From NCBI RefSeq assembly GCF_012979535.1, contig NZ_CP053015.1, positions 2,046,001-2,110,000 on the forward strand: DNA of 64,000 nucleotides, written 5' to 3'. Origin of the DNA: Sphingomonas lacunae (GTDB lineage: Bacteria > Pseudomonadota > Alphaproteobacteria > Sphingomonadales > Sphingomonadaceae). Numbering within the stretch: position 1 is the stretch's first letter; each line of letters begins with the position of its first letter. A program made the translations under genes and the position numbers. The notes under the pieces are model-generated. The model searched no databases. It worked only from the letters and a program-made list of their open reading frames with translations, and was not told where the DNA came from. Below, piece after piece: positions 1-64,000 of this stretch.

Positions 1-2
1 AC

Positions 3-407
3 AGCAAAAGGCTCGTCGCTGAGGCCGGCTTTGCCGGCGAGATTGTCGAAGGCGTGGGAGAGGAAATCCCCTTCGCCACCGACCGCTTTGACACGGTGGT
101 TACGACCTTCACCCTTTGTTCGGTCAATGATCCCGCACAGGTGCTTCAGGAAATCAAGCGCGTGCTCAAACCTGGCGGCACAGCCGTTTTTCTGGAGCAT
201 GGCCGCGCGCCCGATGCAGACGTCCGTAAATGGCAGAGCCGCATCGAACCGCTTTGGAAACGCATGGCCGGGAACTGCCACCTGACCCGCCCCATTGCGG
301 ACGCCTATGAGTCTGCCGGTTTCAAGACCGAGCGCATGGGCAGCCGCTATATGCCCAAGACACCTCGCCCGGTCGGATGGCTCGAATGGGGTGTGGCGCG
401 GGTTTGA
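3..407 (+). CDS. SAM-dependent methyltransferase, C-terminal part (5' end outside window)
   Basis: The reading frame is open from the first bases, so the gene starts before the window; about 134 residues are visible. The stretch DRFDTVVTTFTLCSV, followed by a helix ending in VLKPGG, matches motifs IV to VI of class I (Rossmann-fold) methyltransferases of the UbiE/Methyltransf_11 type. These transfer a methyl group from S-adenosylmethionine. The glycine-rich SAM-binding motif I must lie upstream. The end with a Met-Gly-Ser-Arg-Tyr-Met segment resembles small phospholipid or thiol methyltransferases, but the substrate cannot be fixed. It converges on the next gene with only 8 bases between the stops. 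Confidence 0.85.
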   Translation, partial: SKRLVAEAGFAGEIVEGVGEEIPFATDRFDTVVTTFTLCSVNDPAQVLQEIKRVLKPGGTAVFLEHGRAPDADVRKWQSRIEPLWKRMAGNCHLTRPIADAYESAGFKTERMGSRYMPKTPRPVGWLEWGVARV

Positions 408-415
408 GAGCTGGA

Positions 416-1132
416 TTAAAGGCTGTTGCAGCCGCTGCTGGCCCGCCCATAGCTGAAACCCCAAGTGCGCCATCCTGTGCCGTCGACATGAAAGCGTGCG
501 ACCTGATTATGCTGTGGCTTGGCCGGATCATAATAGGCGCCCAGTCCCCATTTTGATCGCGCTCCCGCCTGCCGCCAGCGGGCACAGAGCTTGGTAAAGC
601 TAGTGACGGTATCGGGTTGATCGAGGGGGATCAGGTCAAGAGCGGCAAAGGTCAAGTGCCGGCTGTTGCTGGCACCTTTTGAACAGGCATTAAGGGCTTC
701 AAGACGAAAGGCTGAGGCGACTTCCACCCGACCAACTGCCGGGATCGCTTCTTCCTTCACCAGCTTCAATGCGTGCAGGATATTGGGCCAATAGTTTCGG
801 GGTGGCAGGATAAAGGGATCGACCCGGCATCGAGCGCTGGCATTGCTGTTTGTCCTCAGCAGGGTCCAGCTGGGGACCAGGTCGGCATATCCATGGTCTG
901 TAATGAACCTTTCGAATGCGGCAAATTCTGCTGCGCGGCCCGGAACAGCATAGACCCATGTTTGAAAGGCATCGCGTCGCGCGGTTGCTGGTATAGGACT
1001 TGGGCGATCAGTCAGGCTGTCAACTATCGGGCGCCGCCATGGACATGATGACCAAAAAGTGCAGGCGAGGCCAGCCGCGGCAAGAGTGATAACAAGGGTC
1101 AGGCCCCAAAAGGCGACCCATCCGCGCCTCAC
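416..1132 (-). CDS. M15-family D,D-peptidase-like protein, membrane anchored
   Basis: This is a 238-residue protein with one N-terminal hydrophobic segment (about residues 6-28), which would anchor it in the membrane or export it. The C-terminal half carries NSRHLTFAALDLIP and later ARFHVDG. This His...Asp...His arrangement is that of zinc ligands in the M15 (VanY/DD-carboxypeptidase, Peptidase_M15_3) fold, so a role in trimming peptidoglycan cross-links in the periplasm is likely. It starts at GTG and overlaps the stop of the upstream trhO by four bases (GTGA), which suggests translational coupling. The catalytic assignment is inferred from motifs only. Confidence 0.75.
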   Translation of the reverse strand: MRRGWVAFWGLTLVITLAAAGLACTFWSSCPWRRPIVDSLTDRPSPIPATARRDAFQTWVYAVPGRAAEFAAFERFITDHGYADLVPSWTLLRTNSNASARCRVDPFILPPRNYWPNILHALKLVKEEAIPAVGRVEVASAFRLEALNACSKGASNSRHLTFAALDLIPLDQPDTVTSFTKLCARWRQAGARSKWGLGAYYDPAKPQHNQVARFHVDGTGWRTWGFSYGRASSGCNSL

Positions 1133-2022
1133 GCTTTGCCAGCATCCGCCATTGCAGCAAACTGCCGGTGGCGCTCAGCATAGCGCGCCCGGTCTTCGTC
1201 GGTGCGCTCATGGGCGCAATGGTGGCACTGCTGTCCTTCTATATAGTCAGGCAGCGCTCGGTCTGAGTCGCTCAACGGCATCCGACAGGCACGGCACAGC
1301 TGATGCTCGCCCTCGACCAACCCATGGCCGACACTGACCCGCTCATCAAAAACGAAGCAATCGCCCTGCCACAGGCTTTCGCTTGTCGGCACTTTCTCCA
1401 GATAGTTGAGGATGCCGCCTTTCAGGTGAGCCACATCCTCTACCCCCTCGGCACGGAGAAAAGCTGTCGACTTCTCGCAACGGATGCCGCCAGTGCAGAA
1501 CATGGCAATGCGCTTTCCAGCAAAGTCTTCAGCATGGGCACGCCACCAATCGGGGAATTCGCCAAAGCTACGGGTCACCGGGTTGATGGCCCGATGGAAC
1601 GTGCCGATTGCCACCTCATAGTCGTTGCGCGTATCGATCACGATGGTGTCGGGGTCGCTAATCAGCGCGTTCCACTCTTCGGGTGCGACATAGCGGCCGA
1701 CATTGCGCGACGGATCGACGCCCGGCACACCCAATGTGACGATCTCCTTCTTCAGCCGCACCTTCATCCGGCGGAACGGTGTTACTGATGCGGTCGAATA
1801 TTTCACGTCAAGTCCGGCACAGCCGGGTAGGGTACGGATATGGTCGAGCACCGCAGCTATGGTGTCTGGCTCCCCCGCAATGGTCCCGTTGATACCTTCC
1901 CGGGCAAGCAGCAGTGTGCCGCAGATGCCCAGCGACCGGCACAAGTCGAGCAGGGGCTGACGTAACGCAGCCGGGTCGTCGAATGGTGCGAACTGATAGA
2001 GGGCGGCAACTGTCAAGCTCAT
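1129..2022 (-). CDS. trhO: tRNA uridine(34) hydroxylase, rhodanese family
   Basis: TrhO (formerly YceA) makes 5-hydroxyuridine at the wobble position of certain tRNAs. The protein has an N-terminal acylphosphatase-like domain (about residues 5-95), then a rhodanese domain with the active-site loop CTGGIRC at residues 176-182, and a C-terminal cysteine-rich segment (CRACRMP, CHHCAHE) that probably binds zinc. I chose the ATG at 2022 because family homology begins at once; ATGs at 2034 and further upstream are also open. It lies 126 bases after rpsD, beyond a strong terminator, and is translationally coupled to the M15 peptidase gene downstream. Confidence 0.9.
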   Translation of the reverse strand: MSLTVAALYQFAPFDDPAALRQPLLDLCRSLGICGTLLLAREGINGTIAGEPDTIAAVLDHIRTLPGCAGLDVKYSTASVTPFRRMKVRLKKEIVTLGVPGVDPSRNVGRYVAPEEWNALISDPDTIVIDTRNDYEVAIGTFHRAINPVTRSFGEFPDWWRAHAEDFAGKRIAMFCTGGIRCEKSTAFLRAEGVEDVAHLKGGILNYLEKVPTSESLWQGDCFVFDERVSVGHGLVEGEHQLCRACRMPLSDSDRALPDYIEGQQCHHCAHERTDEDRARYAERHRQFAAMADAGKA

Positions 2023-2094
2023 CGGCGGTCCCATAACCGGAAATATGTGCCTTGGGGAGAGGTCGTGCCCTGCCGTCCGAAAACGCCAAAGCAA

Positions 2095-2124
2095 AAGGGC
2101 CGGAACCCGTCGGTTCCGGCCCTT
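2095..2124 (-). terminator. Rho-independent terminator after rpsD
   Basis: A perfect 13-bp stem (2095-2107 with 2112-2124) closes a 4-base loop. On the minus strand it is followed by a T-rich run (complement of 2085-2094). It lies between the rpsD stop and the trhO start and should end rpsD transcription. Confidence 0.85.
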
Positions 2125-2148
2125 CTTTCTGCCGATATCCCGAAGGGA

Positions 2149-2760
2149 TCAGCGCGAATAGAATTCGACGACCAGATTCGGTTCCATCTTCACCGGATAG
2201 GGCACTTCGTCGAGCGTCGGAACGCGAACGAAGGTCACCTTGGTGCCGTCAACCGAAATATAGTCGGGCAGGTCACGCTCAGGCAGGGCCTGCGCTTCAG
2301 CAACCAGCGCCATTTCCTGAGCCTTCTTACCAAGCGTCACTTCGTCGCCCGGCTTCACCTGACGGCTGGCAATGTTGCAGCGCACGCCATTGACGAACAC
2401 GTGACCATGGCTGACCAGCTGACGGGCGGCAAAGATGGTCGGGGCGAACTTGGCGCGATAGACTAGGGCGTCGAGGCGGCGCTCGAGCAGACCGATCAGA
2501 TTCTGGCTGGTGTCACCCTTCTGACGGGCGGCTTCCGAATAGGCACGCTTGAACTGCTTTTCGGTGACGTCACCATAATAGCCCTTGAGCTTCTGCTTGG
2601 CGCGCAGCTGCAGACCGAAGTCCGACACCTTGCCCTTGCGGCGCTGGCCATGCTGGCCGGGGCCATATTCGCGGCGGTTCACCGGGGATTTCGGACGGCC
2701 CCAGATGTTTTCGCCCAGACGGCGGTCAATCTTGTACTTGGCGCTATGGCGCTTCGACAT
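2149..2760 (-). CDS. rpsD: 30S ribosomal protein S4
   Basis: This 203-residue protein has the usual S4 length. S4 binds 16S rRNA first and nucleates assembly of the small subunit. The N-terminal part ([20 protein letters not shown]) matches the alphaproteobacterial form, which lacks zinc cysteines here. The central S4 RNA-binding domain (about residues 94-155, [22 protein letters not shown]) is clear. A GGAG ribosome-binding site lies seven bases before the ATG. The gene stands alone, as in other alphaproteobacteria, between a 5' leader with a strong hairpin and a strong terminator. Confidence 0.98.
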
Positions 2761-2781
2761 AGGTCACTCCATGTGTGTCAT

Positions 2782-2804
2782 CATCATCGCACCATGCGAT
2801 GATG
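2782..2804 (-). promoter_or_regulatory. Hairpin in the 5' leader of rpsD
   Basis: A perfect 10-bp inverted repeat (2782-2791 with 2795-2804) has a 3-base loop. It lies 21 bases upstream of the rpsD start, just outside the ribosome-binding site. S4 is a known translational autoregulator in several bacteria, so a regulatory leader is possible. That is inference: the hairpin does not match a leader structure I know. Confidence 0.45.
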
Positions 2805-2961
2805 CAAAACCCGGAACCACCCGTCAGACCAACTATGTCTGACGCGACCATCGCTTCACCGGGTGTGCGGGGTCATGTGTGGAAGACGCGCGCCCTAGGG
2901 CACGGACAGGATTCGGTCAACCCCGGCTGGATTTGCCGGAATGATGCGCTATGGAGCCGCC

Positions 2962-3276
2962 ATGACTGACCAGCCCCTGCACCCCGACGAATGCCAGACC
3001 ATGCGGGATGTCCGCGCCGGTGTCGATGCGACCGACGCGGCCCTCATCAAGCTGCTCGAAATCCGCTTCGGCTATATGCGTGCTGCGGCACGCATCAAGG
3101 ACGACCGAAATGTGGTGCGTGACGAGGCGCGCAAGGCGCAGGTCATTGCACAGGCAGTGACGCTGGGGGAGGCCGCGGGCATTCCAGCGGCTCACATCCG
3201 TTCGGTCTGGGAAGAGTTGGTGGAACAATCCATCGCCTATGAACTGGGCGTATGGGATGCAACGCGCCAGGGCTGA
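2962..3276 (+). CDS. Chorismate mutase, AroQ type (small)
   Basis: This 104-residue, all-helical protein is a monofunctional chorismate mutase of the AroQ/PchB type, turning chorismate into prephenate for phenylalanine and tyrosine. Helix 1 has the signature spacing around VRAGVDATDAALIKLLEIRF, followed by RAAARIKDD and the C-terminal EELVEQSIAYE. The ATG at 2962 is chosen because GGAG lies six bases upstream; the upstream in-frame ATGs at 2941 and 2944 lack this. PchB-like isochorismate pyruvate lyase activity cannot be excluded. A second AroQ gene lies at 20001. The gene converges with trmJ. Confidence 0.85.
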   Translation: MTDQPLHPDECQTMRDVRAGVDATDAALIKLLEIRFGYMRAAARIKDDRNVVRDEARKAQVIAQAVTLGEAAGIPAAHIRSVWEELVEQSIAYELGVWDATRQG

Positions 3277-3297
3277 ACGACACAAGTCGTTACCGAC

Positions 3298-4032
3298 TTA
3301 GCGCGGCCCCCGTTCGATCCCGCGCAAAATGCCGCGCATCATCTGCACTTCCTTCGCCGTCCAGCGAGGCTTGGTCAACAAGGTGCGGATGTTGCGCAAC
3401 GTGGTCACCTTACGCGATTCCGGCTGGAAATAGTCGATCTTCTCCAGCATCTCATTGGTGGCTCCGATCAGGCCTTCCAGGTCCGTCTGCGGTGCCGGTG
3501 GGTCGAGATCGGCAAGCGGCGGCTGGGCGAGTTCGACACCTTTCGACCATTCATAGGCGGCAATGATCACTGCCTGGGCGAGGTTGAGCGAGCCAAATTC
3601 CGGATTGATCGGTACTGTCAGAATCATTCGGGCCAGAGCAACATCGTCGGAATCTAGGCCCGATCGTTCCGGACCGAACACCAGCGCCGAAAGCCCTGCC
3701 TCACCATGGATGATCGTTGCAGCCTCAGCAGGATCCACCACCGGCATGACCAGATCACGCCGCCTTACAGTCGTCGCAAAAACCTGCGAACAGTCGGCCA
3801 CTGCCTCGGCCAGCGTCTCATGCACCGTCGCATTGGCCAGCACGATGTCGGCACCTGACGCGGCCGGTCCAGCCGAAGGGTTGGGCCAGCCGTCGCGTGG
3901 CGCGACCAGCCGCATTTGGGTCAGCCCGAAATTGAGCATCGCGCGCGCCGCCTTGCCGATATTCTCACCCAGCTGCGGCCTGACCAGAACAATGACCGGC
4001 GGTGGGGCTTGGACCGTCACGCTGCCGCTCAT
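3298..4032 (-). CDS. trmJ: tRNA (cytidine/uridine-2'-O-)-methyltransferase, SPOUT family
   Basis: TrmJ methylates the 2'-hydroxyl of residue 32 in the anticodon loop of several tRNAs. The 244-residue protein has the SPOUT N-terminus [19 protein letters not shown], the middle motif FGPERSGL, and [17 protein letters not shown], which forms the SAM-binding knot. It is the last gene of the leftward run rpiB-glyA-orf-nrdR-trmJ and overlaps nrdR by four bases (ATGA). The length is normal for the family. Confidence 0.92.
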
Positions 4033-4490
4033 TCTCCGCTGATATCCCGGATACTGGCAGCAAATTCCTCGAAATCGCGGGCTTCGGCGAAGTCGCGATA
4101 GACGCTGGCAAAACGAATGTAGGCAACGCTGTCAATGGACTTCAGGGCTTCCATTACCCGGGCGCCGATTTCCTGCGTAGAGACCTCGGCATCGCCCTGG
4201 GTTTCCAGCGCGCGCTGTATGGTCGATACCAGCCGGTCTATGCCAGCGGTATCGATGGGCCGCTTGCGACATGCAATCGCAACGGACCGCAACAACTTGT
4301 CTCGGTCAAAGGGTTCGCGCTGGCCATTGGTCTTGACGACCGTAACTTCGCGCAGCTGAATGCGCTCAAATGTCGTGAAGCGCGCTTCGCACTTCTCGCA
4401 TTGCCGCCTGCGGCGGATAGCCGCCCCGTCCTCGGTGGGGCGACTATCCTTGACCTGGCTGTCTTCATGGCCACAGGCGGGGCATTTCAT
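4029..4490 (-). CDS. nrdR: Transcriptional repressor NrdR
   Basis: NrdR is the nucleotide-sensing repressor of ribonucleotide reductase genes. The 153-residue protein has an N-terminal zinc ribbon with two cysteine pairs (CPAC, CEKC), followed by an ATP-cone domain from about residue 48 ([16 protein letters not shown]). It overlaps both neighbours by four bases, which argues for one transcript with glyA. The glyA-nrdR neighbourhood is common in alphaproteobacteria. No NrdR target gene lies in the window. Confidence 0.97.
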
Positions 4491-4789
4491 TCGCTTTTTT
4501 GCGCCTGTCGATAGGCCACATAGCCGGCGCCGGCGATGAGCCCGAGCGGCAGCGACATGAACGGCAGGACCGCCCCGGCCACCGCGCCAATAGCTGCACC
4601 GGCCGCGATCTTGGGTGCCTTTTCATTCTTCAGCACGTCCTGTCCGACGCGGCTGACCTCATCCACCGTCTTGTCGGCAAATTCGACAAACTGGTCGAGC
4701 AGATCCTTGGCCACGTCAGAAGGGCTGGTCGATTCGCGGACGAACTCGCTGCCGTCATTATGGGCTTTTTCGGTGGTTTTCTTTGACAT
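4487..4789 (-). CDS. Small protein with glycine-zipper membrane segment
   Basis: I do not recognise a named family. From the ATG at 4789 (GGAG six bases upstream) it is 100 residues. The N-terminal half is charged and helical ([20 protein letters not shown]). The C-terminal half is a glycine/alanine-rich hydrophobic hairpin (about residues 61-92, with repeated GAxxG spacing). This suggests a small inner-membrane protein. It sits between glyA and nrdR and overlaps nrdR by four bases. A TTG further upstream (4801) is a less likely start. Confidence 0.75.
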
Positions 4790-4826
4790 GATCAACTCCA
4801 ATCAAACCCTTGCCGTGTTACCTGTA

Positions 4827-6143
4827 TCACACACCAGGGTAGATTGGGAAGCGCTCACATAGGGCACGCACCCGCTGGCGCACATTGGCCTCGACTTCGG
4901 GGTCGCCATGCTCGCCCTTGGCGCGCAGTCCGTCGAGCACATCGGCGACCATGTCACCGATCATCTCGAACTCGGCGATGCCGAATCCGCGCGTCGTGCC
5001 GGCTGGTGAGCCGACGCGGATGCCGCTGGTCTTGGTCGGCGGCTGCGGGTCGTTGGGAATGCCATTCTTGTTGCAGGTGATGCCGGCCCGCTCCAGCGCC
5101 TCGTCGGCGTCGCGGCCGGTCACGCCCAGCGGCGTCAGATCGACCAGCGCGAGGTGTGTGTCGGTGCCGCCCGACACGAGGTTGCAGCCTCGCGCCTTGA
5201 GCCGCGCCGCCAGCGCCTGCGCATTGGCGACGACCGCCTTGCAATAATCGACATATTCGGGACGCAGCGCCTCGCCGAACGCCACCGCCTTGGCGGCGAT
5301 GACATGGACCAGCGGACCGCCCTGCAGGCCGGGGAACACCGCCGAGTTGATCCGCTTGGCCAGCGTCTCGTCGTTGGTAAGGATCATGCCGCCACGCGGC
5401 CCGCGCAGCGTCTTGTGCGTCGTCGTCGTCGCGATGTGGGCATGCGGGAAGGGCGATGGGTGGACGCCAGCGGCAACGAGGCCCGAGAAGTGCGCCATGT
5501 CGACGAGGAACAGCGCGCCAACATCATCGGCAATCGCGCGGAACCGGGCAAAGTCGATGATGCGCGGATAGGCAGAGCCGCCAGCGATGATCAGCGCCGG
5601 CTTGTGCTCACGCGCCAGCGCCTCGACCTGGTCATAGTCGATAAGGTGGGTTTCCGGGTTCACGCCATATTGGACGGCGTTGAACCACTTGCCCGACATG
5701 GCCGGGGCCGCACCGTGCGTCAGGTGGCCACCGGCATCGAGGCTCATGCCCATGATCGTCGCGCCCGGCTTGACCAGCGCCAGCATCACCGCACCATTAG
5801 CCTGCGCGCCCGAATGCGGCTGCACATTGGCAAAACCGCAGCCGAACAACTGCTTTGCCCGCTCGATCGCCAGCGTTTCGACCGTGTCCGAAGGGGCGCA
5901 GCCCTGATAATAGCGCTTGCCCGGATAGCCCTCGGCATATTTGTTGGTGAAGACCGACCCTTGCGCCTCAAGCACCGCCTTGGAGACGATGTTTTCCGAA
6001 GCAATCAGTTCGATCTGATATTGCTCGCGGTCCAGTTCGGCGCGGATTGCATCGGCGACGGCGGTATCGGTGGCGGCAACGCCTTCGCTGAAAAATCCGG
6101 CAGAGCGGATGGCGGGAGCGGCTTCAAGCGTGGTGGTGGACAT
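4827..6143 (-). CDS. glyA: Serine hydroxymethyltransferase
   Basis: GlyA converts serine and tetrahydrofolate into glycine and 5,10-methylene-tetrahydrofolate, the main one-carbon source of the cell. The 438-residue protein has the PLP-binding lysine in [14 protein letters not shown], the N-terminal [10 protein letters not shown] motif and the C-terminal [15 protein letters not shown]. The length is typical for the family. It follows rpiB by 27 bases and precedes the small membrane protein by 37 bases in the same run. No glycine riboswitch is visible upstream because rpiB is adjacent. Confidence 0.98.
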
Positions 6144-6170
6144 GGGCGGGGCTCCTCATGGGGTCAGGCG

Positions 6171-6608
6171 TCAAAGGGAAGGCTGGCTCAGCTTGCCGAC
6201 CCGGCGGGCGTGGCGATCGCCACCAAATTCGGTCGAAAGAAACGCGTCGACGCAGGCCTTGGCCATGTCGATGCCGGTCAGGCGCGCGCCCATCGCCAAT
6301 ACATTGGCGTCATTATGCTCGCGTGCCAGCTTGGCCGACAGCGGCTCGCCGACCAGCGCACAACGGCAGCCGGGGTTGCGATTGACCGCGATCGAAATGC
6401 CGATGCCCGATCCGCACAGGGCAATGCCGCGCTCCGCGTCACCATCCGCCACCGCTGTCGCCAGCGCATAGCCATAGTCGGGGTAATCGACGCTGGCCTC
6501 GTCATGCGGACCCAGGTCGCTGACTGCATGTCCGGCCTCACGCAGCCAGTCGGCGAGCGCGGCTTTCAGCGCGACGGCGGCATGATCAGAAGCGATGGCG
6601 ATACGCAT
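6171..6608 (-). CDS. rpiB: Ribose-5-phosphate isomerase B
   Basis: RpiB interconverts ribose 5-phosphate and ribulose 5-phosphate in the pentose phosphate pathway. The 145-residue protein begins MRIAIASDHAA and has the active-site cysteine in GIALCGSGIGISIAVNR. It is the first gene of the leftward run ending at trmJ. The rpiB-glyA pair is conserved in alphaproteobacteria. The 259 bases upstream, up to the divergent gene at 6868, should hold its promoter; I could not fix one. Confidence 0.95.
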   Translation of the reverse strand: MRIAIASDHAAVALKAALADWLREAGHAVSDLGPHDEASVDYPDYGYALATAVADGDAERGIALCGSGIGISIAVNRNPGCRCALVGEPLSAKLAREHNDANVLAMGARLTGIDMAKACVDAFLSTEFGGDRHARRVGKLSQPSL

Positions 6609-6867
6609 GGGGCAGGGCGTCTTTCGCTGGGGCGGATTCTTGGGGCAGCCTCTAGGCGAGGTCGCACCGGATTGCCAGCGCGTTTCGCACCTGCACCATC
6701 ATGGGAATTTACGCTTTGTTAACCGATTGGCGCAATAGCGGGCCAATGGTCATCAACGCGCTTCGCAGCCTCGCAGGCTCCATTATCCCCCTCGGCATCG
6801 CTCTCGCGGTGCAGATGGCGCATTGATCCCGCTTTGAACCGCATCGCCGCTGAGCTATGCGGCGGCC

Positions 6868-7077
6868 ATGGAAACCTTGCTCGCCGTCCTGATGCTCGCT
6901 GGCTTCGCCCTTATTGGCGGCGCCTTTGTCCTGTTTCGCAGGGGTGACCGCAAAAAGGCGCTGCTCATGCTGGTGGCCGGGCTTGTCATGTTCGCCAATG
7001 TCGCCGTGCTGGTCGCGCCGACACCCAATGACCTACCGCCCGTGACCGAAAGTCGCACCAACGCGCCGCTCAAATGA
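6868..7077 (+). CDS. Small two-helix membrane protein
   Basis: This 69-residue protein is almost entirely two hydrophobic helices (about residues 4-24 and 31-50), separated by a short basic loop (FRRGDRKK). The basic loop predicts a cytoplasmic turn with both ends in the periplasm. The tail is short and polar. I know no function for it. It is followed immediately by a strong terminator hairpin, which supports a real single-gene transcript. Confidence 0.7.
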   Translation: METLLAVLMLAGFALIGGAFVLFRRGDRKKALLMLVAGLVMFANVAVLVAPTPNDLPPVTESRTNAPLK

Positions 7078-7080
7078 CAA

Positions 7081-7108
7081 AGGGCGCCGGGATTGCTCCG
7101 GGCGCCCT
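7081..7108. terminator. Terminator hairpin between convergent genes
   Basis: An 8-bp GC-rich stem (7081-7088 with 7101-7108) has a partly paired inner part. A T-rich stretch follows on the plus strand. It lies between the stops of the small membrane protein gene and the leftward hydrolase gene, so it may work in both directions. Confidence 0.75.
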
Positions 7109-7132
7109 CTGCTTTGTCTCTGTACGCCGCGT

Positions 7133-7789
7133 TCAGCGGATCGGTGAATTGGGTGCCAGTCGCATGTCGAGATAATTGTCGACTGACTTCATCAGCTGTT
7201 CCAGCTCATGTTCGAAAAAGTGGTTCGCCTTGGGGATCTCGTCATGATGGACGGTGATGCCCTTTTGCGTGCGCAGCTTCTCGACCAGCTTCACCACTGA
7301 TGCTGATGTGACGATCTCGTCGCCCAGCCCGTTGACGATGATGCCCGACGAAGGGCAGGGCGCGAGGAAGGTGAAGTCATACATGTTGGCCGGCGGCGCG
7401 ACCGAGATGAAGCCACGGATTTCCGGACGGCGCATCAACAGCTGCATGCCAATCCACGCACCAAAGCTGAACCCTGCGATCCACGTCGTCTGCGCCTCAG
7501 GGTGGATCGACTGCACCCAATCGAGCGCCGAGGCGGCATCGGACAATTCGCCAATGCCATTGTCGAACACGCCCTGAGAGCGGCCAACCCCGCGGAAGTT
7601 AAAGCGCAACGTCGCAAAACCCCGGCGGACAAAGGTCTTGTACAGCGCCTGCGTAATCCGGTCATTCATCGTGCCGCCACCCTGAGGATGCGGATGCAGG
7701 ATCAGCGCAACCGGCGCACGCGGGCGGGGTGGCGGGCTGAACCGGCCTTCAAGGCGGCCTTCGGGTCCGGGAAAAATCACGTCGGGCAT
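7133..7789 (-). CDS. Alpha/beta hydrolase of the COG2945 type
   Basis: This 218-residue cytoplasmic protein belongs to the small alpha/beta-hydrolase group COG2945. The N-terminal strand is followed by LILHPHPQGGGTMND (oxyanion region), then RFNFRGVGRSQG, the nucleophile elbow GFSFGAW (serine in the middle), and a late aspartate and histidine (GLGDE, KANHFFEH). The start at 7789 (MPDVIFPGPEG) fits the family; upstream in-frame ATGs to 7876 have no homology. The substrate is unknown. It is transcribed alone and converges with the small membrane protein gene. Confidence 0.85.
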   Translation of the reverse strand: MPDVIFPGPEGRLEGRFSPPPRPRAPVALILHPHPQGGGTMNDRITQALYKTFVRRGFATLRFNFRGVGRSQGVFDNGIGELSDAASALDWVQSIHPEAQTTWIAGFSFGAWIGMQLLMRRPEIRGFISVAPPANMYDFTFLAPCPSSGIIVNGLGDEIVTSASVVKLVEKLRTQKGITVHHDEIPKANHFFEHELEQLMKSVDNYLDMRLAPNSPIR

Positions 7790-8070
7790 GGCTGTTCTCT
7801 TTATGATGCGGCGAGTCCGGCCATCGCGGCCGGTCAAGGTAGAGTGCCAGATAGAGCGACTGTCGCGATTATGCAACTTTTGCGAATCGCTCTCAATAAA
7901 GGCTCCGGCTCAAGCGGCAATGCCCGCTTCGACTATGCCCCCGGCGCCGCCAACCTTCGCCCGTTGGCCCGCTCAGTCCGGCAGAAAATGGCGCCGGGTC
8001 AACACTTTGTTACGATTCCGGCGCCTATGGCCGACGTGACCAGACCGGCGTTCCTTGTGGAAGCCAGTAC
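7790..8070. other. Intergenic region between divergent genes
   Basis: These 281 bases separate the divergent hydrolase and membrane-protein genes and should hold both promoters. I see no RNA gene, repeat or clear regulatory palindrome in them. Confidence 0.5.
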
Positions 8071-8775
8071 ATGTTCAAACCTGCCGATGTTTCCAATGTT
8101 GCCCGGGAGCTGATCGTTTCGCGATCCTTCCGCCATGCCCTGATGCTGATCATTCCCTATGCCTGCGTGCTGGTCGGGCTCGATGTCGCGGCCCATTATG
8201 GCGATGCCACCGGCGCCGCCTTGCCGGTGCAGTTCTTCATGTCGCAAGACCGCTCCTTTGGCGAATTCCTCGAATATTCGCTGACGACAGCGTCGGCCGT
8301 GATCATGCTGCTGTTGTGGCTCCGTACCCGGACTATGCTGTTCCTCACCAGCGCGCTGCTCTTCCTGTGGATGACGCTGGATAATTCGGTCGAAATCCAC
8401 GAACGGCTGGGCTTTGTCATCGGCGCATGGGTCCCGCCCGTCGCCGGCTTGCCGGTAGCGCCCCATCACCTGGCTGAAACGATGGTGTTCGGCGCGGTAG
8501 GCCTTGTCTGGCTGGCGGGCATGGCCGTCTCCCTGCGCCGTTCAGACGCGACCGCGGCCATCTATGGCCTCATCATCATTCTGTGCATTGCCGGCGCCGC
8601 CCTGTTTGGCGTGGTGGTCGATCTGCTTACCTCCTGGGGTGACCATGGACTGGCGTTGCTCAATATCCTGTCCTTCGTCGAGGATGAGGGTGAATTCGCC
8701 ATGACAATTCTCGCCTTTGCCATCAGTGTCGCCATCTTTGACCGGGAACGGGCAACGCCGCCGCAACCCGCTTGA
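8071..8775 (+). CDS. Integral membrane protein of unknown function
   Basis: The 234-residue protein has about six hydrophobic helices, roughly at residues 23-42, 70-88, 92-108, 134-152, 162-184 and 208-225. A conserved-looking acidic/aromatic segment ([16 protein letters not shown]) follows helix three, and a second acidic patch (FVEDEGEF) precedes the last helix. Paired Glu/Asp/His residues near membrane helices could bind a metal or lipid head group, but that is only suggestion. I do not recognise the family. It is directly followed by a truncated Rhs remnant. Confidence 0.75.
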
Positions 8776-8819
8776 GCCCTTGCCCCTTGCGCTTCCCCAT
8801 ATCGCCCCTGCCATGCAAT

Positions 8820-9314
8820 TTGCTGGTCGGCCGTTACGTGCACGGGGCGGGTGTTGATGATCCGATATTGTGGTATGAAGGCCCCACGGTGACGGTGACC
8901 AGCCGCCGCCATCTGTTCGCCGATCATCAGGGGAGCATCGTGGGCATCACCAACGGCACCGGCGCCCTGCTGGCGATCGATCGCTATGACGATTGGGGCG
9001 TGCCCGACGCCACCAACCTTGGCCGGTTCCAGTTTACCGGACAGGCGTGGATCCCTGAACTTGGCATGTACCATTACAAGGCGCGCATCTACTCACCCAC
9101 GCTGGGCCGGTTCCTGCAGACCGATCCCATCGGCTATCAGGACCAGATGAACCTCTATGCCTATGTGGGGAATGATCCGCTGAATGGGCGGGATCCGATG
9201 GGGATGTGCACAGGGTCACTTATTTTGAAAGGCGAAGATGGCCGATGTGTCGGGGGCGGGTACGTCTCTGGTGCCGGCTTCAGTTCCGGCGGTCAACGGT
9301 GGGGGTTTAGGTGA
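8820..9314 (+). pseudogene. Orphan Rhs (YD-repeat) C-terminal core fragment
   Basis: About 164 residues match the end of Rhs/YD-repeat proteins: [15 protein letters not shown], then YDDWGVP, then the hallmark core [21 protein letters not shown] and [20 protein letters not shown]. Full Rhs proteins are well over 1000 residues, with a secretion N-terminus and many YD repeats. All of that is missing here, and the homology begins only about 45 bases after the preceding gene stops. The 36-residue tail after DPMG is too short for a usual toxin domain. I read it as the 3' remnant of a deleted or transferred rhs gene. The frame is open, so expression from a non-standard start is possible. Confidence 0.75.
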
Positions 9315-9385
9315 CTGTCACCGTAGTTCCAGCAAGGCGTTAGCCGCCCCTGTCTTTTTCTCCGCGTGCCCGGCATAAGCCACGC

Positions 9386-10483
9386 ATGATCTATCTCGAT
9401 TATCAGGCCACGACTCCGCTGGCGCCAGAGGTGCGCGAGGCGATGTTGCCCTGGCTGGTGGGGGAAGCGGAGGGGGATGGCTTTGCCAATCCGGCCTCGC
9501 CCTATCGCGCCGGGCGGGCGGCGTCGGTCGCGGTGGAGATGGCGCGCGATGCTGTCGCCGCGCTGTTGCCGCCGGGGGGACGCGTCTTTTTCACCAGCGG
9601 CGCGACGGAGGCAATCAATTGGGCGCTGTTCTGCGGCGCGCGCGTGAAGCCGGGCGGCGTGGTCGGGTCGGCGATCGAACATGCGGCCGGATTGCAATGT
9701 ATCGAGGCGCTGGGCGGCAGTTTGCTCCCCGTCGGTGCCTATGGCCTGCTGCCGGTCCCGGCAGCGGATGCCCTGCCCGAGGGCGGCATTGTCGCCACCA
9801 TGCTGGTCAATAATGAGATCGGCACGATCCAGCCCGTCGCCGCCATTGCCGAAGTCGCCCATGCGCGGGGTAGCTGGATGCTGTGCGATGCGGTGCAGGG
9901 CTTTGGCCGCATCGTCATCCCCGAGGGGCCGGATCTGATCGCGGTGACCGCGCACAAGATCCACGGGCCCAAGGGCATCGGCGCGCTGTGGGTGCGTGAT
10001 GGCGTGGCGTTGCCGCCCTTCATGCGCGGCGGTGCACAGGAACAGGGGATGCGTGCCGGCACGGTTTCTCCTGCTCTGTGCGCCGGTTTCGGCGCGGCGG
10101 CCCGACTGGCGGCCGAGCGGATGGATGCCGATGCGGCGCATGTCGCGCGACTGTGGGACATCGCGCTCGACGAGCTCCAGGGCTGGGAGATTAACGGCGC
10201 GACGGGGGAGGGGCAGCGTTGGCGCGGCAATCTCAACATCCGGCGGGACGGGGTCAATGCGACACGTCTGTTGTCCGACGCGCGTCAGGTGGCCTTCAGC
10301 CTCGGCAGCGCCTGTGGCAGCGGATCGGGCCGGGTCAGCCATGTGCTGCGGGCCATCGGCCTGTCCGAAGCCGATGCCCGCTCCTCCATCCGTCTCGGCT
10401 GGGGACGCTATACCAGCGAAGAGACATTGCGCGCCGGGCTGGGTGCGATAAAGGCAGCCGCAGCATTGCAGGGGCATATATGA
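9386..10483 (+). CDS. Cysteine desulfurase, IscS/NifS family
   Basis: This PLP enzyme takes sulfur from cysteine for Fe-S clusters or thio-modifications. The 365-residue protein has MIYLDYQATTPLAPEV at the start, FTSGATEAINWA, the PLP lysine in VTAHKIHGPKGIGALW, and the active-site cysteine loop SLGSACGSGSGRVSH. It overlaps the following ferredoxin gene by four bases (ATGA), so the two are probably made together as a small Fe-S biogenesis pair. There is no iscU or sufB nearby. It is somewhat shorter than housekeeping IscS, as in the NifS-like group. Confidence 0.92.
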   Translation: MIYLDYQATTPLAPEVREAMLPWLVGEAEGDGFANPASPYRAGRAASVAVEMARDAVAALLPPGGRVFFTSGATEAINWALFCGARVKPGGVVGSAIEHAAGLQCIEALGGSLLPVGAYGLLPVPAADALPEGGIVATMLVNNEIGTIQPVAAIAEVAHARGSWMLCDAVQGFGRIVIPEGPDLIAVTAHKIHGPKGIGALWVRDGVALPPFMRGGAQEQGMRAGTVSPALCAGFGAAARLAAERMDADAAHVARLWDIALDELQGWEINGATGEGQRWRGNLNIRRDGVNATRLLSDARQVAFSLGSACGSGSGRVSHVLRAIGLSEADARSSIRLGWGRYTSEETLRAGLGAIKAAAALQGHI

Positions 10484-10815
10484 TCCGCGCGACCTTCATC
10501 CACGCCGATGGCACCACCCGAACCGAGGCGGAGGGCGCGCCTGACATCAGCCTGCTCGAAGTGGCGCAGGCAGCCGGCATGCCGCTTGAGGGCACGTGCG
10601 AGGGACAGATGGCTTGTTCCACCTGCCATGTCATCGTCGATGCCGCTGACTTCGCCAAATTGCCGCGCGCGTCCGAGGCGGAGGAGGATATGCTCGATCT
10701 CGCCGCCGGTGCCTGTCGTACCAGCCGCCTGTCGTGCCAGATCCGCATGGGTGATTGCCCCGATGGCATAACCGTTCGCATTCCGGCGGACTCGAACAAT
10801 ATGCAGGGGCTTTGA
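10480..10815 (+). CDS. fdx: 2Fe-2S ferredoxin, adrenodoxin/ISC type
   Basis: The 111-residue protein has the plant/vertebrate-type [2Fe-2S] pattern with cysteines spaced C-x5-C-x2-C (CEGQMACSTC) and a distant fourth (LSCQ). The acidic segment EAEEDMLDL between them is typical of adrenodoxin-like ferredoxins that donate electrons in Fe-S assembly. The start ATG at 10480 overlaps the cysteine desulfurase stop, which supports a role with that enzyme. Confidence 0.92.
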   Translation: MIRATFIHADGTTRTEAEGAPDISLLEVAQAAGMPLEGTCEGQMACSTCHVIVDAADFAKLPRASEAEEDMLDLAAGACRTSRLSCQIRMGDCPDGITVRIPADSNNMQGL

Positions 10816-10868
10816 GCCGGTCCGGGCGCCCACCCTTGCAAAACATCCGTCCCCCCGCCATATGCGCC

Positions 10869-10962
10869 GCGGGAGTCGGGCGGACGCCGTCTTCGCCAAC
10901 CCGGTCAGGTCCGGAAGGAAGCAGCCGCAACGAATTCGCGGCGGGTCGTTCCGGCTCCCACC
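10869..10962 (+). ncRNA. ffs: Signal recognition particle 4.5S RNA
   Basis: The block around 10903-10925 holds the nearly universal SRP apical motif, with the GGTCAGG 5' side and the GGAAGGAAGCAGCC 3' side. The flanks pair over a long distance, for example GGGAGTCGG at 10871-10879 with CCGGCTCCC at 10951-10959, giving the expected hairpin of about 95 nt. This RNA works with Ffh to deliver nascent membrane proteins. The ends are estimated from pairing. Confidence 0.92.
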
Positions 10963-11079
10963 CCACGCCATGAGTGAACCCATTATCCAGCCGCCGTGCT
11001 CGGTGGGCTGGAAACTCTGTGCAGTCCCCCCTATCTCCCCGCCAGAGGGGCCACTCAACGCCATCAGGATGACCTGCCG

Positions 11080-11640
11080 ATGACCCAAGCCTTTTCCGCT
11101 GCGCGCCCCATCCTGTTGGCCTGTGCGGCCGGTGCGCTGATGACTGCAGCCCCGGCACAGGCTTCAAGCGAAGATGATTGGGCTACAGCGAGTGATGTCG
11201 TCCGCGCCGCGCTGGTCGTGGCTGCTGTCGGCACGCCAGTGGTTGAGGAAGATTGGGAAGGCATGCGTCAGGCCGGCATGAGCCTGGGTGCGACCTATTT
11301 GGTGACTGAGGGGCTGAAGCAGACATTCCCGACGATGCGGCCCGATGGCAGCGACAATCGCAGTTTTCCCTCCAACCACACCTCGCTGTCCTTTGCTGCC
11401 GCCGCCACAATTGATGAAAGACAGGGCCGGACGGCGGGCATCGTCGCCCATGTCGCCGCCGCTTTTGTTGGCGTCGCCCGGGTCGAGGCACGCAAGCATC
11501 GCTGGGGTGAAGTGCTGGCCGGCGCGGCCATTGGCGGCGTCGCGGGGCGGTTGCTGACCACCCGTCCGTCAGAAAATGTCGCCATAATGCCCTGGGGTGA
11601 TACCAGCGGTGCGGGCGTGACCCTGGCGGCGCGGTTTTGA
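11080..11640 (+). CDS. PAP2-family phosphatase, exported
   Basis: This 186-residue protein has an N-terminal signal peptide ending near APAQA (about residue 26). The acid-phosphatase signature is split into KQTFPTMRP, PSNHTSLSFAAAA and RVEARKHRWGEVLAG. The lysine, arginine and two histidines needed for catalysis are present; the last motif has glutamate where aspartate is usual. Family members dephosphorylate lipid phosphates such as undecaprenyl pyrophosphate or phosphatidic acid. It lacks the many helices of classic membrane PAP2 enzymes. It begins just after the SRP RNA and is likely monocistronic. Confidence 0.85.
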   Translation: MTQAFSAARPILLACAAGALMTAAPAQASSEDDWATASDVVRAALVVAAVGTPVVEEDWEGMRQAGMSLGATYLVTEGLKQTFPTMRPDGSDNRSFPSNHTSLSFAAAATIDERQGRTAGIVAHVAAAFVGVARVEARKHRWGEVLAGAAIGGVAGRLLTTRPSENVAIMPWGDTSGAGVTLAARF

Positions 11641-11692
11641 TGGTCGCCATTGCCCTTTGGACATTCCGCTCCGGTCCCCCTAATCTGTCGAA

Positions 11693-13492
11693 GTGAGCGA
11701 CACTGATTCCGAGAGCGGCGAAGAGCCGATGCTGGGCATGGACCTGCCAGCTGTTGCTCCTGTGGCGACAGCGGGCGGAGCCTATCGCGTGCTGGCGCGC
11801 AAATATCGGCCGCAGAAATTCTCTGAACTGATCGGCCAGGATGCGATGGTGCAGACACTGGCCAACGCCATTCGGCGCGACCGGCTGGCGCATGCTTTCC
11901 TGATGACCGGGGTGCGCGGGGTCGGCAAGACATCGACCGCACGGCTGATCGCCAAGGGCCTGAACTGCATCGGCGCGGACGGGCAGGGCGGGCCGACGAT
12001 CGATCCGTGCGGTCAGTGCGACCCCTGCGTTGCGATTGCCGAGGGACGGCATATCGACGTCATCGAAATGGATGCGGCCAGCCATACCGGCGTGGATGAT
12101 GTGCGTGAGATCATCGAGGCGGTGCGCTATGCCGCCGTGTCGGCGCGCTACAAGATCTACATCATCGACGAAGTCCACATGCTGTCGAAGAACGCGTTCA
12201 ACGCTCTGCTGAAGACGCTGGAGGAACCACCGGCGCATGTGAAATTCCTGTTCGCCACGACCGAGGTGAACAAGGTGCCGGTGACGGTGCTGTCACGATG
12301 CCAACGCTTTGACCTCAGGCGTATCACGCCAGATCTGTTGTTCAGCCATTTCAGCCGCATTTGCGGTCTGGAAGGGGTGGAGGCGGAGGATGGCGCGCTG
12401 TGGATGATCGCTCGCGCGGCCGAAGGCTCGGTTCGCGACGGCCTGTCGATCCTCGACCAGGCCATTGCCCATGCCGACCTGGATGGCGAAGGCGTGGTGG
12501 CCGCTGCTCAGGTGCAGGACATGCTGGGCCTGAGTGACGGTGGCGCGACGCGGGAACTGTTCGGCCTTTTGCTTGAAGGCAAATCAGGACCGGTGATCGA
12601 CGCGGTGCGTGACCAGCATGAACGGGGCGTGGAACCGCTGTCGATCGTGCGTGGCCTGATGGCGCTGGCGCATGGCATTGCCCTGACCCGGGTGGCGCGG
12701 GGCGAAGACCCGGCGGAAACCCCTGAAAACAGAGAGGCGATGGGCCGGTGGGCGCAGGCCATGGGTATGGCCCGGATCCAGCGGCTGTGGCAATTGCTGC
12801 TCAAGGCGCATGAGGAAGTGGCGCGGGCGGGAGACCCGCTGGAGGCGCTGGAGATGGCGCTGCTGCGCATCGTTCATGCCTCTACATTGCCTGATCCCGA
12901 CGAATTGGCGCGTTTGCTGGCCGGGCAGGGCGGGGTGATGGCCGGAAACGGAAGCGGCACCGCGCCCGGCATGCCAACAGCTCCGGGCGGGGCCGGGGCT
13001 GCCGCGATGACAACGCCGCCGTCGCGACAGGATAATGTCGTGCCGCTTGACCAGCCCCGCGCCGCGTCGGCCGTGAGTCCCGTCCCCGACATGCGCCCCG
13101 ACCCGGGCAACTGGACGCTGGAAGGGTTGGCGGGTGAACTCAGCAATAGCGGTCAGCTGATGCTCGGCTCGCTCTTGCGGCGGGAGGGACGCGTCGTCTC
13201 GATCACGCCGGGCGTGCTGACGCTGTCGCGCCAATCGCGATTGACCGATGGCGATGCCGCCGATTTCGCCCGCGCGCTGACAGCCACTTTGCAATCCCCT
13301 TGGGTTGTCGAGTTGAGTGATGCCGATGGCGCGCCGACTTTGGCCGAACAGGCAGCCGCGTCCAATGCCGCTGCGGAGGAGGAACTGCGAGCCCATCCGC
13401 TGGTTGCAGCTGTTATCCGCACTTTCCCGGATGCCGAACTGATCCGCCGTGGCGGCGAAGAGCGCGGCATCGCCCGAGACGCTAGGAGCTGA
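11693..13492 (+). CDS. dnaX: DNA polymerase III subunit gamma/tau
   Basis: DnaX is the clamp-loader ATPase that joins the replicative polymerases and loads the sliding clamp. The protein has 599 residues from a GTG start. It shows YRVLARKYRPQKFSELIGQ, Walker A GVRGVGKTS, a zinc module with CGQCDPC, Walker B IIDEVHMLS and the SRC arginine finger (TVLSRCQRFDL). The proline/alanine-rich linker lies around residues 410-460 and a tau-like C-terminal domain follows. I see no A-rich slippery site that would give a separate gamma form. The ybaB gene starts three bases after its stop, as is usual. Confidence 0.97.
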   Translation: MSDTDSESGEEPMLGMDLPAVAPVATAGGAYRVLARKYRPQKFSELIGQDAMVQTLANAIRRDRLAHAFLMTGVRGVGKTSTARLIAKGLNCIGADGQGGPTIDPCGQCDPCVAIAEGRHIDVIEMDAASHTGVDDVREIIEAVRYAAVSARYKIYIIDEVHMLSKNAFNALLKTLEEPPAHVKFLFATTEVNKVPVTVLSRCQRFDLRRITPDLLFSHFSRICGLEGVEAEDGALWMIARAAEGSVRDGLSILDQAIAHADLDGEGVVAAAQVQDMLGLSDGGATRELFGLLLEGKSGPVIDAVRDQHERGVEPLSIVRGLMALAHGIALTRVARGEDPAETPENREAMGRWAQAMGMARIQRLWQLLLKAHEEVARAGDPLEALEMALLRIVHASTLPDPDELARLLAGQGGVMAGNGSGTAPGMPTAPGGAGAAAMTTPPSRQDNVVPLDQPRAASAVSPVPDMRPDPGNWTLEGLAGELSNSGQLMLGSLLRREGRVVSITPGVLTLSRQSRLTDGDAADFARALTATLQSPWVVELSDADGAPTLAEQAAASNAAAEEELRAHPLVAAVIRTFPDAELIRRGGEERGIARDARS

Positions 13493-13494
13493 GG

Positions 13495-13833
13495 ATGAAG
13501 TCGATCGAGGAAATGATGGCTGCCGCGCAACAGGCTGCGGCGACAATCCAGCAACAGATGGGTGAAGCCCAGGCCAAGCTGGATACACTGGAAGTGGAAG
13601 GTCTGGCCGGTGGCGGGCTGGTAAAGGTCCATGCGACCGCCAAGGGGCGGATCCGCAGGGTCGAGATTGACGAGAGCCTGTTGAACCCGAACGAAAAGCA
13701 GATGGTCGAGGACCTGGTTGCCGCCGCGTTCAACGATGCCCGTGCCAAGGCTGACCAGATCAGCAACGAGGAAATGGCCAAGATGTCGCAGGGACTGCCC
13801 TTGCCGCCAGGTTTCAAATTGCCCTTCGGCTGA
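13495..13833 (+). CDS. YbaB/EbfC-family nucleoid-associated protein
   Basis: The 112-residue protein starts with a helical MKSIEEMMAAAQQAA segment, followed by the family core VEGLAGGGLVKVHATAKG and the C-terminal LPPGFKLPFG. Members are dimeric DNA-binding proteins that organise the nucleoid. It follows dnaX by two bases. The classical third partner recR is absent here and lon follows instead. Confidence 0.95.
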   Translation: MKSIEEMMAAAQQAAATIQQQMGEAQAKLDTLEVEGLAGGGLVKVHATAKGRIRRVEIDESLLNPNEKQMVEDLVAAAFNDARAKADQISNEEMAKMSQGLPLPPGFKLPFG

Positions 13834-13856
13834 GCGCAGGCCTTTTTTCCGCGGCC

Positions 13857-13885
13857 ATTGAAGCCGCTGCCCGGCCTCTCCATAT
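13857..13885 (+). promoter_or_regulatory. Possible heat-shock (sigma-32) promoter of lon
   Basis: An ATTGAA box (13857-13862) and CCATAT (13880-13885) are separated by 17 bases, close to the alphaproteobacterial RpoH pattern of CTTGAA and CCCATNT. The -10 box lies 57 bases before the lon ATG. The same boxes with the same spacing occur upstream of hslV, which strengthens the call. It is a sequence match only. Confidence 0.55.
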
Positions 13886-13942
13886 CGGTTGGGAACCCGT
13901 TACAGGCGACGGCGATCATGCCATCCGCCTGCTGGAGCAGAT

Positions 13943-16345
13943 ATGACAAAGACTTTTCCCTTGTTGCCACTGCGCGACATTGTGGTGTTTCCCCAGATGG
14001 TCGTGCCGCTGTTCGTCGGTCGCGACAAGTCGGTTACCGCGCTGGAGCGTGCGATGGCGGGCGACAAGGATATTTTCCTGGTCGCGCAGCTCGATCCTGC
14101 CGAGGATGATCCTGACCGGAATGACCTGTATGACCTTGGCGTCATCGCGACGGTTCTTCAGTTGCTGAAGCTGCCCGACGGGACGGTGCGTGTTCTGGTC
14201 GAAGGCAAGCAGCGCGCTGCGCTGACCGGTCTGGAAGCGCATCCTGACTGGACCGAAGCCACGGTTGAGCCTGTCGATGAAAGTGGCGATGACAGCACCG
14301 ATGTGCAGGCGCTGATGCGGACCACGGTTGAACAGTTCGGCGCTTATGCCAAGCTCAACAAGCGCCTGCCGGCCGAGACTGTGGCGCAGGTCGAGCAGTT
14401 GGAGCGCGCCGCGCAGGTGGCGGACACGATCGCTGCGAACCTCAATGTCAAGGTTGCCGACAAGCAGGCCATTCTCTCCGAAGCTGATCTGTCCAAGCGG
14501 TTGGAGATGGTGCTCGCGTTCATGGAAGGCGAACTGGGCGCCTTGCAGGTGGAAAAGCGCATCCGCGGCCGGGTGAAGCGGCAAATGGAGAAGACCCAGC
14601 GCGAATATTATCTCAACGAGCAGTTAAAGGCGATCCAGCGCGAGTTGGGTGGAGATGGCGAGGGTGAGGGCGGCGAGGGCGACCTGGCCGAACTACAGGC
14701 AAAGATTGAAAAGGCAAAGATGCCCAAGGAGGTCAACGCGCGTGCGCTGGCCGAACTCAAGAAGCTGAAAGGCATGGCGCCAATGTCCGCCGAGGCAACG
14801 GTGGTGCGCAATTATCTGGACGTGCTGCTCGGCATCCCGTGGGGCAAGACGTCGAAGATCAAGAAGGACATTGCCGCTGCTGAAGCCATCCTCGACGAGG
14901 ACCATTATGGTCTCGAGAAGGTCAAGGAACGGATCATCGAATATCTCGCAGTCCAGGCGCGCACGAGCAAGCTGAAGGGCCCGATCCTGTGCCTCGTCGG
15001 CCCGCCGGGCGTCGGCAAGACCAGCCTTGGTCGCTCGATCGCCCGCGCGACAGGACGCAAGTTCGTCCGTCAGTCGCTAGGCGGCGTGCGAGACGAGGCC
15101 GAAATCCGTGGGCACCGGCGGACCTATATCGGCTCCATGCCAGGAAAGATCGTCTCGAACCTGAAAAAGGCCGAAACGATGAACCCGCTTTTCCTGCTCG
15201 ACGAAATCGACAAGCTCGGTCAGGATTTCCGGGGGGATCCCGCGTCAGCCCTGCTCGAGGTGCTGGACCCTGAACAGAATAACAAGTTCAACGACCATTA
15301 TCTTGAACTCGACCTCGACCTGTCGAACATCATGTTCGTGACGACGGCGAACAGCCTAAACCTGCCGCAACCACTGCTCGACCGCATGGAGATCATCCGG
15401 CTCGAAGGCTATACGGAGGATGAGAAGGTAGAGATTGCCAAGCGGCACCTGATCGCCAAGCAGATTGAAGCTCACGGCCTGAAGAAAGGCGAATTCACGC
15501 TGGAGGAAGCGGCCCTGCGCGATCTCATCCGCTATTACACGCGCGAGGCTGGTGTGCGGACGCTTGAACGGGAGATTGCGCGTCTTGCCCGCAAGGTGCT
15601 GCGCCGCATTCTCGAAAAGAAGGCGAAAAGCTATGTCATCACGCCTGAGAATCTGGCCGAGTTCGCTGGTGTGCGCAAATATCGTTTTGGCGTCGGCGAG
15701 GATGAGGACCAGATTGGCGCTGTCACCGGTCTGGCGTGGACCGAAGTCGGCGGCGAGTTGCTGACCATTGAAGCTGTCACCGTTCCCGGCAAGGGCATGG
15801 TGCGCACAACCGGCAAGCTTGGCGATGTGATGAATGAGTCCATTCAGGCGGCCATGAGCTTCGTGAAGGCGCGGGCGCCATCATTTGGCATCAAGCCGAG
15901 CCTGTTTCAGCGCAAGGACATCCACATCCACCTGCCCGAAGGGGCTGTGCCCAAGGATGGACCGTCGGCGGGTATCGGAATGGTGACGGCCATGGTTTCC
16001 ACTTTGACCGGCATTCCCGTGCGACGGGACGTGGCCATGACCGGAGAGGTGACGTTACGCGGGCGTGTGCTGCCGATCGGTGGCCTCAAGGAAAAGCTGT
16101 TGGCCGCGCAGCGCGGTAACATCACGACGGTGCTGATCCCCGAAGAGAATGAAAAGGATCTTGCCGACATTCCGGAGACCGTGAAATCGGTGCTCACGAT
16201 CATTCCGGTGCGTCACGCGGACCAGGTGCTGCAGCTTGCGCTTTCGAGCCCCATGACGTCCATTGAATGGACTGATGCTGACGAACTGGCAGCTTTTCCG
16301 CCAGTGAACCCAGGGCAGGATGGAGAGGGTGCTGTAAGGCACTGA
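13943..16345 (+). CDS. lon: ATP-dependent protease Lon (endopeptidase La)
   Basis: Lon degrades damaged and short-lived regulatory proteins in the cytoplasm. The 800-residue protein has an N-terminal LON substrate domain ([20 protein letters not shown]), an AAA+ module with GPPGVGKTS and FLLDEIDKL, and a C-terminal protease domain. The catalytic serine is in [11 protein letters not shown] and the lysine in [12 protein letters not shown]. The ATG at 13943 is preceded by GGAG at a good distance; an upstream in-frame ATG at 13889 has no family homology. A heat-shock-like promoter precedes it and a hairpin follows its stop. Confidence 0.98.
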
Positions 16346-16351
16346 ACAGAA

Positions 16352-16388
16352 AGCCGGTTTCGTCTCCAGGTGGATATGTAAACCGGCT
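16352..16388 (+). terminator. Terminator-like hairpin after lon
   Basis: A 9-bp stem (16352-16360 with 16380-16388) encloses a 19-base loop just after the lon stop codon. A short T-rich sequence follows. The long loop makes it weaker than a textbook terminator. Confidence 0.55.
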
Positions 16389-16534
16389 GTTCGTTACGGT
16401 TGTGTTCTCCATGGCCACACCCATAGCACTCGCTACTGCTTTTCGACTTTACAAGCGGCGGATTTCCGTCCTTACTGTGCCCCGGCTTTGCCGTGAGTCA
16501 CGATAAACAATTCAACCAAGGGGAATCCCACAAC

Positions 16535-16807
16535 ATGAACAAGCAAGAACTGGTAGGAGCGGTTGCTGAGAAGACGGGCCTGGCGAAGAATGATGCTGCC
16601 AAGGCCGTTGACGCAGTTTTCGATGCCGTCACCGCTGAACTCAAGAAGGGTGGCGACGTCCGTCTTGTTGGTTTCGGCACTTTCTCGGTCACCAAGCGCA
16701 AGGCTTCGACCGGCCGCAACCCGCGCACCGGTGAAACCATGACCATCAAGGCTTCGAGCCAGCCCAAGTTCAAGGCTGGCAAGGGTCTGAAGGACGCGGT
16801 CAACTGA
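16535..16807 (+). CDS. hup: DNA-binding protein HU
   Basis: This 90-residue protein is a typical HU: MNKQELVGAVAEKTGLAKND, then VRLVGFGTFSVTKRKASTGRNP and RTGETMTIKAS. HU bends and compacts DNA. An AGGGGA ribosome-binding site lies before the ATG at 16535; the longer frame from 16493 adds only non-homologous residues. The lon-hup order is widely conserved in proteobacteria. A strong inverted repeat follows the stop. Confidence 0.97.
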   Translation: MNKQELVGAVAEKTGLAKNDAAKAVDAVFDAVTAELKKGGDVRLVGFGTFSVTKRKASTGRNPRTGETMTIKASSQPKFKAGKGLKDAVN

Positions 16808-16815
16808 TATCTTCT

Positions 16816-16845
16816 GGTGAGCAGGCGCAGTTCCGCCTGCTCACC
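16816..16845 (+). terminator. Terminator-like inverted repeat after hup
   Basis: A perfect 12-bp stem (16816-16827 with 16834-16845) has a 6-base loop and starts eight bases after the hup stop. It lacks a good T-run, so termination may be Rho-assisted, or the stem may protect the mRNA 3' end. Confidence 0.6.
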
Positions 16846-17047
16846 AATTCCCCTAGTCTCTGCGGGAAGCGTATGTACAGGCGCGTCGGGGATTGCCCGC
16901 GCGCCTTTTGAATTTTCGAATTCGGTTTAAGGATGGACGTGGATCAGCCAAGCCAAGTCGCTGTCGCAGCGTGTTCATCTGGGTCTTGCCAAGCCCATGG
17001 CGACTGACTAGGGGACTGGCTCCCCGACGGTATCCGTTCCGTCCGGC

Positions 17048-17122
17048 GGGCGCGTAGCTCAGTGGTAGAGCACACCCTTCACACGGGTGGGGTCGCAAGT
17101 TCAATCCTTGCCGCGCCCACCA
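17048..17122 (+). tRNA. tRNA-Val (anticodon CAC)
   Basis: The 75-base gene folds into a full cloverleaf. It has a 7-bp acceptor (GGGCGCG with CGCGCCC), the D-arm GCTCAGTGGTAGAGC, an anticodon loop TTCACAC giving CAC, the T-arm GCAAG-TTCAATC-CTTGC, and an encoded CCA end. It reads the valine codon GTG. Confidence 0.96.
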
Positions 17123-17379
17123 TTCCTCCAGTGGTTGGCTCCAGTGCACTGGCACGCCCCGATTCGGTCAATGGTTCGCCTTGGCGGCAAGCAGCGACTG
17201 GTAAAATTGGTGGTCAGAGATCATGCATTTGCTGCGCGACGCAGCTTTGATTTGCAACCAACGCAGCCTTTCATCTAACCGGCACTATTGTTCATGGCGC
17301 ATTAAATGGCCGGGCCATAACGCAGCATTGTCGCACGGGCAGATCATCGTTACGCACGGCGAGTGGAGCATAGTTGCGA
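17123..17379. other. Intergenic region after tRNA-Val
   Basis: This 257-base stretch lies between tRNA-Val and the small exported protein gene. I see no gene, tRNA fragment, attachment-site duplication or strong hairpin in it. It should hold the promoter of the following genes. Confidence 0.4.
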
Positions 17380-17730
17380 ATGAAGAGCTTTAGGATCTGG
17401 AGAGAGAGAGGAAGGCGCGCGGTGCTCGTGGCGCTGGCCTGTCTCATCCTTGTTCCCGAAGCTGGATTGGCCCAGTCACGCAACCGGGCTCCGCCACCTT
17501 CCGGATCGTCGGATGAGGATGATCGGCCACAGCCACACCAAACGCGTCCCTTGCCGGATATTGTGGCCCGGGTTCAATCAACACCGCCCTATAACGGGAT
17601 GGATTATATCGGCGTTGCCGGGTTTGAGACGCGATCCATGATCTATGTCTTGCGGTTTCTGGACGGACGCCAGGTCGTGGTAGTGCATGTCGATGCGCGA
17701 TCAGGTCGCATTGTCGGACGCGCACCCTGA
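17380..17730 (+). CDS. Small exported PepSY-like protein next to a two-component system
   Basis: The protein has about 116 residues. A basic N-terminus and hydrophobic segment (VLVALACLILVPEAGLAQ) form a signal peptide cleaved after AQ. A proline-rich linker follows, then a compact domain ending YVLRFLDGRQVVVVHVDARS. This strand pattern, with ARSGRIVG at the end, resembles PepSY domains, which are periplasmic and often encoded beside two-component systems. The start is uncertain: ATG at 17380, or a TTG at 17374 that is better placed from GGAG. It precedes the response regulator and may belong to the same unit. Confidence 0.7.
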   Translation: MKSFRIWRERGRRAVLVALACLILVPEAGLAQSRNRAPPPSGSSDEDDRPQPHQTRPLPDIVARVQSTPPYNGMDYIGVAGFETRSMIYVLRFLDGRQVVVVHVDARSGRIVGRAP

Positions 17731-17875
17731 TCGTGCGGAGCGCTGGTATCTGTGATGCCCCAATCGCGGCTCGCGGTGCAGGTTGCGTCTCCGCGGAAAG
17801 CCGCTATCCCCGAGGGCAAGGCGCTGTCGCGCGGTGCCCTGCCACCCGGTCGACAGTTGATGGGAGAATGACACA

Positions 17876-18541
17876 ATGCGTATCCTGATCGTCGAGGACG
17901 AGCCCACGCTGGGTCGGCAGCTGAAGTCGACTCTGGAGAGCATGGGCTACGCCATTGATCTGGCAACGGATGGTGAGGATGGTCATTACCTTGGTTCGTC
18001 GGAAAGCTATGATGCGGTTATCCTTGACCTCGGCCTGCCCGAGATTGACGGCCTGACCGTGCTTGATCGCTGGCGCAAGGAAAAGAGGAACTTTCCGGTG
18101 CTCGTCCTGACAGCGCGGGATAGCTGGTCGGACAAGGTCGCCGGGCTGGATGCCGGCGCCGATGATTATCTCGCCAAGCCATTCCAGACCGAAGAGCTTA
18201 TCGCTCGCCTCCGCGCGCTGATCCGCCGCTCGTCGGGCAATGCGTCGAGCGAATTGACCGCGGGTGATGTCCGTCTGGACACCCGTTCGGGCAAGGTTAC
18301 GCTGGCAGGAGATCCGGTGAAGCTCACAGCCCAGGAATATAAGCTCCTTTCTTACCTGCTCCATCACAAGGGCAAGGTCGTCAGCCGGACCGAGCTGATC
18401 GAGCATATCTACGATCAGGATTTCGACCGTGATTCCAACACGATCGAAGTATTTGTTACGCGAATTCGCAAGAAGCTGGGCGCTGACGTCATCACCACCA
18501 TCCGCGGGCTGGGCTATCAACTGGAGGATCCGGCCGCCTGA
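17876..18541 (+). CDS. Response regulator, OmpR/PhoP family
   Basis: The 221-residue regulator has a receiver domain (residues 1-115). It carries the acidic pair EDE near the start, the phospho-acceptor aspartate in VILDLGLPEIDG, the LTARD threonine and the KPF lysine. It is followed by an OmpR-type winged helix (about 125-218, ending TTIRGLGYQLE). GGGAG precedes the ATG. The histidine kinase gene starts 20 bases downstream. The arrangement and sequences resemble PhoP/PhoQ, which sense divalent cations or membrane stress in other bacteria, but the signal here is unknown. Confidence 0.93.
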   Translation: MRILIVEDEPTLGRQLKSTLESMGYAIDLATDGEDGHYLGSSESYDAVILDLGLPEIDGLTVLDRWRKEKRNFPVLVLTARDSWSDKVAGLDAGADDYLAKPFQTEELIARLRALIRRSSGNASSELTAGDVRLDTRSGKVTLAGDPVKLTAQEYKLLSYLLHHKGKVVSRTELIEHIYDQDFDRDSNTIEVFVTRIRKKLGADVITTIRGLGYQLEDPAA

Positions 18542-18561
18542 CGCGGTCCGGCGCTCTCCTG

Positions 18562-19983
18562 ATGCACGCGCCTCATCCGCCGGTGACTGACGCTGTCGAC
18601 AAATCGGACGCTGGCCCTGACGCAAAGCCGGCCGCGCGTGCTCGCATGCGCTCGACCGGCTCACTCGGGCGACGCATGATCGGCGTTGCCGCCGCTTGGA
18701 TCCTGATGCTGCTGGTTGGTGGAGGAGTCGCGCTGGACCGGGTCATATCCCAGGCGATCACGACCAATTTTGACGATGGTATCGAATATCTGCTGGTAGC
18801 GATGATCCGTGCATCGGATGTCGGTCCAGATGGCAGGGTTCGGCTGCTGGAACCGTTGGGTGAGCAGCGCTTTGTCGAACCTTATTCGGGCCTGTATTGG
18901 CAAATAAACGGCACCGGTCAGGAGCCGCTGACGTCCCGCTCCTTGTGGGACAGGTCATTGGAGCTGGGACCGCCACATAGTGACGAGGATGTCCACGTCC
19001 GCGACAGCCCGGAGTTTGAAGGCGAACCGTTGCGGATCGCCGAACGGGACGTGATGCTGCCAAATTCGCCGATCATTTGGCGTTTTCAGGTTGCTCAGAA
19101 ACGCGAGCAGCTCGACAATCAGCTACAGTTGGTGCGCAAGACGATTGTTCGCAGCTTTGCGATATTGGCACTGGGCCTGATCATTTTGGCGGCCTTGCAA
19201 ACCATATACGGGCTGTGGCCACTGCGCCGGATACGTGCGGGTATTGCCGCCTTGCGACAGGGTGACCGAACCCTGCTAAACGAATCCATGCCTGTTGAGG
19301 TGCGGCCGATGGTGGAGGAGTTGGGCGAACTGATTGCTCACAATGAGCGCCAGGCCGAAGAAGCGCGGCGTCACGCGGGCAATCTCGCACATGCGCTGAA
19401 AACACCGCTGACGGTAATCATGAATGCAGCAACAGCGCGCGCGGAGGATCTGCCCGAGCTGGTCGTTCGCGAATCAGCAACGATGCGGCGCCAAGTCGAC
19501 CACCATCTGGCCAGGGCGCGGGCAGTCGGTCGTCGGGGCCAGACGCAGTTGCGTGCTGATGCGTGGGCAAGCATTGAAGCCGTTGAGCGTGCGGTTGGCC
19601 GTCTCTATCCCGAATGCAGATTTGATGCTGATGGCCCGCGCGATATCATCGTCCGAATTGAGCGGCAGGATCTGGATGAGATTCTCGGAAACCTGATGGA
19701 AAATGCCGCGAAATATGGCGGCGGCAGCGTGTTTGTGACCGTCTCGCAAGCCGATGGCGCGGTGATCTTCCTGATAGAGGATGACGGTTCCGGCATCGCC
19801 GAAAAGGACAGACAGCGCCTGTTCGACCGGGGCGCGCGGCTCGACACGGGCAAGCCTGGCACCGGCTTGGGCCTCGCCATCGTCCGCGATGTCGCTGAAA
19901 TCTATGGTGGCTCAGTGTCGCTCGAGGAGAGTGAGGATCTCGGCGGGCTTGCGGTGCGGCTTATCCTGCCAGCGGCGCTCTAG
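18562..19983 (+). CDS. Sensor histidine kinase, PhoQ-like
   Basis: The 473-residue protein has two membrane helices (about residues 38-60 and 196-216) that bracket a periplasmic sensor of roughly 135 residues. A HAMP-like linker follows, then the H-box AGNLAHALKTPLTV with the phosphorylated histidine, an N-box (GNLMENAAKYG) and G-boxes DDGSGIAEKD and GTGLGLAIV. The H-box form HALKTPL is that of PhoQ-type kinases. It is paired with the response regulator upstream. The first 35 residues, before the first helix, are a polar cytoplasmic extension; a later start is possible. Confidence 0.92.
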   Translation: MHAPHPPVTDAVDKSDAGPDAKPAARARMRSTGSLGRRMIGVAAAWILMLLVGGGVALDRVISQAITTNFDDGIEYLLVAMIRASDVGPDGRVRLLEPLGEQRFVEPYSGLYWQINGTGQEPLTSRSLWDRSLELGPPHSDEDVHVRDSPEFEGEPLRIAERDVMLPNSPIIWRFQVAQKREQLDNQLQLVRKTIVRSFAILALGLIILAALQTIYGLWPLRRIRAGIAALRQGDRTLLNESMPVEVRPMVEELGELIAHNERQAEEARRHAGNLAHALKTPLTVIMNAATARAEDLPELVVRESATMRRQVDHHLARARAVGRRGQTQLRADAWASIEAVERAVGRLYPECRFDADGPRDIIVRIERQDLDEILGNLMENAAKYGGGSVFVTVSQADGAVIFLIEDDGSGIAEKDRQRLFDRGARLDTGKPGTGLGLAIVRDVAEIYGGSVSLEESEDLGGLAVRLILPAAL

Positions 19984-20000
19984 GCGGTCCTGCCGGCGAT

Positions 20001-20318
20001 TCAGCCTTCGCCTTTGATCCGTTCATGGTGACGGATCACCTCATCGATGACAAAGCGCAGAAACTTCTCGGAAAATTCCGGATCCAGATTGGCTTCTGCG
20101 GCAAGGGCGCGCAGGCGAGCGATTTGGCGCTCTTCACGGCCAGGATCGGCGGCGGGCAGGGCATGGGTTGCCTTATACTCGCCGACCGCCTGAGTGATGC
20201 GGAACCGCTCGGCGAGCATATAGATCAGGGCCGCGTCGATATTGTCGATGCTTTGGCGAAACCGGTTCAATTGGTCATCCATGCCCTGGCTCATCCCCCG
20301 TGCGTGCTTCATTGTCAT
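20001..20318 (-). CDS. Chorismate mutase, AroQ type (second copy)
   Basis: This small helical protein carries the AroQ pattern RFRQSIDNIDAALIYMLAER, then RITQAVGEYKA, GREERQIARLRALA and the C-terminal FLRFVIDEVIRHHE. It converts chorismate to prephenate. The start is uncertain: in-frame ATGs at 20318, 20312, 20294 and 20282 are possible and none has a convincing ribosome-binding site; the domain itself needs only the last. It is divergent from the polyprenyl synthase gene. It is clearly different in sequence from the chorismate mutase at 2962. Confidence 0.88.
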   Translation of the reverse strand: MTMKHARGMSQGMDDQLNRFRQSIDNIDAALIYMLAERFRITQAVGEYKATHALPAADPGREERQIARLRALAAEANLDPEFSEKFLRFVIDEVIRHHERIKGEG

Positions 20319-20404
20319 TGCTGCAATGCTGATTGTCGGCTTTGCGCGCCCATGCAAGCGGGAAAATGTTTGCAAGTTGCAAAGGGCGGCGGCAGGGAGA
20401 CGAC

Positions 20405-21418
20405 ATGAGCGCCACGGTCCATACTTTGCCCAATGCCCGCCAACCCTCACTCGACCCGGTGATGGCGCTGGTGTCGAAGGATATGCAGGCGGTCAATTCT
20501 GTCATCCTCTCGCGGATGCAATCGGACATCCCGCTCATCCCCGAGCTTGCTGGCCATTTGATTGCTGGCGGAGGCAAACGGATGCGTCCGATGCTCACCC
20601 TCGCTTGCGCACGGCTGCTGGACTATGGCGGTACGCGCCATCACTTGTTGGCGGCAGCTGTCGAGTTCATTCATACCGCGACACTTCTGCACGACGATGT
20701 TGTTGATGGGTCCGATCTTCGCCGGGGCAAGCGCACAGCGAATATCATCTGGGGTAACCCGGCTAGTGTATTGGTGGGCGATTTCCTGTTCAGTCGCAGC
20801 TTCGAGTTAATGGTTGAAGATGGCAGCCTCAAGGTGCTGCGTATCCTCTCCAATGCCAGTGCGGTGATTGCCGAGGGTGAGGTGAACCAGTTGACCGCGC
20901 AAAGGCAGGTGAGCACGAGCGAGGACAAATATCTCGACATTATCGGGTCGAAGACAGCGGCGCTCTTTGCGGCAGCTTGCCGAATTGCTGCTGTAGTCGC
21001 CGAGCGGGACGAGGGCGTCGAACTGGCGCTGGACAGCTATGGTCGCAATCTGGGCATTGCATTCCAGTTGGTAGATGACGCGATTGATTATGTCTCTGAC
21101 GCGGCCCAGATGGGCAAGGATGTTGGCGATGACTTCCGCGATGGCAAGGTGACACTGCCTGTCATCCTCGCTTATGCGCGCGGATCAACGGAAGAGCGAC
21201 GTTTCTGGGAAGATGCGATGCTGGGCCATCGGGTCAGTGATGATGATCTGTCCCATGCCAAATCATTGCTTCAACAGCATGACGCCATTGCCGACACGCT
21301 TGTGCGTGCACGCCTCTATGCCCGTCGGGCTATTGATGCCCTTGCGCCGTTTCCGGCTGGACAGGCACGTAGCGCACTGGTTGAGGCAGCGGAGTTTGCC
21401 GTGGCTCGCGGTTACTGA
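20405..21418 (+). CDS. ispB: Polyprenyl diphosphate synthase (octaprenyl/decaprenyl type)
   Basis: This 337-residue enzyme adds isopentenyl units to make the long ubiquinone side chain. The first aspartate-rich motif is LLHDDVVDGSDLRRG and the second QLVDDAIDYVSD. GGGKRMRPML and KTAALFAAACRIAA are family hallmarks. The ATG at 20405 follows AGGGAG; the longer frame from 20333 has no homology. Chain length (often C50 in sphingomonads) cannot be read with confidence. It converges with the cation exporter gene. Confidence 0.93.
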   Translation: MSATVHTLPNARQPSLDPVMALVSKDMQAVNSVILSRMQSDIPLIPELAGHLIAGGGKRMRPMLTLACARLLDYGGTRHHLLAAAVEFIHTATLLHDDVVDGSDLRRGKRTANIIWGNPASVLVGDFLFSRSFELMVEDGSLKVLRILSNASAVIAEGEVNQLTAQRQVSTSEDKYLDIIGSKTAALFAAACRIAAVVAERDEGVELALDSYGRNLGIAFQLVDDAIDYVSDAAQMGKDVGDDFRDGKVTLPVILAYARGSTEERRFWEDAMLGHRVSDDDLSHAKSLLQQHDAIADTLVRARLYARRAIDALAPFPAGQARSALVEAAEFAVARGY

Positions 21419-21425
21419 ACGCGTC

Positions 21426-22382
21426 TCAACATCCGGAGCAGTTTTGCTCGCCTGTCTCCACCTGGACAGTTGTGTGACTGACGCCAAACCGACTGTTCAG
21501 CATAACCGCAAGCTCGTGCAGAAAAGCGTCACCCGGGTGGCCTGACGGCATAACAAGATGCGCTGTCAGCGCGGTTTCGGTGGTGCTGGTCGGCCAAATG
21601 TGCAGATCATGCACCGCGCTCACGCCCTGCTGGCATGCCAGCGCCTCGGCCACGGCATCATAATCAATTTGGTCCGGCACTGCGCCCAGCGACATGGTCA
21701 CGCTTTCGCGAAGAAGTCCCCAAGTCTGCCAGAAAATGAGCGCCGCAATGGCAAGGCTGACCATCGGGTCTATCCACAATAGGCCGGTTAACAGGATCAG
21801 GGCGCCGGCGATGACCACGGCAGCGGATACCGCCGCATCGGCTATCATGTGGAGAAAGGCGCCGCGTATATTGATGTCGCCTTTGCGCCCCCGTGCAAAC
21901 AGCAAGGCGGTGGCGATATTGATGACTATGCCGATGGCCGCAACGATCATCACGGTACCGCCTGCGACTGGTCGGGGGTCCGCCAGTCTTTGCACAGCCT
22001 CCAACGCAATGGCACCCAGGGCGATCATAAGCAGCAGGGCATTGATCATCGCCGCCAGAATCGAGGATTTGCGATAGCCCCAGGTAAAGCGCTTGTTGGG
22101 CGGCATGGTTGCCAGTTTGGCACCTGCCCAGGCAATGGCGAGGCCCAGCACGTCGGAGAGATTGTGCCCAGCGTCGGATAACAGCGCCACTGATCCCGAC
22201 ATAAAGCCATAGGTTGCTTCGACCGCGACAAAGCCGAGGTTCAGGACGATACCGATGGCAAAGGCGCGGCCATAGCCGAGGCCATGGTGATGGTGGGGGG
22301 ATCCGAGCGATTGGCTGTGTTCAAGACCATGCGTGTCCGCATGGCCATGATCATGCCCGTGATGGTGATGATGCCTGCCCAT
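21426..22382 (-). CDS. Cation diffusion facilitator (zinc/cobalt exporter)
   Basis: The 318-residue protein is a CDF transporter that exports divalent metal by proton exchange. The N-terminus is extremely histidine-rich (MGRHHHHHGHDHGHAD and a second HHHH patch). Six helices follow, with the metal site AGHNLSDVLG in helix two and MIADAAVSA in helix five. A cytoplasmic C-terminal domain ends with EQNCSGC, which could bind metal as well. It resembles CzcD/DmeF types. It is divergent from hrpB across 100 bases. No metal regulator gene is adjacent. Confidence 0.93.
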   Translation of the reverse strand: MGRHHHHHGHDHGHADTHGLEHSQSLGSPHHHHGLGYGRAFAIGIVLNLGFVAVEATYGFMSGSVALLSDAGHNLSDVLGLAIAWAGAKLATMPPNKRFTWGYRKSSILAAMINALLLMIALGAIALEAVQRLADPRPVAGGTVMIVAAIGIVINIATALLFARGRKGDINIRGAFLHMIADAAVSAAVVIAGALILLTGLLWIDPMVSLAIAALIFWQTWGLLRESVTMSLGAVPDQIDYDAVAEALACQQGVSAVHDLHIWPTSTTETALTAHLVMPSGHPGDAFLHELAVMLNSRFGVSHTTVQVETGEQNCSGC

Positions 22383-22482
22383 GCCTGTCCCGAACCGATT
22401 CGAGCGAGGGGTAGCAGCGAGCGCCCATGTGATGCTAGTCCCGCCCTTGCCGGGTAGGATTCATACCCCTATCCCGCCCGAC

Positions 22483-24942
22483 ATGACGTTGCCGATCCAC
22501 GCCGTCCTTGCTGATCTGCTGGCCGCCTTGCAAGACGGGTCCAATGCCGTGCTGATTGCGCCACCGGGCGCCGGCAAGACAACAGCGGTCGCCCCAGCGC
22601 TGCTCGACCAGCCATGGTGCGATGGGCAGGTGCTCCTGCTATCTCCCCGCCGCATTGCCGCACGCGCGGCGGCAGAGCGGATCGCCGAGATGGGCAGGGA
22701 AACCGTCGGACGGACAATCGGTTATGCGACCCGCATGGATGCCCGCCACGGGCCGGAAACTCGGGTTCTGGTCCTGACCGAGGGGATTTTCCGCAACCGC
22801 ATCATCGCCGACCCGGAGCTCTCCGGTGTGTCGGCGGTCCTGTTCGACGAAGTGCATGAACGCAGCCTCGACAGCGACTTCGGCTTGGCTCTCGCGCTGG
22901 AAGCACAGGCGGCCTTCCGCCCTGACCTGAGGCTGGTCGCCATGTCGGCCACGCTCGACGGGGAACGCTTTGCCGCGCTGATGGGTGATGCGCCCACCAT
23001 CGCCAGCGAAGGGCGGAGCCACCCATTGACGCTGCGCCATATCGGCCGCGACGCCACGCTGCGTATCGAGGATGACATGGCGCGAGCGGTGAGGCGGGTG
23101 CTGTCCGACGAACCGGCGGGGGACATCCTAGCCTTCCTGCCGGGTGTGCGGGAGATTGAGCGGACGGCGGAGTGTCTCGAGGGACTGTCTCTTGCGATCC
23201 TGCCGCTGCATGGGCAACTCGACCCTGCGCAACAGCGCGCTGCCCTGCGACCCGATCCGCAAGGCCGGCGCAAGCTCGTCCTTGCTACCAGCATCGCCGA
23301 GACCAGTCTGACCATCGATGGTATCCGTATCGTCATCGACAGCGGCCTTGCCCGGCGGGCCCGCTTTGACATTGCCGCCGGGACCAGTCGCCTGGTGACC
23401 GAGCGTGCCAGTCAGGCAGCAGCTACCCAGCGGGCCGGTCGCGCAGCGCGGCAGGGGGCGGGTGTAGCCTATCGTTTATGGGAGGAAGCGGCCACGGGTG
23501 GAATGGCCCGTTTTGATCCGCCGGAAATCAGCGACACAGACTTGGCGCCATTGCTCCTTGATTGTGCGGCGTGGGGGGAGAGTGATCCGCAACGCCTCGC
23601 TTGGCTCGACCCGCCGCCGGCGCCAGCGCTGGCAGAAGCACGCAGCCGGTTAACTCGCATGGGCGCGTTAGATGCTGGCGGAGGCCTGACCGAACATGGC
23701 CATTCCATTGCGGGACTGCCACTGCCCCCTGCAATCGCGCATATGGTCATAGCCGGGGCAGAGACAGGGCAGGCGGCGCTCGCCGCCGAACTTGCGATGC
23801 TGCTGTCAGAACGCGGTCTTGGCGGACGCGATGTGGACCTTTCGCAGCGGCACGCCCGTTGGATGCGCGAAAAGGGGCAGCGCGCGGATGCGGCCCGGGC
23901 TATCGCCCGTCGCTGGGCAAAGCAGGCGGCAGAAGGCAAGGCAGGCACACATAGCGCTACCATAACAGAGGACCGGTCCGTCGCCATCGCCCGCCTGATC
24001 GCCACTGCTTTTCCGGACCGCGTCGCCCGCCGGCGGAGTGGGTCGGGCGAGGAATGGCAGTCTGTGGGCGGCCGCGGCTACCGACTCGATCCCGCTTCTC
24101 CGCTCGCCAGTTCACAGTGGCTTGCAATTGCCGACGTGCAGGGTGCGGCCGGTGGTGCGCGCATTCTCTCGGCCGTGCCGATGAACGAGGCACTCATTGA
24201 CGCATGGATCGCCGACCATGGAAATACCCGTCGTACAGCGCGCTATGACGCATCCAATGACCGCGTTGAAGCAATGCGAGAACGTCGGCTGGGTAGCATC
24301 ATCTTGTCGCGCGCGCCCGACCCGGAAGGCGGCGACTCCGCCGCCCTTTTGGTTGAGGCGGTCCGCGATAGCGGGTTGGCCGTGTTGCCATGGACTGATG
24401 GTGACCGGCATTTGCGCGCCCGCGCCGCTTTTGCCGGGATAGAAGTGCTTGATGATGATGCCTTGCTCGCCAATCTTGAGGATTGGCTGCCGCCTTTGCT
24501 TTCCGGGCGCCGACGTTTCAGCGACATTCCCAACGGTGCGCTCGGGCAAGCTTTGCTCAATCTGATTGACTGGGACCAGCGCCAGACGCTCGATCGCCTG
24601 GCTCCGGCGGAATATCGAACGCCGGCCGGATCAAACCATGTGATTGATTATGCGGCAGAAGCGGGACCGACCGTGACAGCCAGGGTCCAGGCATTTTTTG
24701 GTCTCGACCAGCATCCTGTCGTGGGCAGCGGTGCGGTGCCGCTGGTGCTGAGCCTCGCCTCTCCTGCTGGCAGACCCATTCAGACGACACGCGATCTACC
24801 GGCCTTTTGGCGTGGCAGTTGGGCCGATGTGGTCAAGGAGATGCGGGGGCGCTACCCCAAGCATCCCTGGCCTGACGCGCCATGGGAGGCAGCGGCAACC
24901 TTGCGGACCAAGGCTGCGGATGCACGACGTTCAGGCAATTGA
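22483..24942 (+). CDS. hrpB: ATP-dependent helicase HrpB
   Basis: The 819-residue DEAH/RHA-type helicase has Walker A APPGAGKTTA, the DEVH box FDEVHERSLDSD, the motif SATLDGERF, LATSIAETSLTIDG and QRAGRAARQGAG. The large C-terminal HrpB domain follows. HrpB is a conserved RNA helicase of uncertain cellular role. The ATG at 22483 is chosen because homology starts immediately; the open frame reaches back to 22381. Confidence 0.94.
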   Translation: MTLPIHAVLADLLAALQDGSNAVLIAPPGAGKTTAVAPALLDQPWCDGQVLLLSPRRIAARAAAERIAEMGRETVGRTIGYATRMDARHGPETRVLVLTEGIFRNRIIADPELSGVSAVLFDEVHERSLDSDFGLALALEAQAAFRPDLRLVAMSATLDGERFAALMGDAPTIASEGRSHPLTLRHIGRDATLRIEDDMARAVRRVLSDEPAGDILAFLPGVREIERTAECLEGLSLAILPLHGQLDPAQQRAALRPDPQGRRKLVLATSIAETSLTIDGIRIVIDSGLARRARFDIAAGTSRLVTERASQAAATQRAGRAARQGAGVAYRLWEEAATGGMARFDPPEISDTDLAPLLLDCAAWGESDPQRLAWLDPPPAPALAEARSRLTRMGALDAGGGLTEHGHSIAGLPLPPAIAHMVIAGAETGQAALAAELAMLLSERGLGGRDVDLSQRHARWMREKGQRADAARAIARRWAKQAAEGKAGTHSATITEDRSVAIARLIATAFPDRVARRRSGSGEEWQSVGGRGYRLDPASPLASSQWLAIADVQGAAGGARILSAVPMNEALIDAWIADHGNTRRTARYDASNDRVEAMRERRLGSIILSRAPDPEGGDSAALLVEAVRDSGLAVLPWTDGDRHLRARAAFAGIEVLDDDALLANLEDWLPPLLSGRRRFSDIPNGALGQALLNLIDWDQRQTLDRLAPAEYRTPAGSNHVIDYAAEAGPTVTARVQAFFGLDQHPVVGSGAVPLVLSLASPAGRPIQTTRDLPAFWRGSWADVVKEMRGRYPKHPWPDAPWEAAATLRTKAADARRSGN

Positions 24943-25008
24943 CGCGACTCATTGATTGCTGTCGCCCGCTTCGCTAGGGGGCAGGGGACTTCAGACAAAG
25001 GGTGCCCC

Positions 25009-25287
25009 ATGCACGCACGCATTTTTCAGGAACCAAAGAATGCCATGCAGTCGGGCCGCGCCCGTACGCAGCGCTGGGTCCTTGAATTTGCACCGGCTGA
25101 GCCGCGCCGAGCCGATCCGCTAATGGGCTGGGCCGGCAGCGGCGATACGCAGAGGCAAGTCAAGTTGACTTTTCCGACGCTTGAGGCGGCAAAGGCCTAC
25201 GCCGAAAAGGAAGGCATTGCCGCCCACATCGTGCCCACCCCTTCGCGCACACTCAAGTTGCAAAGCTATGCCGACAATTTCCGCTGA
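25009..25287 (+). CDS. NADH-ubiquinone oxidoreductase accessory subunit, NDUFS4-like
   Basis: This 92-residue protein matches the ETC complex I subunit conserved region (mitochondrial NDUFS4, 18 kDa): MHARIFQEPKNAMQSGRA, then WVLEFAP, PLMGWAGSGDT, and LKLQSYADNF. It stabilises complex I near the NADH-binding arm. The presence of this subunit is typical of alphaproteobacteria. It stands alone here, away from the nuo operon, and converges with the NUDIX gene. Confidence 0.93.
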   Translation: MHARIFQEPKNAMQSGRARTQRWVLEFAPAEPRRADPLMGWAGSGDTQRQVKLTFPTLEAAKAYAEKEGIAAHIVPTPSRTLKLQSYADNFR

Positions 25288-25311
25288 GCGCCCTTAAATC
25301 GTTGCTGGCGT

Positions 25312-25854
25312 TTAGCGGGCCAACCAATTCGCGGACAGCAAGCTTACCAGCTTGACGTCGATGGCATAGCCTTCGGATCGTTTATCTGCGACAAAGCCAT
25401 CAATACCTGACAAGGGCACTCGATGGACGATGATGTCTTCGCCTGCCACACCGCCACCCTCTGCAACTTTCGTCAGACCGCGAGCCACCATCATGGTGAA
25501 GCTTTCGCCAACCATGCCGGGTGAGGAATAAAAGTCGCCCGCTACCTGCCATTCGGCCGCAACATAGCCGGTTTCCTCTTCCAGTTCCCTTGCCGCTGCG
25601 ATCTCAGGCGGCTCGTCGGTGTCTTCGTCACCAACAAGGCCGGCTGGCAGTTCAATGCATGGCTTGCCCAGCGGCACGCGATACTGCTCGACAAGAATGA
25701 TGTGGCGGCCATCATCCGCGTCATCAATGGCGAGGATAACCGCCGCGCGAATGCCCCTCGCGCGATTGACATATTCCCATTTCCCCTGCCGGACCGCGGT
25801 GATGAACCGGCCTTGCCACATCGTTTCTACGGGCAAGTCCCGATCATCCGTCAT
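25312..25854 (-). CDS. NUDIX hydrolase (ADP-ribose pyrophosphatase type)
   Basis: The 180-residue protein has the NUDIX box with [11 protein letters not shown], where the glutamates bind magnesium. Upstream are the strands [20 protein letters not shown], typical of ADP-ribose pyrophosphatases that hydrolyse ADP-ribose and related nucleotide sugars. The length is normal. It lies 15 bases upstream (in transcription it follows) of the TPM/LemA run on the same strand, so it may be read through from it. Confidence 0.9.
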
Positions 25855-25869
25855 ACTTTCAGCCTGTCT

Positions 25870-26553
25870 TCAGAGTTCGATAAGCCGATCGGGCATTTCA
25901 TTCCGGTCATCATGGCTGCGCGGAAAATGGGTGGCGAGCAAGGTGCCGACCATTTCCACCGCGCCAACAATGCCATCACCTGGTCGGCCATCACGGACAT
26001 CTGAGGTCAACCTCGCCATGGCTTCACCCCAATCGGCATCGTGCACCTTGCCGTTGATCGCTTCATCAGCGACGAGTTCGGCGCGATGTTCAGCGAGGCT
26101 GAGGTAGATCAGCACACCTGTGGCCGCGCGGGTCCTGCTTTCGATGCCGATACGGAAGGCGCGCACAGCTTCACGGCGCACGCGGCGAATCTTGATGGAC
26201 CTGGGCGTCAGCCAAATGCCCAGCAAGGTCCATCGCAACAGCGCCCAGCCAAGCCCAAAGGACAGTGACTGAACGATCAGCACCGACAAGAGCAACTCGA
26301 CCCGCGTCAGCTCCGGGTGCCAATTGCCGGTCAGAAAGACCACCCATCGTTCAAACGCCTCGGGCAGCAGCAAGATGGTTGCCAGTGACAACAGGGGGAT
26401 CAGGCCTGCGAGGAACAAAATCCAGTCCGCATAATCATCGGATCGACGCGCCACCATGGTTGAAATTTCGCCGTCGCTTTTCAGTTCGGCTTCGGCAACT
26501 GCCTCACTAATCCGCGCATGATCTTCAGCAGGGATCAAAAATTCCTTTGCCAT
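25870..26553 (-). CDS. TPM-domain membrane protein, third of the LemA operon
   Basis: From the ATG at 26553 the protein has 227 residues. A short helical N-terminus (HARISEAVAEAELKSDGEIS) opens a TPM-type region that is interrupted by two membrane helices (about residues 43-65 and 88-112). A C-terminal part follows with the TPM-like VLIYLSLAEHRAELVADEAI. Its start overlaps the stop of the preceding TPM gene by one base (TGATG), and the GGAGG inside the end of that gene can serve as its ribosome-binding site. The role is unknown; TPM proteins are linked to membrane protein quality control. Confidence 0.82.
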   Translation of the reverse strand: MAKEFLIPAEDHARISEAVAEAELKSDGEISTMVARRSDDYADWILFLAGLIPLLSLATILLLPEAFERWVVFLTGNWHPELTRVELLLSVLIVQSLSFGLGWALLRWTLLGIWLTPRSIKIRRVRREAVRAFRIGIESRTRAATGVLIYLSLAEHRAELVADEAINGKVHDADWGEAMARLTSDVRDGRPGDGIVGAVEMVGTLLATHFPRSHDDRNEMPDRLIEL

Positions 26554-27356
26554 CACCAGCCTCCGCTCGCGCCGCCGCCGCCAAAAGAGCCGCCGCCGCC
26601 CGAGAAGCCGCCGCCACCCCAAGAGCCACCGCCCCATGAGCTGCCACCGCCGCCCCAATCACTCCCACCGCTGCCCCAGACAATGATCGGGCCGCCCGAA
26701 CCCTTGCTCGAATAATGGCGTCCCTGTTTGCGCCCGATGATCAGCAGCAGGATGAAGAGGACAACAAAGGTCCAAAAGATAACCATGCCGATGGTATTGC
26801 CCATTTCTTCGGATTCAGCTGCCGCAGCGGCAACGCGCTGGGCTTCCTCGGGGGGGAGTGTCAGCTGGCGGATAACCGCATCCGCACCGGCCGTGACGCC
26901 GCCATCGAAATCACCCTCCTTGAACCTGGGTGTAATCTCGTTGCGAATAATTGTGCCTGACAAGGCGTCGGTCAGCACCGGCTCTACGCCATAACCGACT
27001 GAAATGTTCATCTTGCGCTCGTTTGGCGCGATCAACAGGACTACGCCATCGTTGCGTTCCTTATCGCCGATCCCCCAATGCCGGCCAAGCTGGTAGCCGA
27101 AATCGGCAATCTCATACCCCTGGAGATCGGGCACTGTCGCGATGACAAATTGCCGCTGGCTCTGAGTTTCCAGATTGGCGAGTTTGGTGGTCAGTGCCGC
27201 CTCTGTCTCGGGGGACAGAATGTTGGCGGCATCGACGACCCGTCCGGTCAATTCCGGGAATTGCTGTGCATAGGCAGGAGCGCCCGCCAACAAAAGTGAC
27301 AGTAGCAGGATCAACATGCTGGCCAACTGGCGCGCATGGCTCATGGCATTTGTCAT
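26553..27356 (-). CDS. TPM-domain protein with glycine-rich tail (YgcG type)
   Basis: The 267-residue protein has a signal peptide (to about AYAQQ), then a full TPM domain (about residues 32-170) with VVDAANILSPE, RHWGIGDKERNDGVVLLIAP and MNISVGYGVEPVLTD. A membrane helix follows (about 188-208). The C-terminus is almost pure glycine/serine/tryptophan, the hallmark of YgcG-like proteins. The first half would face the periplasm and the glycine-rich tail the cytoplasm. It overlaps both neighbours by a few bases. Confidence 0.9.
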   Translation of the reverse strand: MTNAMSHARQLASMLILLLSLLLAGAPAYAQQFPELTGRVVDAANILSPETEAALTTKLANLETQSQRQFVIATVPDLQGYEIADFGYQLGRHWGIGDKERNDGVVLLIAPNERKMNISVGYGVEPVLTDALSGTIIRNEITPRFKEGDFDGGVTAGADAVIRQLTLPPEEAQRVAAAAAESEEMGNTIGMVIFWTFVVLFILLLIIGRKQGRHYSSKGSGGPIIVWGSGGSDWGGGGSSWGGGSWGGGGFSGGGGSFGGGGASGGW

Positions 27357-27925
27357 GGCAGGACGTGGCTCAGAGAGCGGGCGCCGGCCTTCATGCCGCC
27401 CGCCATGTCACCCCGGCTGAGAGCTGGCATCATCTCGTTGATCACGTCTTGGGCCTTGCGGTTGGAGTCTTCGACTGATCCAAATCCCAGGCCCATGGCC
27501 ACCCGCACCCGCTCTTCACTGGGCACCAGCAACAGCATGACGCCATCGTTGCGATGCTTGTCGCCGATTGACCAAGCATCACCCAGGCAACGGGCCACCA
27601 GCCCGTCGTCCTTGCCATTGAGGGTCGGCAGCATGACCGCCACGGCCTCATGGCCGGTGTTGGCCTGATATTGCCGCAATGTCTGCTCGATCTCCAACTC
27701 GTCCGCCTCGGCAATCAGGTCGGCCGGGTCGCTGACCAGTCCCTTCAACTGCGGCAGGCTGATGTCGCCGCATTCACGGCTCATCGGCAGCGCGGTGCGG
27801 ATAGGCCGTTCGACCGGCCCCGCCGCCGGCGCGGCGGCTTTCTCTTCCGTCGGAGACGGGGAGCAGCCGCTGGCAATGGCAAACAGGACAAGAGCAGCGG
27901 CGACAGGTGCGCGCTGACGGATCAC
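27353..27925 (-). CDS. TPM-domain lipoprotein
   Basis: The 190-residue protein has a lipoprotein signal with lipobox FAIASGC at about residues 15-21, so it is probably anchored by lipid on the periplasmic side. A proline/alanine linker and one TPM domain follow (AWSIGDKHRNDGVMLLLVP, RVRVAMGLGFGSVED). No membrane helix follows the domain. It is cotranslated with LemA upstream and the YgcG-type gene downstream (four-base overlaps on both sides). Three TPM proteins in one operon is more than the usual one. Confidence 0.88.
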   Translation of the reverse strand: MIRQRAPVAAALVLFAIASGCSPSPTEEKAAAPAAGPVERPIRTALPMSRECGDISLPQLKGLVSDPADLIAEADELEIEQTLRQYQANTGHEAVAVMLPTLNGKDDGLVARCLGDAWSIGDKHRNDGVMLLLVPSEERVRVAMGLGFGSVEDSNRKAQDVINEMMPALSRGDMAGGMKAGARSLSHVLP

Positions 27926-28521
27926 TGGCCGAAATTCACCGTGGGGGCGACTTCGGCATTCGCGGTGGTCGCCTGATAGGGGGTCATGGGCTGGGCGCCA
28001 TGGATAATCTTCGCGCCGATAATGTCGGGGAAAGTGCGGATTGTGGTGTTATAGGATTGCACCGCCGCATTATAATCGCGGATCGAAATGGCAATGCGGT
28101 TTTCCGTACCTTCCAACTGGGTCTGGAGGTTGAGAAAGCCTTCCTGGCTGCGGAGCTGGGGATACTGCTCCTGCAATGCGACGAGTCGGCCCAGCGCCAC
28201 GGTGACCTGGCCTTGTGCCTGCTGATAGCGTGCCATGGCTGCCGGATCGCTGAGCTGTTCGGGTGACAGCGTGACAGTATTCGCGCCTGCACGGGCGTTG
28301 GTCACTTCGGTCAATATCTGGCGTTCGCTGGCAGCCTGTCCCTGAACCGTCGCGACAAGATTGGGGATGAGGTTGGCACGGCGTTGGAAATTCGCCTGCA
28401 CATCGGCCCATTTGGCCTTTGCATTTTCCTCGGCCGTCGGCACGCTGTTGATACCGCAGCCAGAGAGGGACACGGCAGCCACGGGGGCCACCAGAGCAAA
28501 TGCTAAGCGACGATTGAACAC
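27922..28521 (-). CDS. LemA-family lipoprotein
   Basis: LemA proteins are small helical membrane-attached proteins of unclear role, commonly encoded beside TPM proteins. Here a GTG at 28521, with a GGAAGGA site before it, gives 199 residues. The signal ends in the lipobox LSGC. The LemA core follows: WADVQANFQRRANLIPNLV, LQEQYPQLRSQEGFLNLQ and RIAISIRDYNAAVQ. A more upstream ATG (28575) is possible but would put extra polar residues before the signal. It is the first gene of the LemA-TPM run. Confidence 0.92.
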   Translation of the reverse strand: MFNRRLAFALVAPVAAVSLSGCGINSVPTAEENAKAKWADVQANFQRRANLIPNLVATVQGQAASERQILTEVTNARAGANTVTLSPEQLSDPAAMARYQQAQGQVTVALGRLVALQEQYPQLRSQEGFLNLQTQLEGTENRIAISIRDYNAAVQSYNTTIRTFPDIIGAKIIHGAQPMTPYQATTANAEVAPTVNFGQ

Positions 28522-28695
28522 TGGCAAATCCTTCCGCAAAAACAACCGTCCCGTTGAACGGTTATCCCGCCCCATCCGGCGGATCGACTGCTATGTAGGC
28601 CTTGCACTGTGCCACTGCAATAACGCACCCAAAAATTCGACTTAGTCATGCGTCAATGCTAGGTTGGACAGATAGTCTATGGGGAGACCAGCACA

Positions 28696-29121
28696 ATGTT
28701 GTCGGAATTCAAAGCGTTCGTTCTGCGGGGTAATGTTCTCGACCTTGCGGTTGGCGTCATTATCGGTGCTGCTTTTGGCACCATTGTCAAATCATTGACC
28801 GATGATTTGATCATGCCGCTCGTAAGCTGGGTTTTTGGAGGCGTTGATTTCGCTTCAAAATTCATCATTCTTGGCGCTGTTCCAGCGGATTATCAGGGGT
28901 CTTTGACAGATTATGCCGCGCTCAAGGAAGCCGGTGTGGCGATGCTGGGATATGGTGCCTTTGTCACGGCTATCGTTAATTTCCTGATCCTGGCTTTTGT
29001 CATCTTCCTGCTCGTGCGCTGGGCCAATAAATTGCTGTCCAAGCCGGCGGAAGAGGCGCCTGCCGGGCCCAGCGAAGTCGAATTGCTGGCCGAAATCCGC
29101 GACGAACTGCGCAAACGCTAA
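28696..29121 (+). CDS. mscL: Large-conductance mechanosensitive channel MscL
   Basis: MscL opens when membrane tension rises and releases solutes during osmotic downshock. The 141-residue protein has the amphipathic N-terminus (MLSEFKAFVLRGNVLDLAVG), pore helix GVIIGAAFGTIVKSL, the outer loop, and the second helix (AFVTAIVNFLILAFVIFLL), ending in the charged cytoplasmic bundle. Its length is normal for the family. It precedes the tmRNA gene and has no partner gene. Confidence 0.97.
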   Translation: MLSEFKAFVLRGNVLDLAVGVIIGAAFGTIVKSLTDDLIMPLVSWVFGGVDFASKFIILGAVPADYQGSLTDYAALKEAGVAMLGYGAFVTAIVNFLILAFVIFLLVRWANKLLSKPAEEAPAGPSEVELLAEIRDELRKR

Positions 29122-29154
29122 GGCCTTGATCCACCCGTTTTCTCGCCTGGGTCT

Positions 29155-29182
29155 TTGCAATGGGCGGGTTGTTCCCTATATC
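29155..29182 (+). promoter_or_regulatory. Possible promoter of the tmRNA gene
   Basis: TTGCAA (29155-29160) and TATATC (29177-29182), separated by 16 bases, lie directly before the acceptor half of ssrA. The expected start would fall at the first bases of the RNA. This is a sequence match only. Confidence 0.45.
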
Positions 29183-29555
29183 CCGCTGTGCCGGCTTGTC
29201 CGGCTATGACGATAAATCGTGGCGTCAAATAGGCACAGCGGACCCGGGGGCAGTACCCGGCGGCTCCACCACAAACCCCGTTCATTGATGCCGGTATCGC
29301 GGCGGACGGGGGTTCTGACGGGGCCGAACCAGGATCGACGTGTGTTGAAAAACGCTTGCTTTCGTTCGGGCTGAGTAACCCGTTAAAGGCTCAAACTCAC
29401 AAGTGCTAACGATAACGAAGCACTCGCTCTCGCGGCATAATTGAGGGCCTCACGGCCTGAGATTATTCCAAAAAGAACGCGGCAGGGACCGAGCCGGGCA
29501 ACAGAATCGGAAACCAGCGGTTCGGAGGGTACCGGGCAACAGAAACCCTCCACCT
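29183..29555 (+). ncRNA. ssrA: Transfer-messenger RNA, circularly permuted two-piece form
   Basis: The gene is permuted as in alphaproteobacteria: the acceptor half comes first and ends in an encoded CCA at 29271. The coding half starts at about 29320 with GGGGCCGA, followed by the GGATCGACG hallmark. The 5' GGGGCCG pairs with CGGCTCC before the CCA (one G-U pair). The resume codon and tag (29405-29440) read ANDNEALALAA followed by TAA. A 10-bp inverted repeat (29183-29192 with 29232-29241) lies at the start of the acceptor half. tmRNA rescues stalled ribosomes with SmpB. The outer ends are estimated. Confidence 0.93.
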
Positions 29556-29607
29556 TTCCCTTCTCTGCGCTTTGCGCCAAAAGGTGGCGATAAGAGGAGA
29601 GAGGCCA

Positions 29608-30942
29608 GTGACCATGACCTATCCGTTACAACGCAGCGCGCTTGAGACGGCCAGCGCTATAGCTGCCGGGCAGACCACTGCGGTTGCTGAATGTGAAGCC
29701 GCCATTGCCCGGATAGAGACGATCAATCCCGCGCTCAATGCCGTCATTGTCAAGGATTTTGAACGGGCACGTGCCGATGCTGTGGCCGCCGACGCGGCCC
29801 TGGCCGCCGGAGACCGGCGTCCGCTGTTGGGTGTTCCGATGACGATCAAGGAGAGCTTTGAATTGGCGGGGACCCCATCGACATGGGGCTTTGCTGAGCA
29901 TCGTGATAACGTCGCGGTCCAAGATGGCTCCACCGTCCGCCGCTTGCGCGCTGCAGGTGCGATTATCCTCGGCAAGACCAATGTGCCGGTGGCGCTGGCT
30001 GACATCCAATCGGTCAATCCAGTCTATGGACGGACTGTCAACCCATGGGATGCCAGCCGGACCTGTGGCGGTTCATCGGGTGGCAGTGCCGCAGCCATTG
30101 CCAGCGGCATGGTCCCGCTCGAAATCGGTACCGATATCGGCGGATCGGTCCGAACTCCTGCCCATTTTTGTGGCGTGTTTGGCCACAAATCGAGTTACGG
30201 TGTCATTCCTCTGGATGGGCATCGGTTTCCGCGCACCGATGGCGCGGACCGACCTTTGTCAGTTGCCGGGCCGCTTGCGCGAACTGCCGCCGACCTGTCC
30301 GCGGCGTTGGATGTTGTCTCTGCGACACCATTGGCGCCAAGCCGGATTACCGGGCTTGCCGGCGCCCGCTTGTTCATCATCACGCATCATCCTCGCGCGG
30401 CGGTAATGCAAGACATTGTGGCCGGTATCGAGGCAGTGGCTGAAAAAGCGCAAGGCGAGGGGGCCAGCATATCCCGTTCGAGCGAGTTAATGCCCGATCT
30501 TGCGGCGATCATGGCCAGTTACATGCCCATGCTCAACATGATTGTAACTGGCGGTGCACCAGCACCGAACGGACAATTGCCCACCGTGCAGCAGTGGTTT
30601 GCCTTGTGCGATGCGCAAGCAAGGATTCAGCGGCAATTTGGCCGATTCTTTGAGCAGTTTGATGCCATTTTGTGTCCTGTGCATGGCACGACGGCTTTCC
30701 CTCATGACGACAATCCAGACATGCGCGCCCGCTTGTTGATGATCGATGGCAAGGAAACACGATACGCTGACCAGTTTGCTTGGATCAGCATGGCGACCTT
30801 CGCCGGCCTGCCCTCCACTTCGGTACCAATAGGGCGCGCCAGTGATGGCCTGCCTTTCAATATGCAGGTAATTGCGGCCAACCGGCGCGATCATGACGGC
30901 ATCCGGTTGGCGGGACTTTTGTCGGGTCTGGTTGCGGACTGA
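29608..30942 (+). CDS. Amidase, amidase-signature family
   Basis: The protein has about 444 residues and the Ser-cisSer-Lys catalytic triad of the family: the lysine in GVPMTIKESFELAG, and serines in TCGGSSGGSAAAIASG and GTDIGGSVRTPAHFCG. Family members hydrolyse amides of many kinds, including GatA and indole- or nitrile-derived amides; the substrate is unknown. The start may be GTG at 29608 (AGAGG five bases before) or ATG at 29614. It is followed by a VanZ-like gene after five bases. Confidence 0.93.
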   Translation: MTMTYPLQRSALETASAIAAGQTTAVAECEAAIARIETINPALNAVIVKDFERARADAVAADAALAAGDRRPLLGVPMTIKESFELAGTPSTWGFAEHRDNVAVQDGSTVRRLRAAGAIILGKTNVPVALADIQSVNPVYGRTVNPWDASRTCGGSSGGSAAAIASGMVPLEIGTDIGGSVRTPAHFCGVFGHKSSYGVIPLDGHRFPRTDGADRPLSVAGPLARTAADLSAALDVVSATPLAPSRITGLAGARLFIITHHPRAAVMQDIVAGIEAVAEKAQGEGASISRSSELMPDLAAIMASYMPMLNMIVTGGAPAPNGQLPTVQQWFALCDAQARIQRQFGRFFEQFDAILCPVHGTTAFPHDDNPDMRARLLMIDGKETRYADQFAWISMATFAGLPSTSVPIGRASDGLPFNMQVIAANRRDHDGIRLAGLLSGLVAD

Positions 30943-30947
30943 AGTCA

Positions 30948-31331
30948 ATGGGAATGCTTGACAAGCTCGACCGCCTGTTTGTCGTCTATCGCCGCAGCTG
31001 GATTGCGCTGTTCTGGTTGGCACTGTTGTTTACGCTGGTTATGGCGCTGTTGCCCAAACCGCCGCCCCTGCCAGGTCAGCCGACCGACAAGTTCCAGCAC
31101 ATTGTAGCCTTTGCGGTCCTTACTCTTCAGTCTTTCGCCGCGTATCCACTTACGCGCTGGCTGGCTCGCTTTGGTTGGCTGGCTGCGTTTGGTGCAGTGA
31201 TCGAATTGGGTCAGATGATCCCTGTGCTGGGACGCAGCGCGGATTTGGCCGATTGGCTGGCGGATAGTGCAGCGATCCTGATCACTATTGCCATCACGGC
31301 AATCTTTGACCGGTGGCGCCGGAAAGGCTGA
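30948..31331 (+). CDS. VanZ-like membrane protein
   Basis: This 127-residue protein has about three or four hydrophobic helices and the VanZ family landmarks: DKFQHIVAFAVL at the end of the first loop, then GAVIELGQMIPVLGRSADLADWLADS. These DK..H, E..Q and R..D..D residues are the conserved ones. VanZ-like proteins occur in many bacteria, with a role known only in teicoplanin resistance of some Gram-positives. It closely follows the amidase gene and is probably in the same unit. Confidence 0.8.
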   Translation: MGMLDKLDRLFVVYRRSWIALFWLALLFTLVMALLPKPPPLPGQPTDKFQHIVAFAVLTLQSFAAYPLTRWLARFGWLAAFGAVIELGQMIPVLGRSADLADWLADSAAILITIAITAIFDRWRRKG

Positions 31332-31352
31332 AGCCCCCGGCGCCAGGCAAAG

Positions 31353-32147
31353 TCAGCGATTGCCCTGGATGATATCGCCCAAGAGGCCGATCGCGGACCC
31401 CTCGCCCCGGTTTTCGCCACCTCGTGGCCCTGCTGCTGCTAGCATGCGTCCGGCAAGGCGGGAGAAGGGGAGGGATTGAATCCAGACATGCCCTGGTCCC
31501 CGCAATCGGGCGAAAAAGAGGCCCTCGCCACCGAACAATACTGATTTGACCCCGCCTGCCGTTACCAGATCGAAATCGACGGTCGGCGTGTAGGCGGCGA
31601 GGCAGCCTGTATCAACATGGATTTCTTCGCCTGCCGCCAACTCGCGTTCCACCAATGTACCTCCCATCTGGACAAAGACCCAACCGTCACCCTCCAGTTT
31701 CTGCATGATGAAACCTTCACCACCGAACAGGCCAGTCATCACCTTGCGTTGAAAGGCAATGCCAATTGATACGCCCCTGGCAGCGGCCAGAAAGCTGTCC
31801 TTTTGGCATATCAGGGTGCCCCCGTAGTTGGACAGTTTCAGCGGAAGAATGGCTCCCGGTGTGGGCGACGCAAAAGCAACCCGGGCCTTGCCGACACCGT
31901 TATGGGTGAAAACAGTGGTGAAAAGGCTCTCGCCAGTAACCAGCCGCTTGCCGGCGCCGAGCAGCTTACCCATGAAGCCGCCCCCTTGATCACCGCTGCC
32001 GTCCCCAAACACTGTGGTCATGCCGACGCTGCCATCCTTCCAAACCAAAGCGCCTGCTTCGGCCACCGCGCTTTCGCCAGGATCAAGCTCAATCTCAACG
32101 AACTGCAGTTCTTGACCCTTGATTTCAAATTCGATTTCGTCAGCCAT
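31353..32147 (-). CDS. AIM24/TIGR00266-family protein
   Basis: The 264-residue protein has the beta-rich AIM24 fold features: an N-terminal FEIKGQELQFVEIELDPGES, a glycine-rich middle (FGDGSGDQGGGFMGKLLGAGKRL), and the C-terminal GPGHVWIQSLPFSRLAGRM. The exact function in bacteria is unknown; related proteins occur in mitochondria. It converges with the VanZ-like gene. The glycine-rich tail ends near residue 250. Confidence 0.85.
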   Translation of the reverse strand: MADEIEFEIKGQELQFVEIELDPGESAVAEAGALVWKDGSVGMTTVFGDGSGDQGGGFMGKLLGAGKRLVTGESLFTTVFTHNGVGKARVAFASPTPGAILPLKLSNYGGTLICQKDSFLAAARGVSIGIAFQRKVMTGLFGGEGFIMQKLEGDGWVFVQMGGTLVERELAAGEEIHVDTGCLAAYTPTVDFDLVTAGGVKSVLFGGEGLFFARLRGPGHVWIQSLPFSRLAGRMLAAAGPRGGENRGEGSAIGLLGDIIQGNR

Positions 32148-32426
32148 GCTGGTCTCTCCTGTCGTCGCGAATGATCTGGCAGGCAGTAGCCTTTACCCTC
32201 TGCATCGCCATGCAGCTGGATGTGGCGTCAACCGGCTGATCAGGCAAGGACTCTCACCTTGAATTGGCAACTGAAGAGCCTATTTGTCGGATGCGGGCCG
32301 GGCCCCTCTGGCGACACACATGTCGCGATGTCGGACCGCATCGAGTGAGCTCGATGCCGGTTACAGTGTTTGCGCCGCGACCGGCGGGCCGCTCGTTTCA
32401 TCGATTTGGAACGAGGATATCCGACC

Positions 32427-33272
32427 GTGACCAGCCCATCGCGCACAACAAACGTCATGCTTTATGCAACAGTGGACAGCTTTTCCATCGACAGGGGAGC
32501 GGCAGCGCTTGCGCTGGCTCTGGTCCAGTCAGGGGCAGGTAAGCTCACCGCATTTCTCGCGAACCTTGACGCTAATGTGCCGCCCAGTTCATCCGGGCGC
32601 AGTTTGGCGGAAATGGAACAGGATTTTCGCCGTCGGGCAGAGGCGAACATCGCCAATGGCCAAGCACTGTGTGACAAGGCTGAGAAGTTGGGGATCAAGG
32701 TTGGAGTGGTCAATGACTTTGATCACTCCCGCGGAATGATCAGTTGCATTTCTGATCGGGCCCGCCTGCATGATGTGCTGGTAATCGGCGTCGACAAGCA
32801 AGGGCTTATGAGTGATCGGCTGGTTGCCGAAAATCTCCTGTTTTCTATCGGTCGACCGATGCTGGTGGCGCCCCCTGACTGGACAGGCGCCTTCACCCCG
32901 AGACGAGTGGCTCTCGCCTGGGATAACAGCCGCGTTGCTGCCAGGGCGCTGGCAGATGCACTCGCGGTATTACCCAATGTCGAAGAGCTTGTCCTGCTGA
33001 CCATAGGCGGTGAAAAGACAGTCGACTCCAGCATGGATGAGGCGACCACGGTGGCAACCATCGCTGGCAAAGGCTTGTCTGTGCATATGGTCAACCGGCC
33101 TATCAACGGCAGAAATATTGGGTCAGCGCTTCAAGAAGAAGCCTTGGCGCTTGGTAGCGATGTGCTTGTGATGGGTGGATATGGCCATTCGCGCTTGCGC
33201 GATTTCATTCTCGGCGGGGCCACCCTCTCCGTCTTAGGTAGTCCGCGCTTGCCAGTGCTTGTTTCCCATTGA
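32427..33272 (+). CDS. Tandem universal stress protein
   Basis: The protein has 281 residues from GTG at 32427 (an ATG at 32457 is also possible). It contains two Usp domains: the first from MLYATVDSFSID, the second from RRVALAWDNSRVAARAL. The second has the ATP-binding-like motif VMGGYGHSRLRDFILGG near the end. Usp proteins are induced by starvation and stress. It stands alone, with a long leader upstream that shows nothing I recognise. Confidence 0.88.
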   Translation: MTSPSRTTNVMLYATVDSFSIDRGAAALALALVQSGAGKLTAFLANLDANVPPSSSGRSLAEMEQDFRRRAEANIANGQALCDKAEKLGIKVGVVNDFDHSRGMISCISDRARLHDVLVIGVDKQGLMSDRLVAENLLFSIGRPMLVAPPDWTGAFTPRRVALAWDNSRVAARALADALAVLPNVEELVLLTIGGEKTVDSSMDEATTVATIAGKGLSVHMVNRPINGRNIGSALQEEALALGSDVLVMGGYGHSRLRDFILGGATLSVLGSPRLPVLVSH

Positions 33273-33470
33273 TTGGTTAGAAGGTCCGGATGAATGGATG
33301 GCTCGGGTGGGTTAGTTTCCTGCCCGAGACGTACGCTTGCAACTTAAATCTGGGCAATCGCTGCCAAATTACGGTCGAATTGACCGCGACTTCCTTTTGA
33401 TCTGCCCCTGCCGAAAGCTATTCGCAGGTGGTCAGAAGCCTGAAATTGGCACGGCAAAAGGGGTCGAAAA

Positions 33471-33641
33471 ATGAATAGCAGGTCAGGTAGGTCCTATAGT
33501 CGAAACCAGCGCGCATTGCGGCGAACTACCGATATGTTGCTTACATCTGCTGGGCTTATACTTTTTCTGATACTGGCCAGTCTTTTGATCGGCGTTGGCT
33601 TCTATTGGCTCGTCGATCTTGCGATGACTCTCGAGGTTTGA
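33471..33641 (+). CDS. Small single-helix membrane protein (56 residues)
   Basis: An ATG at 33471, with AAGGGG eight bases upstream, opens a 56-residue frame. A basic N-terminus (residues 1-18, seven arginines) is followed by one hydrophobic helix (about 22-46, LLTSAGLILFLILASLLIGV) and a short acidic end. This is the normal design of a small inner-membrane protein with its N-terminus inside. No family is recognised. Confidence 0.55.
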   Translation: MNSRSGRSYSRNQRALRRTTDMLLTSAGLILFLILASLLIGVGFYWLVDLAMTLEV

Positions 33642-33889
33642 GGCCGGCGTTCAAACGCCCGGGAACGGATTCTATTGCGCTGACCCGAACGAACGCGGAA
33701 CTTATAAAGTCCCGAGTGTCCGATGATGCCAATTCGCCTATAGCCCGCAGTTAGCCCGATCAAGAGTGACGCAATTTATCCGACCGCACGGCTTTTGGGC
33801 TGAGCAGTCGAGGATCGCACGCACGTGTCATGCTTGGCCGACCGATCGCCGGCCAGCGCTGGTGGTGATAAGATCTGCGAGGGTGAAAA

Positions 33890-33965
<76 letters not shown>

Positions 33966-33983
33966 GCTGGCTGCCCTTTAGGG

Positions 33984-34865
33984 TTAAATGATACCAAAGG
34001 TCCAGCCCTCCTGTTGCGCGATTGCATTGGTCAGCGGTTCGGGGTGCCAGTAATCGGCATTGGCCGCTGTGCTGCGCATCCAGGCGGCGGTAACCAATGC
34101 GTCTGTCGCATGATCATCAAGGCGCGAAACAGGTTGGTACGGTGAGCCGAGGCAGGCAAGCGCGGCCTCGAGTGCTTCTGAATCGCGGATCTTGCTGCGG
34201 TGGGCCGGGACGCCGGCAGCCCGCGCCGCGACACTCGTGTAGATTTCGATGATTGCTGGTCCTCGTTCGGGCAGCGGGTCGAAAGGCCAAATGGGGATGC
34301 GATCCTCCAGTCGGCTGAAGAGACGCATGCCAGTGAGGGAACTTTTGCCTACCTGGGCTGCGCCAACCAGGTTGAAACAACTGGCAGAGCGAGCCTGACC
34401 GGTCGCGCGTTGATGGCTTTCCACTTGGCGGAGTCGCCCGATGCCGACGCCGAACAATGTGCCTTCCCGACCGCCGTGCCTACGGAAATATGGGGATATG
34501 TCGGGATGATCGACAAAGGAAGTAGCCGAGAGATGAGGGTCATTGGAGCACAAAGAGTCAACGAGCCGCCATAATTCGCGCGGCCCCTTCGGACTCCCGT
34601 GCCACCCCGGAAAATAGGCGTTGGCGTCGATGAAGGGCAGTGCGGGTGAAAGGTCAAAACCAATCAGCATATCCGTACCACGCCGGGCATGGTCGACCAA
34701 CCAATCGAGCACAAGTGCGCGACTCCAGCCTCCTGCTGGCTCAATCAGGCGTGGCGCGGTCTGGCCGGATGCCAGCGCGATCGCGATGCCGTGCGGCCGG
34801 GGCACCGCTGCGCCGGACCAGTCAATGCAGGCAAAAGCGGAGAAGATGCGTTGCCGCCTGATCAT
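33984..34865 (-). CDS. Predicted RNase H-fold protein (DUF429-like)
   Basis: The 293-residue protein begins with a strand carrying an aspartate (FACIDWSGAA), has a second acidic strand (DMLIGFDLSPALPF), and a late helix with DDHATDALVTAAWM. This layout of acidic residues is that of RNase H-like folds such as DUF429 predicted nucleases. No function is established for this group. It is divergent from the nfu gene across 89 bases. Confidence 0.6.
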   Translation of the reverse strand: MIRRQRIFSAFACIDWSGAAVPRPHGIAIALASGQTAPRLIEPAGGWSRALVLDWLVDHARRGTDMLIGFDLSPALPFIDANAYFPGWHGSPKGPRELWRLVDSLCSNDPHLSATSFVDHPDISPYFRRHGGREGTLFGVGIGRLRQVESHQRATGQARSASCFNLVGAAQVGKSSLTGMRLFSRLEDRIPIWPFDPLPERGPAIIEIYTSVAARAAGVPAHRSKIRDSEALEAALACLGSPYQPVSRLDDHATDALVTAAWMRSTAANADYWHPEPLTNAIAQQEGWTFGII

Positions 34866-34954
34866 TGGTCAATTGCTTCCATTATGGCAATATTTGCACG
34901 CCTGTTCGGAGTTGCGCCCTTGCAACCGTCCCGCCCTAGGCCCAAATGCAACTC

Positions 34955-35539
34955 ATGTTGATCGAAACTGAATTGACGCCGAATCCGGCTACTCGCAAGT
35001 TTCTGCCCGGTCAGATCGTGATGGCCTCCGGCAGCAGAGACTTTTCTTCGCCAGAGGCGGCAGAGGCGTCGCCACTTGCAGAAGTGCTTTTTGGTCTGGG
35101 CGATGTAACTGGCGTGCATTTTGGCAAGGATTTCGTTGCTGTGACGGCGGCCCCCGGTGCCGACTGGAGCCTTTTGCAGGCGGATGTTGCGGCCATTCTT
35201 CTGGATCATTTCACTGCTGATATGCCGTTGTTGCGAGAAGCATCGGCAGCTGGGATTTCCGTCCCTCCTGAAGACGGACTGGTCGATGAATTGCCCTTTG
35301 ATCCAGCCGACGCTGATATCGTTGATCAGATCAAGGAGTTGATCGAGACTCGCATTCGGCCTGCTGTCGCAAATGATGGCGGCGATATTCGGTTTAAGGG
35401 ATTTAACAAGGGCCACGTCTATCTTGTGATGCAGGGCGCCTGTGCTGGTTGCCCTTCGTCAACGGCCACACTCAAAAACGGCATTGAGTCCCTTCTGAAG
35501 CATTACGTCCCCGAAGTGACGGAAGTGCATGCCGTTTAG
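34955..35539 (+). CDS. NifU-family Fe-S scaffold/carrier protein (Nfu)
   Basis: The 194-residue protein has an N-terminal Nfu_N domain (MLIETELTPNPATRKFLPGQ) and a C-terminal NifU domain with the cluster-binding CxxC in GACAGCPSSTATLK. It carries Fe-S clusters to target enzymes. I place the start at 34955, where Nfu homology begins; the ATG at 34946 is only three codons upstream. It opens the long rightward housekeeping run that includes the Fe-S enzyme miaB. Confidence 0.95.
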   Translation: MLIETELTPNPATRKFLPGQIVMASGSRDFSSPEAAEASPLAEVLFGLGDVTGVHFGKDFVAVTAAPGADWSLLQADVAAILLDHFTADMPLLREASAAGISVPPEDGLVDELPFDPADADIVDQIKELIETRIRPAVANDGGDIRFKGFNKGHVYLVMQGACAGCPSSTATLKNGIESLLKHYVPEVTEVHAV

Positions 35540-35589
35540 GCATTTTTGGCGGTAAGGTTTTCAACTCCTGTTGGCTAGGACCAATTATC

Positions 35590-36183
35590 ATGAGCGAGCC
35601 ATTGAACGACGCGGCACTGGACCAGCTATTCCGGACAGCCAGAACCTATAACGGTTATTTGGATCGTGCTGTCAGCGTGGATCAGTTGGAATCGATCTGG
35701 GATCTCATGAAGATGGGACCAACATCGGCCAATGCGCTACCGGCCAGACTGATTTGGTGCACCTCCACGGCAGCCAAGGAAAAGCTGGCCGCTTGCGCTG
35801 GCGGGGCCAACCCGCCGAAGATATTGTCCGCTCCGGTGAGTGTAATCATCGCGATGGACTTGCGCTTTCACGATCATTTGCCTGATCTGTTTCCGCATAC
35901 CGATGCGAAGAGCTGGTTTGACGGCAATGACGCGCTCATTCAGGCCACCGCTTTTCGAAACTCTTCCTTGCAAGGCGCCTATTTCATAATGGCGGCTCGC
36001 GCTTTGGGTTTGGATACCGGGCCCATGTCCGGCTTTAGCCCAGAAGCAGTTGAAGCAGCCTTTTTTCCCGATGAGCCCAGCCTTAAGGTCAACTTCATTT
36101 CCACCCTAGGGTATGGCGACCCCAACACCATTTTTGAACGCAGTCCGCGCCCGGAGTTCGGTCGCTTCAACCGCGTCTTCTGA
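35590..36183 (+). CDS. Nitroreductase-family oxidoreductase, RutE/HadB type
   Basis: The 197-residue flavoprotein matches the malonic semialdehyde reductase (RutE) group: ALDQLFRTARTYNGYLD, WDLMKMGPTSANALPARLIW and FRNSSLQGAYFIMAARALGLDTGPMSGF (given in parts). RutE acts in the Rut pyrimidine breakdown path, but no rut genes are nearby, so another aldehyde or nitro substrate is equally likely. It lies between nfu and tsaB. Confidence 0.85.
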   Translation: MSEPLNDAALDQLFRTARTYNGYLDRAVSVDQLESIWDLMKMGPTSANALPARLIWCTSTAAKEKLAACAGGANPPKILSAPVSVIIAMDLRFHDHLPDLFPHTDAKSWFDGNDALIQATAFRNSSLQGAYFIMAARALGLDTGPMSGFSPEAVEAAFFPDEPSLKVNFISTLGYGDPNTIFERSPRPEFGRFNRVF

Positions 36184-36200
36184 AACGGTAACCCGGTCCC

Positions 36201-36809
36201 GTGCGGCTGTTAGTGATTGATACGTGTACGCCGCATTTGAGCGTCGCCCTGTTTGATGGCGAGCAGTTGATCGGCCACCGCCATGTATTGATAGGCAGGG
36301 GGCATGCCGAACAGCTGCTGCCAACTATTTCTGACTTGCCTGACGGTGGCCGGGCCACAGCGATTTGCGTAGGTTGCGGCCCTGGCAGTTTCACAGGGCA
36401 GCGGATTGGCATTGCTGCTGCCAAGGCATTGGCCTTTGGATGGGGAGCGGACCTGAAAGGGTTCAATACTTTATCCTTGGTTGCAGCACATGGCCGCAGC
36501 CTGAGCGGCGCGGACCAGTTGGCAGTGGTTATCGATGGGGGACATGGCGAATGGCTGGTCGCAGGCGGTCAGGCCATGAATGACCCTGTTGTCGTCAATT
36601 CCTGCACACCTGACGCGGCTGTCAGCTGCATTACTGATCAACATGTTGCCGGTCAGAGAGCGGTCGATTTTGTTTCCCTGCGCGGTTTCGGACAGGCGTG
36701 GCCAGCCGAAGCAGATGCGAGGCTGTTTCCTTTCCTTGGTCCAAAAGAAATTTTCGGCGATCTGCGGCCTTTGTATGCGCGACCGCCAGATGCAAAGGTT
36801 GCTGCTTGA
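36201..36809 (+). CDS. tsaB: tRNA threonylcarbamoyladenosine synthesis protein TsaB
   Basis: TsaB is the partner of TsaD in making t6A at position 37 of tRNAs that read ANN codons. The 202-residue protein has the N-terminal ASKHA-like MRLLVIDTCTPHLSVALF and the signature GCGPGSFTGQRIGIAAAKAL. The stop overlaps the start of rimI by one base (TGATG), a common arrangement. Confidence 0.93.
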   Translation: MRLLVIDTCTPHLSVALFDGEQLIGHRHVLIGRGHAEQLLPTISDLPDGGRATAICVGCGPGSFTGQRIGIAAAKALAFGWGADLKGFNTLSLVAAHGRSLSGADQLAVVIDGGHGEWLVAGGQAMNDPVVVNSCTPDAAVSCITDQHVAGQRAVDFVSLRGFGQAWPAEADARLFPFLGPKEIFGDLRPLYARPPDAKVAA

Positions 36810-37309
36810 TGGCAGGCAATTACGCTACCCGTCAGCCCGTTGATGTCGTGGGTATCGGGATGGACCGACTGGCGGCTGTGGATGAGATTATGGCCGCTGC
36901 ATTTGATCCCAGATATGGCGAAGCATGGAACTCAGCTCAGGTGCTCGCCACCTTGGCGATGCCCGGTTACCAACTGCGCGGAGCCTATTTGGGCGACGGT
37001 GCGGGACAGCTCGCGGGCTTTGCCATCTTTCGGATAATTGCGGGGGAGAGCGAGCTGCTTTTGTTGGCCGTTCATCCCCGATGGCGTAGATCTGGCGTTG
37101 CGACGGCCCTAATGAACGACTGGCTGAGCATATGCAGCGGTGAACTGGTGACCATGGCTTGTCTTGAGATGCGCGAAGACAATCCTGCGCGTGATCTCTA
37201 TCGCGCCTTTGGATTTGTCGAGGTTGCATTACGCAAATCCTATTACCGCGGAAACGATGGGACAATGCGAAACGCGGTCACAATGAACAAGATGGTCACA
37301 GCTTTCTGA
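36809..37309 (+). CDS. rimI: Ribosomal protein S18-alanine N-acetyltransferase, RimI type
   Basis: The 166-residue GNAT acetyltransferase has the acetyl-CoA motif LLAVHPRWRRSGVATALM and the later NPARDLYRAFGFVEVALRKSYY (in parts). RimI acetylates the N-terminus of S18. The ATG at 36809 overlaps tsaB; an upstream frame from 36698 runs inside tsaB and is not real. The tsaB-rimI pair is widely conserved. Confidence 0.9.
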   Translation: MAGNYATRQPVDVVGIGMDRLAAVDEIMAAAFDPRYGEAWNSAQVLATLAMPGYQLRGAYLGDGAGQLAGFAIFRIIAGESELLLLAVHPRWRRSGVATALMNDWLSICSGELVTMACLEMREDNPARDLYRAFGFVEVALRKSYYRGNDGTMRNAVTMNKMVTAF

Positions 37310-37467
37310 TCTTTTCTGTAAGGATATTATAAGTTCCGATTTAGAAATTGATTTGGAATGTTGCACCATCATGAAAATTCCATTAGAGGGTCACGTGATC
37401 GATGTTGATTCCATCATTGAGTATGAGGGACGATGCGATCTAACAATCATATCTCGGGAATATTGAA
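37310..37467 (+). promoter_or_regulatory. AT-rich leader of the MucR regulator gene
   Basis: These 158 bases are visibly richer in A and T than the rest of the window, with several TATTATA-like and AATT-containing stretches and an AT-rich block just before the ATG at 37468. Ros/MucR proteins bind AT-rich DNA with T-A steps and often repress their own gene. That this is a MucR autoregulation site is inference. Confidence 0.4.
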
Positions 37468-37902
37468 ATGGCAGACGCAAACGATACGCAGGAATTTCTT
37501 GCGACATTAACAGCAGACATCGTCTCGGCGCACGTCAGCAATAATAGCGTTTCGACAGCGGAGCTTCCTGGCCTCATCCAGTCGGTTTTCGCTTCTTTGG
37601 CTGGACTTGGTTCGGCTCCGGTAGTTGCTGAAGAGAAGCAGCAGCCCGCTGTGTCTGTCCGTTCTTCGATTAAGCCAGACTATATCGTCTGCCTTGAAGA
37701 CGGTAAGAAACTGAAGATGCTGAAGCGTCACCTGATGACGCACTATCAGATGACTCCTGACGATTATCGAGCGAAGTGGGGGCTTCCTAGCGATTATCCG
37801 ATGGTAGCGCCCAATTATGCAGAGCAGCGCCGGTCGCTGGCCAAGCAGATCGGCCTTGGGACCAAGGGACGCGGTGGCGGTCGCAAGCCTGGCCGCAAAT
37901 AA
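37468..37902 (+). CDS. Ros/MucR-family transcriptional regulator
   Basis: The 144-residue protein is a MucR-type global regulator. It has an N-terminal multimerising helix region (residues 1-50) and a zinc-finger-like domain with CLEDGKKLKMLKRHLMTHY, then YRAKWGLPSDYPMVAPNYA, and a glycine/lysine-rich C-terminal tail. In this finger the second cysteine of the classic C2H2 pattern is aspartate, a variant known among MucR relatives. Such regulators control polysaccharide, motility and cell-cycle genes in other alphaproteobacteria. Confidence 0.93.
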   Translation: MADANDTQEFLATLTADIVSAHVSNNSVSTAELPGLIQSVFASLAGLGSAPVVAEEKQQPAVSVRSSIKPDYIVCLEDGKKLKMLKRHLMTHYQMTPDDYRAKWGLPSDYPMVAPNYAEQRRSLAKQIGLGTKGRGGGRKPGRK

Positions 37903-37929
37903 GCTGTATTGTCTCTGATTGCGCGGTTT

Positions 37930-37967
37930 GCCCGCTCATCCGTGCCACTGTGCCTGGATGGGCGGGC
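37930..37967 (+). terminator. Terminator after the MucR gene
   Basis: A 12-bp stem (37930-37941 with 37956-37967, one G-U pair) with a 14-base loop is followed by a T-rich run. It lies between the mucR-like gene and fur. Confidence 0.75.
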
Positions 37968-38089
37968 GTTCTTGTTGTGGTGCGGTACCGATTAACGGGT
38001 TGCTGTGGGCGCGGTTCCGCTAGTCGGTCACTTGCTGCTCCTGATCGAGTAACCTATATGCTCCGCAGGGTTGCAACGGCGAAGGTTAC

Positions 38090-38512
38090 ATGGGCAACAA
38101 AATCGACATCGAAACGCTCTGCGCCGAAAAGGGTTTGCGAATTACCGAGCAAAGGCGCGTGATTGCCAAAGTCATCGGCGATTCGGATGATCATCCCGAT
38201 GTTGAAACGCTTCACGCGCGGGCGTCCGCGATAGACAGCGGGATATCGATAGCGACGGTATACCGGACTGTGCGCCTGTTTGAGGAAGCAGGGATACTTG
38301 ACCGGCATGATTTCGGCGATGGCCGATCCCGTTATGAGGCCGCGCCTGAAGCGCATCATGACCATCTGATTGATGTTGAGACTGGGCGTGTGATCGAGTT
38401 TGTCGACCCCGAGCTTGAAGTCTTGCAGCGGCAGATTGCCGAACGCCTAGGGTTTCGTTTGGTTGACCATCGCATGGAGTTGTATGGCGTTGCCATTAAC
38501 CGGAAGGATTGA
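38090..38512 (+). CDS. fur: Ferric uptake regulator family protein (Fur)
   Basis: The 140-residue protein has the Fur winged helix (RITEQRRVIAKVI, then GISIATVYRTVRLFEEAGIL) and the metal site EAHHDHLID. The paired cysteine motifs that bind structural zinc in enteric Fur are absent, as in other alphaproteobacterial Fur proteins. It represses iron uptake when iron is plentiful, although Mur-like manganese sensing is known in some relatives. It opens the run plsC-miaB-phoH-ybeY-corC. Confidence 0.93.
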   Translation: MGNKIDIETLCAEKGLRITEQRRVIAKVIGDSDDHPDVETLHARASAIDSGISIATVYRTVRLFEEAGILDRHDFGDGRSRYEAAPEAHHDHLIDVETGRVIEFVDPELEVLQRQIAERLGFRLVDHRMELYGVAINRKD

Positions 38513-38537
38513 CGCCAAATCCTCCCAGGGGCGTGTC

Positions 38538-39293
38538 ATGTCAGTGGCCAGTTGGCTGCGCATTGTCGCGCGGCTGAGCGCACTGGTTGGGTTGTTGGTC
38601 CTCCTGGTGCCCTTACACTATTTGACACATGCAATTGGTCGCCATTCGCATTGGCCACGAACCTTCCTCGGCTCGGCGGCGGCTGTTGTCGGGGCGAAAG
38701 TCGTCACCGTGGGGGCTCCTCGTTTCGGCAATGTGTTTTTCGTCGCCAATCATTTGAGTTGGATAGATATTCTGGCTCTGGGCGGAGCGAGTGGGACCGC
38801 CTTTATTGCAAAGGCTGAATTGGCCAAGACCCCCGTGATCGGCTGGCTGTGTGGTTTGAACCGCACTTTGTATGTCTCGCGCGATGACAGGCTGGGTGTA
38901 TCCTCGCAAATCAGCATGGTTCGGGAAGCGATGGCCGAGAACCATGCCATAGCAGTGTTTCCCGAGGGCACGACCAATGACGGCCGATCATTGCTGCCGT
39001 TCAAGTCATCCTTGCTTGGGGTTCTGGAACCACCGCCTGCGGATGTGCATGTGCAACCAGTATTCATTGACTATGGTGATGTGTCCAGCGAGATTGCCTG
39101 GATTGGGAATGAGGGTGGCATTGACAATGCCCTGCGGATATTGGGCCGCAGTGGTCGATTTGATCTCCATATCCATTTTCTTGAATCCTTCGATCCGACC
39201 CTTTTGGGTGGTCGAAAAGCGATCGCGGCGGAGTGTCGCGCGCGGATTGAGGCGGTCATGCAGTCCGAACTATATCAGCGTAGCGTGGCTTGA
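38538..39293 (+). CDS. 1-acyl-sn-glycerol-3-phosphate acyltransferase (PlsC type)
   Basis: The 251-residue membrane-bound enzyme has one or two N-terminal hydrophobic helices, the HxxxxD motif in ANHLSWIDILALGG, and FPEGTTNDG, which binds phosphate. It adds the second acyl chain in phosphatidic acid synthesis. The ATG at 38538 is chosen because the frame further upstream overlaps fur. It follows fur by 25 bases. Confidence 0.9.
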   Translation: MSVASWLRIVARLSALVGLLVLLVPLHYLTHAIGRHSHWPRTFLGSAAAVVGAKVVTVGAPRFGNVFFVANHLSWIDILALGGASGTAFIAKAELAKTPVIGWLCGLNRTLYVSRDDRLGVSSQISMVREAMAENHAIAVFPEGTTNDGRSLLPFKSSLLGVLEPPPADVHVQPVFIDYGDVSSEIAWIGNEGGIDNALRILGRSGRFDLHIHFLESFDPTLLGGRKAIAAECRARIEAVMQSELYQRSVA

Positions 39294-39503
39294 TCCGAAC
39301 AAGGATGTTTGAAACCGAAACCGGATCAGGCTTGGTCACGCGGGAAACTCGGCCGGGCTAGAACTCCGCTGCCATGGATCAAAACACGAGTGCTGCCACG
39401 GTGATGTCTTTCCCCGTGCGGCTCCATCTCGCATTGGCAGCTGAAATGGCCTAGGTGCCTTTCCTTGACACTATCCGGCAATTGTTGGCGCTACGGACAT
39501 AAG

Positions 39504-40802
39504 ATGCGATACCATGTAAAGAGTTTTGGCTGTCAGATGAATGTTTATGACGGCGAACGCATGAGCGAAATGCTTTCCGGCGAGGGCATGGTGCCTGCCG
39601 CCAATGCGGTTGATGCGGATCTGGTTGTGCTCAACACATGCCATATTCGGGAAAAGGCTACGGAAAAGGTCTATTCCGATATTGGCCGTTTGCGGCGCGC
39701 CGACGGCACACGTCCCATGATTGCTGTGGCTGGTTGCGTTGCCCAGGCTGAGGGCAAGGAGATCGCTCGCAGGGCCAAGGTGGATGTGGTGGTAGGGCCC
39801 CAAGCTTACCATCGCTTGCCCCAATTATTGAAACAGGCCTCTGAACATGGGCTGGCTGTTGATACTGACATGCCGGCGGATTCAAAATTCGCTTCCTTGC
39901 CAAGCCGTAAGCGTGTCGGAGCGTCTGCTTTTCTGACAATCCAGGAAGGCTGCGACAAATTTTGCACCTATTGTGTTGTGCCCTACACGCGTGGAGCAGA
40001 GGTAAGTCGTCCATTTGCTGCTATCCTCGACGAGGCCCGTTCACTGGTTGATGCGGGTGCCCGGGAAATCACGTTGCTTGGGCAGAATGTGAACGCGTGG
40101 TCCGGGACGGATGATGTCGGGCGGTCCATTGGTCTGGCCGGACTGATCCGCGCGCTTGATAGACTGTCCGGCCTCTGGCGCATCCGTTACACAACCAGCC
40201 ATCCGAACAACATGACGGACGATCTGATCGCTGCACATGGAGATGTGGAAAAGCTGATGCCGTTTCTGCATCTGCCCGTCCAATCGGGCAATGACAGGGT
40301 GCTGCGGGCAATGAATCGAAGCCATGGTCGTGATGACTACCTCCGGCAGATTGAAAGGGTTCGGCAGGTCCGACCGGACATTGCCATTTCCGGTGATTTC
40401 ATCGTTGGCTTCCCGGGTGAAACCGAAGCCGAATTTCTCGATACGCTGAGTCTGGTAGAAGCGATTGGATATGCGCAGGCGTTCAGTTTCAAATATAGCG
40501 CGCGTCCGGGGACACCGGCTGCGGACCTAGGGCATATGGTGGCCCCCGACGTTTTGGATGATCGCTTGCAACGTCTTCAGGCGAACCTTTTGCGCGATCA
40601 GGCGCGATTCAATGCCGACTCTGTTGGCCGCAGATGCGAAGTTTTGCTTGAACGGGATGGACGAAAGCCGGGTCAATTGATCGGCAAATCGCCTTGGATG
40701 CAATCCGTGCACGTTCTTTCTGATGACCAGATCGGCGATATCGTTTTGGTCGATCTGACAGAGGCTGGCCCCTTGTCCCTGAGCGGCCAGATCGTCACTT
40801 GA
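39504..40802 (+). CDS. miaB: tRNA-2-methylthio-N6-dimethylallyladenosine synthase MiaB
   Basis: MiaB adds a methylthio group to i6A37 in tRNA using two 4Fe-4S clusters. The 432-residue protein has an N-terminal UPF0004 domain with cysteines in SFGCQMNVYD and NTCHIREKA. The radical-SAM cysteines are CDKFCTYC, and a TRAM domain lies at the end. The start at 39504 (MRYHVKSFGC) fits the family; the longer frame from 39465 adds no homology. Confidence 0.96.
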   Translation: MRYHVKSFGCQMNVYDGERMSEMLSGEGMVPAANAVDADLVVLNTCHIREKATEKVYSDIGRLRRADGTRPMIAVAGCVAQAEGKEIARRAKVDVVVGPQAYHRLPQLLKQASEHGLAVDTDMPADSKFASLPSRKRVGASAFLTIQEGCDKFCTYCVVPYTRGAEVSRPFAAILDEARSLVDAGAREITLLGQNVNAWSGTDDVGRSIGLAGLIRALDRLSGLWRIRYTTSHPNNMTDDLIAAHGDVEKLMPFLHLPVQSGNDRVLRAMNRSHGRDDYLRQIERVRQVRPDIAISGDFIVGFPGETEAEFLDTLSLVEAIGYAQAFSFKYSARPGTPAADLGHMVAPDVLDDRLQRLQANLLRDQARFNADSVGRRCEVLLERDGRKPGQLIGKSPWMQSVHVLSDDQIGDIVLVDLTEAGPLSLSGQIVT

Positions 40803-40946
40803 GGGCGTTCGCCAGTCATCATTAGCAGCCATTCAAAATTTTGCTGTCACAAGGCGCGAAGTGGTGCATCTTGTGCCTGCTACCGTTTCTGGAGACCGTC
40901 GAGCCATGTCTGGCGACGGGCCCTGGGACTGCGCTGAAGGAACCAT

Positions 40947-41942
40947 ATGAGCCGAAAGCCCCTGCCTGCTCGTTCCGGTGACCGGAGCCGGACCGAAATG
41001 ACCTTTGACCGCCCGCAATTGCTGCCTCAGTTATTTGGGCAATATGATCAAAATCTGGTCGCGCTGGAGAACCGGCTGGGCGTTTTCATCACCGCGCGCG
41101 GTGATCGGGTCGGTCTGGAAGGAACGGCTGAAAGCGTCGCGCTTGCACGGGATGTTTTGAACGATCTTTACCGACGATTGCAGCGGGGTGATGAAATCGA
41201 TCCCGGCTTGCTGGACGCCGTTATTGCCATGGCGGCAGAGCCAACGCTGGATGGCATTGTGCAACGTGCCGACCATTCCAGTCCGCCGATCATGATCCGC
41301 ACCAGGAAAAAGACGATTGTCCCGCGATCGTCCACCCAGATCGGCTATATGCACGCCCTGGTGCGCGATGATATAATTTTTGCGCTTGGCCCAGCAGGAA
41401 CAGGCAAGACATATCTTGCCGTCGCCCAGGCCGTCAGCCAGTTGATCCAAGGCAGTGTGCAGCGGCTGATCCTCTCGCGCCCCGCAGTCGAGGCTGGTGA
41501 GCGGCTAGGGTTTCTGCCCGGCGACATGAAGGACAAGGTCGATCCATATTTGCGTCCGCTTTATGACGCTTTGTATGATTGTCTGCCCGCTGAGCAAGTC
41601 GAGCGACGGATCGCATCAGGAGAGATAGAAGTCGCGCCGTTAGCGTTCATGCGCGGGCGAACCCTGGCGGATGCCTTTGTCATCCTTGATGAAGCGCAGA
41701 ACACCACTGTCGCGCAGATGAAGATGTTTCTTACCCGTTTTGGCCTGAACAGCCGTATGGTTGTGTGCGGTGACCCGAAACAGGTGGACCTGCCTCCGCC
41801 CGGTGTTTCCGGGCTTCAAGACGCGGTTGGCCGACTGGAGGGCGTTGACGGGATTTCCGTGGTTCGCTTCTCAACGGCCGACGTCGTGCGGCATCCCATC
41901 GTCGGTCGGATCGTTGAAGCCTATGAGGGCAAGGATGATTGA
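40947..41942 (+). CDS. PhoH-like ATPase
   Basis: The 331-residue protein has an N-terminal KH-like part and the PhoH ATPase domain with Walker A GPAGTGKTYLAV, RPAVEAGERLGFLPGD and DEAQNTT. The PhoH-YbeY pair is conserved. YbeY is an endoribonuclease and PhoH is thought to be an RNA-related ATPase. Its stop overlaps the YbeY start by eight bases. AAGGA precedes the ATG. Confidence 0.94.
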   Translation: MSRKPLPARSGDRSRTEMTFDRPQLLPQLFGQYDQNLVALENRLGVFITARGDRVGLEGTAESVALARDVLNDLYRRLQRGDEIDPGLLDAVIAMAAEPTLDGIVQRADHSSPPIMIRTRKKTIVPRSSTQIGYMHALVRDDIIFALGPAGTGKTYLAVAQAVSQLIQGSVQRLILSRPAVEAGERLGFLPGDMKDKVDPYLRPLYDALYDCLPAEQVERRIASGEIEVAPLAFMRGRTLADAFVILDEAQNTTVAQMKMFLTRFGLNSRMVVCGDPKQVDLPPPGVSGLQDAVGRLEGVDGISVVRFSTADVVRHPIVGRIVEAYEGKDD

Positions 41943-42447
41943 CGTTGCTGTCACCATCGATCCATGTTGGGAAGGCGAGGGCGATTGGCAAACATCGCTC
42001 ACGAAAGCTGTAGAGGCGACATTGGATGCCAGTCCGTTTCGTTTCTGGCTGACATTGCCGGCAACAGCCGAGGTCGCGATACAACTGACCGATGATAGAG
42101 AGGTGCAATTGCTCAATGCCACTTGGCGTGGCAAGGACAGGCCGACCAATGTTCTTTCATTCCCGCAGTTGGAAAGGGAAGAGGTGATGAACGGCGCTCC
42201 GATGCCTCTGGTTGAGACGCTGTTTGGCGATATAGTGTTGGCCTGGGAGACATGCGCACGGGAAGCCTCAGAAAAGTCGGTTTCCATCAGGGCCCATGCC
42301 ATTCACTTGGTGGTCCATGGCACGCTGCACCTGCTGGGTTATGACCACCAGACCGAGCAAGACGCGGAAGCAATGGAGGGCCTAGAGAAACAGGTAATGG
42401 AGTCACTGGGATTTGCAGACCCTTACACCTTGGAAGGAGCGAATTAA
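41935..42447 (+). CDS. ybeY: Endoribonuclease YbeY (16S rRNA maturation)
   Basis: The 170-residue protein contains the metal-binding signature HGTLHLLGYDH (H3 motif), preceded by RPTNVLSFP. YbeY is a zinc-dependent RNase for 3' processing of 16S rRNA and ribosome quality control. The ATG at 41935 lies within the end of the PhoH gene; the upstream frame to 41761 is a shadow of it. The corC-type gene follows without a gap. Confidence 0.95.
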   Translation: MIDVAVTIDPCWEGEGDWQTSLTKAVEATLDASPFRFWLTLPATAEVAIQLTDDREVQLLNATWRGKDRPTNVLSFPQLEREEVMNGAPMPLVETLFGDIVLAWETCAREASEKSVSIRAHAIHLVVHGTLHLLGYDHQTEQDAEAMEGLEKQVMESLGFADPYTLEGAN

Positions 42448-43365
42448 ATGGCGAGCAGCGGGCCCAAATCGGAGGGCGACAGTAGTAGCCGTCTTTGGCG
42501 CTATTTGCGCAATATCTGGTTCGGGGACTCCAATGAGCCCACACTGCGTGAGCAGATAGAAGAAGTCATCGACGAGGCCGAAGAGGACGCCGAGATTGAC
42601 ACCCAAGCGGCCCGGGAAGGCGATTTGTCTCGGGTCGAGCGGGAAATGCTGCGGAACATGCTCAACTTTGGGGAGCAAACGGCGGATGATGTAGCCGTTC
42701 CGCGTGGAGATATCATCGCAATCGATGAGAACGCCAGCTTTGACGACGTAGTGGCCCTGTTTGCAGAGGCAGACCATAGTCGATTGCCGGTGTATCGCGA
42801 CAGTCTCGACAATGTCATCGGCATGCTGCACGTCAAAGACGTATTTTCTATCCTAGCGCGTAAAGAGCCCCCGCCAGCCAAGCTAGGCCCGTTGATGCGG
42901 CAGCCCCTGTATGTGCCACAGTCGATGAGCGCGATGGAGTTGTTGGCTGAAATGCGGGCAAAGCGGACCCATCTGGCCATAGTGCTTGATGAATATGCTG
43001 GCACAGATGGCCTTTTGACGATCGAGGATCTGATGGAGGAGATCGTTGGCGATATTGAGGATGAGCATGACGAGGCTCCACAGGATTTGTTGATCCCGGT
43101 TGGGCTGGGATGCTGGGACGTCGATGCGCGTATAGAACTGGAGGAATTGGCGGAGCGACTGGACCCGCGTTTGGCTGAGGTTGAAGGAGATGTCGACACG
43201 CTGGGTGGACTTGCCTTTGTGCTGGCCGGGCATGTTCCCCAGCCGACGGAAGTCTTGACCCATCCCAGTGGATGGACGATCGAGATACGACAGGGGGACG
43301 AACGGCGTGTCGTCCTCGCGCGTTTGAGAGAGCCTGATGCCCATTCAGGGCCATCCGGAGCCTGA
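42448..43365 (+). CDS. CorC/HlyC-type CBS-domain transporter-associated protein
   Basis: The 305-residue protein has an N-terminal acidic helical region, a CBS-domain pair (about residues 75-205, with ADHSRLPVYRDSLDNVIGML and LDEYAGTDGLLTIEDL), and a C-terminal CorC_HlyC domain (about 220-300). It lacks membrane helices. CorC has been linked to magnesium/cobalt efflux. It starts right after the ybeY stop. In many relatives lnt follows; here it is a glycosyltransferase. Confidence 0.93.
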   Translation: MASSGPKSEGDSSSRLWRYLRNIWFGDSNEPTLREQIEEVIDEAEEDAEIDTQAAREGDLSRVEREMLRNMLNFGEQTADDVAVPRGDIIAIDENASFDDVVALFAEADHSRLPVYRDSLDNVIGMLHVKDVFSILARKEPPPAKLGPLMRQPLYVPQSMSAMELLAEMRAKRTHLAIVLDEYAGTDGLLTIEDLMEEIVGDIEDEHDEAPQDLLIPVGLGCWDVDARIELEELAERLDPRLAEVEGDVDTLGGLAFVLAGHVPQPTEVLTHPSGWTIEIRQGDERRVVLARLREPDAHSGPSGA

Positions 43366-43410
43366 CCCTCGGATTTGCCATTCCGTTCGGTTGGGATTAG
43401 TTCGCAGGCA

Positions 43411-44574
43411 ATGACGACTCCCGGACCTACCGCTCGTGATTTGCGTATCGCGCTTTTCAGCGGAAATTATAATTATGTCAGGGACGGTGCCAACCAGGCG
43501 CTTAACCGGTTGGTGGGCTATGGACTCAACCAAGGCGCCAAATTTCGCGTCTATTCCCCCACTGTTGCAGAACCTGCCTTTCCGCCAACTGGGGATTTGG
43601 TGGATGTTCCCGCCATACCATTGCCCGGGGGCAGGGGGGAGTACAGGCTGGCAAAGGGGCTGCCTCGCCATGTCATTGCAGACCTTGAGAGCTTTCAGCC
43701 AAACTGCGTTCACGTCTCGGCGCCTGATATTTTGGGGCACAGGGCTGTGACGTACGCCCGTAATCGCGGTCTGCCAGTGGTGGCGTCGGTACATACCCTG
43801 TTTGAGACATATCCTGCTTATTATGGATTGGGTTTCCTTGAAGGGCTGGTCGTCGCCGCGTTGCGCCGTTTTTACAATCGGTGTGATGCGCTGGTAGCCC
43901 CATCCGAAGAGATTGTGGCTCGCCTCCAGCGCCAGGGGGTCAAGCCGCCCATTGCGGTGTGGTCCCGCGGTGTTGACCATGAGCGGTTCAATCCTGTCCG
44001 TCGAGACAATGAATGGCGCCGTTCGCTTGGGATTGGGGATGACGAACTTGTAATCGGATTCCTCGGTCGGTTGGTCCTGGAAAAAGGTCTGGATATATTC
44101 GCAGCGACCTGCACGGAACTCCGTCGCCGCAATGTTCCTCATCGGGTTCTGATCATCGGGGATGGCCCGGCCAAGCATGGTTTTCTCGCCGAGGTGCCTG
44201 ACGCTGTCATGGCCGGCTTCCAGATGGGCGATGATCTGGGCCGTGCGGTAGCCTGCATGGACGTATTGCTTAATCCATCGGTGACGGAAACATTCGGCAA
44301 CGTTACCCTGGAAGCTATGGCCGCCGGTGTGGCGGTGGTCGCCGCTGACGCGACCGGTGCGCGCACATTGGTGCAAAATGGCGTCACTGGTCATCTGGTT
44401 GAACCCAGGGCAGTCAGCGCCTATGCCGATGCCATAGAAGGCTATGCCAACGATCGAGTAAGCCTACGTCAGTCAGGAACGGCGGGACATCACGCCGCGC
44501 AGGCCTATCATTGGGATGCCATCAACCAGAAGGTGGTCGACACCTATTTGTCGACCCTGCCGAAACGAGGTTGA
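43411..44574 (+). CDS. Glycosyltransferase, GT4 family
   Basis: The 387-residue protein has the GT-B fold. The N-terminal domain begins LRIALFSGNYNYVRDGANQA, and the C-terminal nucleotide-sugar domain has LVIGFLGRLVLEKGLD, with the E-x7-E motif in TETFGNVTLEAMA. Closest in type to MgtA-like alpha-mannosyl/glucosyl transferases that act on diacylglycerol or glycolipids, but the acceptor is unknown. Sphingomonads carry glycosphingolipids instead of LPS, so a lipid acceptor is attractive. It shares one base with rarA (TGATG). Confidence 0.88.
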   Translation: MTTPGPTARDLRIALFSGNYNYVRDGANQALNRLVGYGLNQGAKFRVYSPTVAEPAFPPTGDLVDVPAIPLPGGRGEYRLAKGLPRHVIADLESFQPNCVHVSAPDILGHRAVTYARNRGLPVVASVHTLFETYPAYYGLGFLEGLVVAALRRFYNRCDALVAPSEEIVARLQRQGVKPPIAVWSRGVDHERFNPVRRDNEWRRSLGIGDDELVIGFLGRLVLEKGLDIFAATCTELRRRNVPHRVLIIGDGPAKHGFLAEVPDAVMAGFQMGDDLGRAVACMDVLLNPSVTETFGNVTLEAMAAGVAVVAADATGARTLVQNGVTGHLVEPRAVSAYADAIEGYANDRVSLRQSGTAGHHAAQAYHWDAINQKVVDTYLSTLPKRG

Positions 44575-45848
44575 TGGCGGCGATCGGACATGTCCCGCTG
44601 GCCGACCAGTTGCGCCCCACCCGTCTTGAGGAGGTGGTCGGACAAGAGCATCTGACCGACGCAGATGGGCCATTGGGCCGCATGGCGGAGACAGGGCGTC
44701 TCTCCTCAATGATTCTGTGGGGCCCACCAGGCTGCGGTAAAACCAGTATTGCCCGTCTGTTGGCAAACGCTTTTGATGTGCGGTTTTCATCACTATCGGC
44801 GGTCTTTTCGGGCGTCGCTGATCTCAAGCGTGCATTTGCAGCTGCTGAAGAAGCCAAGAGTTTTGGCGAACAGACATTGCTTTTCGTGGACGAAATCCAC
44901 CGCTTCAACCGGTCCCAACAGGATGCCTTTCTGCCTGTGGTAGAGGATGGAACAATCATCCTGATAGGTGCGACGACCGAGAATCCCAGTTTTGAAATCA
45001 ATGCAGCCTTGTTGTCGAGAGCCCAGTTGTTGGTCCTTCGCCGACTTGATGAGGCGGCGTTGGAGAGGCTTTTGGCCAAGGCAGAAGCCCATGTTGGCCA
45101 GACCCTGCCGATTGATGAAAATGCGCGCACGACCTTAATTGCCAGCAGTGATGGCGATGGCCGCTTTCTGCTCAATCAGGCAGAGATGCTGTGGAATCTC
45201 TGCGATGACATCCTTGACAGGGATGCGATGTTGCGTCTGCTCCAGCGCCGTGCACCAGTCTATGACAAGGATAGAGACGGGCACTATAATCTGATTTCCG
45301 CTTTGCATAAGGCGATGCGGGGATCCGATCCTGACGCCGCGCTCTATTATCTGGCGCGCATGCTGACGGCAGGGGAAGACCCTTTATATGTGCTAAGACG
45401 CATTACCCGCTTTGCCAGTGAAGACGTTGGATTGGCCGATCCACAGGCTTTGACCCAATGCATGGCCGCCCTTGATGCGTATCGCTTTCTTGGTTCACCG
45501 GAGGGCGAATTGGCTATCGTCCAAGCCTGCCTTTACTGTGCGACGGCACCGAAATCCAATGCCGTCTATGGCGCACAAAAGGCCGCCTGGGCATTGGCCA
45601 AGCAAACTGGGTCACTGCCGCCACCCGTCCATGTGGTTAACGCGCCTACCAAGGCAATGAAGGATCTGGGCATGGGTGTGGGCTATGTCTATGATCATGA
45701 TGCTCCTGACGGGTTCTCAGGTCAGAATTTCTGGCCTGATCGAATTGAACCTCACAAGCTCTATCACCCGGTGGAAAGGGGTCATGAAAAGCGCATTGCT
45801 GAACGATTGGCATGGTGGGCCCAAAGGCGAGTGGCTCAGGGCCGTTGA
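44574..45848 (+). CDS. rarA: Replication-associated recombination protein A (RarA/MgsA)
   Basis: The 424-residue AAA+ protein has PLADQLRPTRLEEVVGQ, Walker A GPPGCGKTSIA, Walker B FVDEIHRFN and the C-terminal tetramerisation domain (GSPEGELAIVQACLYCATAPKSN, in parts). RarA acts at stalled replication forks. The ATG at 44574 overlaps the glycosyltransferase stop. Confidence 0.94.
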   Translation: MAAIGHVPLADQLRPTRLEEVVGQEHLTDADGPLGRMAETGRLSSMILWGPPGCGKTSIARLLANAFDVRFSSLSAVFSGVADLKRAFAAAEEAKSFGEQTLLFVDEIHRFNRSQQDAFLPVVEDGTIILIGATTENPSFEINAALLSRAQLLVLRRLDEAALERLLAKAEAHVGQTLPIDENARTTLIASSDGDGRFLLNQAEMLWNLCDDILDRDAMLRLLQRRAPVYDKDRDGHYNLISALHKAMRGSDPDAALYYLARMLTAGEDPLYVLRRITRFASEDVGLADPQALTQCMAALDAYRFLGSPEGELAIVQACLYCATAPKSNAVYGAQKAAWALAKQTGSLPPPVHVVNAPTKAMKDLGMGVGYVYDHDAPDGFSGQNFWPDRIEPHKLYHPVERGHEKRIAERLAWWAQRRVAQGR

Positions 45849-45920
45849 AATGCCAGCCGGCTCTGGACTTGTCCGTCCCAAACGTTAAATCGCAGTCCTC
45901 TCCATAACAGAAACGTCGCC

Positions 45921-46691
45921 ATGTTCTTTTCCCGTTTCAGACGAAAGAATAACCAGCCCCAGCCAATCCGTCCGCAGGTTCCGGCTGGCCGTCGCATTTA
46001 TGCCATTGGCGACATTCATGGACGCGACGATCTTTTCGAAAAGCTGTTGAACAAGATTGCGGCAGATAGCAACGATCGTGGAGCCGCGGACGTCTCGATC
46101 ATTCTCCTTGGGGATCTGGTCGACCGAGGGCCCCAATCAAAGCAAGTGGTCGAACGAGCCATGACCCTTGCTCGCAGTTGGCCAGATGTGCGCTGCCTGA
46201 TGGGCAATCATGAAGAAGTTTTTCTGGCAGCTCTGGGTGGCGATCCAAAGCTTATGCGCTATTTCGTCCGTATCGGTGGCGCACCGACAATCCATAGCTA
46301 TGGATTGGTCGGTGAGGCCTATGACCAGATGACCTTCGAAGAATTGGCGCAGGCCTTTCCGCCCATGGTTCCTGCGAGCCATGTGGAGTTTTTGTCATCT
46401 GCCGAAGACAAGATCGTTTTGGGTGACTATCTGTTTGTGCACGCCGGTATTCGACCCGGCGTTCCTTTGCATGAGCAGCGCGTTGGAGATCTTCGCTGGA
46501 TTCGGGACGAATTTCTGTCGGACGAACGCGACCATGGCCTGGTCGTTGTCCATGGGCACACCATCTTTCCTGATGTGCAGGAGAATCCCAACCGGATCAG
46601 CATTGATACTGGAGCCTATGGATCCGGTAAATTGACGGCTCTGTGTCTTGAGGGTGATAATCGTTGGTATATTGACACAGCAGACAAGTGA
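45921..46691 (+). CDS. Serine/threonine metallophosphatase family protein
   Basis: The 256-residue protein has the complete metallophosphoesterase set: AIGDIHGRDD, LLGDLVDRGPQS, MGNHEEVFLAAL, VHAGIRPG and VHGHTIF. It resembles bacterial PrpA/ApaH-type phosphatases, with either phosphoprotein or dinucleotide substrates. A short basic leader (FFSRFRRKN) precedes the domain. It converges with the epimerase gene. Confidence 0.9.
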   Translation: MFFSRFRRKNNQPQPIRPQVPAGRRIYAIGDIHGRDDLFEKLLNKIAADSNDRGAADVSIILLGDLVDRGPQSKQVVERAMTLARSWPDVRCLMGNHEEVFLAALGGDPKLMRYFVRIGGAPTIHSYGLVGEAYDQMTFEELAQAFPPMVPASHVEFLSSAEDKIVLGDYLFVHAGIRPGVPLHEQRVGDLRWIRDEFLSDERDHGLVVVHGHTIFPDVQENPNRISIDTGAYGSGKLTALCLEGDNRWYIDTADK

Positions 46692-46729
46692 GGCCTCCAA
46701 GCGTGCCGCTGCTGCAAACAATGGCACCT

Positions 46730-47734
46730 TTAGCCGATCCCATGATAGGATTTGTACCAGTCAACGAATTTCGGCACCCCTACGTCGATTGAGGTGGTTG
46801 GCGCATAACCAAGATCCGACTGGATGGCGTCAATATCAGCAAAGGTTTCTGGCACATCGCCCGGTTGCATTGGCAAGAATTGCCGATCTGCTTTCTGCCC
46901 GCACGACTGTTCGATGATGTCGATCAACCGCATCAACTCTTCCGAACGATGGTTGCCAATATTGTATAGCCGGTGGGGTTTCTGGCTTCCGCCCGCCTTG
47001 ACCAACCCGTCATCGGGTGGCGGATTGTCCAGGCAAGCTATGATCCCAGACACGATATCATCGATGTATGTGAAATCCCGACGCATGTTGCCGTGATTGA
47101 ACACCTCGATTGGCTCGCCAGCGAGTATCTTGCGGGTGAATATCCACATGGCCATGTCTGGGCGACCCCATGGGCCATAAACAGTGAAAAAGCGGAGGCC
47201 AGTTTGCGGTAACCGATACAGATGGGCGTAGGTTTCGCTCATCAGTTCGTCTGCCTTTTTCGTGGCCGCGTATAGCGAGAGGGGGTGATCAACCCGGTCT
47301 GAGACACTGAAAGGAAGCTGGGTGTTACCACCATAGACAGACGAGGAGGAGGCGTAGACGAAGTGGCTGACTCCGCGATGGCGTGCGACCTCCAGCATGT
47401 TGAGGTGTCCAACCAGATTGGATTGGACATAAGCGTGCGGATTCTCAATTGAATAGCGGACTCCAGCCTGCGCTCCGAGGTGGATGATCCGGTCAAACTG
47501 CAAGTGTTTCAGGGACTTGTCCAGTTCAGCCATGTCGGAAAAGTCAATCTGTATGAAGGTGAAGCGGTCGCCACCAATGTCCTGGAGCCGAGCCAGCCGA
47601 TCCTTCTTCAACTGGACGCTGTAATAGTCGTTGAGACTGTCTATGCCGATGACTCTGTCACCGCGTTCTAGCAATTGTAACGCTAGGGTCATTCCAATGA
47701 ATCCGGCGGCGCCGGTAATCAAATGTTCGGTCAT
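46730..47734 (-). CDS. UDP-sugar 4-epimerase (UDP-glucuronate type)
   Basis: The 334-residue SDR protein has the NAD motif TGAAGFIGM, the serine pocket SSSSVYGGN, catalytic YAATKKADELMSE, and R-x-FTVYGPWGRPDMA. This is the pattern of UDP-glucuronate 4-epimerases such as LpsL/CapI, which make UDP-galacturonate for surface polysaccharide. The start at 47734 is chosen over a frame extending to 47770. It follows a nucleotide-sugar dehydrogenase gene by 23 bases, so the two probably act in sequence on one UDP-sugar path. Confidence 0.88.
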   Translation of the reverse strand: MTEHLITGAAGFIGMTLALQLLERGDRVIGIDSLNDYYSVQLKKDRLARLQDIGGDRFTFIQIDFSDMAELDKSLKHLQFDRIIHLGAQAGVRYSIENPHAYVQSNLVGHLNMLEVARHRGVSHFVYASSSSVYGGNTQLPFSVSDRVDHPLSLYAATKKADELMSETYAHLYRLPQTGLRFFTVYGPWGRPDMAMWIFTRKILAGEPIEVFNHGNMRRDFTYIDDIVSGIIACLDNPPPDDGLVKAGGSQKPHRLYNIGNHRSEELMRLIDIIEQSCGQKADRQFLPMQPGDVPETFADIDAIQSDLGYAPTTSIDVGVPKFVDWYKSYHGIG

Positions 47735-47757
47735 TTTTAAAGTCCGTCCGGATTTGA

Positions 47758-49032
47758 TCAAAGGTGCCACACGCGGCAGGGGAAGTCATCGGCGCTCCTC
47801 CCGAGGCCATTTTTCAAGTCTGCAAGAATGCCGCGTTCTGCAACCAGTCCAGCGAGAACACCGCCATCCATTTCCATATATTCTTGGTGGGGGACAGCCA
47901 AGACAACCAGATCGTACTGGCAGTCAAAAGCTTTTTTGCATAACGACAGGCCATATTCATGCATGGCTTCTGCCGCATCGGCATGCGGATCATGAACTTT
48001 TACAGTGTGACCGCGCTTGACCAAGCCGGCAATCAAATCGGCAACCTTGCTGTTTCGCAAGTCCGGTACGTTTTCCTTGAAGGTCAGGCCGAGGATGAGG
48101 ACGCTTCCTGGCCGATTGTCGCGTGCTGCGTGAAGGCGGTCGGCGATCCATTCGGCCATGCCGTCATTGATTGAGCGCCCTGATAGAATGACACGCGGAT
48201 TATGGCCCAATTGTTCGGCCCGATGGCTCAAATAGAATGGGTCAACGCCGATGCAATGCCCGCCAACGAGGCCAGGCGAGAAGTTGAGGAAGTTCCACTT
48301 TGTGCCTGCAGCTTCCAAGACGTCCCAGATGGATAAGCCCATGCTGCCGAAAATCTGGGCAATTTCGTTCATGAATGCGATGTTGATGTCGCGCTGTGCA
48401 TTCTCGATAACCTTGGCGGCTTCCGCAGCGCGGATAGAGGCGGCGCGAAACACTCCGCCGCTTGTGACTGCGCCATAGAGGTCTGAGATTTTGTCGAGCA
48501 CTTCTGGTGTCTGACCGGAGACGACCTTCGTGATCTTGTCGATAGTGTGTTCTCGGTCCCCTGGGTTGATACGTTCCGGGGAATAGCCAAGGAAGAAGTC
48601 TTCGCCGCATACCAGTCCGGAGATAGCAGCCAATTCAGGAGCACAAATTTCTTCGGTGACCCCAGGATACACGGTGCTTTCAAAAATGACGATGGGCTTG
48701 CGCCTTCCGTCGAGCATCCTACCAACCGTGCGTGATGCGGCGACGACCAATGACAGGTCGGGCTTGTTGTGTGCATCGATCGGTGTGGGCACTGTCACAA
48801 TGTAGAAATCGGCCGGTGGACAGTCGTCGGGATTGGCTGTCACGTGGAGGCTGCTCGCGGTCATCCGTGCAGTATCGATTTCACCGGTACGGTCAAACCC
48901 GGCTTGGAGTTCGCTAATGCGGGTGGCGCTGATATCGACCCCCCAACAATCAAATTTGGTCGCCAATGCGACAGCGAGGGGCAGGCCGACATAGCCAAGG
49001 CCAATTACGACGATAGTGGGACGTGAATCCAC
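47758..49032 (-). CDS. Nucleotide-sugar dehydrogenase, TviB-like
   Basis: The 424-residue protein has the Rossmann start IVVIGLGYVGLPLAVALA, the middle domain with ESTVYPGVTEEIC, and the catalytic cysteine in GGHCIGVDPFYL. It oxidises the C6 hydroxyl of a UDP-sugar to a uronic acid and resembles the Vi-antigen enzyme TviB (UDP-GlcNAc dehydrogenase). A GTG at 49032 with GGAG eight bases before it is my preferred start; an ATG at 49062 is possible. It precedes the 4-epimerase in the same direction, as tviB precedes tviC in Vi clusters. Confidence 0.87.
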   Translation of the reverse strand: MDSRPTIVVIGLGYVGLPLAVALATKFDCWGVDISATRISELQAGFDRTGEIDTARMTASSLHVTANPDDCPPADFYIVTVPTPIDAHNKPDLSLVVAASRTVGRMLDGRRKPIVIFESTVYPGVTEEICAPELAAISGLVCGEDFFLGYSPERINPGDREHTIDKITKVVSGQTPEVLDKISDLYGAVTSGGVFRAASIRAAEAAKVIENAQRDINIAFMNEIAQIFGSMGLSIWDVLEAAGTKWNFLNFSPGLVGGHCIGVDPFYLSHRAEQLGHNPRVILSGRSINDGMAEWIADRLHAARDNRPGSVLILGLTFKENVPDLRNSKVADLIAGLVKRGHTVKVHDPHADAAEAMHEYGLSLCKKAFDCQYDLVVLAVPHQEYMEMDGGVLAGLVAERGILADLKNGLGRSADDFPCRVWHL

Positions 49033-49122
49033 GCAATTTACTCCAGTTTCGTTCGGCCTCATTCGCTGTTCTAAGCCTGCTTTGCTTAGACGGAGTTAAT
49101 GGCGAGACCGATCTGGAGTGGG

Positions 49123-50424
49123 CTAGAGAATGAATTTGCTCAGGTCGGTATCGCGAGCAATCGATGAGAGTTGCTTTTCGACATAGTTCGCGTCGATCAG
49201 CACCGTCTCTCCCTTGCGGTCCTCTGCGTCGAAGCTGATGTCCTCGAGCAAGCGTTCCATCACTGTCTGGAGGCGACGCGCGCCGATGTTTTCGACGGTG
49301 CGGTTCACTTCGGCGGCGATTCCGGCCAACCGCGCGATGGCGTCGGGGGCTATGCTGATGGTTACCCCTTCGGTGCCAAGCAGCGCGACATATTGCTGGG
49401 GTAGCGATGCCTTCGTTTCGGTGAGGATGCGGATGAAATCCTGTTCGGTCAGTGCGGCGAGCTCGACGCGGATCGGCAGGCGGCCCTGCAGTTCGGGAAG
49501 CAGATCGCTCGGCTTGGCGACGTGGAACGCCCCTGAGGCGATGAACAAGATGTGATCTGTCTTGAGCGGGCCATATTTGGTGGCAACCGTAGTGCCCTCG
49601 ATCAGCGGCAGCAGGTCGCGCTGCACGCCTTCGCGGCTGACCGAGCCGCCTCGGACATCGCTGACGGCGATCTTGTCGATCTCGTCGAGGAAGACGATGC
49701 CATTGGCTTCGGCGTCGGCGAGGGCGACGCGGGCGACATCGTCCTGGTCGAGGCGCTTGTCCTGTTCCTCCTCGACAAGGCGGGTCCAGGCGTCGCGCAC
49801 CTTGAGCTTGCGGCGCTTCTTAGGGGCGCCATTGCCGAACGCTTTGCCGAACATCTCACCGATGTTGATCATGCCGACATTGCCGCCGCCGGGGATTTCG
49901 AATGCGGCCTGCGGTGCCTCGCTCACCTCTATCTCGATTTCGGCGCTGTCGAGCGCGCCTTCCTCGAAGCGCTGGCGGAAGCTGGCGCGCGTGGCTTCGC
50001 TCGATTCCTTGCCGGTGAGCGCGTCGAGCAGGCGGTCCATCGCGGCGGCGGTGGCGGCATCGCGCACGGCTTCGCGGCGGCGATCCTTTTCGAGGCGCAC
50101 GGCCTCCTCAACCAGATCGCGGGCGATTTGTTCGACATCGCGGCCGACATAGCCAACTTCGGTGAACTTGGTCGCTTCGACCTTCACAAAGGGCGCGTCG
50201 GCGAGCTTGGCGAGGCGGCGGCTGATCTCTGTCTTGCCGCAGCCGGTGGGGCCGATCATCAGGATATTCTTGGGCGTCACCTCGTCGCGCAGGTCGGGGC
50301 CGAGCTGTTGGCGGCGCCAGCGGTTGCGCAAGGCGACGGCGACGGCGCGTTTGGCATCGCGCTGGCCGATGATGTGCTGGTCGAGGGCGGCGACAATGGC
50401 CTTTGGGGTCAAATCAGGGTTCAT
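49123..50424 (-). CDS. hslU: ATP-dependent protease ATPase subunit HslU
   Basis: HslU unfolds substrates for the HslV peptidase. The 433-residue AAA+ protein has [16 protein letters not shown], Walker [11 protein letters not shown], Walker [11 protein letters not shown], the pore loop AEVGYVGRD variant (TEVGYVGRD), and the C-terminal [15 protein letters not shown] type end that docks into HslV. It follows hslV by 60 bases in the same direction. Confidence 0.97.
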
Positions 50425-50484
50425 ATCCGGTCCGAAACAGAAGGCGAGATAGAGCGACCAAACGCCCTATGCAAAAGCAAAACA

Positions 50485-51060
50485 TCAAGCAATATCAATG
50501 ACTTCCAGCGTCAGCTGGTCGTTAGTGAAGACACAGATGTCCGCCGCCACCGCCATCGCCCGCCGCGCCAGTTTTTCCGCGTCCCCTTCATAGCCCACCA
50601 GAGCCCGCGCGGCGCTCAACGCATAGTTGCCGCCCGAGCCGATGGCGGTCACCCCGCCCTCAGGCTCGAGCACATCGCCATTGCCGGTCAGCACCAGCGT
50701 CACCTCCCGGTCGGCGACGATCATCATCGCCTCCAGATTGCGCAGGAACTTGTCGGTCCGCCAGTCCTTGGCCAGCTCCACCGCGGCGCGCAGCAACTGC
50801 CCGTTGTGCGTCTCCAGCCGCCGCTCCAGCCGCTCGAACAGGGTGAAGGCATCCGCCGTCGCCCCCGCAAAGCCCGCGATCACCGAGCCATCATGCAGCC
50901 GCCGCACCTTGCGCGCATTGGACTTCATCACGGTATTGCCCATCGACACCTGCCCATCACCAATGATGACGACGCGGCCGGGCGTGCGGACGGACAGGAT
51001 GGTGGTGCCATGCCAGGGCGAGGCGCCGTGCGAGGCGCTGGGCTGATGCTGTTCACTCAT
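50485..51060 (-). CDS. hslV: ATP-dependent protease peptidase subunit HslV
   Basis: HslV is the proteasome-like peptidase. The catalytic N-terminal threonine is the first of GTTILSVRT, here behind a prosequence of about 18 residues ending in WHG that must be removed. [20 protein letters not shown] and [13 protein letters not shown] follow. The ATG at 51060 is the only start in frame after a heat-shock-like promoter; there is no ribosome-binding site before it. The total is 191 residues. Confidence 0.96.
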
Positions 51061-51068
51061 GCCGCGCG

Positions 51069-51097
51069 ATATGGGCGAGCGCGGGGGAGGGTGCAAG
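51069..51097 (-). promoter_or_regulatory. Possible heat-shock (sigma-32) promoter of hslVU
   Basis: On the minus strand CTTGCA (51097-51092) and CCATAT (51074-51069, within CCCATAT) are 17 bases apart, the same spacing as in front of lon. The -10 box ends only eight bases before the hslV ATG, so the mRNA would start at or next to the start codon. Confidence 0.55.
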
Positions 51098-51118
51098 GGT
51101 TTGGCGGGGGGAGGGGGA

Positions 51119-51150
51119 TCTCACACAAAGACGCGAAGGCACGAAGGGGG
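51119..51150. repeat. Direct repeat, copy 1
   Basis: A 32-base sequence (51119-51150) recurs at 51644-51675. The last 21 bases are identical (GACGCGAAGGCACGAAGGGG plus one G) and the first eight too (TCTCACAC); only two of the three bases between them differ. The two copies bracket the gene at 51259-51621. Copy 1 carries an extra GCACGAAGGGG unit after it. Confidence 0.75.
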
Positions 51151-51258
51151 GCACGAAGGGGGGCGGCCCGTGGCAGGCCGATCCCGGTCGGCTTGAACAC
51201 TATTCACCCTGTTGATAGCCTGTCGCCCATAGTGACGGGCCAGAACAGGGAATGCGCC

Positions 51259-51621
51259 ATGGAAAGCGGAAAGCCATCCATTCATGACGAAATTCGCGAA
51301 GTGAATGATCTGCATAAACAAGGGGTTATCAACGACAAGACCCGAGAAGAGCTGGTTGCGATGGCGATTGAGGGTGATTCTTATTCTGCCAACAACAATG
51401 CCCGGCAATTGGGCGAGGTGGCGGGATGGCTGATTGTCCTGTTCATCTTTTTCCTTGTCGGCACGGCGGTGTTGGACCTGCGCTGGGACAAGGCCCTTCT
51501 TGCCGCAATCGTTGTGACCGGTGGGGGCGCAGCGGCGTCCGGCGGATGGGGCTGGCTGCGCAACCAGTTTGACGAGGCCAAGCGCCGCGCGCGTTTCCGG
51601 AAGCACCAGTCGGGCCAGTGA
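51259..51621 (+). CDS. Small SHOCT-like membrane protein
   Basis: The 120-residue protein starts at an ATG with AGGGA upstream. A short helical part (SIHDEIREVNDLHKQGVIND, then KTREELVAMA) resembles a SHOCT-type module, a short oligomerising domain. Two hydrophobic segments follow (about residues 55-70 and 78-92) and a basic C-terminal helix (RNQFDEAKRRARFRKHQ). I do not know a function. It lies between two direct repeats and next to hslVU on the other strand. Confidence 0.65.
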   Translation: MESGKPSIHDEIREVNDLHKQGVINDKTREELVAMAIEGDSYSANNNARQLGEVAGWLIVLFIFFLVGTAVLDLRWDKALLAAIVVTGGGAAASGGWGWLRNQFDEAKRRARFRKHQSGQ

Positions 51622-51643
51622 GCGGCGCGTCGCGCACACACAT

Positions 51644-51675
51644 TCTCACACTAGGACGCGAAGGCACGAAGGGGG
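51644..51675. repeat. Direct repeat, copy 2
   Basis: The second copy of the 32-base repeat that also occurs at 51119-51150. It lies 22 bases after the stop of the SHOCT-like gene and runs straight into the palindromic element at 51682. Confidence 0.75.
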
Positions 51676-51681
51676 AGAGGT

Positions 51682-51737
51682 GCCCCTCCGTCAGCCCTGC
51701 GGGCTGCCACCTCCCCATCGCAAGTCGATGGGGAGGG
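51682..51737. repeat. Palindromic intergenic element (partial copy)
   Basis: The element contains GCCCCTCCGTCAGCC, a small stem, GCTGCCACCTCCCC and a closing palindrome around 51712-51736 with CCTCCCCATCG against CGATGGGGAGG. The same modules occur in the larger element at 53516-53655 within the methyltransferase gene. This GC-rich layout is seen as a dispersed repeat in sphingomonad genomes. Confidence 0.7.
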
Positions 51738-51808
51738 TATTCAAGAGGGATTGGCCCATCATGAGTTGATGGGGAGGGAAGGGAGTCGCGCCAAGCCGCC
51801 AAGAGGTT

Positions 51809-52204
51809 TCACCCGCGCATCAGGGGGGCGTGGCGAACGGTCCATGCCTCCCCCAAGGCGGCGCGGAGCCGTTCGGCGAGGGCTTCGCCGCGCCGGTCGA
51901 AATGATCATGGGGATAGTCGGGCGAAAATTCGGGCGGCCCCTCTTCTCGGCTGTGCCAGCGGGCAATGTTCCAACTGTCATCATAGTCGGCCTGCCAGCG
52001 CCCTATGTCCTGCGCCAGGGCAAAGGGGATGGGCAAATGCTCCGGCATCCCTGACATGCCGCTGCCGTCCCACAGGCCGGTGGCACAGATGTCCAACCAC
52101 AGGGTGACGGTGCGGTCGTCGGGCGTTTCGCCCCATGGCCCGGCGTGCGCGTCGAGCGGGTCTGGCCGGCAGTGACAGGGGCGGATGGTGATGCGGGGTG
52201 GCAT
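51809..52204 (-). CDS. Hypothetical protein, divergent from the methyltransferase
   Basis: From the ATG at 52204 (AGGGA eight bases upstream) the protein has 131 residues. It is acidic and rich in Trp, Asp and Pro, with segments such as [38 protein letters not shown] and the C-terminal [16 protein letters not shown]. No signal peptide or membrane helix is present and I do not recognise a family. It shares a 114-base promoter region containing three 21-bp repeats with the divergent methyltransferase gene, so joint control is likely. The open frame further upstream is a shadow of the methyltransferase. Confidence 0.6.
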
Positions 52205-52219
52205 GTCGGTTCCCTGTCG

Positions 52220-52282
52220 GGGCCATTGCCCACACTTTGCGGGCCATTGCCCGGTCAATATGGGCAATTGCCCACATTCGCG
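52220..52282. repeat. Three tandem 21-bp repeats between divergent genes (likely operator)
   Basis: The units start at 52220, 52241 and 52262, exactly 21 bases apart. Each begins with a 12-base palindrome-like core: GGGCCATTGCCC twice, then GGGCAATTGCCC, the last a perfect palindrome. Units one and three also share the ACA following the core. A 21-base step is two turns of DNA, so bound dimers would line up on one face. A further inverted repeat, GCGGGA and TCCCGC, lies at 52289-52304 before the methyltransferase start. Confidence 0.8.
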
Positions 52283-52318
52283 CTTGGTGCGGGACAAATC
52301 CCGCATTACCACTGTCTC

Positions 52319-54166
52319 ATGAGCAACAAACTTTACTATGGCGACAATCTTTATGTCCTGCGCGACCATATTGCCAGTGACAGTATAGACCTGATCTACC
52401 TCGACCCGCCGTTCAACAGTAATGCCAATTACAACATCCTGTTCAAATCCCCGGCGGGCAAGGGGGCGGACAGCCAGATTGAGGCGTTTGAGGACAGCTG
52501 GCACTGGAATGACAAGGCCGAGCAGGCGTTTCATGAGGTGATGACCAGCGGCAACACGGATGTGGCGGAGTTGCTGCGCGCGATGCGCGGATTTTTGAAA
52601 GAGAATGACATGATGGCCTATCTGGCCATGATGGCGGTGCGGCTGATCGAGCTGCACCGGGTGTTGAAACCGACCGGCAGCCTCTATCTCCACTGCGACC
52701 CGACCGCGAGCCATTATCTCAAGCTGCTGCTGGATGGGATTTTCGGCGGACGGATGCGCGCTGAACTCATCTGGAAACGCAGCAGCGCGCACAATGATGG
52801 TAAGCAAGGCGCGAAACAACCAGGTCGAATTCACGATGTCATTTTTTTCTATACGAAGGCTGATGACTGGACCTGGAATCCAAGCTTTTCGGCGTACGAC
52901 GAAGCATATCTTGCCTCAGAGTATAAGCGGCAAAATCACCAGGGACGCTGGTATAAAGAAACCGATCTGACGGCTGCCAAACCCGGTGGCGATGTAAGTT
53001 ATGATTGGCGCGTGAAACGGCCTATCGGAGGCCCTTGGGAGGCGGACCTCACAGATGAATGGCTAACTCCCAACGACGCTTGGCAATATGAAGCAGTGAA
53101 GCCTTACGAAGGCCGGTTTTGGGCATATTCGAAGGCAAACCTTCGGGCTTTCGCTGAATCCGGCCACATAATTCATCGGTCAACAGGTATGCCCAGACTG
53201 GTGCAGTTCGCAGATGAAATGCCCGGCATTGCCTTGCAGGATTTGTGGATGGATATTCCACCCATATCAGCAAAAGCCCAAGAACGCCTCGGCTACCCCA
53301 CGCAAAAGCCCCTTGCCCTGCTCGAACGGATCATCAATGCCTCGTCCAATCCGGGCGATGTGGTGCTTGATCCCTTTTGCGGCTGTGGCACCGCCGTTGA
53401 TGCGGCGCAGAAGCTGGGGCGGCAGTGGATCGGCATTGATGTGACGCATCTGTCGATCGGCCTGATCGAGCGGCGCTTGCAGGACCGGTACGGGCCGAAC
53501 ATGCTGGCGAAGAAAAATCCTCCCCGGAACGGGGAGGTGGCCCCGAAGGGGTCGGAGGGGGCCATCGGTTCGCACGACGCCAGCGTGGGCGCGGGGGGAG
53601 AGCCCCCTCCGTCAGCGGCGGATGCCGCTGCCACCTCCCCGTCCCGGGGAGGATTGGCCTATAGCGTCATCGGCACGCCCAATGACATTGACAGCGCGCT
53701 GAAACTCGCCGCCGAGGAGCCGCACCAGTTCCAGTACTGGATCACGCAGGCGATTGACGGCCAACCCTATCAGGGCGGGCGCAAGGGCGCCGACCGGGGG
53801 ATTGACGGCTATATCTATTTCACCGGGCATGACCGGAAAACCGAGGCGGCGATCATTTCGGTCAAGGCCGGGCGCAATGTCGGCGTTGCCATGGTGCGCG
53901 ACCTGAAAGGGGTGATCGAACGCGAGAAATCGCCCATTGGCCTGTTCGTCTGTGCCGTTGCGCCGACGCGGGAGATGGAGCGAGAGGCGGCGGCAGCGGG
54001 CGTTTATGAAGGGGCGGATGGCCGGACCTATCCGCGCCTGCAAATCTACACCCTCGCCGAATATTTCGCCGGATTGCGGCCCAAGGTGCCGCTGCTCGAC
54101 CGGCAGGCGGCTAGCCGCAAGGCCGGGGTGCAGGACGACGGCCACAAGCAGGGGACGTTGTTGTGA
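52319..54166 (+). CDS. DNA methyltransferase fused to a restriction-endonuclease-like domain
   Basis: The 615-residue protein has a beta-class amino-methyltransferase domain. The catalytic DPPF is near residue 29 ([17 protein letters not shown]) and the SAM motif near residues 351-360 ([17 protein letters not shown]), the same order as in type III Mod and related N6-adenine/N4-cytosine enzymes. A linker of about 46 residues (400-446) is encoded by a palindromic repeat element. The C-terminal part (about 450-615) has [21 protein letters not shown] and later [15 protein letters not shown], resembling Mrr-like PD-(D/E)xK nuclease domains. It may be a one-protein restriction-modification enzyme. 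The start ATG lacks a ribosome-binding site. Confidence 0.82.
53516..53655. repeat. 140-bp palindromic repeat element inside the methyltransferase gene
   Basis: The left arm (53516-53562) and right arm (53602-53655) are near-perfect inverted copies. Outer modules AATCCTCCCCGG-ACGGGGAGG pair with the mirror ending CCTCCCCGTCCCGGGGAGGATT, and inner GGAGGGGGC pairs with GCCCCCTCC. Inner loops differ. The element keeps the reading frame open and is translated into a Gly/Pro/Ala/Ser-rich linker. A related partial copy lies at 51682. Confidence 0.8.
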
Positions 54167-54594
54167 GGGGGGATGTTCCTCCGTTTCTGAAGGAGGAAGA
54201 TCGCTGGTTTGTACAGATGCTGGCGAACGCGCTTGATCGGCCTTGCTCAGACCATGGAACAGACCTGCCGAACAGCATGATCCCGATCGAAGAGGTGCTT
54301 TACTCTGAATTGATCCGGGATTTGCGCATGATGCAGCGGAACATACCGAGCAGCGCCGCGCATTGGGAACTGGTCAGTTTCGGACAGTTCGGGTTGCCCG
54401 CAAGCGTGGGGCTGCTTCGGGTGCTGCGGGACGCCTCTCCGTGGCAATTTGCCGATGTGCTGGTCTGGCTGATGGGTCAGAGTGTCCGTCCCTATGCCCA
54501 GTCCTGCTATGCAGGGGCATTGCTTACACCGAATTTCTCTAACGATGTCAGACATATGATGCTCATGGAGCATCTGTTGCCCGATGATGAGTGA
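54163..54594 (+). CDS. Hypothetical protein coupled to the methyltransferase gene
   Basis: A GTG at 54163 overlaps the methyltransferase stop by four bases (GTGA), which suggests coupled translation. The 143-residue protein is soluble and mostly helical, with segments such as [32 protein letters not shown] and [17 protein letters not shown] recognise no family. Its tight coupling makes a partner or control role for the methyltransferase/nuclease plausible, but that is inference. Confidence 0.6.
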
Positions 54595-54609
54595 ACGCAG
54601 TTGCAGGTG

Positions 54610-54732
54610 ATGACTGACGCGCTGATCCTGCTCTGCCTGATTGTGGCGATGGTGCTGGGGCTTTCGGCGGTCGCCGCCTTTGTGCTGGCCTGTGGCGCGG
54701 TGGGGCGGTTGCTGGGGCAACGGGGTGACTAA
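54610..54732 (+). CDS. Possible 40-residue single-helix membrane protein
   Basis: An ATG at 54610 opens a 40-residue frame that is nearly all one hydrophobic helix (ALILLCLIVAMVLGLSAVAA and onwards) with a basic-polar end (GQRGD). An AGGTG stretch lies directly before the start, which is too close for a good ribosome-binding site. It lies just after the coupled hypothetical gene and before two REP palindromes. Confidence 0.35.
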   Translation: MTDALILLCLIVAMVLGLSAVAAFVLACGAVGRLLGQRGD

Positions 54733-54737
54733 CGCCG

Positions 54738-54826
54738 TGACGCACTGGGCCCCGGCTTTCGCCGGGGAACGGGGTAGGTGAGCGGGTGGTGAGGGGCGTG
54801 CTGGGCCCCTGCTTTCGCGGGGGAGC
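54738..54826. repeat. Pair of REP-like palindromes
   Basis: Two short copies, at 54738-54770 and 54798-54826, share the pattern CTGGGCCCC-GCTTTCGC-GGGG. In the first, CCCCGGC (54750-54756) pairs with GCCGGGG (54761-54767) around TTTC. In the second the stem has one mismatch. This is a common dispersed palindrome type in sphingomonads. The stretch holds no gene. Confidence 0.7.
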
Positions 54827-54846
54827 ATGATAGGGGAGAGCGGCGG

Positions 54847-55062
54847 ATGGTGAGGCGGTTGTGGGATGCTGTGGTGGGCGGGTTGATCCTGACCCTGTTC
54901 TGGTATGGCTATCGCGCCATTTACAAGGGGCAGTTCCCGTTTGACGGGGGCGTGGGCGGCTTTGCGATGGAGTTTGCCGCCATATGGCTGGCCATTTCGC
55001 TGTTCGTGCTGGTGGCGGTGGTGGTCGATGCCCGGTTGCGGGCCAAGCCGGACGGGGAGTGA
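54847..55062 (+). CDS. Small two-helix membrane protein
   Basis: The 71-residue protein begins after GGGAG and has two hydrophobic helices (about residues 7-24 and 41-61) with a glycine-rich loop (YKGQFPFDGGVGGF). The last residues are basic then acidic. No family is recognised. It is the first of three small membrane proteins in a row on this strand. Confidence 0.55.
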   Translation: MVRRLWDAVVGGLILTLFWYGYRAIYKGQFPFDGGVGGFAMEFAAIWLAISLFVLVAVVVDARLRAKPDGE

Positions 55063-55241
55063 GGCGGGCGGATTGCTGCCATAGCGGCGCCATTTGCCGG
55101 TGCCTGCGGGCGCGCTTTCGATTGACAATGGCCGTTCGGCGACCTCTATTTTCCTTTCGCATGGGGCGGCGCAATGCCTTGAAAAACAAGGTATTTGCTT
55201 GGGCAGGCATGTCCTGCCGAGGGAATAGGGGAGGGAGTTGC

Positions 55242-55433
55242 ATGAAGATAAAGACGGCTGCGCTGGTCGCCATGGTGTGTCTGGCGATCACATTGCTGTT
55301 CAGCCTGTCATCGGGATTTCTGATGGGGGCGGGCAGCTATGAAAGCTTTGGGTTGATGTCGATGATCGTCTCCGTGCTGCACTTTGGCAGCCTCATCAAC
55401 CTGGCCTATGCCTTTTATGCGGCGGCGAAATAA
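55242..55433 (+). CDS. Small two-helix membrane protein
   Basis: The 63-residue protein starts at an ATG with a strong GGGAGG site. Helices lie at about residues 6-28 and 37-60 (ALVAMVCLAITLLFSLSSGF; SMIVSVLHFGSLINLAYAFY). The next gene starts two bases after its stop, so both are likely cotranslated. No known function. Confidence 0.65.
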   Translation: MKIKTAALVAMVCLAITLLFSLSSGFLMGAGSYESFGLMSMIVSVLHFGSLINLAYAFYAAAK

Positions 55434-55435
55434 TC

Positions 55436-55687
55436 ATGATCGAGGGATTGGAAGAGCAACTCGGCGAAAGCGACGGAACGGCTGGTGACGGGCCGTCCTT
55501 GCTGACGGTGCTGGCGTGGGTGCAGCTGTTGATCGGATTGTTGGTGGGTCTGGGTTTCCTGCTCGCCGGTGAAGGCGGGTTCAAGCTGTTCGGTCTGGTC
55601 AGCCTGTTCGTCGGCTTGTCAGGCTTTGCGGTTTTCCGCGGGTTCAACCGGGTGATCGAGCTGTTGCAGCGCATCAGCGAGAAATAG
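55436..55687 (+). CDS. Small two-helix membrane protein
   Basis: The 83-residue protein has an acidic N-terminus (residues 1-20), two hydrophobic helices (about 22-42 and 48-68), and a short helical end (FNRVIELLQRISEK). It follows the preceding gene by two bases. No function is known; its acidic N-terminus and paired helices suggest a small regulatory or structural membrane protein. Confidence 0.65.
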   Translation: MIEGLEEQLGESDGTAGDGPSLLTVLAWVQLLIGLLVGLGFLLAGEGGFKLFGLVSLFVGLSGFAVFRGFNRVIELLQRISEK

Positions 55688-55808
55688 GCGCAGCGCGCGG
55701 GACAGGATTGCCGGCAGGGGGCTTGAAATTCGGCGCGGGGGCGGTCACCACCCCGAAGGCATGACGTCATGACGTGCGTCAGCGGTCGCAGCGGGAGCAG
55801 GTGAGCCA

Positions 55809-57179
55809 ATGTCAGCCGAATGGGTCGATTTTTCCTTTGTCCGCAATGGGGAAGGGTGTCTCGTCTGTTCGGCGGAGGAGGCCGCGGCGCTGATCGCCTC
55901 CGGTGACCTGCTGGCGACGACCCGCGTCACCCTGTTCAACCCCGGCGGGCGCAAGGTGATGAAGGCCGGCGATGTGCCGGTGCTCGCCCCCATGCTGGCG
56001 CCGCCCGCTGTGGCTGCGGCTCCGGAGCCGGCTGCGCCTGCTGATGCGGGGGAGGCGGCTGAGGCGGGGGAGGCGGCTGAACCGGCGGTGTCGGTCCCCC
56101 GGACCAAGCGGCCCGCCAAGCCCAAGGATGCGGCCAAGAGCGCGGCCAAGGACGGGCCCTGGACGGCGCCCGGCGCGGGTGAGCTGGTGCCGGAAAGCGC
56201 GGGCGCGGCGGAGGCTGTGCCTGCCGCGGCGGTGGCGGCGGTTGAGGTCAAGACGGCGGCGTCCGCGCCGGTCGCCCCTGTCGGCCAACCCAAGGCGGTG
56301 CCGCCGAAGCCGGCGGCCAAGCCCGGCAATGGCTCCAGCCCCGGATGCGGGTGGAGCTTTGCCATCATCACCCTCATCATCATCGCCGCGCTGTTGTGGT
56401 TCGCCAGGGCCGACAAGGAGGCAGAGGTGCAGGCGGTGGTGACCAGCACCGCCAATGTGCGCGACCGGCCAACCGCCCGGAATTCCGAAGTGCTGTTCAG
56501 CTATTCCGCCGGACAGGAACTGGTCGGCCGGTGGGTGCCGGGCGAAATCAACGCCAGCCAGCGGTGGCTGGAGTTCGAGGTCGATGGCGTCAAACGCTAT
56601 GTCTGGGAAGGCAATTTGCGCGACGTGACCCCGGCGGCCGATGCCGAGGCGGATGCAGCGGCCGAGGCTGCGGGAGTGGCGGCTGATGCGGCTGCTGATG
56701 CGGCGGCTGCGGAAGCGGCGGTGGACACTGCGGCTGCGGTCGCTGCCGCGGGTGAAGCGATGGCCGGTGCGGCTGAAGCTGCGGGGACGGGGGCTGACCC
56801 CGGTGTCGGGCCAAGCCTGTCCCGCTATGTCGGCAATTACCCGAGCGACCGGATCGACGGCACCAGTTTCTGGACCCACCCACAGGTGCGCGCCGCCGTG
56901 CAGGCGGTGGTGCCCAACCCCGCGATCAGGCAGCGGGTGCTGGCCCCCGGGGTCGAATCCCCGGTCCAGCGCCACAGCGACGGGCGCGTGATGGGCGGGG
57001 CGTGTGAACCGCACAATTGCGGATCCCACAATTGGCGGATCATTGTCGGTGGCAACGGCCAGTGGACACAGGTCTGCTATTACAACGACGCCAACATGGC
57101 GCAATCAGGCTATTATTCGACCATGGGCTTTCAGCGTTACAGCGATGTCTGGCCGAAGGGCGGCTCTGGCTGTTCCTGA
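55809..57179 (+). CDS. Membrane protein with SH3-like and Ivy-like (lysozyme inhibitor) domains
   Basis: The 456-residue protein has an N-terminal soluble part (residues 1-60, AEWVDFSFVRNGEG type), a long Ala/Pro-rich linker, one membrane helix (about 183-199, SFAIITLIIIAALLWFA), then an SH3b-like domain (about 206-270, TANVRDRPTARNSEVLFSY). A second Ala-rich linker and a C-terminal domain (340-456) follow. The last has CEPHNC at 399-404, close to the CKPHDC loop with which Ivy blocks the lysozyme active site, and two more cysteines. The C-terminal half would lie in the periplasm. Ivy activity is inferred from this motif. Confidence 0.75.
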   Translation: MSAEWVDFSFVRNGEGCLVCSAEEAAALIASGDLLATTRVTLFNPGGRKVMKAGDVPVLAPMLAPPAVAAAPEPAAPADAGEAAEAGEAAEPAVSVPRTKRPAKPKDAAKSAAKDGPWTAPGAGELVPESAGAAEAVPAAAVAAVEVKTAASAPVAPVGQPKAVPPKPAAKPGNGSSPGCGWSFAIITLIIIAALLWFARADKEAEVQAVVTSTANVRDRPTARNSEVLFSYSAGQELVGRWVPGEINASQRWLEFEVDGVKRYVWEGNLRDVTPAADAEADAAAEAAGVAADAAADAAAAEAAVDTAAAVAAAGEAMAGAAEAAGTGADPGVGPSLSRYVGNYPSDRIDGTSFWTHPQVRAAVQAVVPNPAIRQRVLAPGVESPVQRHSDGRVMGGACEPHNCGSHNWRIIVGGNGQWTQVCYYNDANMAQSGYYSTMGFQRYSDVWPKGGSGCS

Positions 57180-57209
57180 AGCCGCCGGCAGCGAGCCGCA
57201 CCCGCGCCG

Positions 57210-57518
57210 TCAGATCTTGAGCAGCTGTTTCACCTCTTCGGCGCTGTAGAGCTTGAGGTCGGCGGCGACGATGCCTTCCGCCCCGATGGCGCGGTTGAAG
57301 GCGGCCATATGGTCCGACTTGCCATGGGCGGCGAGGGCGGCTTCATCGGCCCAGCCTTCGGCAATGCGGATCAGGTCCGGGTCGGCAAGGTCGCTGGCGA
57401 AGCTGTAGTCGATGCAGCCTTCCTCAGCGAGGGTGGCGGTGACCATGGCAATGCCGGCATCGCGAATGCGGTCCGCGCCGCCGGGTTTCAGCTGGATGGT
57501 GCCTGCTACACGCAACAT
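57210..57518 (-). CDS. Antibiotic biosynthesis monooxygenase-domain protein
   Basis: The 102-residue protein has the ferredoxin-like ABM fold: MLRVAGTIQLKPGGADRI, EEGCIDYSFASD, and IRIAEGWADEAALAAHGKSDHM. Similar proteins (YgiN) act as quinol monooxygenases, but many have no known substrate. The start at 57518 follows GGGAG; the upstream ATG at 57542 overlaps the next gene. It is the last gene of the leftward polysaccharide-precursor run. Confidence 0.85.
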   Translation of the reverse strand: MLRVAGTIQLKPGGADRIRDAGIAMVTATLAEEGCIDYSFASDLADPDLIRIAEGWADEAALAAHGKSDHMAAFNRAIGAEGIVAADLKLYSAEEVKQLLKI

Positions 57519-57538
57519 GTCTCTCTCCCTCTTGGCTG

Positions 57539-58615
57539 TCATGCGTCGCCGAGTTGATCGACGATCCTCTTGATATCCTGTGCCCGGTCCATCGGGATGA
57601 CAAGGACGTCGGTCCCCGCCGGACCCGCATTGGCGATGACGATGAGATTGTCGACGCCGAGCGTGGCAATGCGTACGCCGGCGGTGGCGCGGATCAAGCT
57701 GCCATTCGTGTCGATGGTGAGGACGTTGCCCTGGGCCGCATTGCCGTGCGCGTCGTGCTGGGCGAGGGCGTGGAGCGCGGTCCAGCTGCCGACATCCGAC
57801 CAGCCGGGATCAACCGGCGCGACGACGACATTGGGCGTCTTTTCCATCACGGCATAGTCGATCGAGTCCGAGGGCGAGGCGAGGAAGGCGGCGCTGTCCG
57901 GATGGATGGTGCTGCCGGTCGCCGCGCTCCCGGCCATGGCGGCGGCGCAGGCCTGGGCCATCGCCGGCGCGGAGGCGGCAAGGGCGGCGAGATAGGCATC
58001 GGCGCGCATCAGGAAGATGCCAGCGTTCCAATAATGGCCGCCCGCCGCGAGCATCGCCTGGGCGGCGTCGAGCGGCGGCTTTTCGACAAAACGGGCGACA
58101 GCAAAAGTGCCGAGGGCGGCGGCGCTGGGCTCGCCGCGCTGGATATAGCCATAGCCGGTCTCGGGCCCGGCCGGCTCTATGCCAAAGGTGGCGAGCGCCC
58201 CGGCTCGGACGGCGGGCAGGGCGGCTTCAATCGCGGCGAGGAAGGCTGCCGGGTCAGTCATGACATGGTCCGACGGCATGACGAGGATCGGGGTGTCGCC
58301 CGCGCCGGCTGCGTGTGCTGCCAGTGCGATGGCGGGGGCGGTGTTGCGGGCGGCAGGCTCTACGATGATGCGCGCCTGAGCGATACCGGCGGCGGTGAGG
58401 TCAGCCAGCGCATGCTCAACATGGCCGGGCCCGCAGACAACAAGCGGCGCGGCAAAGCCGGGCTGCCCCTGGGTGCGGGCGATGGTTTCGGCGAACATGG
58501 TCCGGTCGGTCACCAGCGGCAGAAACTGCTTGGGCCGGGCCGGGGTCGACATTGGCCACAGGCGGGTTCCGGAACCACCCGAGAGGATGACGGGGATGAT
58601 GGCAGGGGCGGTCAT
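57539..58615 (-). CDS. Mannose-1-phosphate guanylyltransferase
   Basis: The 358-residue protein makes GDP-mannose from mannose 1-phosphate and GTP. It has the nucleotidyltransferase signature ILSGGSGTRLWPMS, VMPSDHVM, and FVEKPPLDAA. It lacks the C-terminal isomerase domain of bifunctional ManC/AlgA; a separate mannose-6-phosphate isomerase gene lies directly upstream in transcription. GDP-mannose is the substrate for the GDP-mannose 3,5-epimerase encoded at 62152. Confidence 0.93.
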   Translation of the reverse strand: MTAPAIIPVILSGGSGTRLWPMSTPARPKQFLPLVTDRTMFAETIARTQGQPGFAAPLVVCGPGHVEHALADLTAAGIAQARIIVEPAARNTAPAIALAAHAAGAGDTPILVMPSDHVMTDPAAFLAAIEAALPAVRAGALATFGIEPAGPETGYGYIQRGEPSAAALGTFAVARFVEKPPLDAAQAMLAAGGHYWNAGIFLMRADAYLAALAASAPAMAQACAAAMAGSAATGSTIHPDSAAFLASPSDSIDYAVMEKTPNVVVAPVDPGWSDVGSWTALHALAQHDAHGNAAQGNVLTIDTNGSLIRATAGVRIATLGVDNLIVIANAGPAGTDVLVIPMDRAQDIKRIVDQLGDA

Positions 58616-58639
58616 GCGAAGCTGTCCTGTATTGGGGGC

Positions 58640-59434
58640 TCAGGCGGGCCAGCAGGCGATGGCGCTGGCACCGGGGGCAAGGGTGACGCTGGCGGGATCA
58701 GCGACGCGGGCGCATTCGCCGAACCCCAGCGGCTCGCCAGCTATAGTGCATCCTGCGGAGAGCGGGACAACAGTGACGGGCTTGTTGCGATTCTCCAGCG
58801 CTGGCCAGTTGTCGGTCACGCGGACAAGGTGGAAGTGCGGGCCAGAGACGAGGGTCAGGGTGCCTTGGGGCGGGACGTGGCGGTCGCGCGGCTCGACATG
58901 CGGCGTGGTGCGCGAGACGGCGAGCCCGGCATCGAGGTGTAGCTCACGCGGGCGGCCATAGTCATAAAGACGATAGGTGCAGTCGACATTTTGTTGCACC
59001 TCGACGACGATCACTCCCGCGCCGATGGCGTGGATGGTGCCGGCGGCGTTGTAAACAAAGTCTCCGGCTTTGGCTGGGCGCCAGTCGATCATTGCCTCTA
59101 TGCTGCCATCCAGCGCGGCGGCGCGCAGGCCAGCGGCGTCGGTGGCGCGGGTCAGGCCGACGCCAAGCTCGGCATCAGGCGTCGCGTCAAGAACGAGCCA
59201 GCATTCCTCCTTCCCGCGCGGATAGCCGGCGGTCTGGGCGGCGGCATCATCGGGGTGAACCTGGATCGACAAGCGTTCGGAAGTGAAGAGGAATTTCACC
59301 ATCAGCGGCGCGGCATCGCCGTCCGGATCCTCGAACCAGATTTCGCCGATCCGGCGCCCGCCCATGTCACCAAAGGCTGCCGGAATGTCGGTGCGACCCC
59401 ACGGCTTTTCGACGATGCGGACGGGGAGTTTCAT
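58640..59434 (-). CDS. Mannose-6-phosphate isomerase, class I
   Basis: The 264-residue zinc enzyme interconverts fructose 6-phosphate and mannose 6-phosphate. Metal-site sequences QVHPDD, GKEECW and AAGTIHAIG are present, and the ATG at 59434 starts homology (KLPVRIVEKPWG). It is short, as in compact ManA forms. It precedes the guanylyltransferase gene; both feed GDP-mannose formation. Confidence 0.92.
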   Translation of the reverse strand: MKLPVRIVEKPWGRTDIPAAFGDMGGRRIGEIWFEDPDGDAAPLMVKFLFTSERLSIQVHPDDAAAQTAGYPRGKEECWLVLDATPDAELGVGLTRATDAAGLRAAALDGSIEAMIDWRPAKAGDFVYNAAGTIHAIGAGVIVVEVQQNVDCTYRLYDYGRPRELHLDAGLAVSRTTPHVEPRDRHVPPQGTLTLVSGPHFHLVRVTDNWPALENRNKPVTVVPLSAGCTIAGEPLGFGECARVADPASVTLAPGASAIACWPA

Positions 59435-59542
59435 GGGCTGAGGTCCGAACAATGGTCAGTTGCGGGCCGTCTGATGCGGGCGTTGCCCCGCGATTGGCGC
59501 AATTTGACCGGTCCCGCAAGTGGGGACGGCCAAATCAAGCGT

Positions 59543-60838
59543 TCAAGCCGCCCGCCTAAGTCCCTTTCCCACCTCTCCCCGAGGCTGGTCGGGCCAGAGG
59601 CCACGCGTGTCATAGACGATCTTGTCAGCGCGCTCGTCGAGCGGGATGGATCGGAACATGTCATGATCGACAAGGACGATCAGCAGGTCGCATTCGGCCA
59701 GCGCATCGTCCAGCTCGACAAGATTCGCGCCGGTGCCGGCGAATTCCATGGGCAGGCCGGCGGCATAGGGTTCGACCAGTGCGATACGTTCACCAAAGCG
59801 GCGGGCGAGGGCGGCAGCCACCGTCACCGCCGGGCTTTCGCGGAAATCATCGATGTTCGGTTTGAAGGCGAGGCCAAGGCAGGCCACCCTTGCATCCGGG
59901 TTTTCGTCGATCATGCGCATGGCGCGACCGATAACATAATCGGTCTTGGCCTCGTTCACCTCCCGCGCGGTGCGGATGATGTGGCTGTTTTCCGGATCGC
60001 CGGCCACCAGGAACCAGGGGTCAACCGCAATGCAGTGACCGCCGACGCCGGGGCCGGGTTGCAGGATGTTGACGCGCGGGTGCCTGTTGGCCAGCGCAAT
60101 GACGTCCCACACGTCAATGCCCATGCCCTCAGCAATCATCGACAGTTCGTTGGCAAAGGCGATGTTGACATCACGGTAGCTGTTTTCGACGAGCTTGACC
60201 ATTTCGGCCGCGCGGGCGGTGGTCGTCAGGCAGGCGCCGCGCACGAACTGGCGGTAAAAACCCATCGCCTTGCGCGCGCAGCGCGGCGTGATGCCGCCGA
60301 TCACGCGGTCATTGTTGACCAGCTCGATAAGGATGCGGCCGGGCAGAACGCGCTCCGGGCAATAGGCGATGTACAGATCAGGCGTGCCGGTGCAGTGGCC
60401 GGGGACCTTGAGGTCGGGGCGCGCGTCGGCGATCATTTTCGCGACTTGCTCAGTGGTGCCGACCGGTGAGGTGGATTCCAGAATGACAAGATCCCCCGGC
60501 TTGAGCACCGGTGCGATGGTGCGCGCGGCGGAGAGGACGTAGCTGATGTCTGGCTTGTGATCCTCACGGATCGGCGTCGGCACGGCGATGACGAAGGAGT
60601 CTGCCGCTTCGGGGGTCAAGGAAGCCCGCAAAAGCCCGCGGTCAACCACGCCCTGGACCAGGCCGTGCAGGTCGACTTCCTCGATATGCACGCGACCTTC
60701 GTTGACCGTATCAACGATGTGCTGGCTGACATCGAGGCCCAATACATGCGCGCCGGCCCGGGCGATGACCGCAGCGGTCGGCAGGCCGATATAGCCAAGA
60801 CCGACAACGACGACTTTCTGATCACTGGCGGTGGGCAT
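59543..60838 (-). CDS. wecC: UDP-N-acetyl-D-mannosamine dehydrogenase
   Basis: The 431-residue protein has the start VVVVGLGYIGLPTAAVIA, the motif ESTSPVGTTEQVAKMI, and the catalytic cysteine in GGHCIAVDPWFL. It oxidises UDP-ManNAc twice to UDP-ManNAcA, as WecC does. It follows wecB (which makes UDP-ManNAc); the two genes overlap by 17 bases. It is distinct from the TviB-like dehydrogenase at 47758. Confidence 0.92.
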   Translation of the reverse strand: MPTASDQKVVVVGLGYIGLPTAAVIARAGAHVLGLDVSQHIVDTVNEGRVHIEEVDLHGLVQGVVDRGLLRASLTPEAADSFVIAVPTPIREDHKPDISYVLSAARTIAPVLKPGDLVILESTSPVGTTEQVAKMIADARPDLKVPGHCTGTPDLYIAYCPERVLPGRILIELVNNDRVIGGITPRCARKAMGFYRQFVRGACLTTTARAAEMVKLVENSYRDVNIAFANELSMIAEGMGIDVWDVIALANRHPRVNILQPGPGVGGHCIAVDPWFLVAGDPENSHIIRTAREVNEAKTDYVIGRAMRMIDENPDARVACLGLAFKPNIDDFRESPAVTVAAALARRFGERIALVEPYAAGLPMEFAGTGANLVELDDALAECDLLIVLVDHDMFRSIPLDERADKIVYDTRGLWPDQPRGEVGKGLRRAA

Positions 60839-61961
60839 CAGCTATGGTCCTTGCAATACGTTGTGCGGCCAGGCCGTCTCCATAGGGATTGTGGGCACGG
60901 GTCATGGCGGAATAGGCGTTGCTATCGTCGAGAAGGGTGAAAATTCCGGAAACGATGGTCTCAGCATCTGTGCCAACCAGACGGGCCGTGCCAGCGGCGA
61001 CGCCTTCTGGCCTTTCGGTGGTGTCGCGCATGACCAGCACCGGCTTGCCGAGGCTCGGCGCTTCCTCTTGCACGCCGCCGCTATCGGTAAGGACGATGGT
61101 GCTCATCGTCATCAGGCGGACGAAGTGCGGATAATCGAGCGGATCGATCAGGGCGACATTGTCGCGCCCGGCCAGCATGTGTTCCATCACCGGGCGAACG
61201 GCCGGATTGGGATGGACCGGAAAGATGACGGCAGTGTCGGGCCGGTCGGCAATGCTGCCGATGGCGCGGGCAATGTTGGCCATGCCGTCGCCAAAATTTT
61301 CCCGACGGTGCGATGTGACGGCAATGATGCGTTTGCCGGCAAAACGGGTGGCCAAATGGTCGAGCCCGGCGGCGAGTGCCGGTTCGGCCTCTATGCGCGC
61401 GCGCGTGGCGAGCAGCGCATCAATCACAGTATTGCCTGTCACATGGATGGCGCTGTCCGGCACATTTTCGGCCCTTAGCGCGTCTGCAGCAGCCTGGGTC
61501 GGGGCGAAATGCAGATCGGCAATGGTCCCGGTAACCTTGCGGTTCACTTCCTCGGGCCAGGGCGAGTAGATATTGCCGCTGCGCAGGCCGGCTTCGACAT
61601 GGCCAACCGGAATCTTGCGGAAATAGGCGCTGATCGTTGCCATCATCGTCGTCAGCGTGTCGCCGTGAACGAGGATGCGGTCCGGCTTGGTGGCATCAAG
61701 GGCCGCGCCGAACTGGGTCAAAATGCGGGCGGACAGTGCATCAAGCGTCTGATTGTCCTGCATCAGATCCAGATCAATATCGGGCGATATCCGGGCGATT
61801 TCGAGCACCTGATCGAGCAAGCCGCGATGCTGGGCGGTGACGCAGACGCGCGTTTCAAGCCCGGGCTGCTGCCGCAGTGCATGGACGAGCGGAAACATCT
61901 TGATCGCTTCGGGCCTTGTTCCGAAGACAAGGAGTATGCGGGCAGTGGAATTGGGTTGCAT
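60822..61961 (-). CDS. wecB: UDP-N-acetylglucosamine 2-epimerase, non-hydrolysing
   Basis: The 379-residue protein converts UDP-GlcNAc to UDP-ManNAc. Family motifs are VFGTRPEAIKMFPLV, GHVEAGLRSGNIYSPWPEE, TSHRREN and SGGVQEEAPSLGKPVLVMRD (in parts). The ATG at 61961 is chosen over a TTG two codons upstream. It is the first gene of the leftward run wecB-wecC-manA-manC and divergent from the GDP-mannose 3,5-epimerase gene across 190 bases. Confidence 0.93.
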   Translation of the reverse strand: MQPNSTARILLVFGTRPEAIKMFPLVHALRQQPGLETRVCVTAQHRGLLDQVLEIARISPDIDLDLMQDNQTLDALSARILTQFGAALDATKPDRILVHGDTLTTMMATISAYFRKIPVGHVEAGLRSGNIYSPWPEEVNRKVTGTIADLHFAPTQAAADALRAENVPDSAIHVTGNTVIDALLATRARIEAEPALAAGLDHLATRFAGKRIIAVTSHRRENFGDGMANIARAIGSIADRPDTAVIFPVHPNPAVRPVMEHMLAGRDNVALIDPLDYPHFVRLMTMSTIVLTDSGGVQEEAPSLGKPVLVMRDTTERPEGVAAGTARLVGTDAETIVSGIFTLLDDSNAYSAMTRAHNPYGDGLAAQRIARTIADAHRQ

Positions 61962-62151
61962 GGGCAAGGAATAGCAGATTTTGCCTAACGTTTGGTCAAT
62001 CGTCAGGAACGCTACCCTGCGATTGGCAAATAAGCAGAGGGTTAAGACGCTTGTCCAGTTCGCACTGCGCGGCTAGAGCCCCCCAAAATAAGACTGGGAC
62101 CGGGATTCGGGCGCACGTTCCCCCCACACAATCCATAACATGGAGTGACAC

Positions 62152-63126
62152 GTGACAAAGTCTGCACTGGTATGCGGAGCTGGCGGTTTTATTGGCAGCC
62201 ACCTCGTCAAGCGCCTGAAACGCGAAGGTTTCTGGGTTCGTGGCGTTGACCTGAAGTTTCCTGAATTCGCCGAGACTGAGGCTGACGATTTCCTTATTGG
62301 TGACCTTCGCAATCAGGCAGTGTGCGACCAAGTGATCGACCGCCGTTTTGATGAGGTTTATCAGCTTGCTGCCGATATGGGCGGGGCCGGATATATTTTT
62401 ACCGGTCTGAACGATGCCGACATCATGCACAATTCGGCGACGATCAACCTTAATGTTCTTGATCGTTTGCATAAGCGGAACACCAAGCGGGTGTTTTATT
62501 CGTCTTCAGCCTGCATGTATCCGGCCTATAACCAAGAGGATCCTGACAACCCCAACTGTGAGGAAAGTTCTGCCTATCCTGCAGCGCCTGATAGTGAATA
62601 TGGCTGGGAAAAGCTGTTCTCGGAGCGACTCTATCTGGCCTATAACCGTAACCACGGCATGTCCAATCGCGTCGCCCGTTACCACAATATCTTTGGTCCC
62701 GAGGGCACCTGGACCGGTGGCAAGGAGAAGGCTCCCGCCGCTGTGTGCCGGAAGGTCGCCATGGCCAAAAGTGGCGAAGAGATCGAAATCTGGGGCGACG
62801 GCACGCAGACACGGTCGTTCCTCTACATCGATGAATGTGTGGAAGGCACCCTGCGCCTGACCCGATCCGACTTTGAGGGTCCGGTCAATGTGGGATCGGA
62901 CGAAATGGTGTCCATCAACCAGCTGGTCGATCTGGTTGCCGACATTGCCGGCAAGGATATTCGCAAGAACCACATTCCCGGACCGCTTGGAGTGCGGGGT
63001 CGCAACAGCGACAACCGTCTGATCGAACAACGTCTTGGATGGCGGCCGAGCCAGTCTCTTCGGAAGGGCCTGGAGGCAACCTATGAGTGGGTTGAGCGTC
63101 AGGTAAAGCGGAACGACGCGAGCTGA
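62152..63126 (+). CDS. GDP-mannose 3,5-epimerase homologue
   Basis: The 324-residue extended SDR protein has GAGGFIGSHL, LAADMGGAGYI, SSSACMYP, catalytic YGWEK, RYHNIFGPEGTWTGGKEKAP (in parts) and GPLGVRGRNSDN near the end. These blocks are those of plant GDP-mannose 3,5-epimerase, which makes GDP-L-galactose and GDP-L-gulose. Start is GTG at 62152. The GDP-mannose genes on the other strand would supply the substrate. It is followed by a fucose-synthase-like gene after 25 bases, suggesting an unusual L-sugar for a surface polysaccharide. Confidence 0.88.
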   Translation: MTKSALVCGAGGFIGSHLVKRLKREGFWVRGVDLKFPEFAETEADDFLIGDLRNQAVCDQVIDRRFDEVYQLAADMGGAGYIFTGLNDADIMHNSATINLNVLDRLHKRNTKRVFYSSSACMYPAYNQEDPDNPNCEESSAYPAAPDSEYGWEKLFSERLYLAYNRNHGMSNRVARYHNIFGPEGTWTGGKEKAPAAVCRKVAMAKSGEEIEIWGDGTQTRSFLYIDECVEGTLRLTRSDFEGPVNVGSDEMVSINQLVDLVADIAGKDIRKNHIPGPLGVRGRNSDNRLIEQRLGWRPSQSLRKGLEATYEWVERQVKRNDAS

Positions 63127-63151
63127 AGCGGCTATAGGCGGGATCAGGCCC

Positions 63152-64000
63152 GTGGCAACATCGCTCAGTCCTTCTTTGGCAGGATGCCGCGTCTGGGTTG
63201 CCGGCCATGCCGGCATGCTTGGACAGGCATTGCTGCGCGCCCTGGAGCAGTCAGGAGCCACCGCCCTGACGGCTTCGCGCGCTCAGCTGGACCTTCGCGA
63301 CCGTGACGCTGTGGCGGCCTGGCTTGGCCAGGAGCGCCCGGACATGGCGGTGATCGCGGCGGCGCGGGTTGGCGGCGTGGCGGCCTATGAGGCTGCTCCG
63401 CTTGATTATCTCGCCGATAATGCGCTGATTGCGCTGTCGGTCACCGCTGCCGCTGCTGCGGTGCGCCTGCCGAGATTATGCTTTGTCGCTTCGGCTGCCG
63501 CCTATCCGGAGCATGCGGCTCAGCCGTTGCAGGAATCGGCCTTGATGAGCGGCCCGCTCGATGCGGCCCACCGGACCTATGGCTTGGCAAAGCTGTTGGG
63601 TATTGAGGCGGTTGCATCGGCGAGACGGCAACATGGCCTGGACTGGTTTTCCGTGTTGCCGACCAATCTCTATGGACGAGGTGGCAAGGATGATGCGCAG
63701 AACGGGCATGTTCTGGCGACCCTTGTCCGGCGTGCGCTGGCGGCCAAGGCGGATGGCGATGCCGAGATGCTGGTATGGGGAACAGGTGCGGCACGGCGGG
63801 ATTTCCTGCATGTCGATGACTGCGCACGAGCCATAGTCTTGCTGCTTGGCGCGTCGCATGGGCATGATGTAGTGAATATCGGCAGCGGCGCGGATGTCAG
63901 CATTGCTGACCTTGCAGCGATAATCTCTTCGGCCGCAGATTATGAGGGCGAACTGCGGTTCGACCCGTCAAAACCCGAAGGTGCAGCACGTCGGATGATG
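63152..64000 (+). CDS. GDP-L-fucose synthase-like SDR protein (3' end outside window)
   Basis: From a GTG at 63152 the frame is open to the window end, giving 283 residues. It has the NADP motif VAGHAGMLGQAL, LDLRDRDAV, ARVGGVAAYE, ASAAAYPEHA and catalytic YGLAK, then FSVLPTNLYGRGGKDD, and WGTGAARRDFLHVDD. This is the pattern of GDP-fucose synthase (Fcl/WcaG), a 3,5-epimerase/4-reductase. No GDP-mannose 4,6-dehydratase is visible in the window; it may follow. The 5' end may be later than chosen. Confidence 0.88.
   Translation, partial: MATSLSPSLAGCRVWVAGHAGMLGQALLRALEQSGATALTASRAQLDLRDRDAVAAWLGQERPDMAVIAAARVGGVAAYEAAPLDYLADNALIALSVTAAAAAVRLPRLCFVASAAAYPEHAAQPLQESALMSGPLDAAHRTYGLAKLLGIEAVASARRQHGLDWFSVLPTNLYGRGGKDDAQNGHVLATLVRRALAAKADGDAEMLVWGTGAARRDFLHVDDCARAIVLLLGASHGHDVVNIGSGADVSIADLAAIISSAADYEGELRFDPSKPEGAARRMM

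Follow-up and report, generated by a model that had tools for sequence, protein, structure and literature searches.

Three palindromes at exact 21-bp spacing upstream of a methyltransferase-nuclease gene in Sphingomonas lacunae, a candidate operator found in a single genome

Repeated palindromic sites known as C-boxes lie upstream of type II restriction-modification genes, and some restriction-modification systems limit themselves through a recognition site placed in their own promoter. A tested example from a type I system is RptR, a dimeric repressor shown by experiment to bind a promoter of restriction-modification genes at three palindromic direct repeats (PMC12255303). The RptR sites carry TAGCTA within 9-bp repeats, all three between 58 and 31 bp upstream of rptR, the gene that opens the restriction-modification island (PMC12255303).

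We analyzed a 64-kb stretch of the Sphingomonas lacunae chromosome (64,000 nucleotides; hereafter, the window), for which a preliminary description had reported three palindromic repeats between a hypothetical gene and a methyltransferase-nuclease gene and had read them as an operator of restriction-modification genes. The repeats, their exact spacing, and their positions were all borne out: cores GGGCCATTGCCC, GGGCCATTGCCC, and GGGCAATTGCCC start at 52220, 52241, and 52262, exactly 21 bp from start to start. The features of the locus are as follows.

51809 to 52204, minus strand: 131-aa gene, product weakly similar to CdiI (contact-dependent-inhibition immunity protein)
52205 to 52318, no strand: divergent intergenic gap of 114 bp between the 131-aa gene and the methyltransferase gene, containing the array
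52220 to 52231, no strand: core 1, GGGCCATTGCCC, palindromic in 5 of 6 pairs
52220 to 52273, minus strand: the entire array as one imperfect inverted repeat, with 25-nt arms (52220-52244 and 52249-52273) that are 76% complementary
52241 to 52252, no strand: core 2, GGGCCATTGCCC, centre of the 54-bp array, palindromic in 5 of 6 pairs
52257 to 52278, no strand: 22-bp near-palindrome AATATGGGCAATTGCCCACATT enclosing core 3, 10 of 11 pairs
52262 to 52273, no strand: core 3, GGGCAATTGCCC, a perfect 12-bp palindrome
52285 to 52308, plus strand: second hairpin, TGGTGCGGGA-CAAA-TCCCGCATTA, with a 10-pair stem and a CAAA loop, absent from the preliminary description
52319 to 54166, plus strand: 615-aa fusion gene, encoding an N6/N4 DNA methyltransferase (aa 23-375), a variable middle, and an Mrr-like nuclease domain (aa 465-581)
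54163 to 54594, plus strand: 143-aa orphan protein, whose start overlaps the methyltransferase stop

Core 1 lies 15 bp from the ATG of the 131-aa gene (52204, minus strand) and core 3 lies 45 bp from the ATG of the methyltransferase gene (52319, plus strand). The near-palindrome at 52257-52278 is perhaps the strongest site of the array.

The array is real and non-random. Equally spaced triples of 12-mers (≤1 mismatch, spacing 13 to 60) occur twice in the window and in 0 of 100 dinucleotide shuffles; the second triple, at 26571, is a Gly-rich coding repeat. Taken singly, the motif at ≤2 mismatches shows no enrichment in the window (52 matches against 44.8 ± 8.0 expected, a count reached by 22 of 100 shuffles), so it is the array that carries the significance. 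Compared pairwise between units, the cores match at 12, 11, and 11 of 12 positions, whereas the 9-bp spacers match at 2, 0, and 4 of 9, where chance alone would give 26%; Fisher p values for core versus spacer (0.0003, 0.00003, and 0.046) are optimistic, the core boundary having been picked after inspection of the data. In a tandem repeat or minisatellite the entire unit, spacer included, is alike between copies, and here the spacers are not. The 21-bp unit is therefore no recent tandem duplication, and the contrast between cores and spacers points to selection acting on the cores.

The main rival explanation turns on the same contrast. The array could be a functionless relic: an old minisatellite, with a palindromic tandem unit of 21 bp, in which the spacers drifted and chance or gene conversion preserved the GC-rich palindromic cores. 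Random spacers combined with near-identical cores are unlike the neutral drift of a tandem repeat, and we consider such a relic unlikely, although it holds an appreciable share of the probability.

To a three-site DNA operator for a dimeric DNA-binding protein at a divergent promoter we give somewhat less than an even chance. We favor this reading because the phase is exact, shuffles did not yield such a triple, the cores are kept while the spacers are random, the array sits in a divergent gap, and it is unique in the genome. The locus has what a multi-site operator has, several near-identical palindromic sites at constant helical phase. A putative dimeric protein would bind each 12-bp palindrome. 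Since 21 bp corresponds to two turns of B-DNA, three dimers would lie on one helix face and could bind cooperatively, and the array would be placed to block or shape the divergent promoters of the 131-aa and methyltransferase genes. Protein binding, cooperativity, the presence of promoters, and the identity of the controlled gene are all four what we infer; a consensus scan of 51600-52500 returned no sigma-70-like promoter or terminator.

On the single 2.98-Mb contig of its own genome, GGGCNATTGCCC is found in 13 places, three of which are the array; the reversed pattern, used as a control, gave 2 matches. All 10 of the other single matches fall within ORFs of at least 100 aa, although such ORFs are frequent by chance in GC-rich DNA, so that this location says little about some of the 10 sites. 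A global regulon was ruled out on these 10 of 10 matches. When GGGCN4GCCC pairs at 21 bp were sought with one mismatch allowed and the loop bases free, only the array was found in its own genome. The repeats are thus not scattered over many unrelated sites of the genome, an outcome that the preliminary description had named as one that would count against it. In the family, the two-core pattern at ≤2 mismatches was found in 4 of 397 genomes: its own and, among the 396 others, three that match weakly, of which two have a single intact core and the third has no intact core. An exact-pattern scan of viral contigs gave no relatives of the array and no GGGCTATAGCCC pair. Searched as literature text, the exact core strings brought up records whose titles, as far as these go, concern sulfatases and macrophages.

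The array thus looks private to its lineage, with one genome of the species and 396 other genomes of the family scanned; it also looks private to its own genome, as a relic might be. As a single private copy, it provides no comparative proof of function. Outside the phylum, an exact-pattern scan of genome contigs found 21-bp spaced GGGCNATNGCCC pairs in six contigs, which favors a relic in that arrays of this kind can arise in unrelated places. Most of these arrays, however, have spacers that are alike too and read as whole-unit tandem repeats, unlike the array studied here. Three metagenome-assembled contigs (L094, 826-942; L097, 491-544; L098, 373-447), two of Prevotellaceae and one of Spirochaetaceae and so from two phyla, carry 3 to 6 GGGCTA(T/C)AGCCC palindromes at exactly 21 bp. 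A Streptomyces varsoviensis contig holds three GGGCCATCGCCC, and Mycolicibacter and Chloroflexi contigs hold pairs.

If the array is an operator, its regulator does not stand out among the neighbors. The preliminary description had offered the 131-aa or the 143-aa protein for this role, a suggestion that found no backing. A profile of the 131-aa protein built with one relative selects the CdiI structure 7m5f_A (E 0.01), from a Serratia marcescens contact-dependent inhibition system. The predicted model of the protein, of moderate confidence (pLDDT 65), gave the same structure as its top fold match (E 0.021, probability 1.00, TM-score 0.42 by query); the second-ranked match had an E value of 1.7, and none fell below 0.001. 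As a lead from sequence and predicted fold, the 131-aa product may be an immunity-type protein and no repressor. Besides its own genome, it has two weak matches in 396 genomes of the order, one with an internal stop, and one match among 279 genomes of the class; no match was found in plasmids or phages. The 143-aa protein had no match in 285 other genomes of the order, in plasmids, in phages, or in Pfam, and thus no family; its model (mean pLDDT 46.6) was unusable.

A Pfam scan of 11 proteins between 49.1 and 58.6 kb, which include eight beyond the 131-aa, 143-aa, and methyltransferase proteins, returned no known transcription regulator above the cutoff and no helix-turn-helix or C-protein family. 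The only regulator name among them was a weak Sigma54_activat match below the cutoff, in an HslU-like AAA protein. A candidate binding protein is probably encoded away from the array locus. As to the surroundings, hslV was found in 74 of 80 genomes of the genus, its own included, and the 131-aa or 120-aa neighbor was present in none of the 1.5-kb flanks of 29 other hslV loci compared. Many genomes of the genus, among the matches listed, contain close copies of a dispersed intergenic repeat that lies at 51681-51743.

The 615-aa protein has a type II methyltransferase as its best PADLOC match, and its best sequence match among solved structures is CcrMI, over aa 323-374 only. The alignment with its homologues extends over most of the protein, and the middle is variable, as expected of a putative target-recognition region. 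In an alignment of 33 of the 37 methyltransferase proteins (four of <450 aa were left out), Asp496 and Lys516 of the nuclease domain are invariant (33 of 33). At position 514 a Glu or Gln would be expected, yet 27 proteins have Ser there; 4 have Glu and 2 have Gln. With Ser in most proteins, cleavage activity is therefore uncertain, and a variant or dead active site of the nuclease-like domain is possible. The reading frames of four of the 37 stop after 183 to 350 aa: one (L044) is shortened by an in-frame stop, two (L052 and L057) apparently by frame changes, and the fourth (L060) has no recognizable second part. A dispersed palindromic repeat at 53514-53656 runs in frame through the methyltransferase gene between the methylase and nuclease-like domains; several genomes of the genus hold partly similar copies, and the homologue consensus has no residues there.

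Methyltransferase matches at E ≤ 1e-60 are found in 32 of 396 genomes of the order, its own included; at least partial matches are found in 1234 plasmid and 403 phage records, of which the homologues compared here are a fraction. We compared 36 homologues: 29 loci from the 31 other genomes of the order (two gave no locus), 5 from the 35 plasmid and phage records (7 and 28) matched over at least 80% of the query, and 2 from the same genus. A pattern search of viral contigs gave no confirmed relative. Among the 80 genomes of the genus, the two with close relatives (G438 and G454; protein identity 68% and 62%) share DNA similarity that starts at the start codon or 12 bases past it, with none before.

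The array is absent upstream of all 36 homologues, the two of the same genus included, so that the search proposed in the preliminary description came back empty. A conserved operator of the methyltransferase family was ruled out by this count, and, judged from these upstream sequences, the array is no inherited part of that family. The position of the gene differs from one related genome to another. We found no homologous locus in which both the methyltransferase and the hypothetical gene are kept; the methyltransferase is kept without the repeats, an outcome close to the first of those that the preliminary description had named as counting against it. The operator-like anatomy proposed earlier stands, with its palindromic cores, its two-turn spacing, cores kept against random spacers, and its place in a divergent gap, whereas the proposed restriction-modification control lacks support, with the array at 0 of 36 homologues. 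Neither conservation upstream nor an adjacent regulator gene, both of which go with a restriction-modification control operator of the C-box or RptR type, was found, and a link of the array to restriction-modification timing is not supported.

The enzyme itself might take the part of the regulator: by binding or methylating its own recognition sequence in the promoter, or both, with the shared GGGCAAT/ATTGCCC as an example of such a site, it would limit its own expression. The array lies immediately upstream of the methyltransferase gene, the core has adenines on both strands, and the neighboring proteins scanned include no known regulator family. However, the homologue in G438 shows 68% identity over aa 1-606, with DNA homology continuous through the variable middle, and should by inference have the same specificity, yet the 12 kb around it contain no copy of the motif. 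Nor does any of the 36 homologues have its own 21-bp spaced repeat in the 250 bp upstream, where 12-base direct repeats occur in three (spacing 26, 39, and 38). We consider self-limitation of this kind very unlikely. A bolder version, in which the fused methyltransferase-nuclease would methylate three phased promoter sites and act as enzyme, sensor of unmethylated DNA, and self-repressor at once, a lineage-private epigenetic timer, is highly improbable.

Because the cores are palindromic, RNA of the array folds well on both strands, and the arms 52220-52244 and 52249-52273 pair. The fold energy of the minus-strand RNA is −35.9 kcal/mol, and z-scores for 52210-52280 are −4.2 on the minus strand and −3.2 on the plus strand. 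The array could be read as an RNA element: in the minus-strand transcript, the 5′ leader preceding the 131-aa coding sequence would form a long hairpin that controls translation or mRNA life, and the separate plus-strand hairpin at 52285-52308 precedes the methyltransferase start. When the spacers were shuffled 2,000 times with the cores fixed, equal folding was seen in only 3.4% of minus-strand versions (34% on the plus strand), which hints weakly at an RNA hairpin in the 131-aa gene leader. Yet palindromic cores fold on both strands by construction, and the spacer signal is weak and limited to one strand. Homologues examined show no conservation, and the three Rfam matches in 50000-56000 all lie far below the gathering score, so that no curated RNA family is represented. 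An RNA element is, in our judgment, distinctly unlikely. Nested in the second hairpin, which ends ten bases upstream of the methyltransferase ATG, is a perfect inverted repeat (TGCGGGA-CAAA-TCCCGCA, 52288-52305); for the hairpin's inner 16-mer, the genome contains one exact copy and, at 2 mismatches, 6 more places (control, 4).

The array could also be coding sequence, within an N-terminal extension of one flanking gene. An ORF at 52145-54166 reads through it without a stop, and so does the frame of the 131-aa gene on the minus strand; the period of 21, divisible by 3, would yield the peptides GPLP/GPLP/GQLP or GQLP/GQWP/GQWP. However, most of 34 homologues (of which 4 had their start set by alignment, with no start codon) can start at the conserved x-N-x-L-[YF]-[YF]-G-D-N, that is, at 52319, and the 131-aa gene has AGGGA, a ribosome-site-like stretch, directly before its own ATG at 52204. 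We regard a coding repeat as extremely unlikely.

As it stands, the main effect of these results is to correct the guess of a conserved restriction-modification control element. If a protein does bind the array, it would be a compact three-site operator with helical phasing and an origin in a single lineage, and an example of a mobile DNA-modification gene coming under local control.

Set beside known systems, the array is closest in letters to the repeats of the Prevotellaceae and Spirochaetaceae contigs, which share a 12-bp GGGC-NNNN-GCCC palindrome every 21 bp; they differ in their loop letters and in having spacers that are alike, as in ordinary tandem repeats. C-protein operators have a similar layout, but the 11 neighbors scanned include no C-protein family. 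With RptR the array shares three short palindromic direct repeats beside a DNA-modification system, here in a putative promoter region, while core and spacing differ and the genes adjoining the array show no regulator family (PMC12255303). Since core, spacing, and adjacent regulator gene differ, the array is not shown to be a member of that system; RptR is its nearest tested parallel, and, by analogy, the array may work like the RptR operator.
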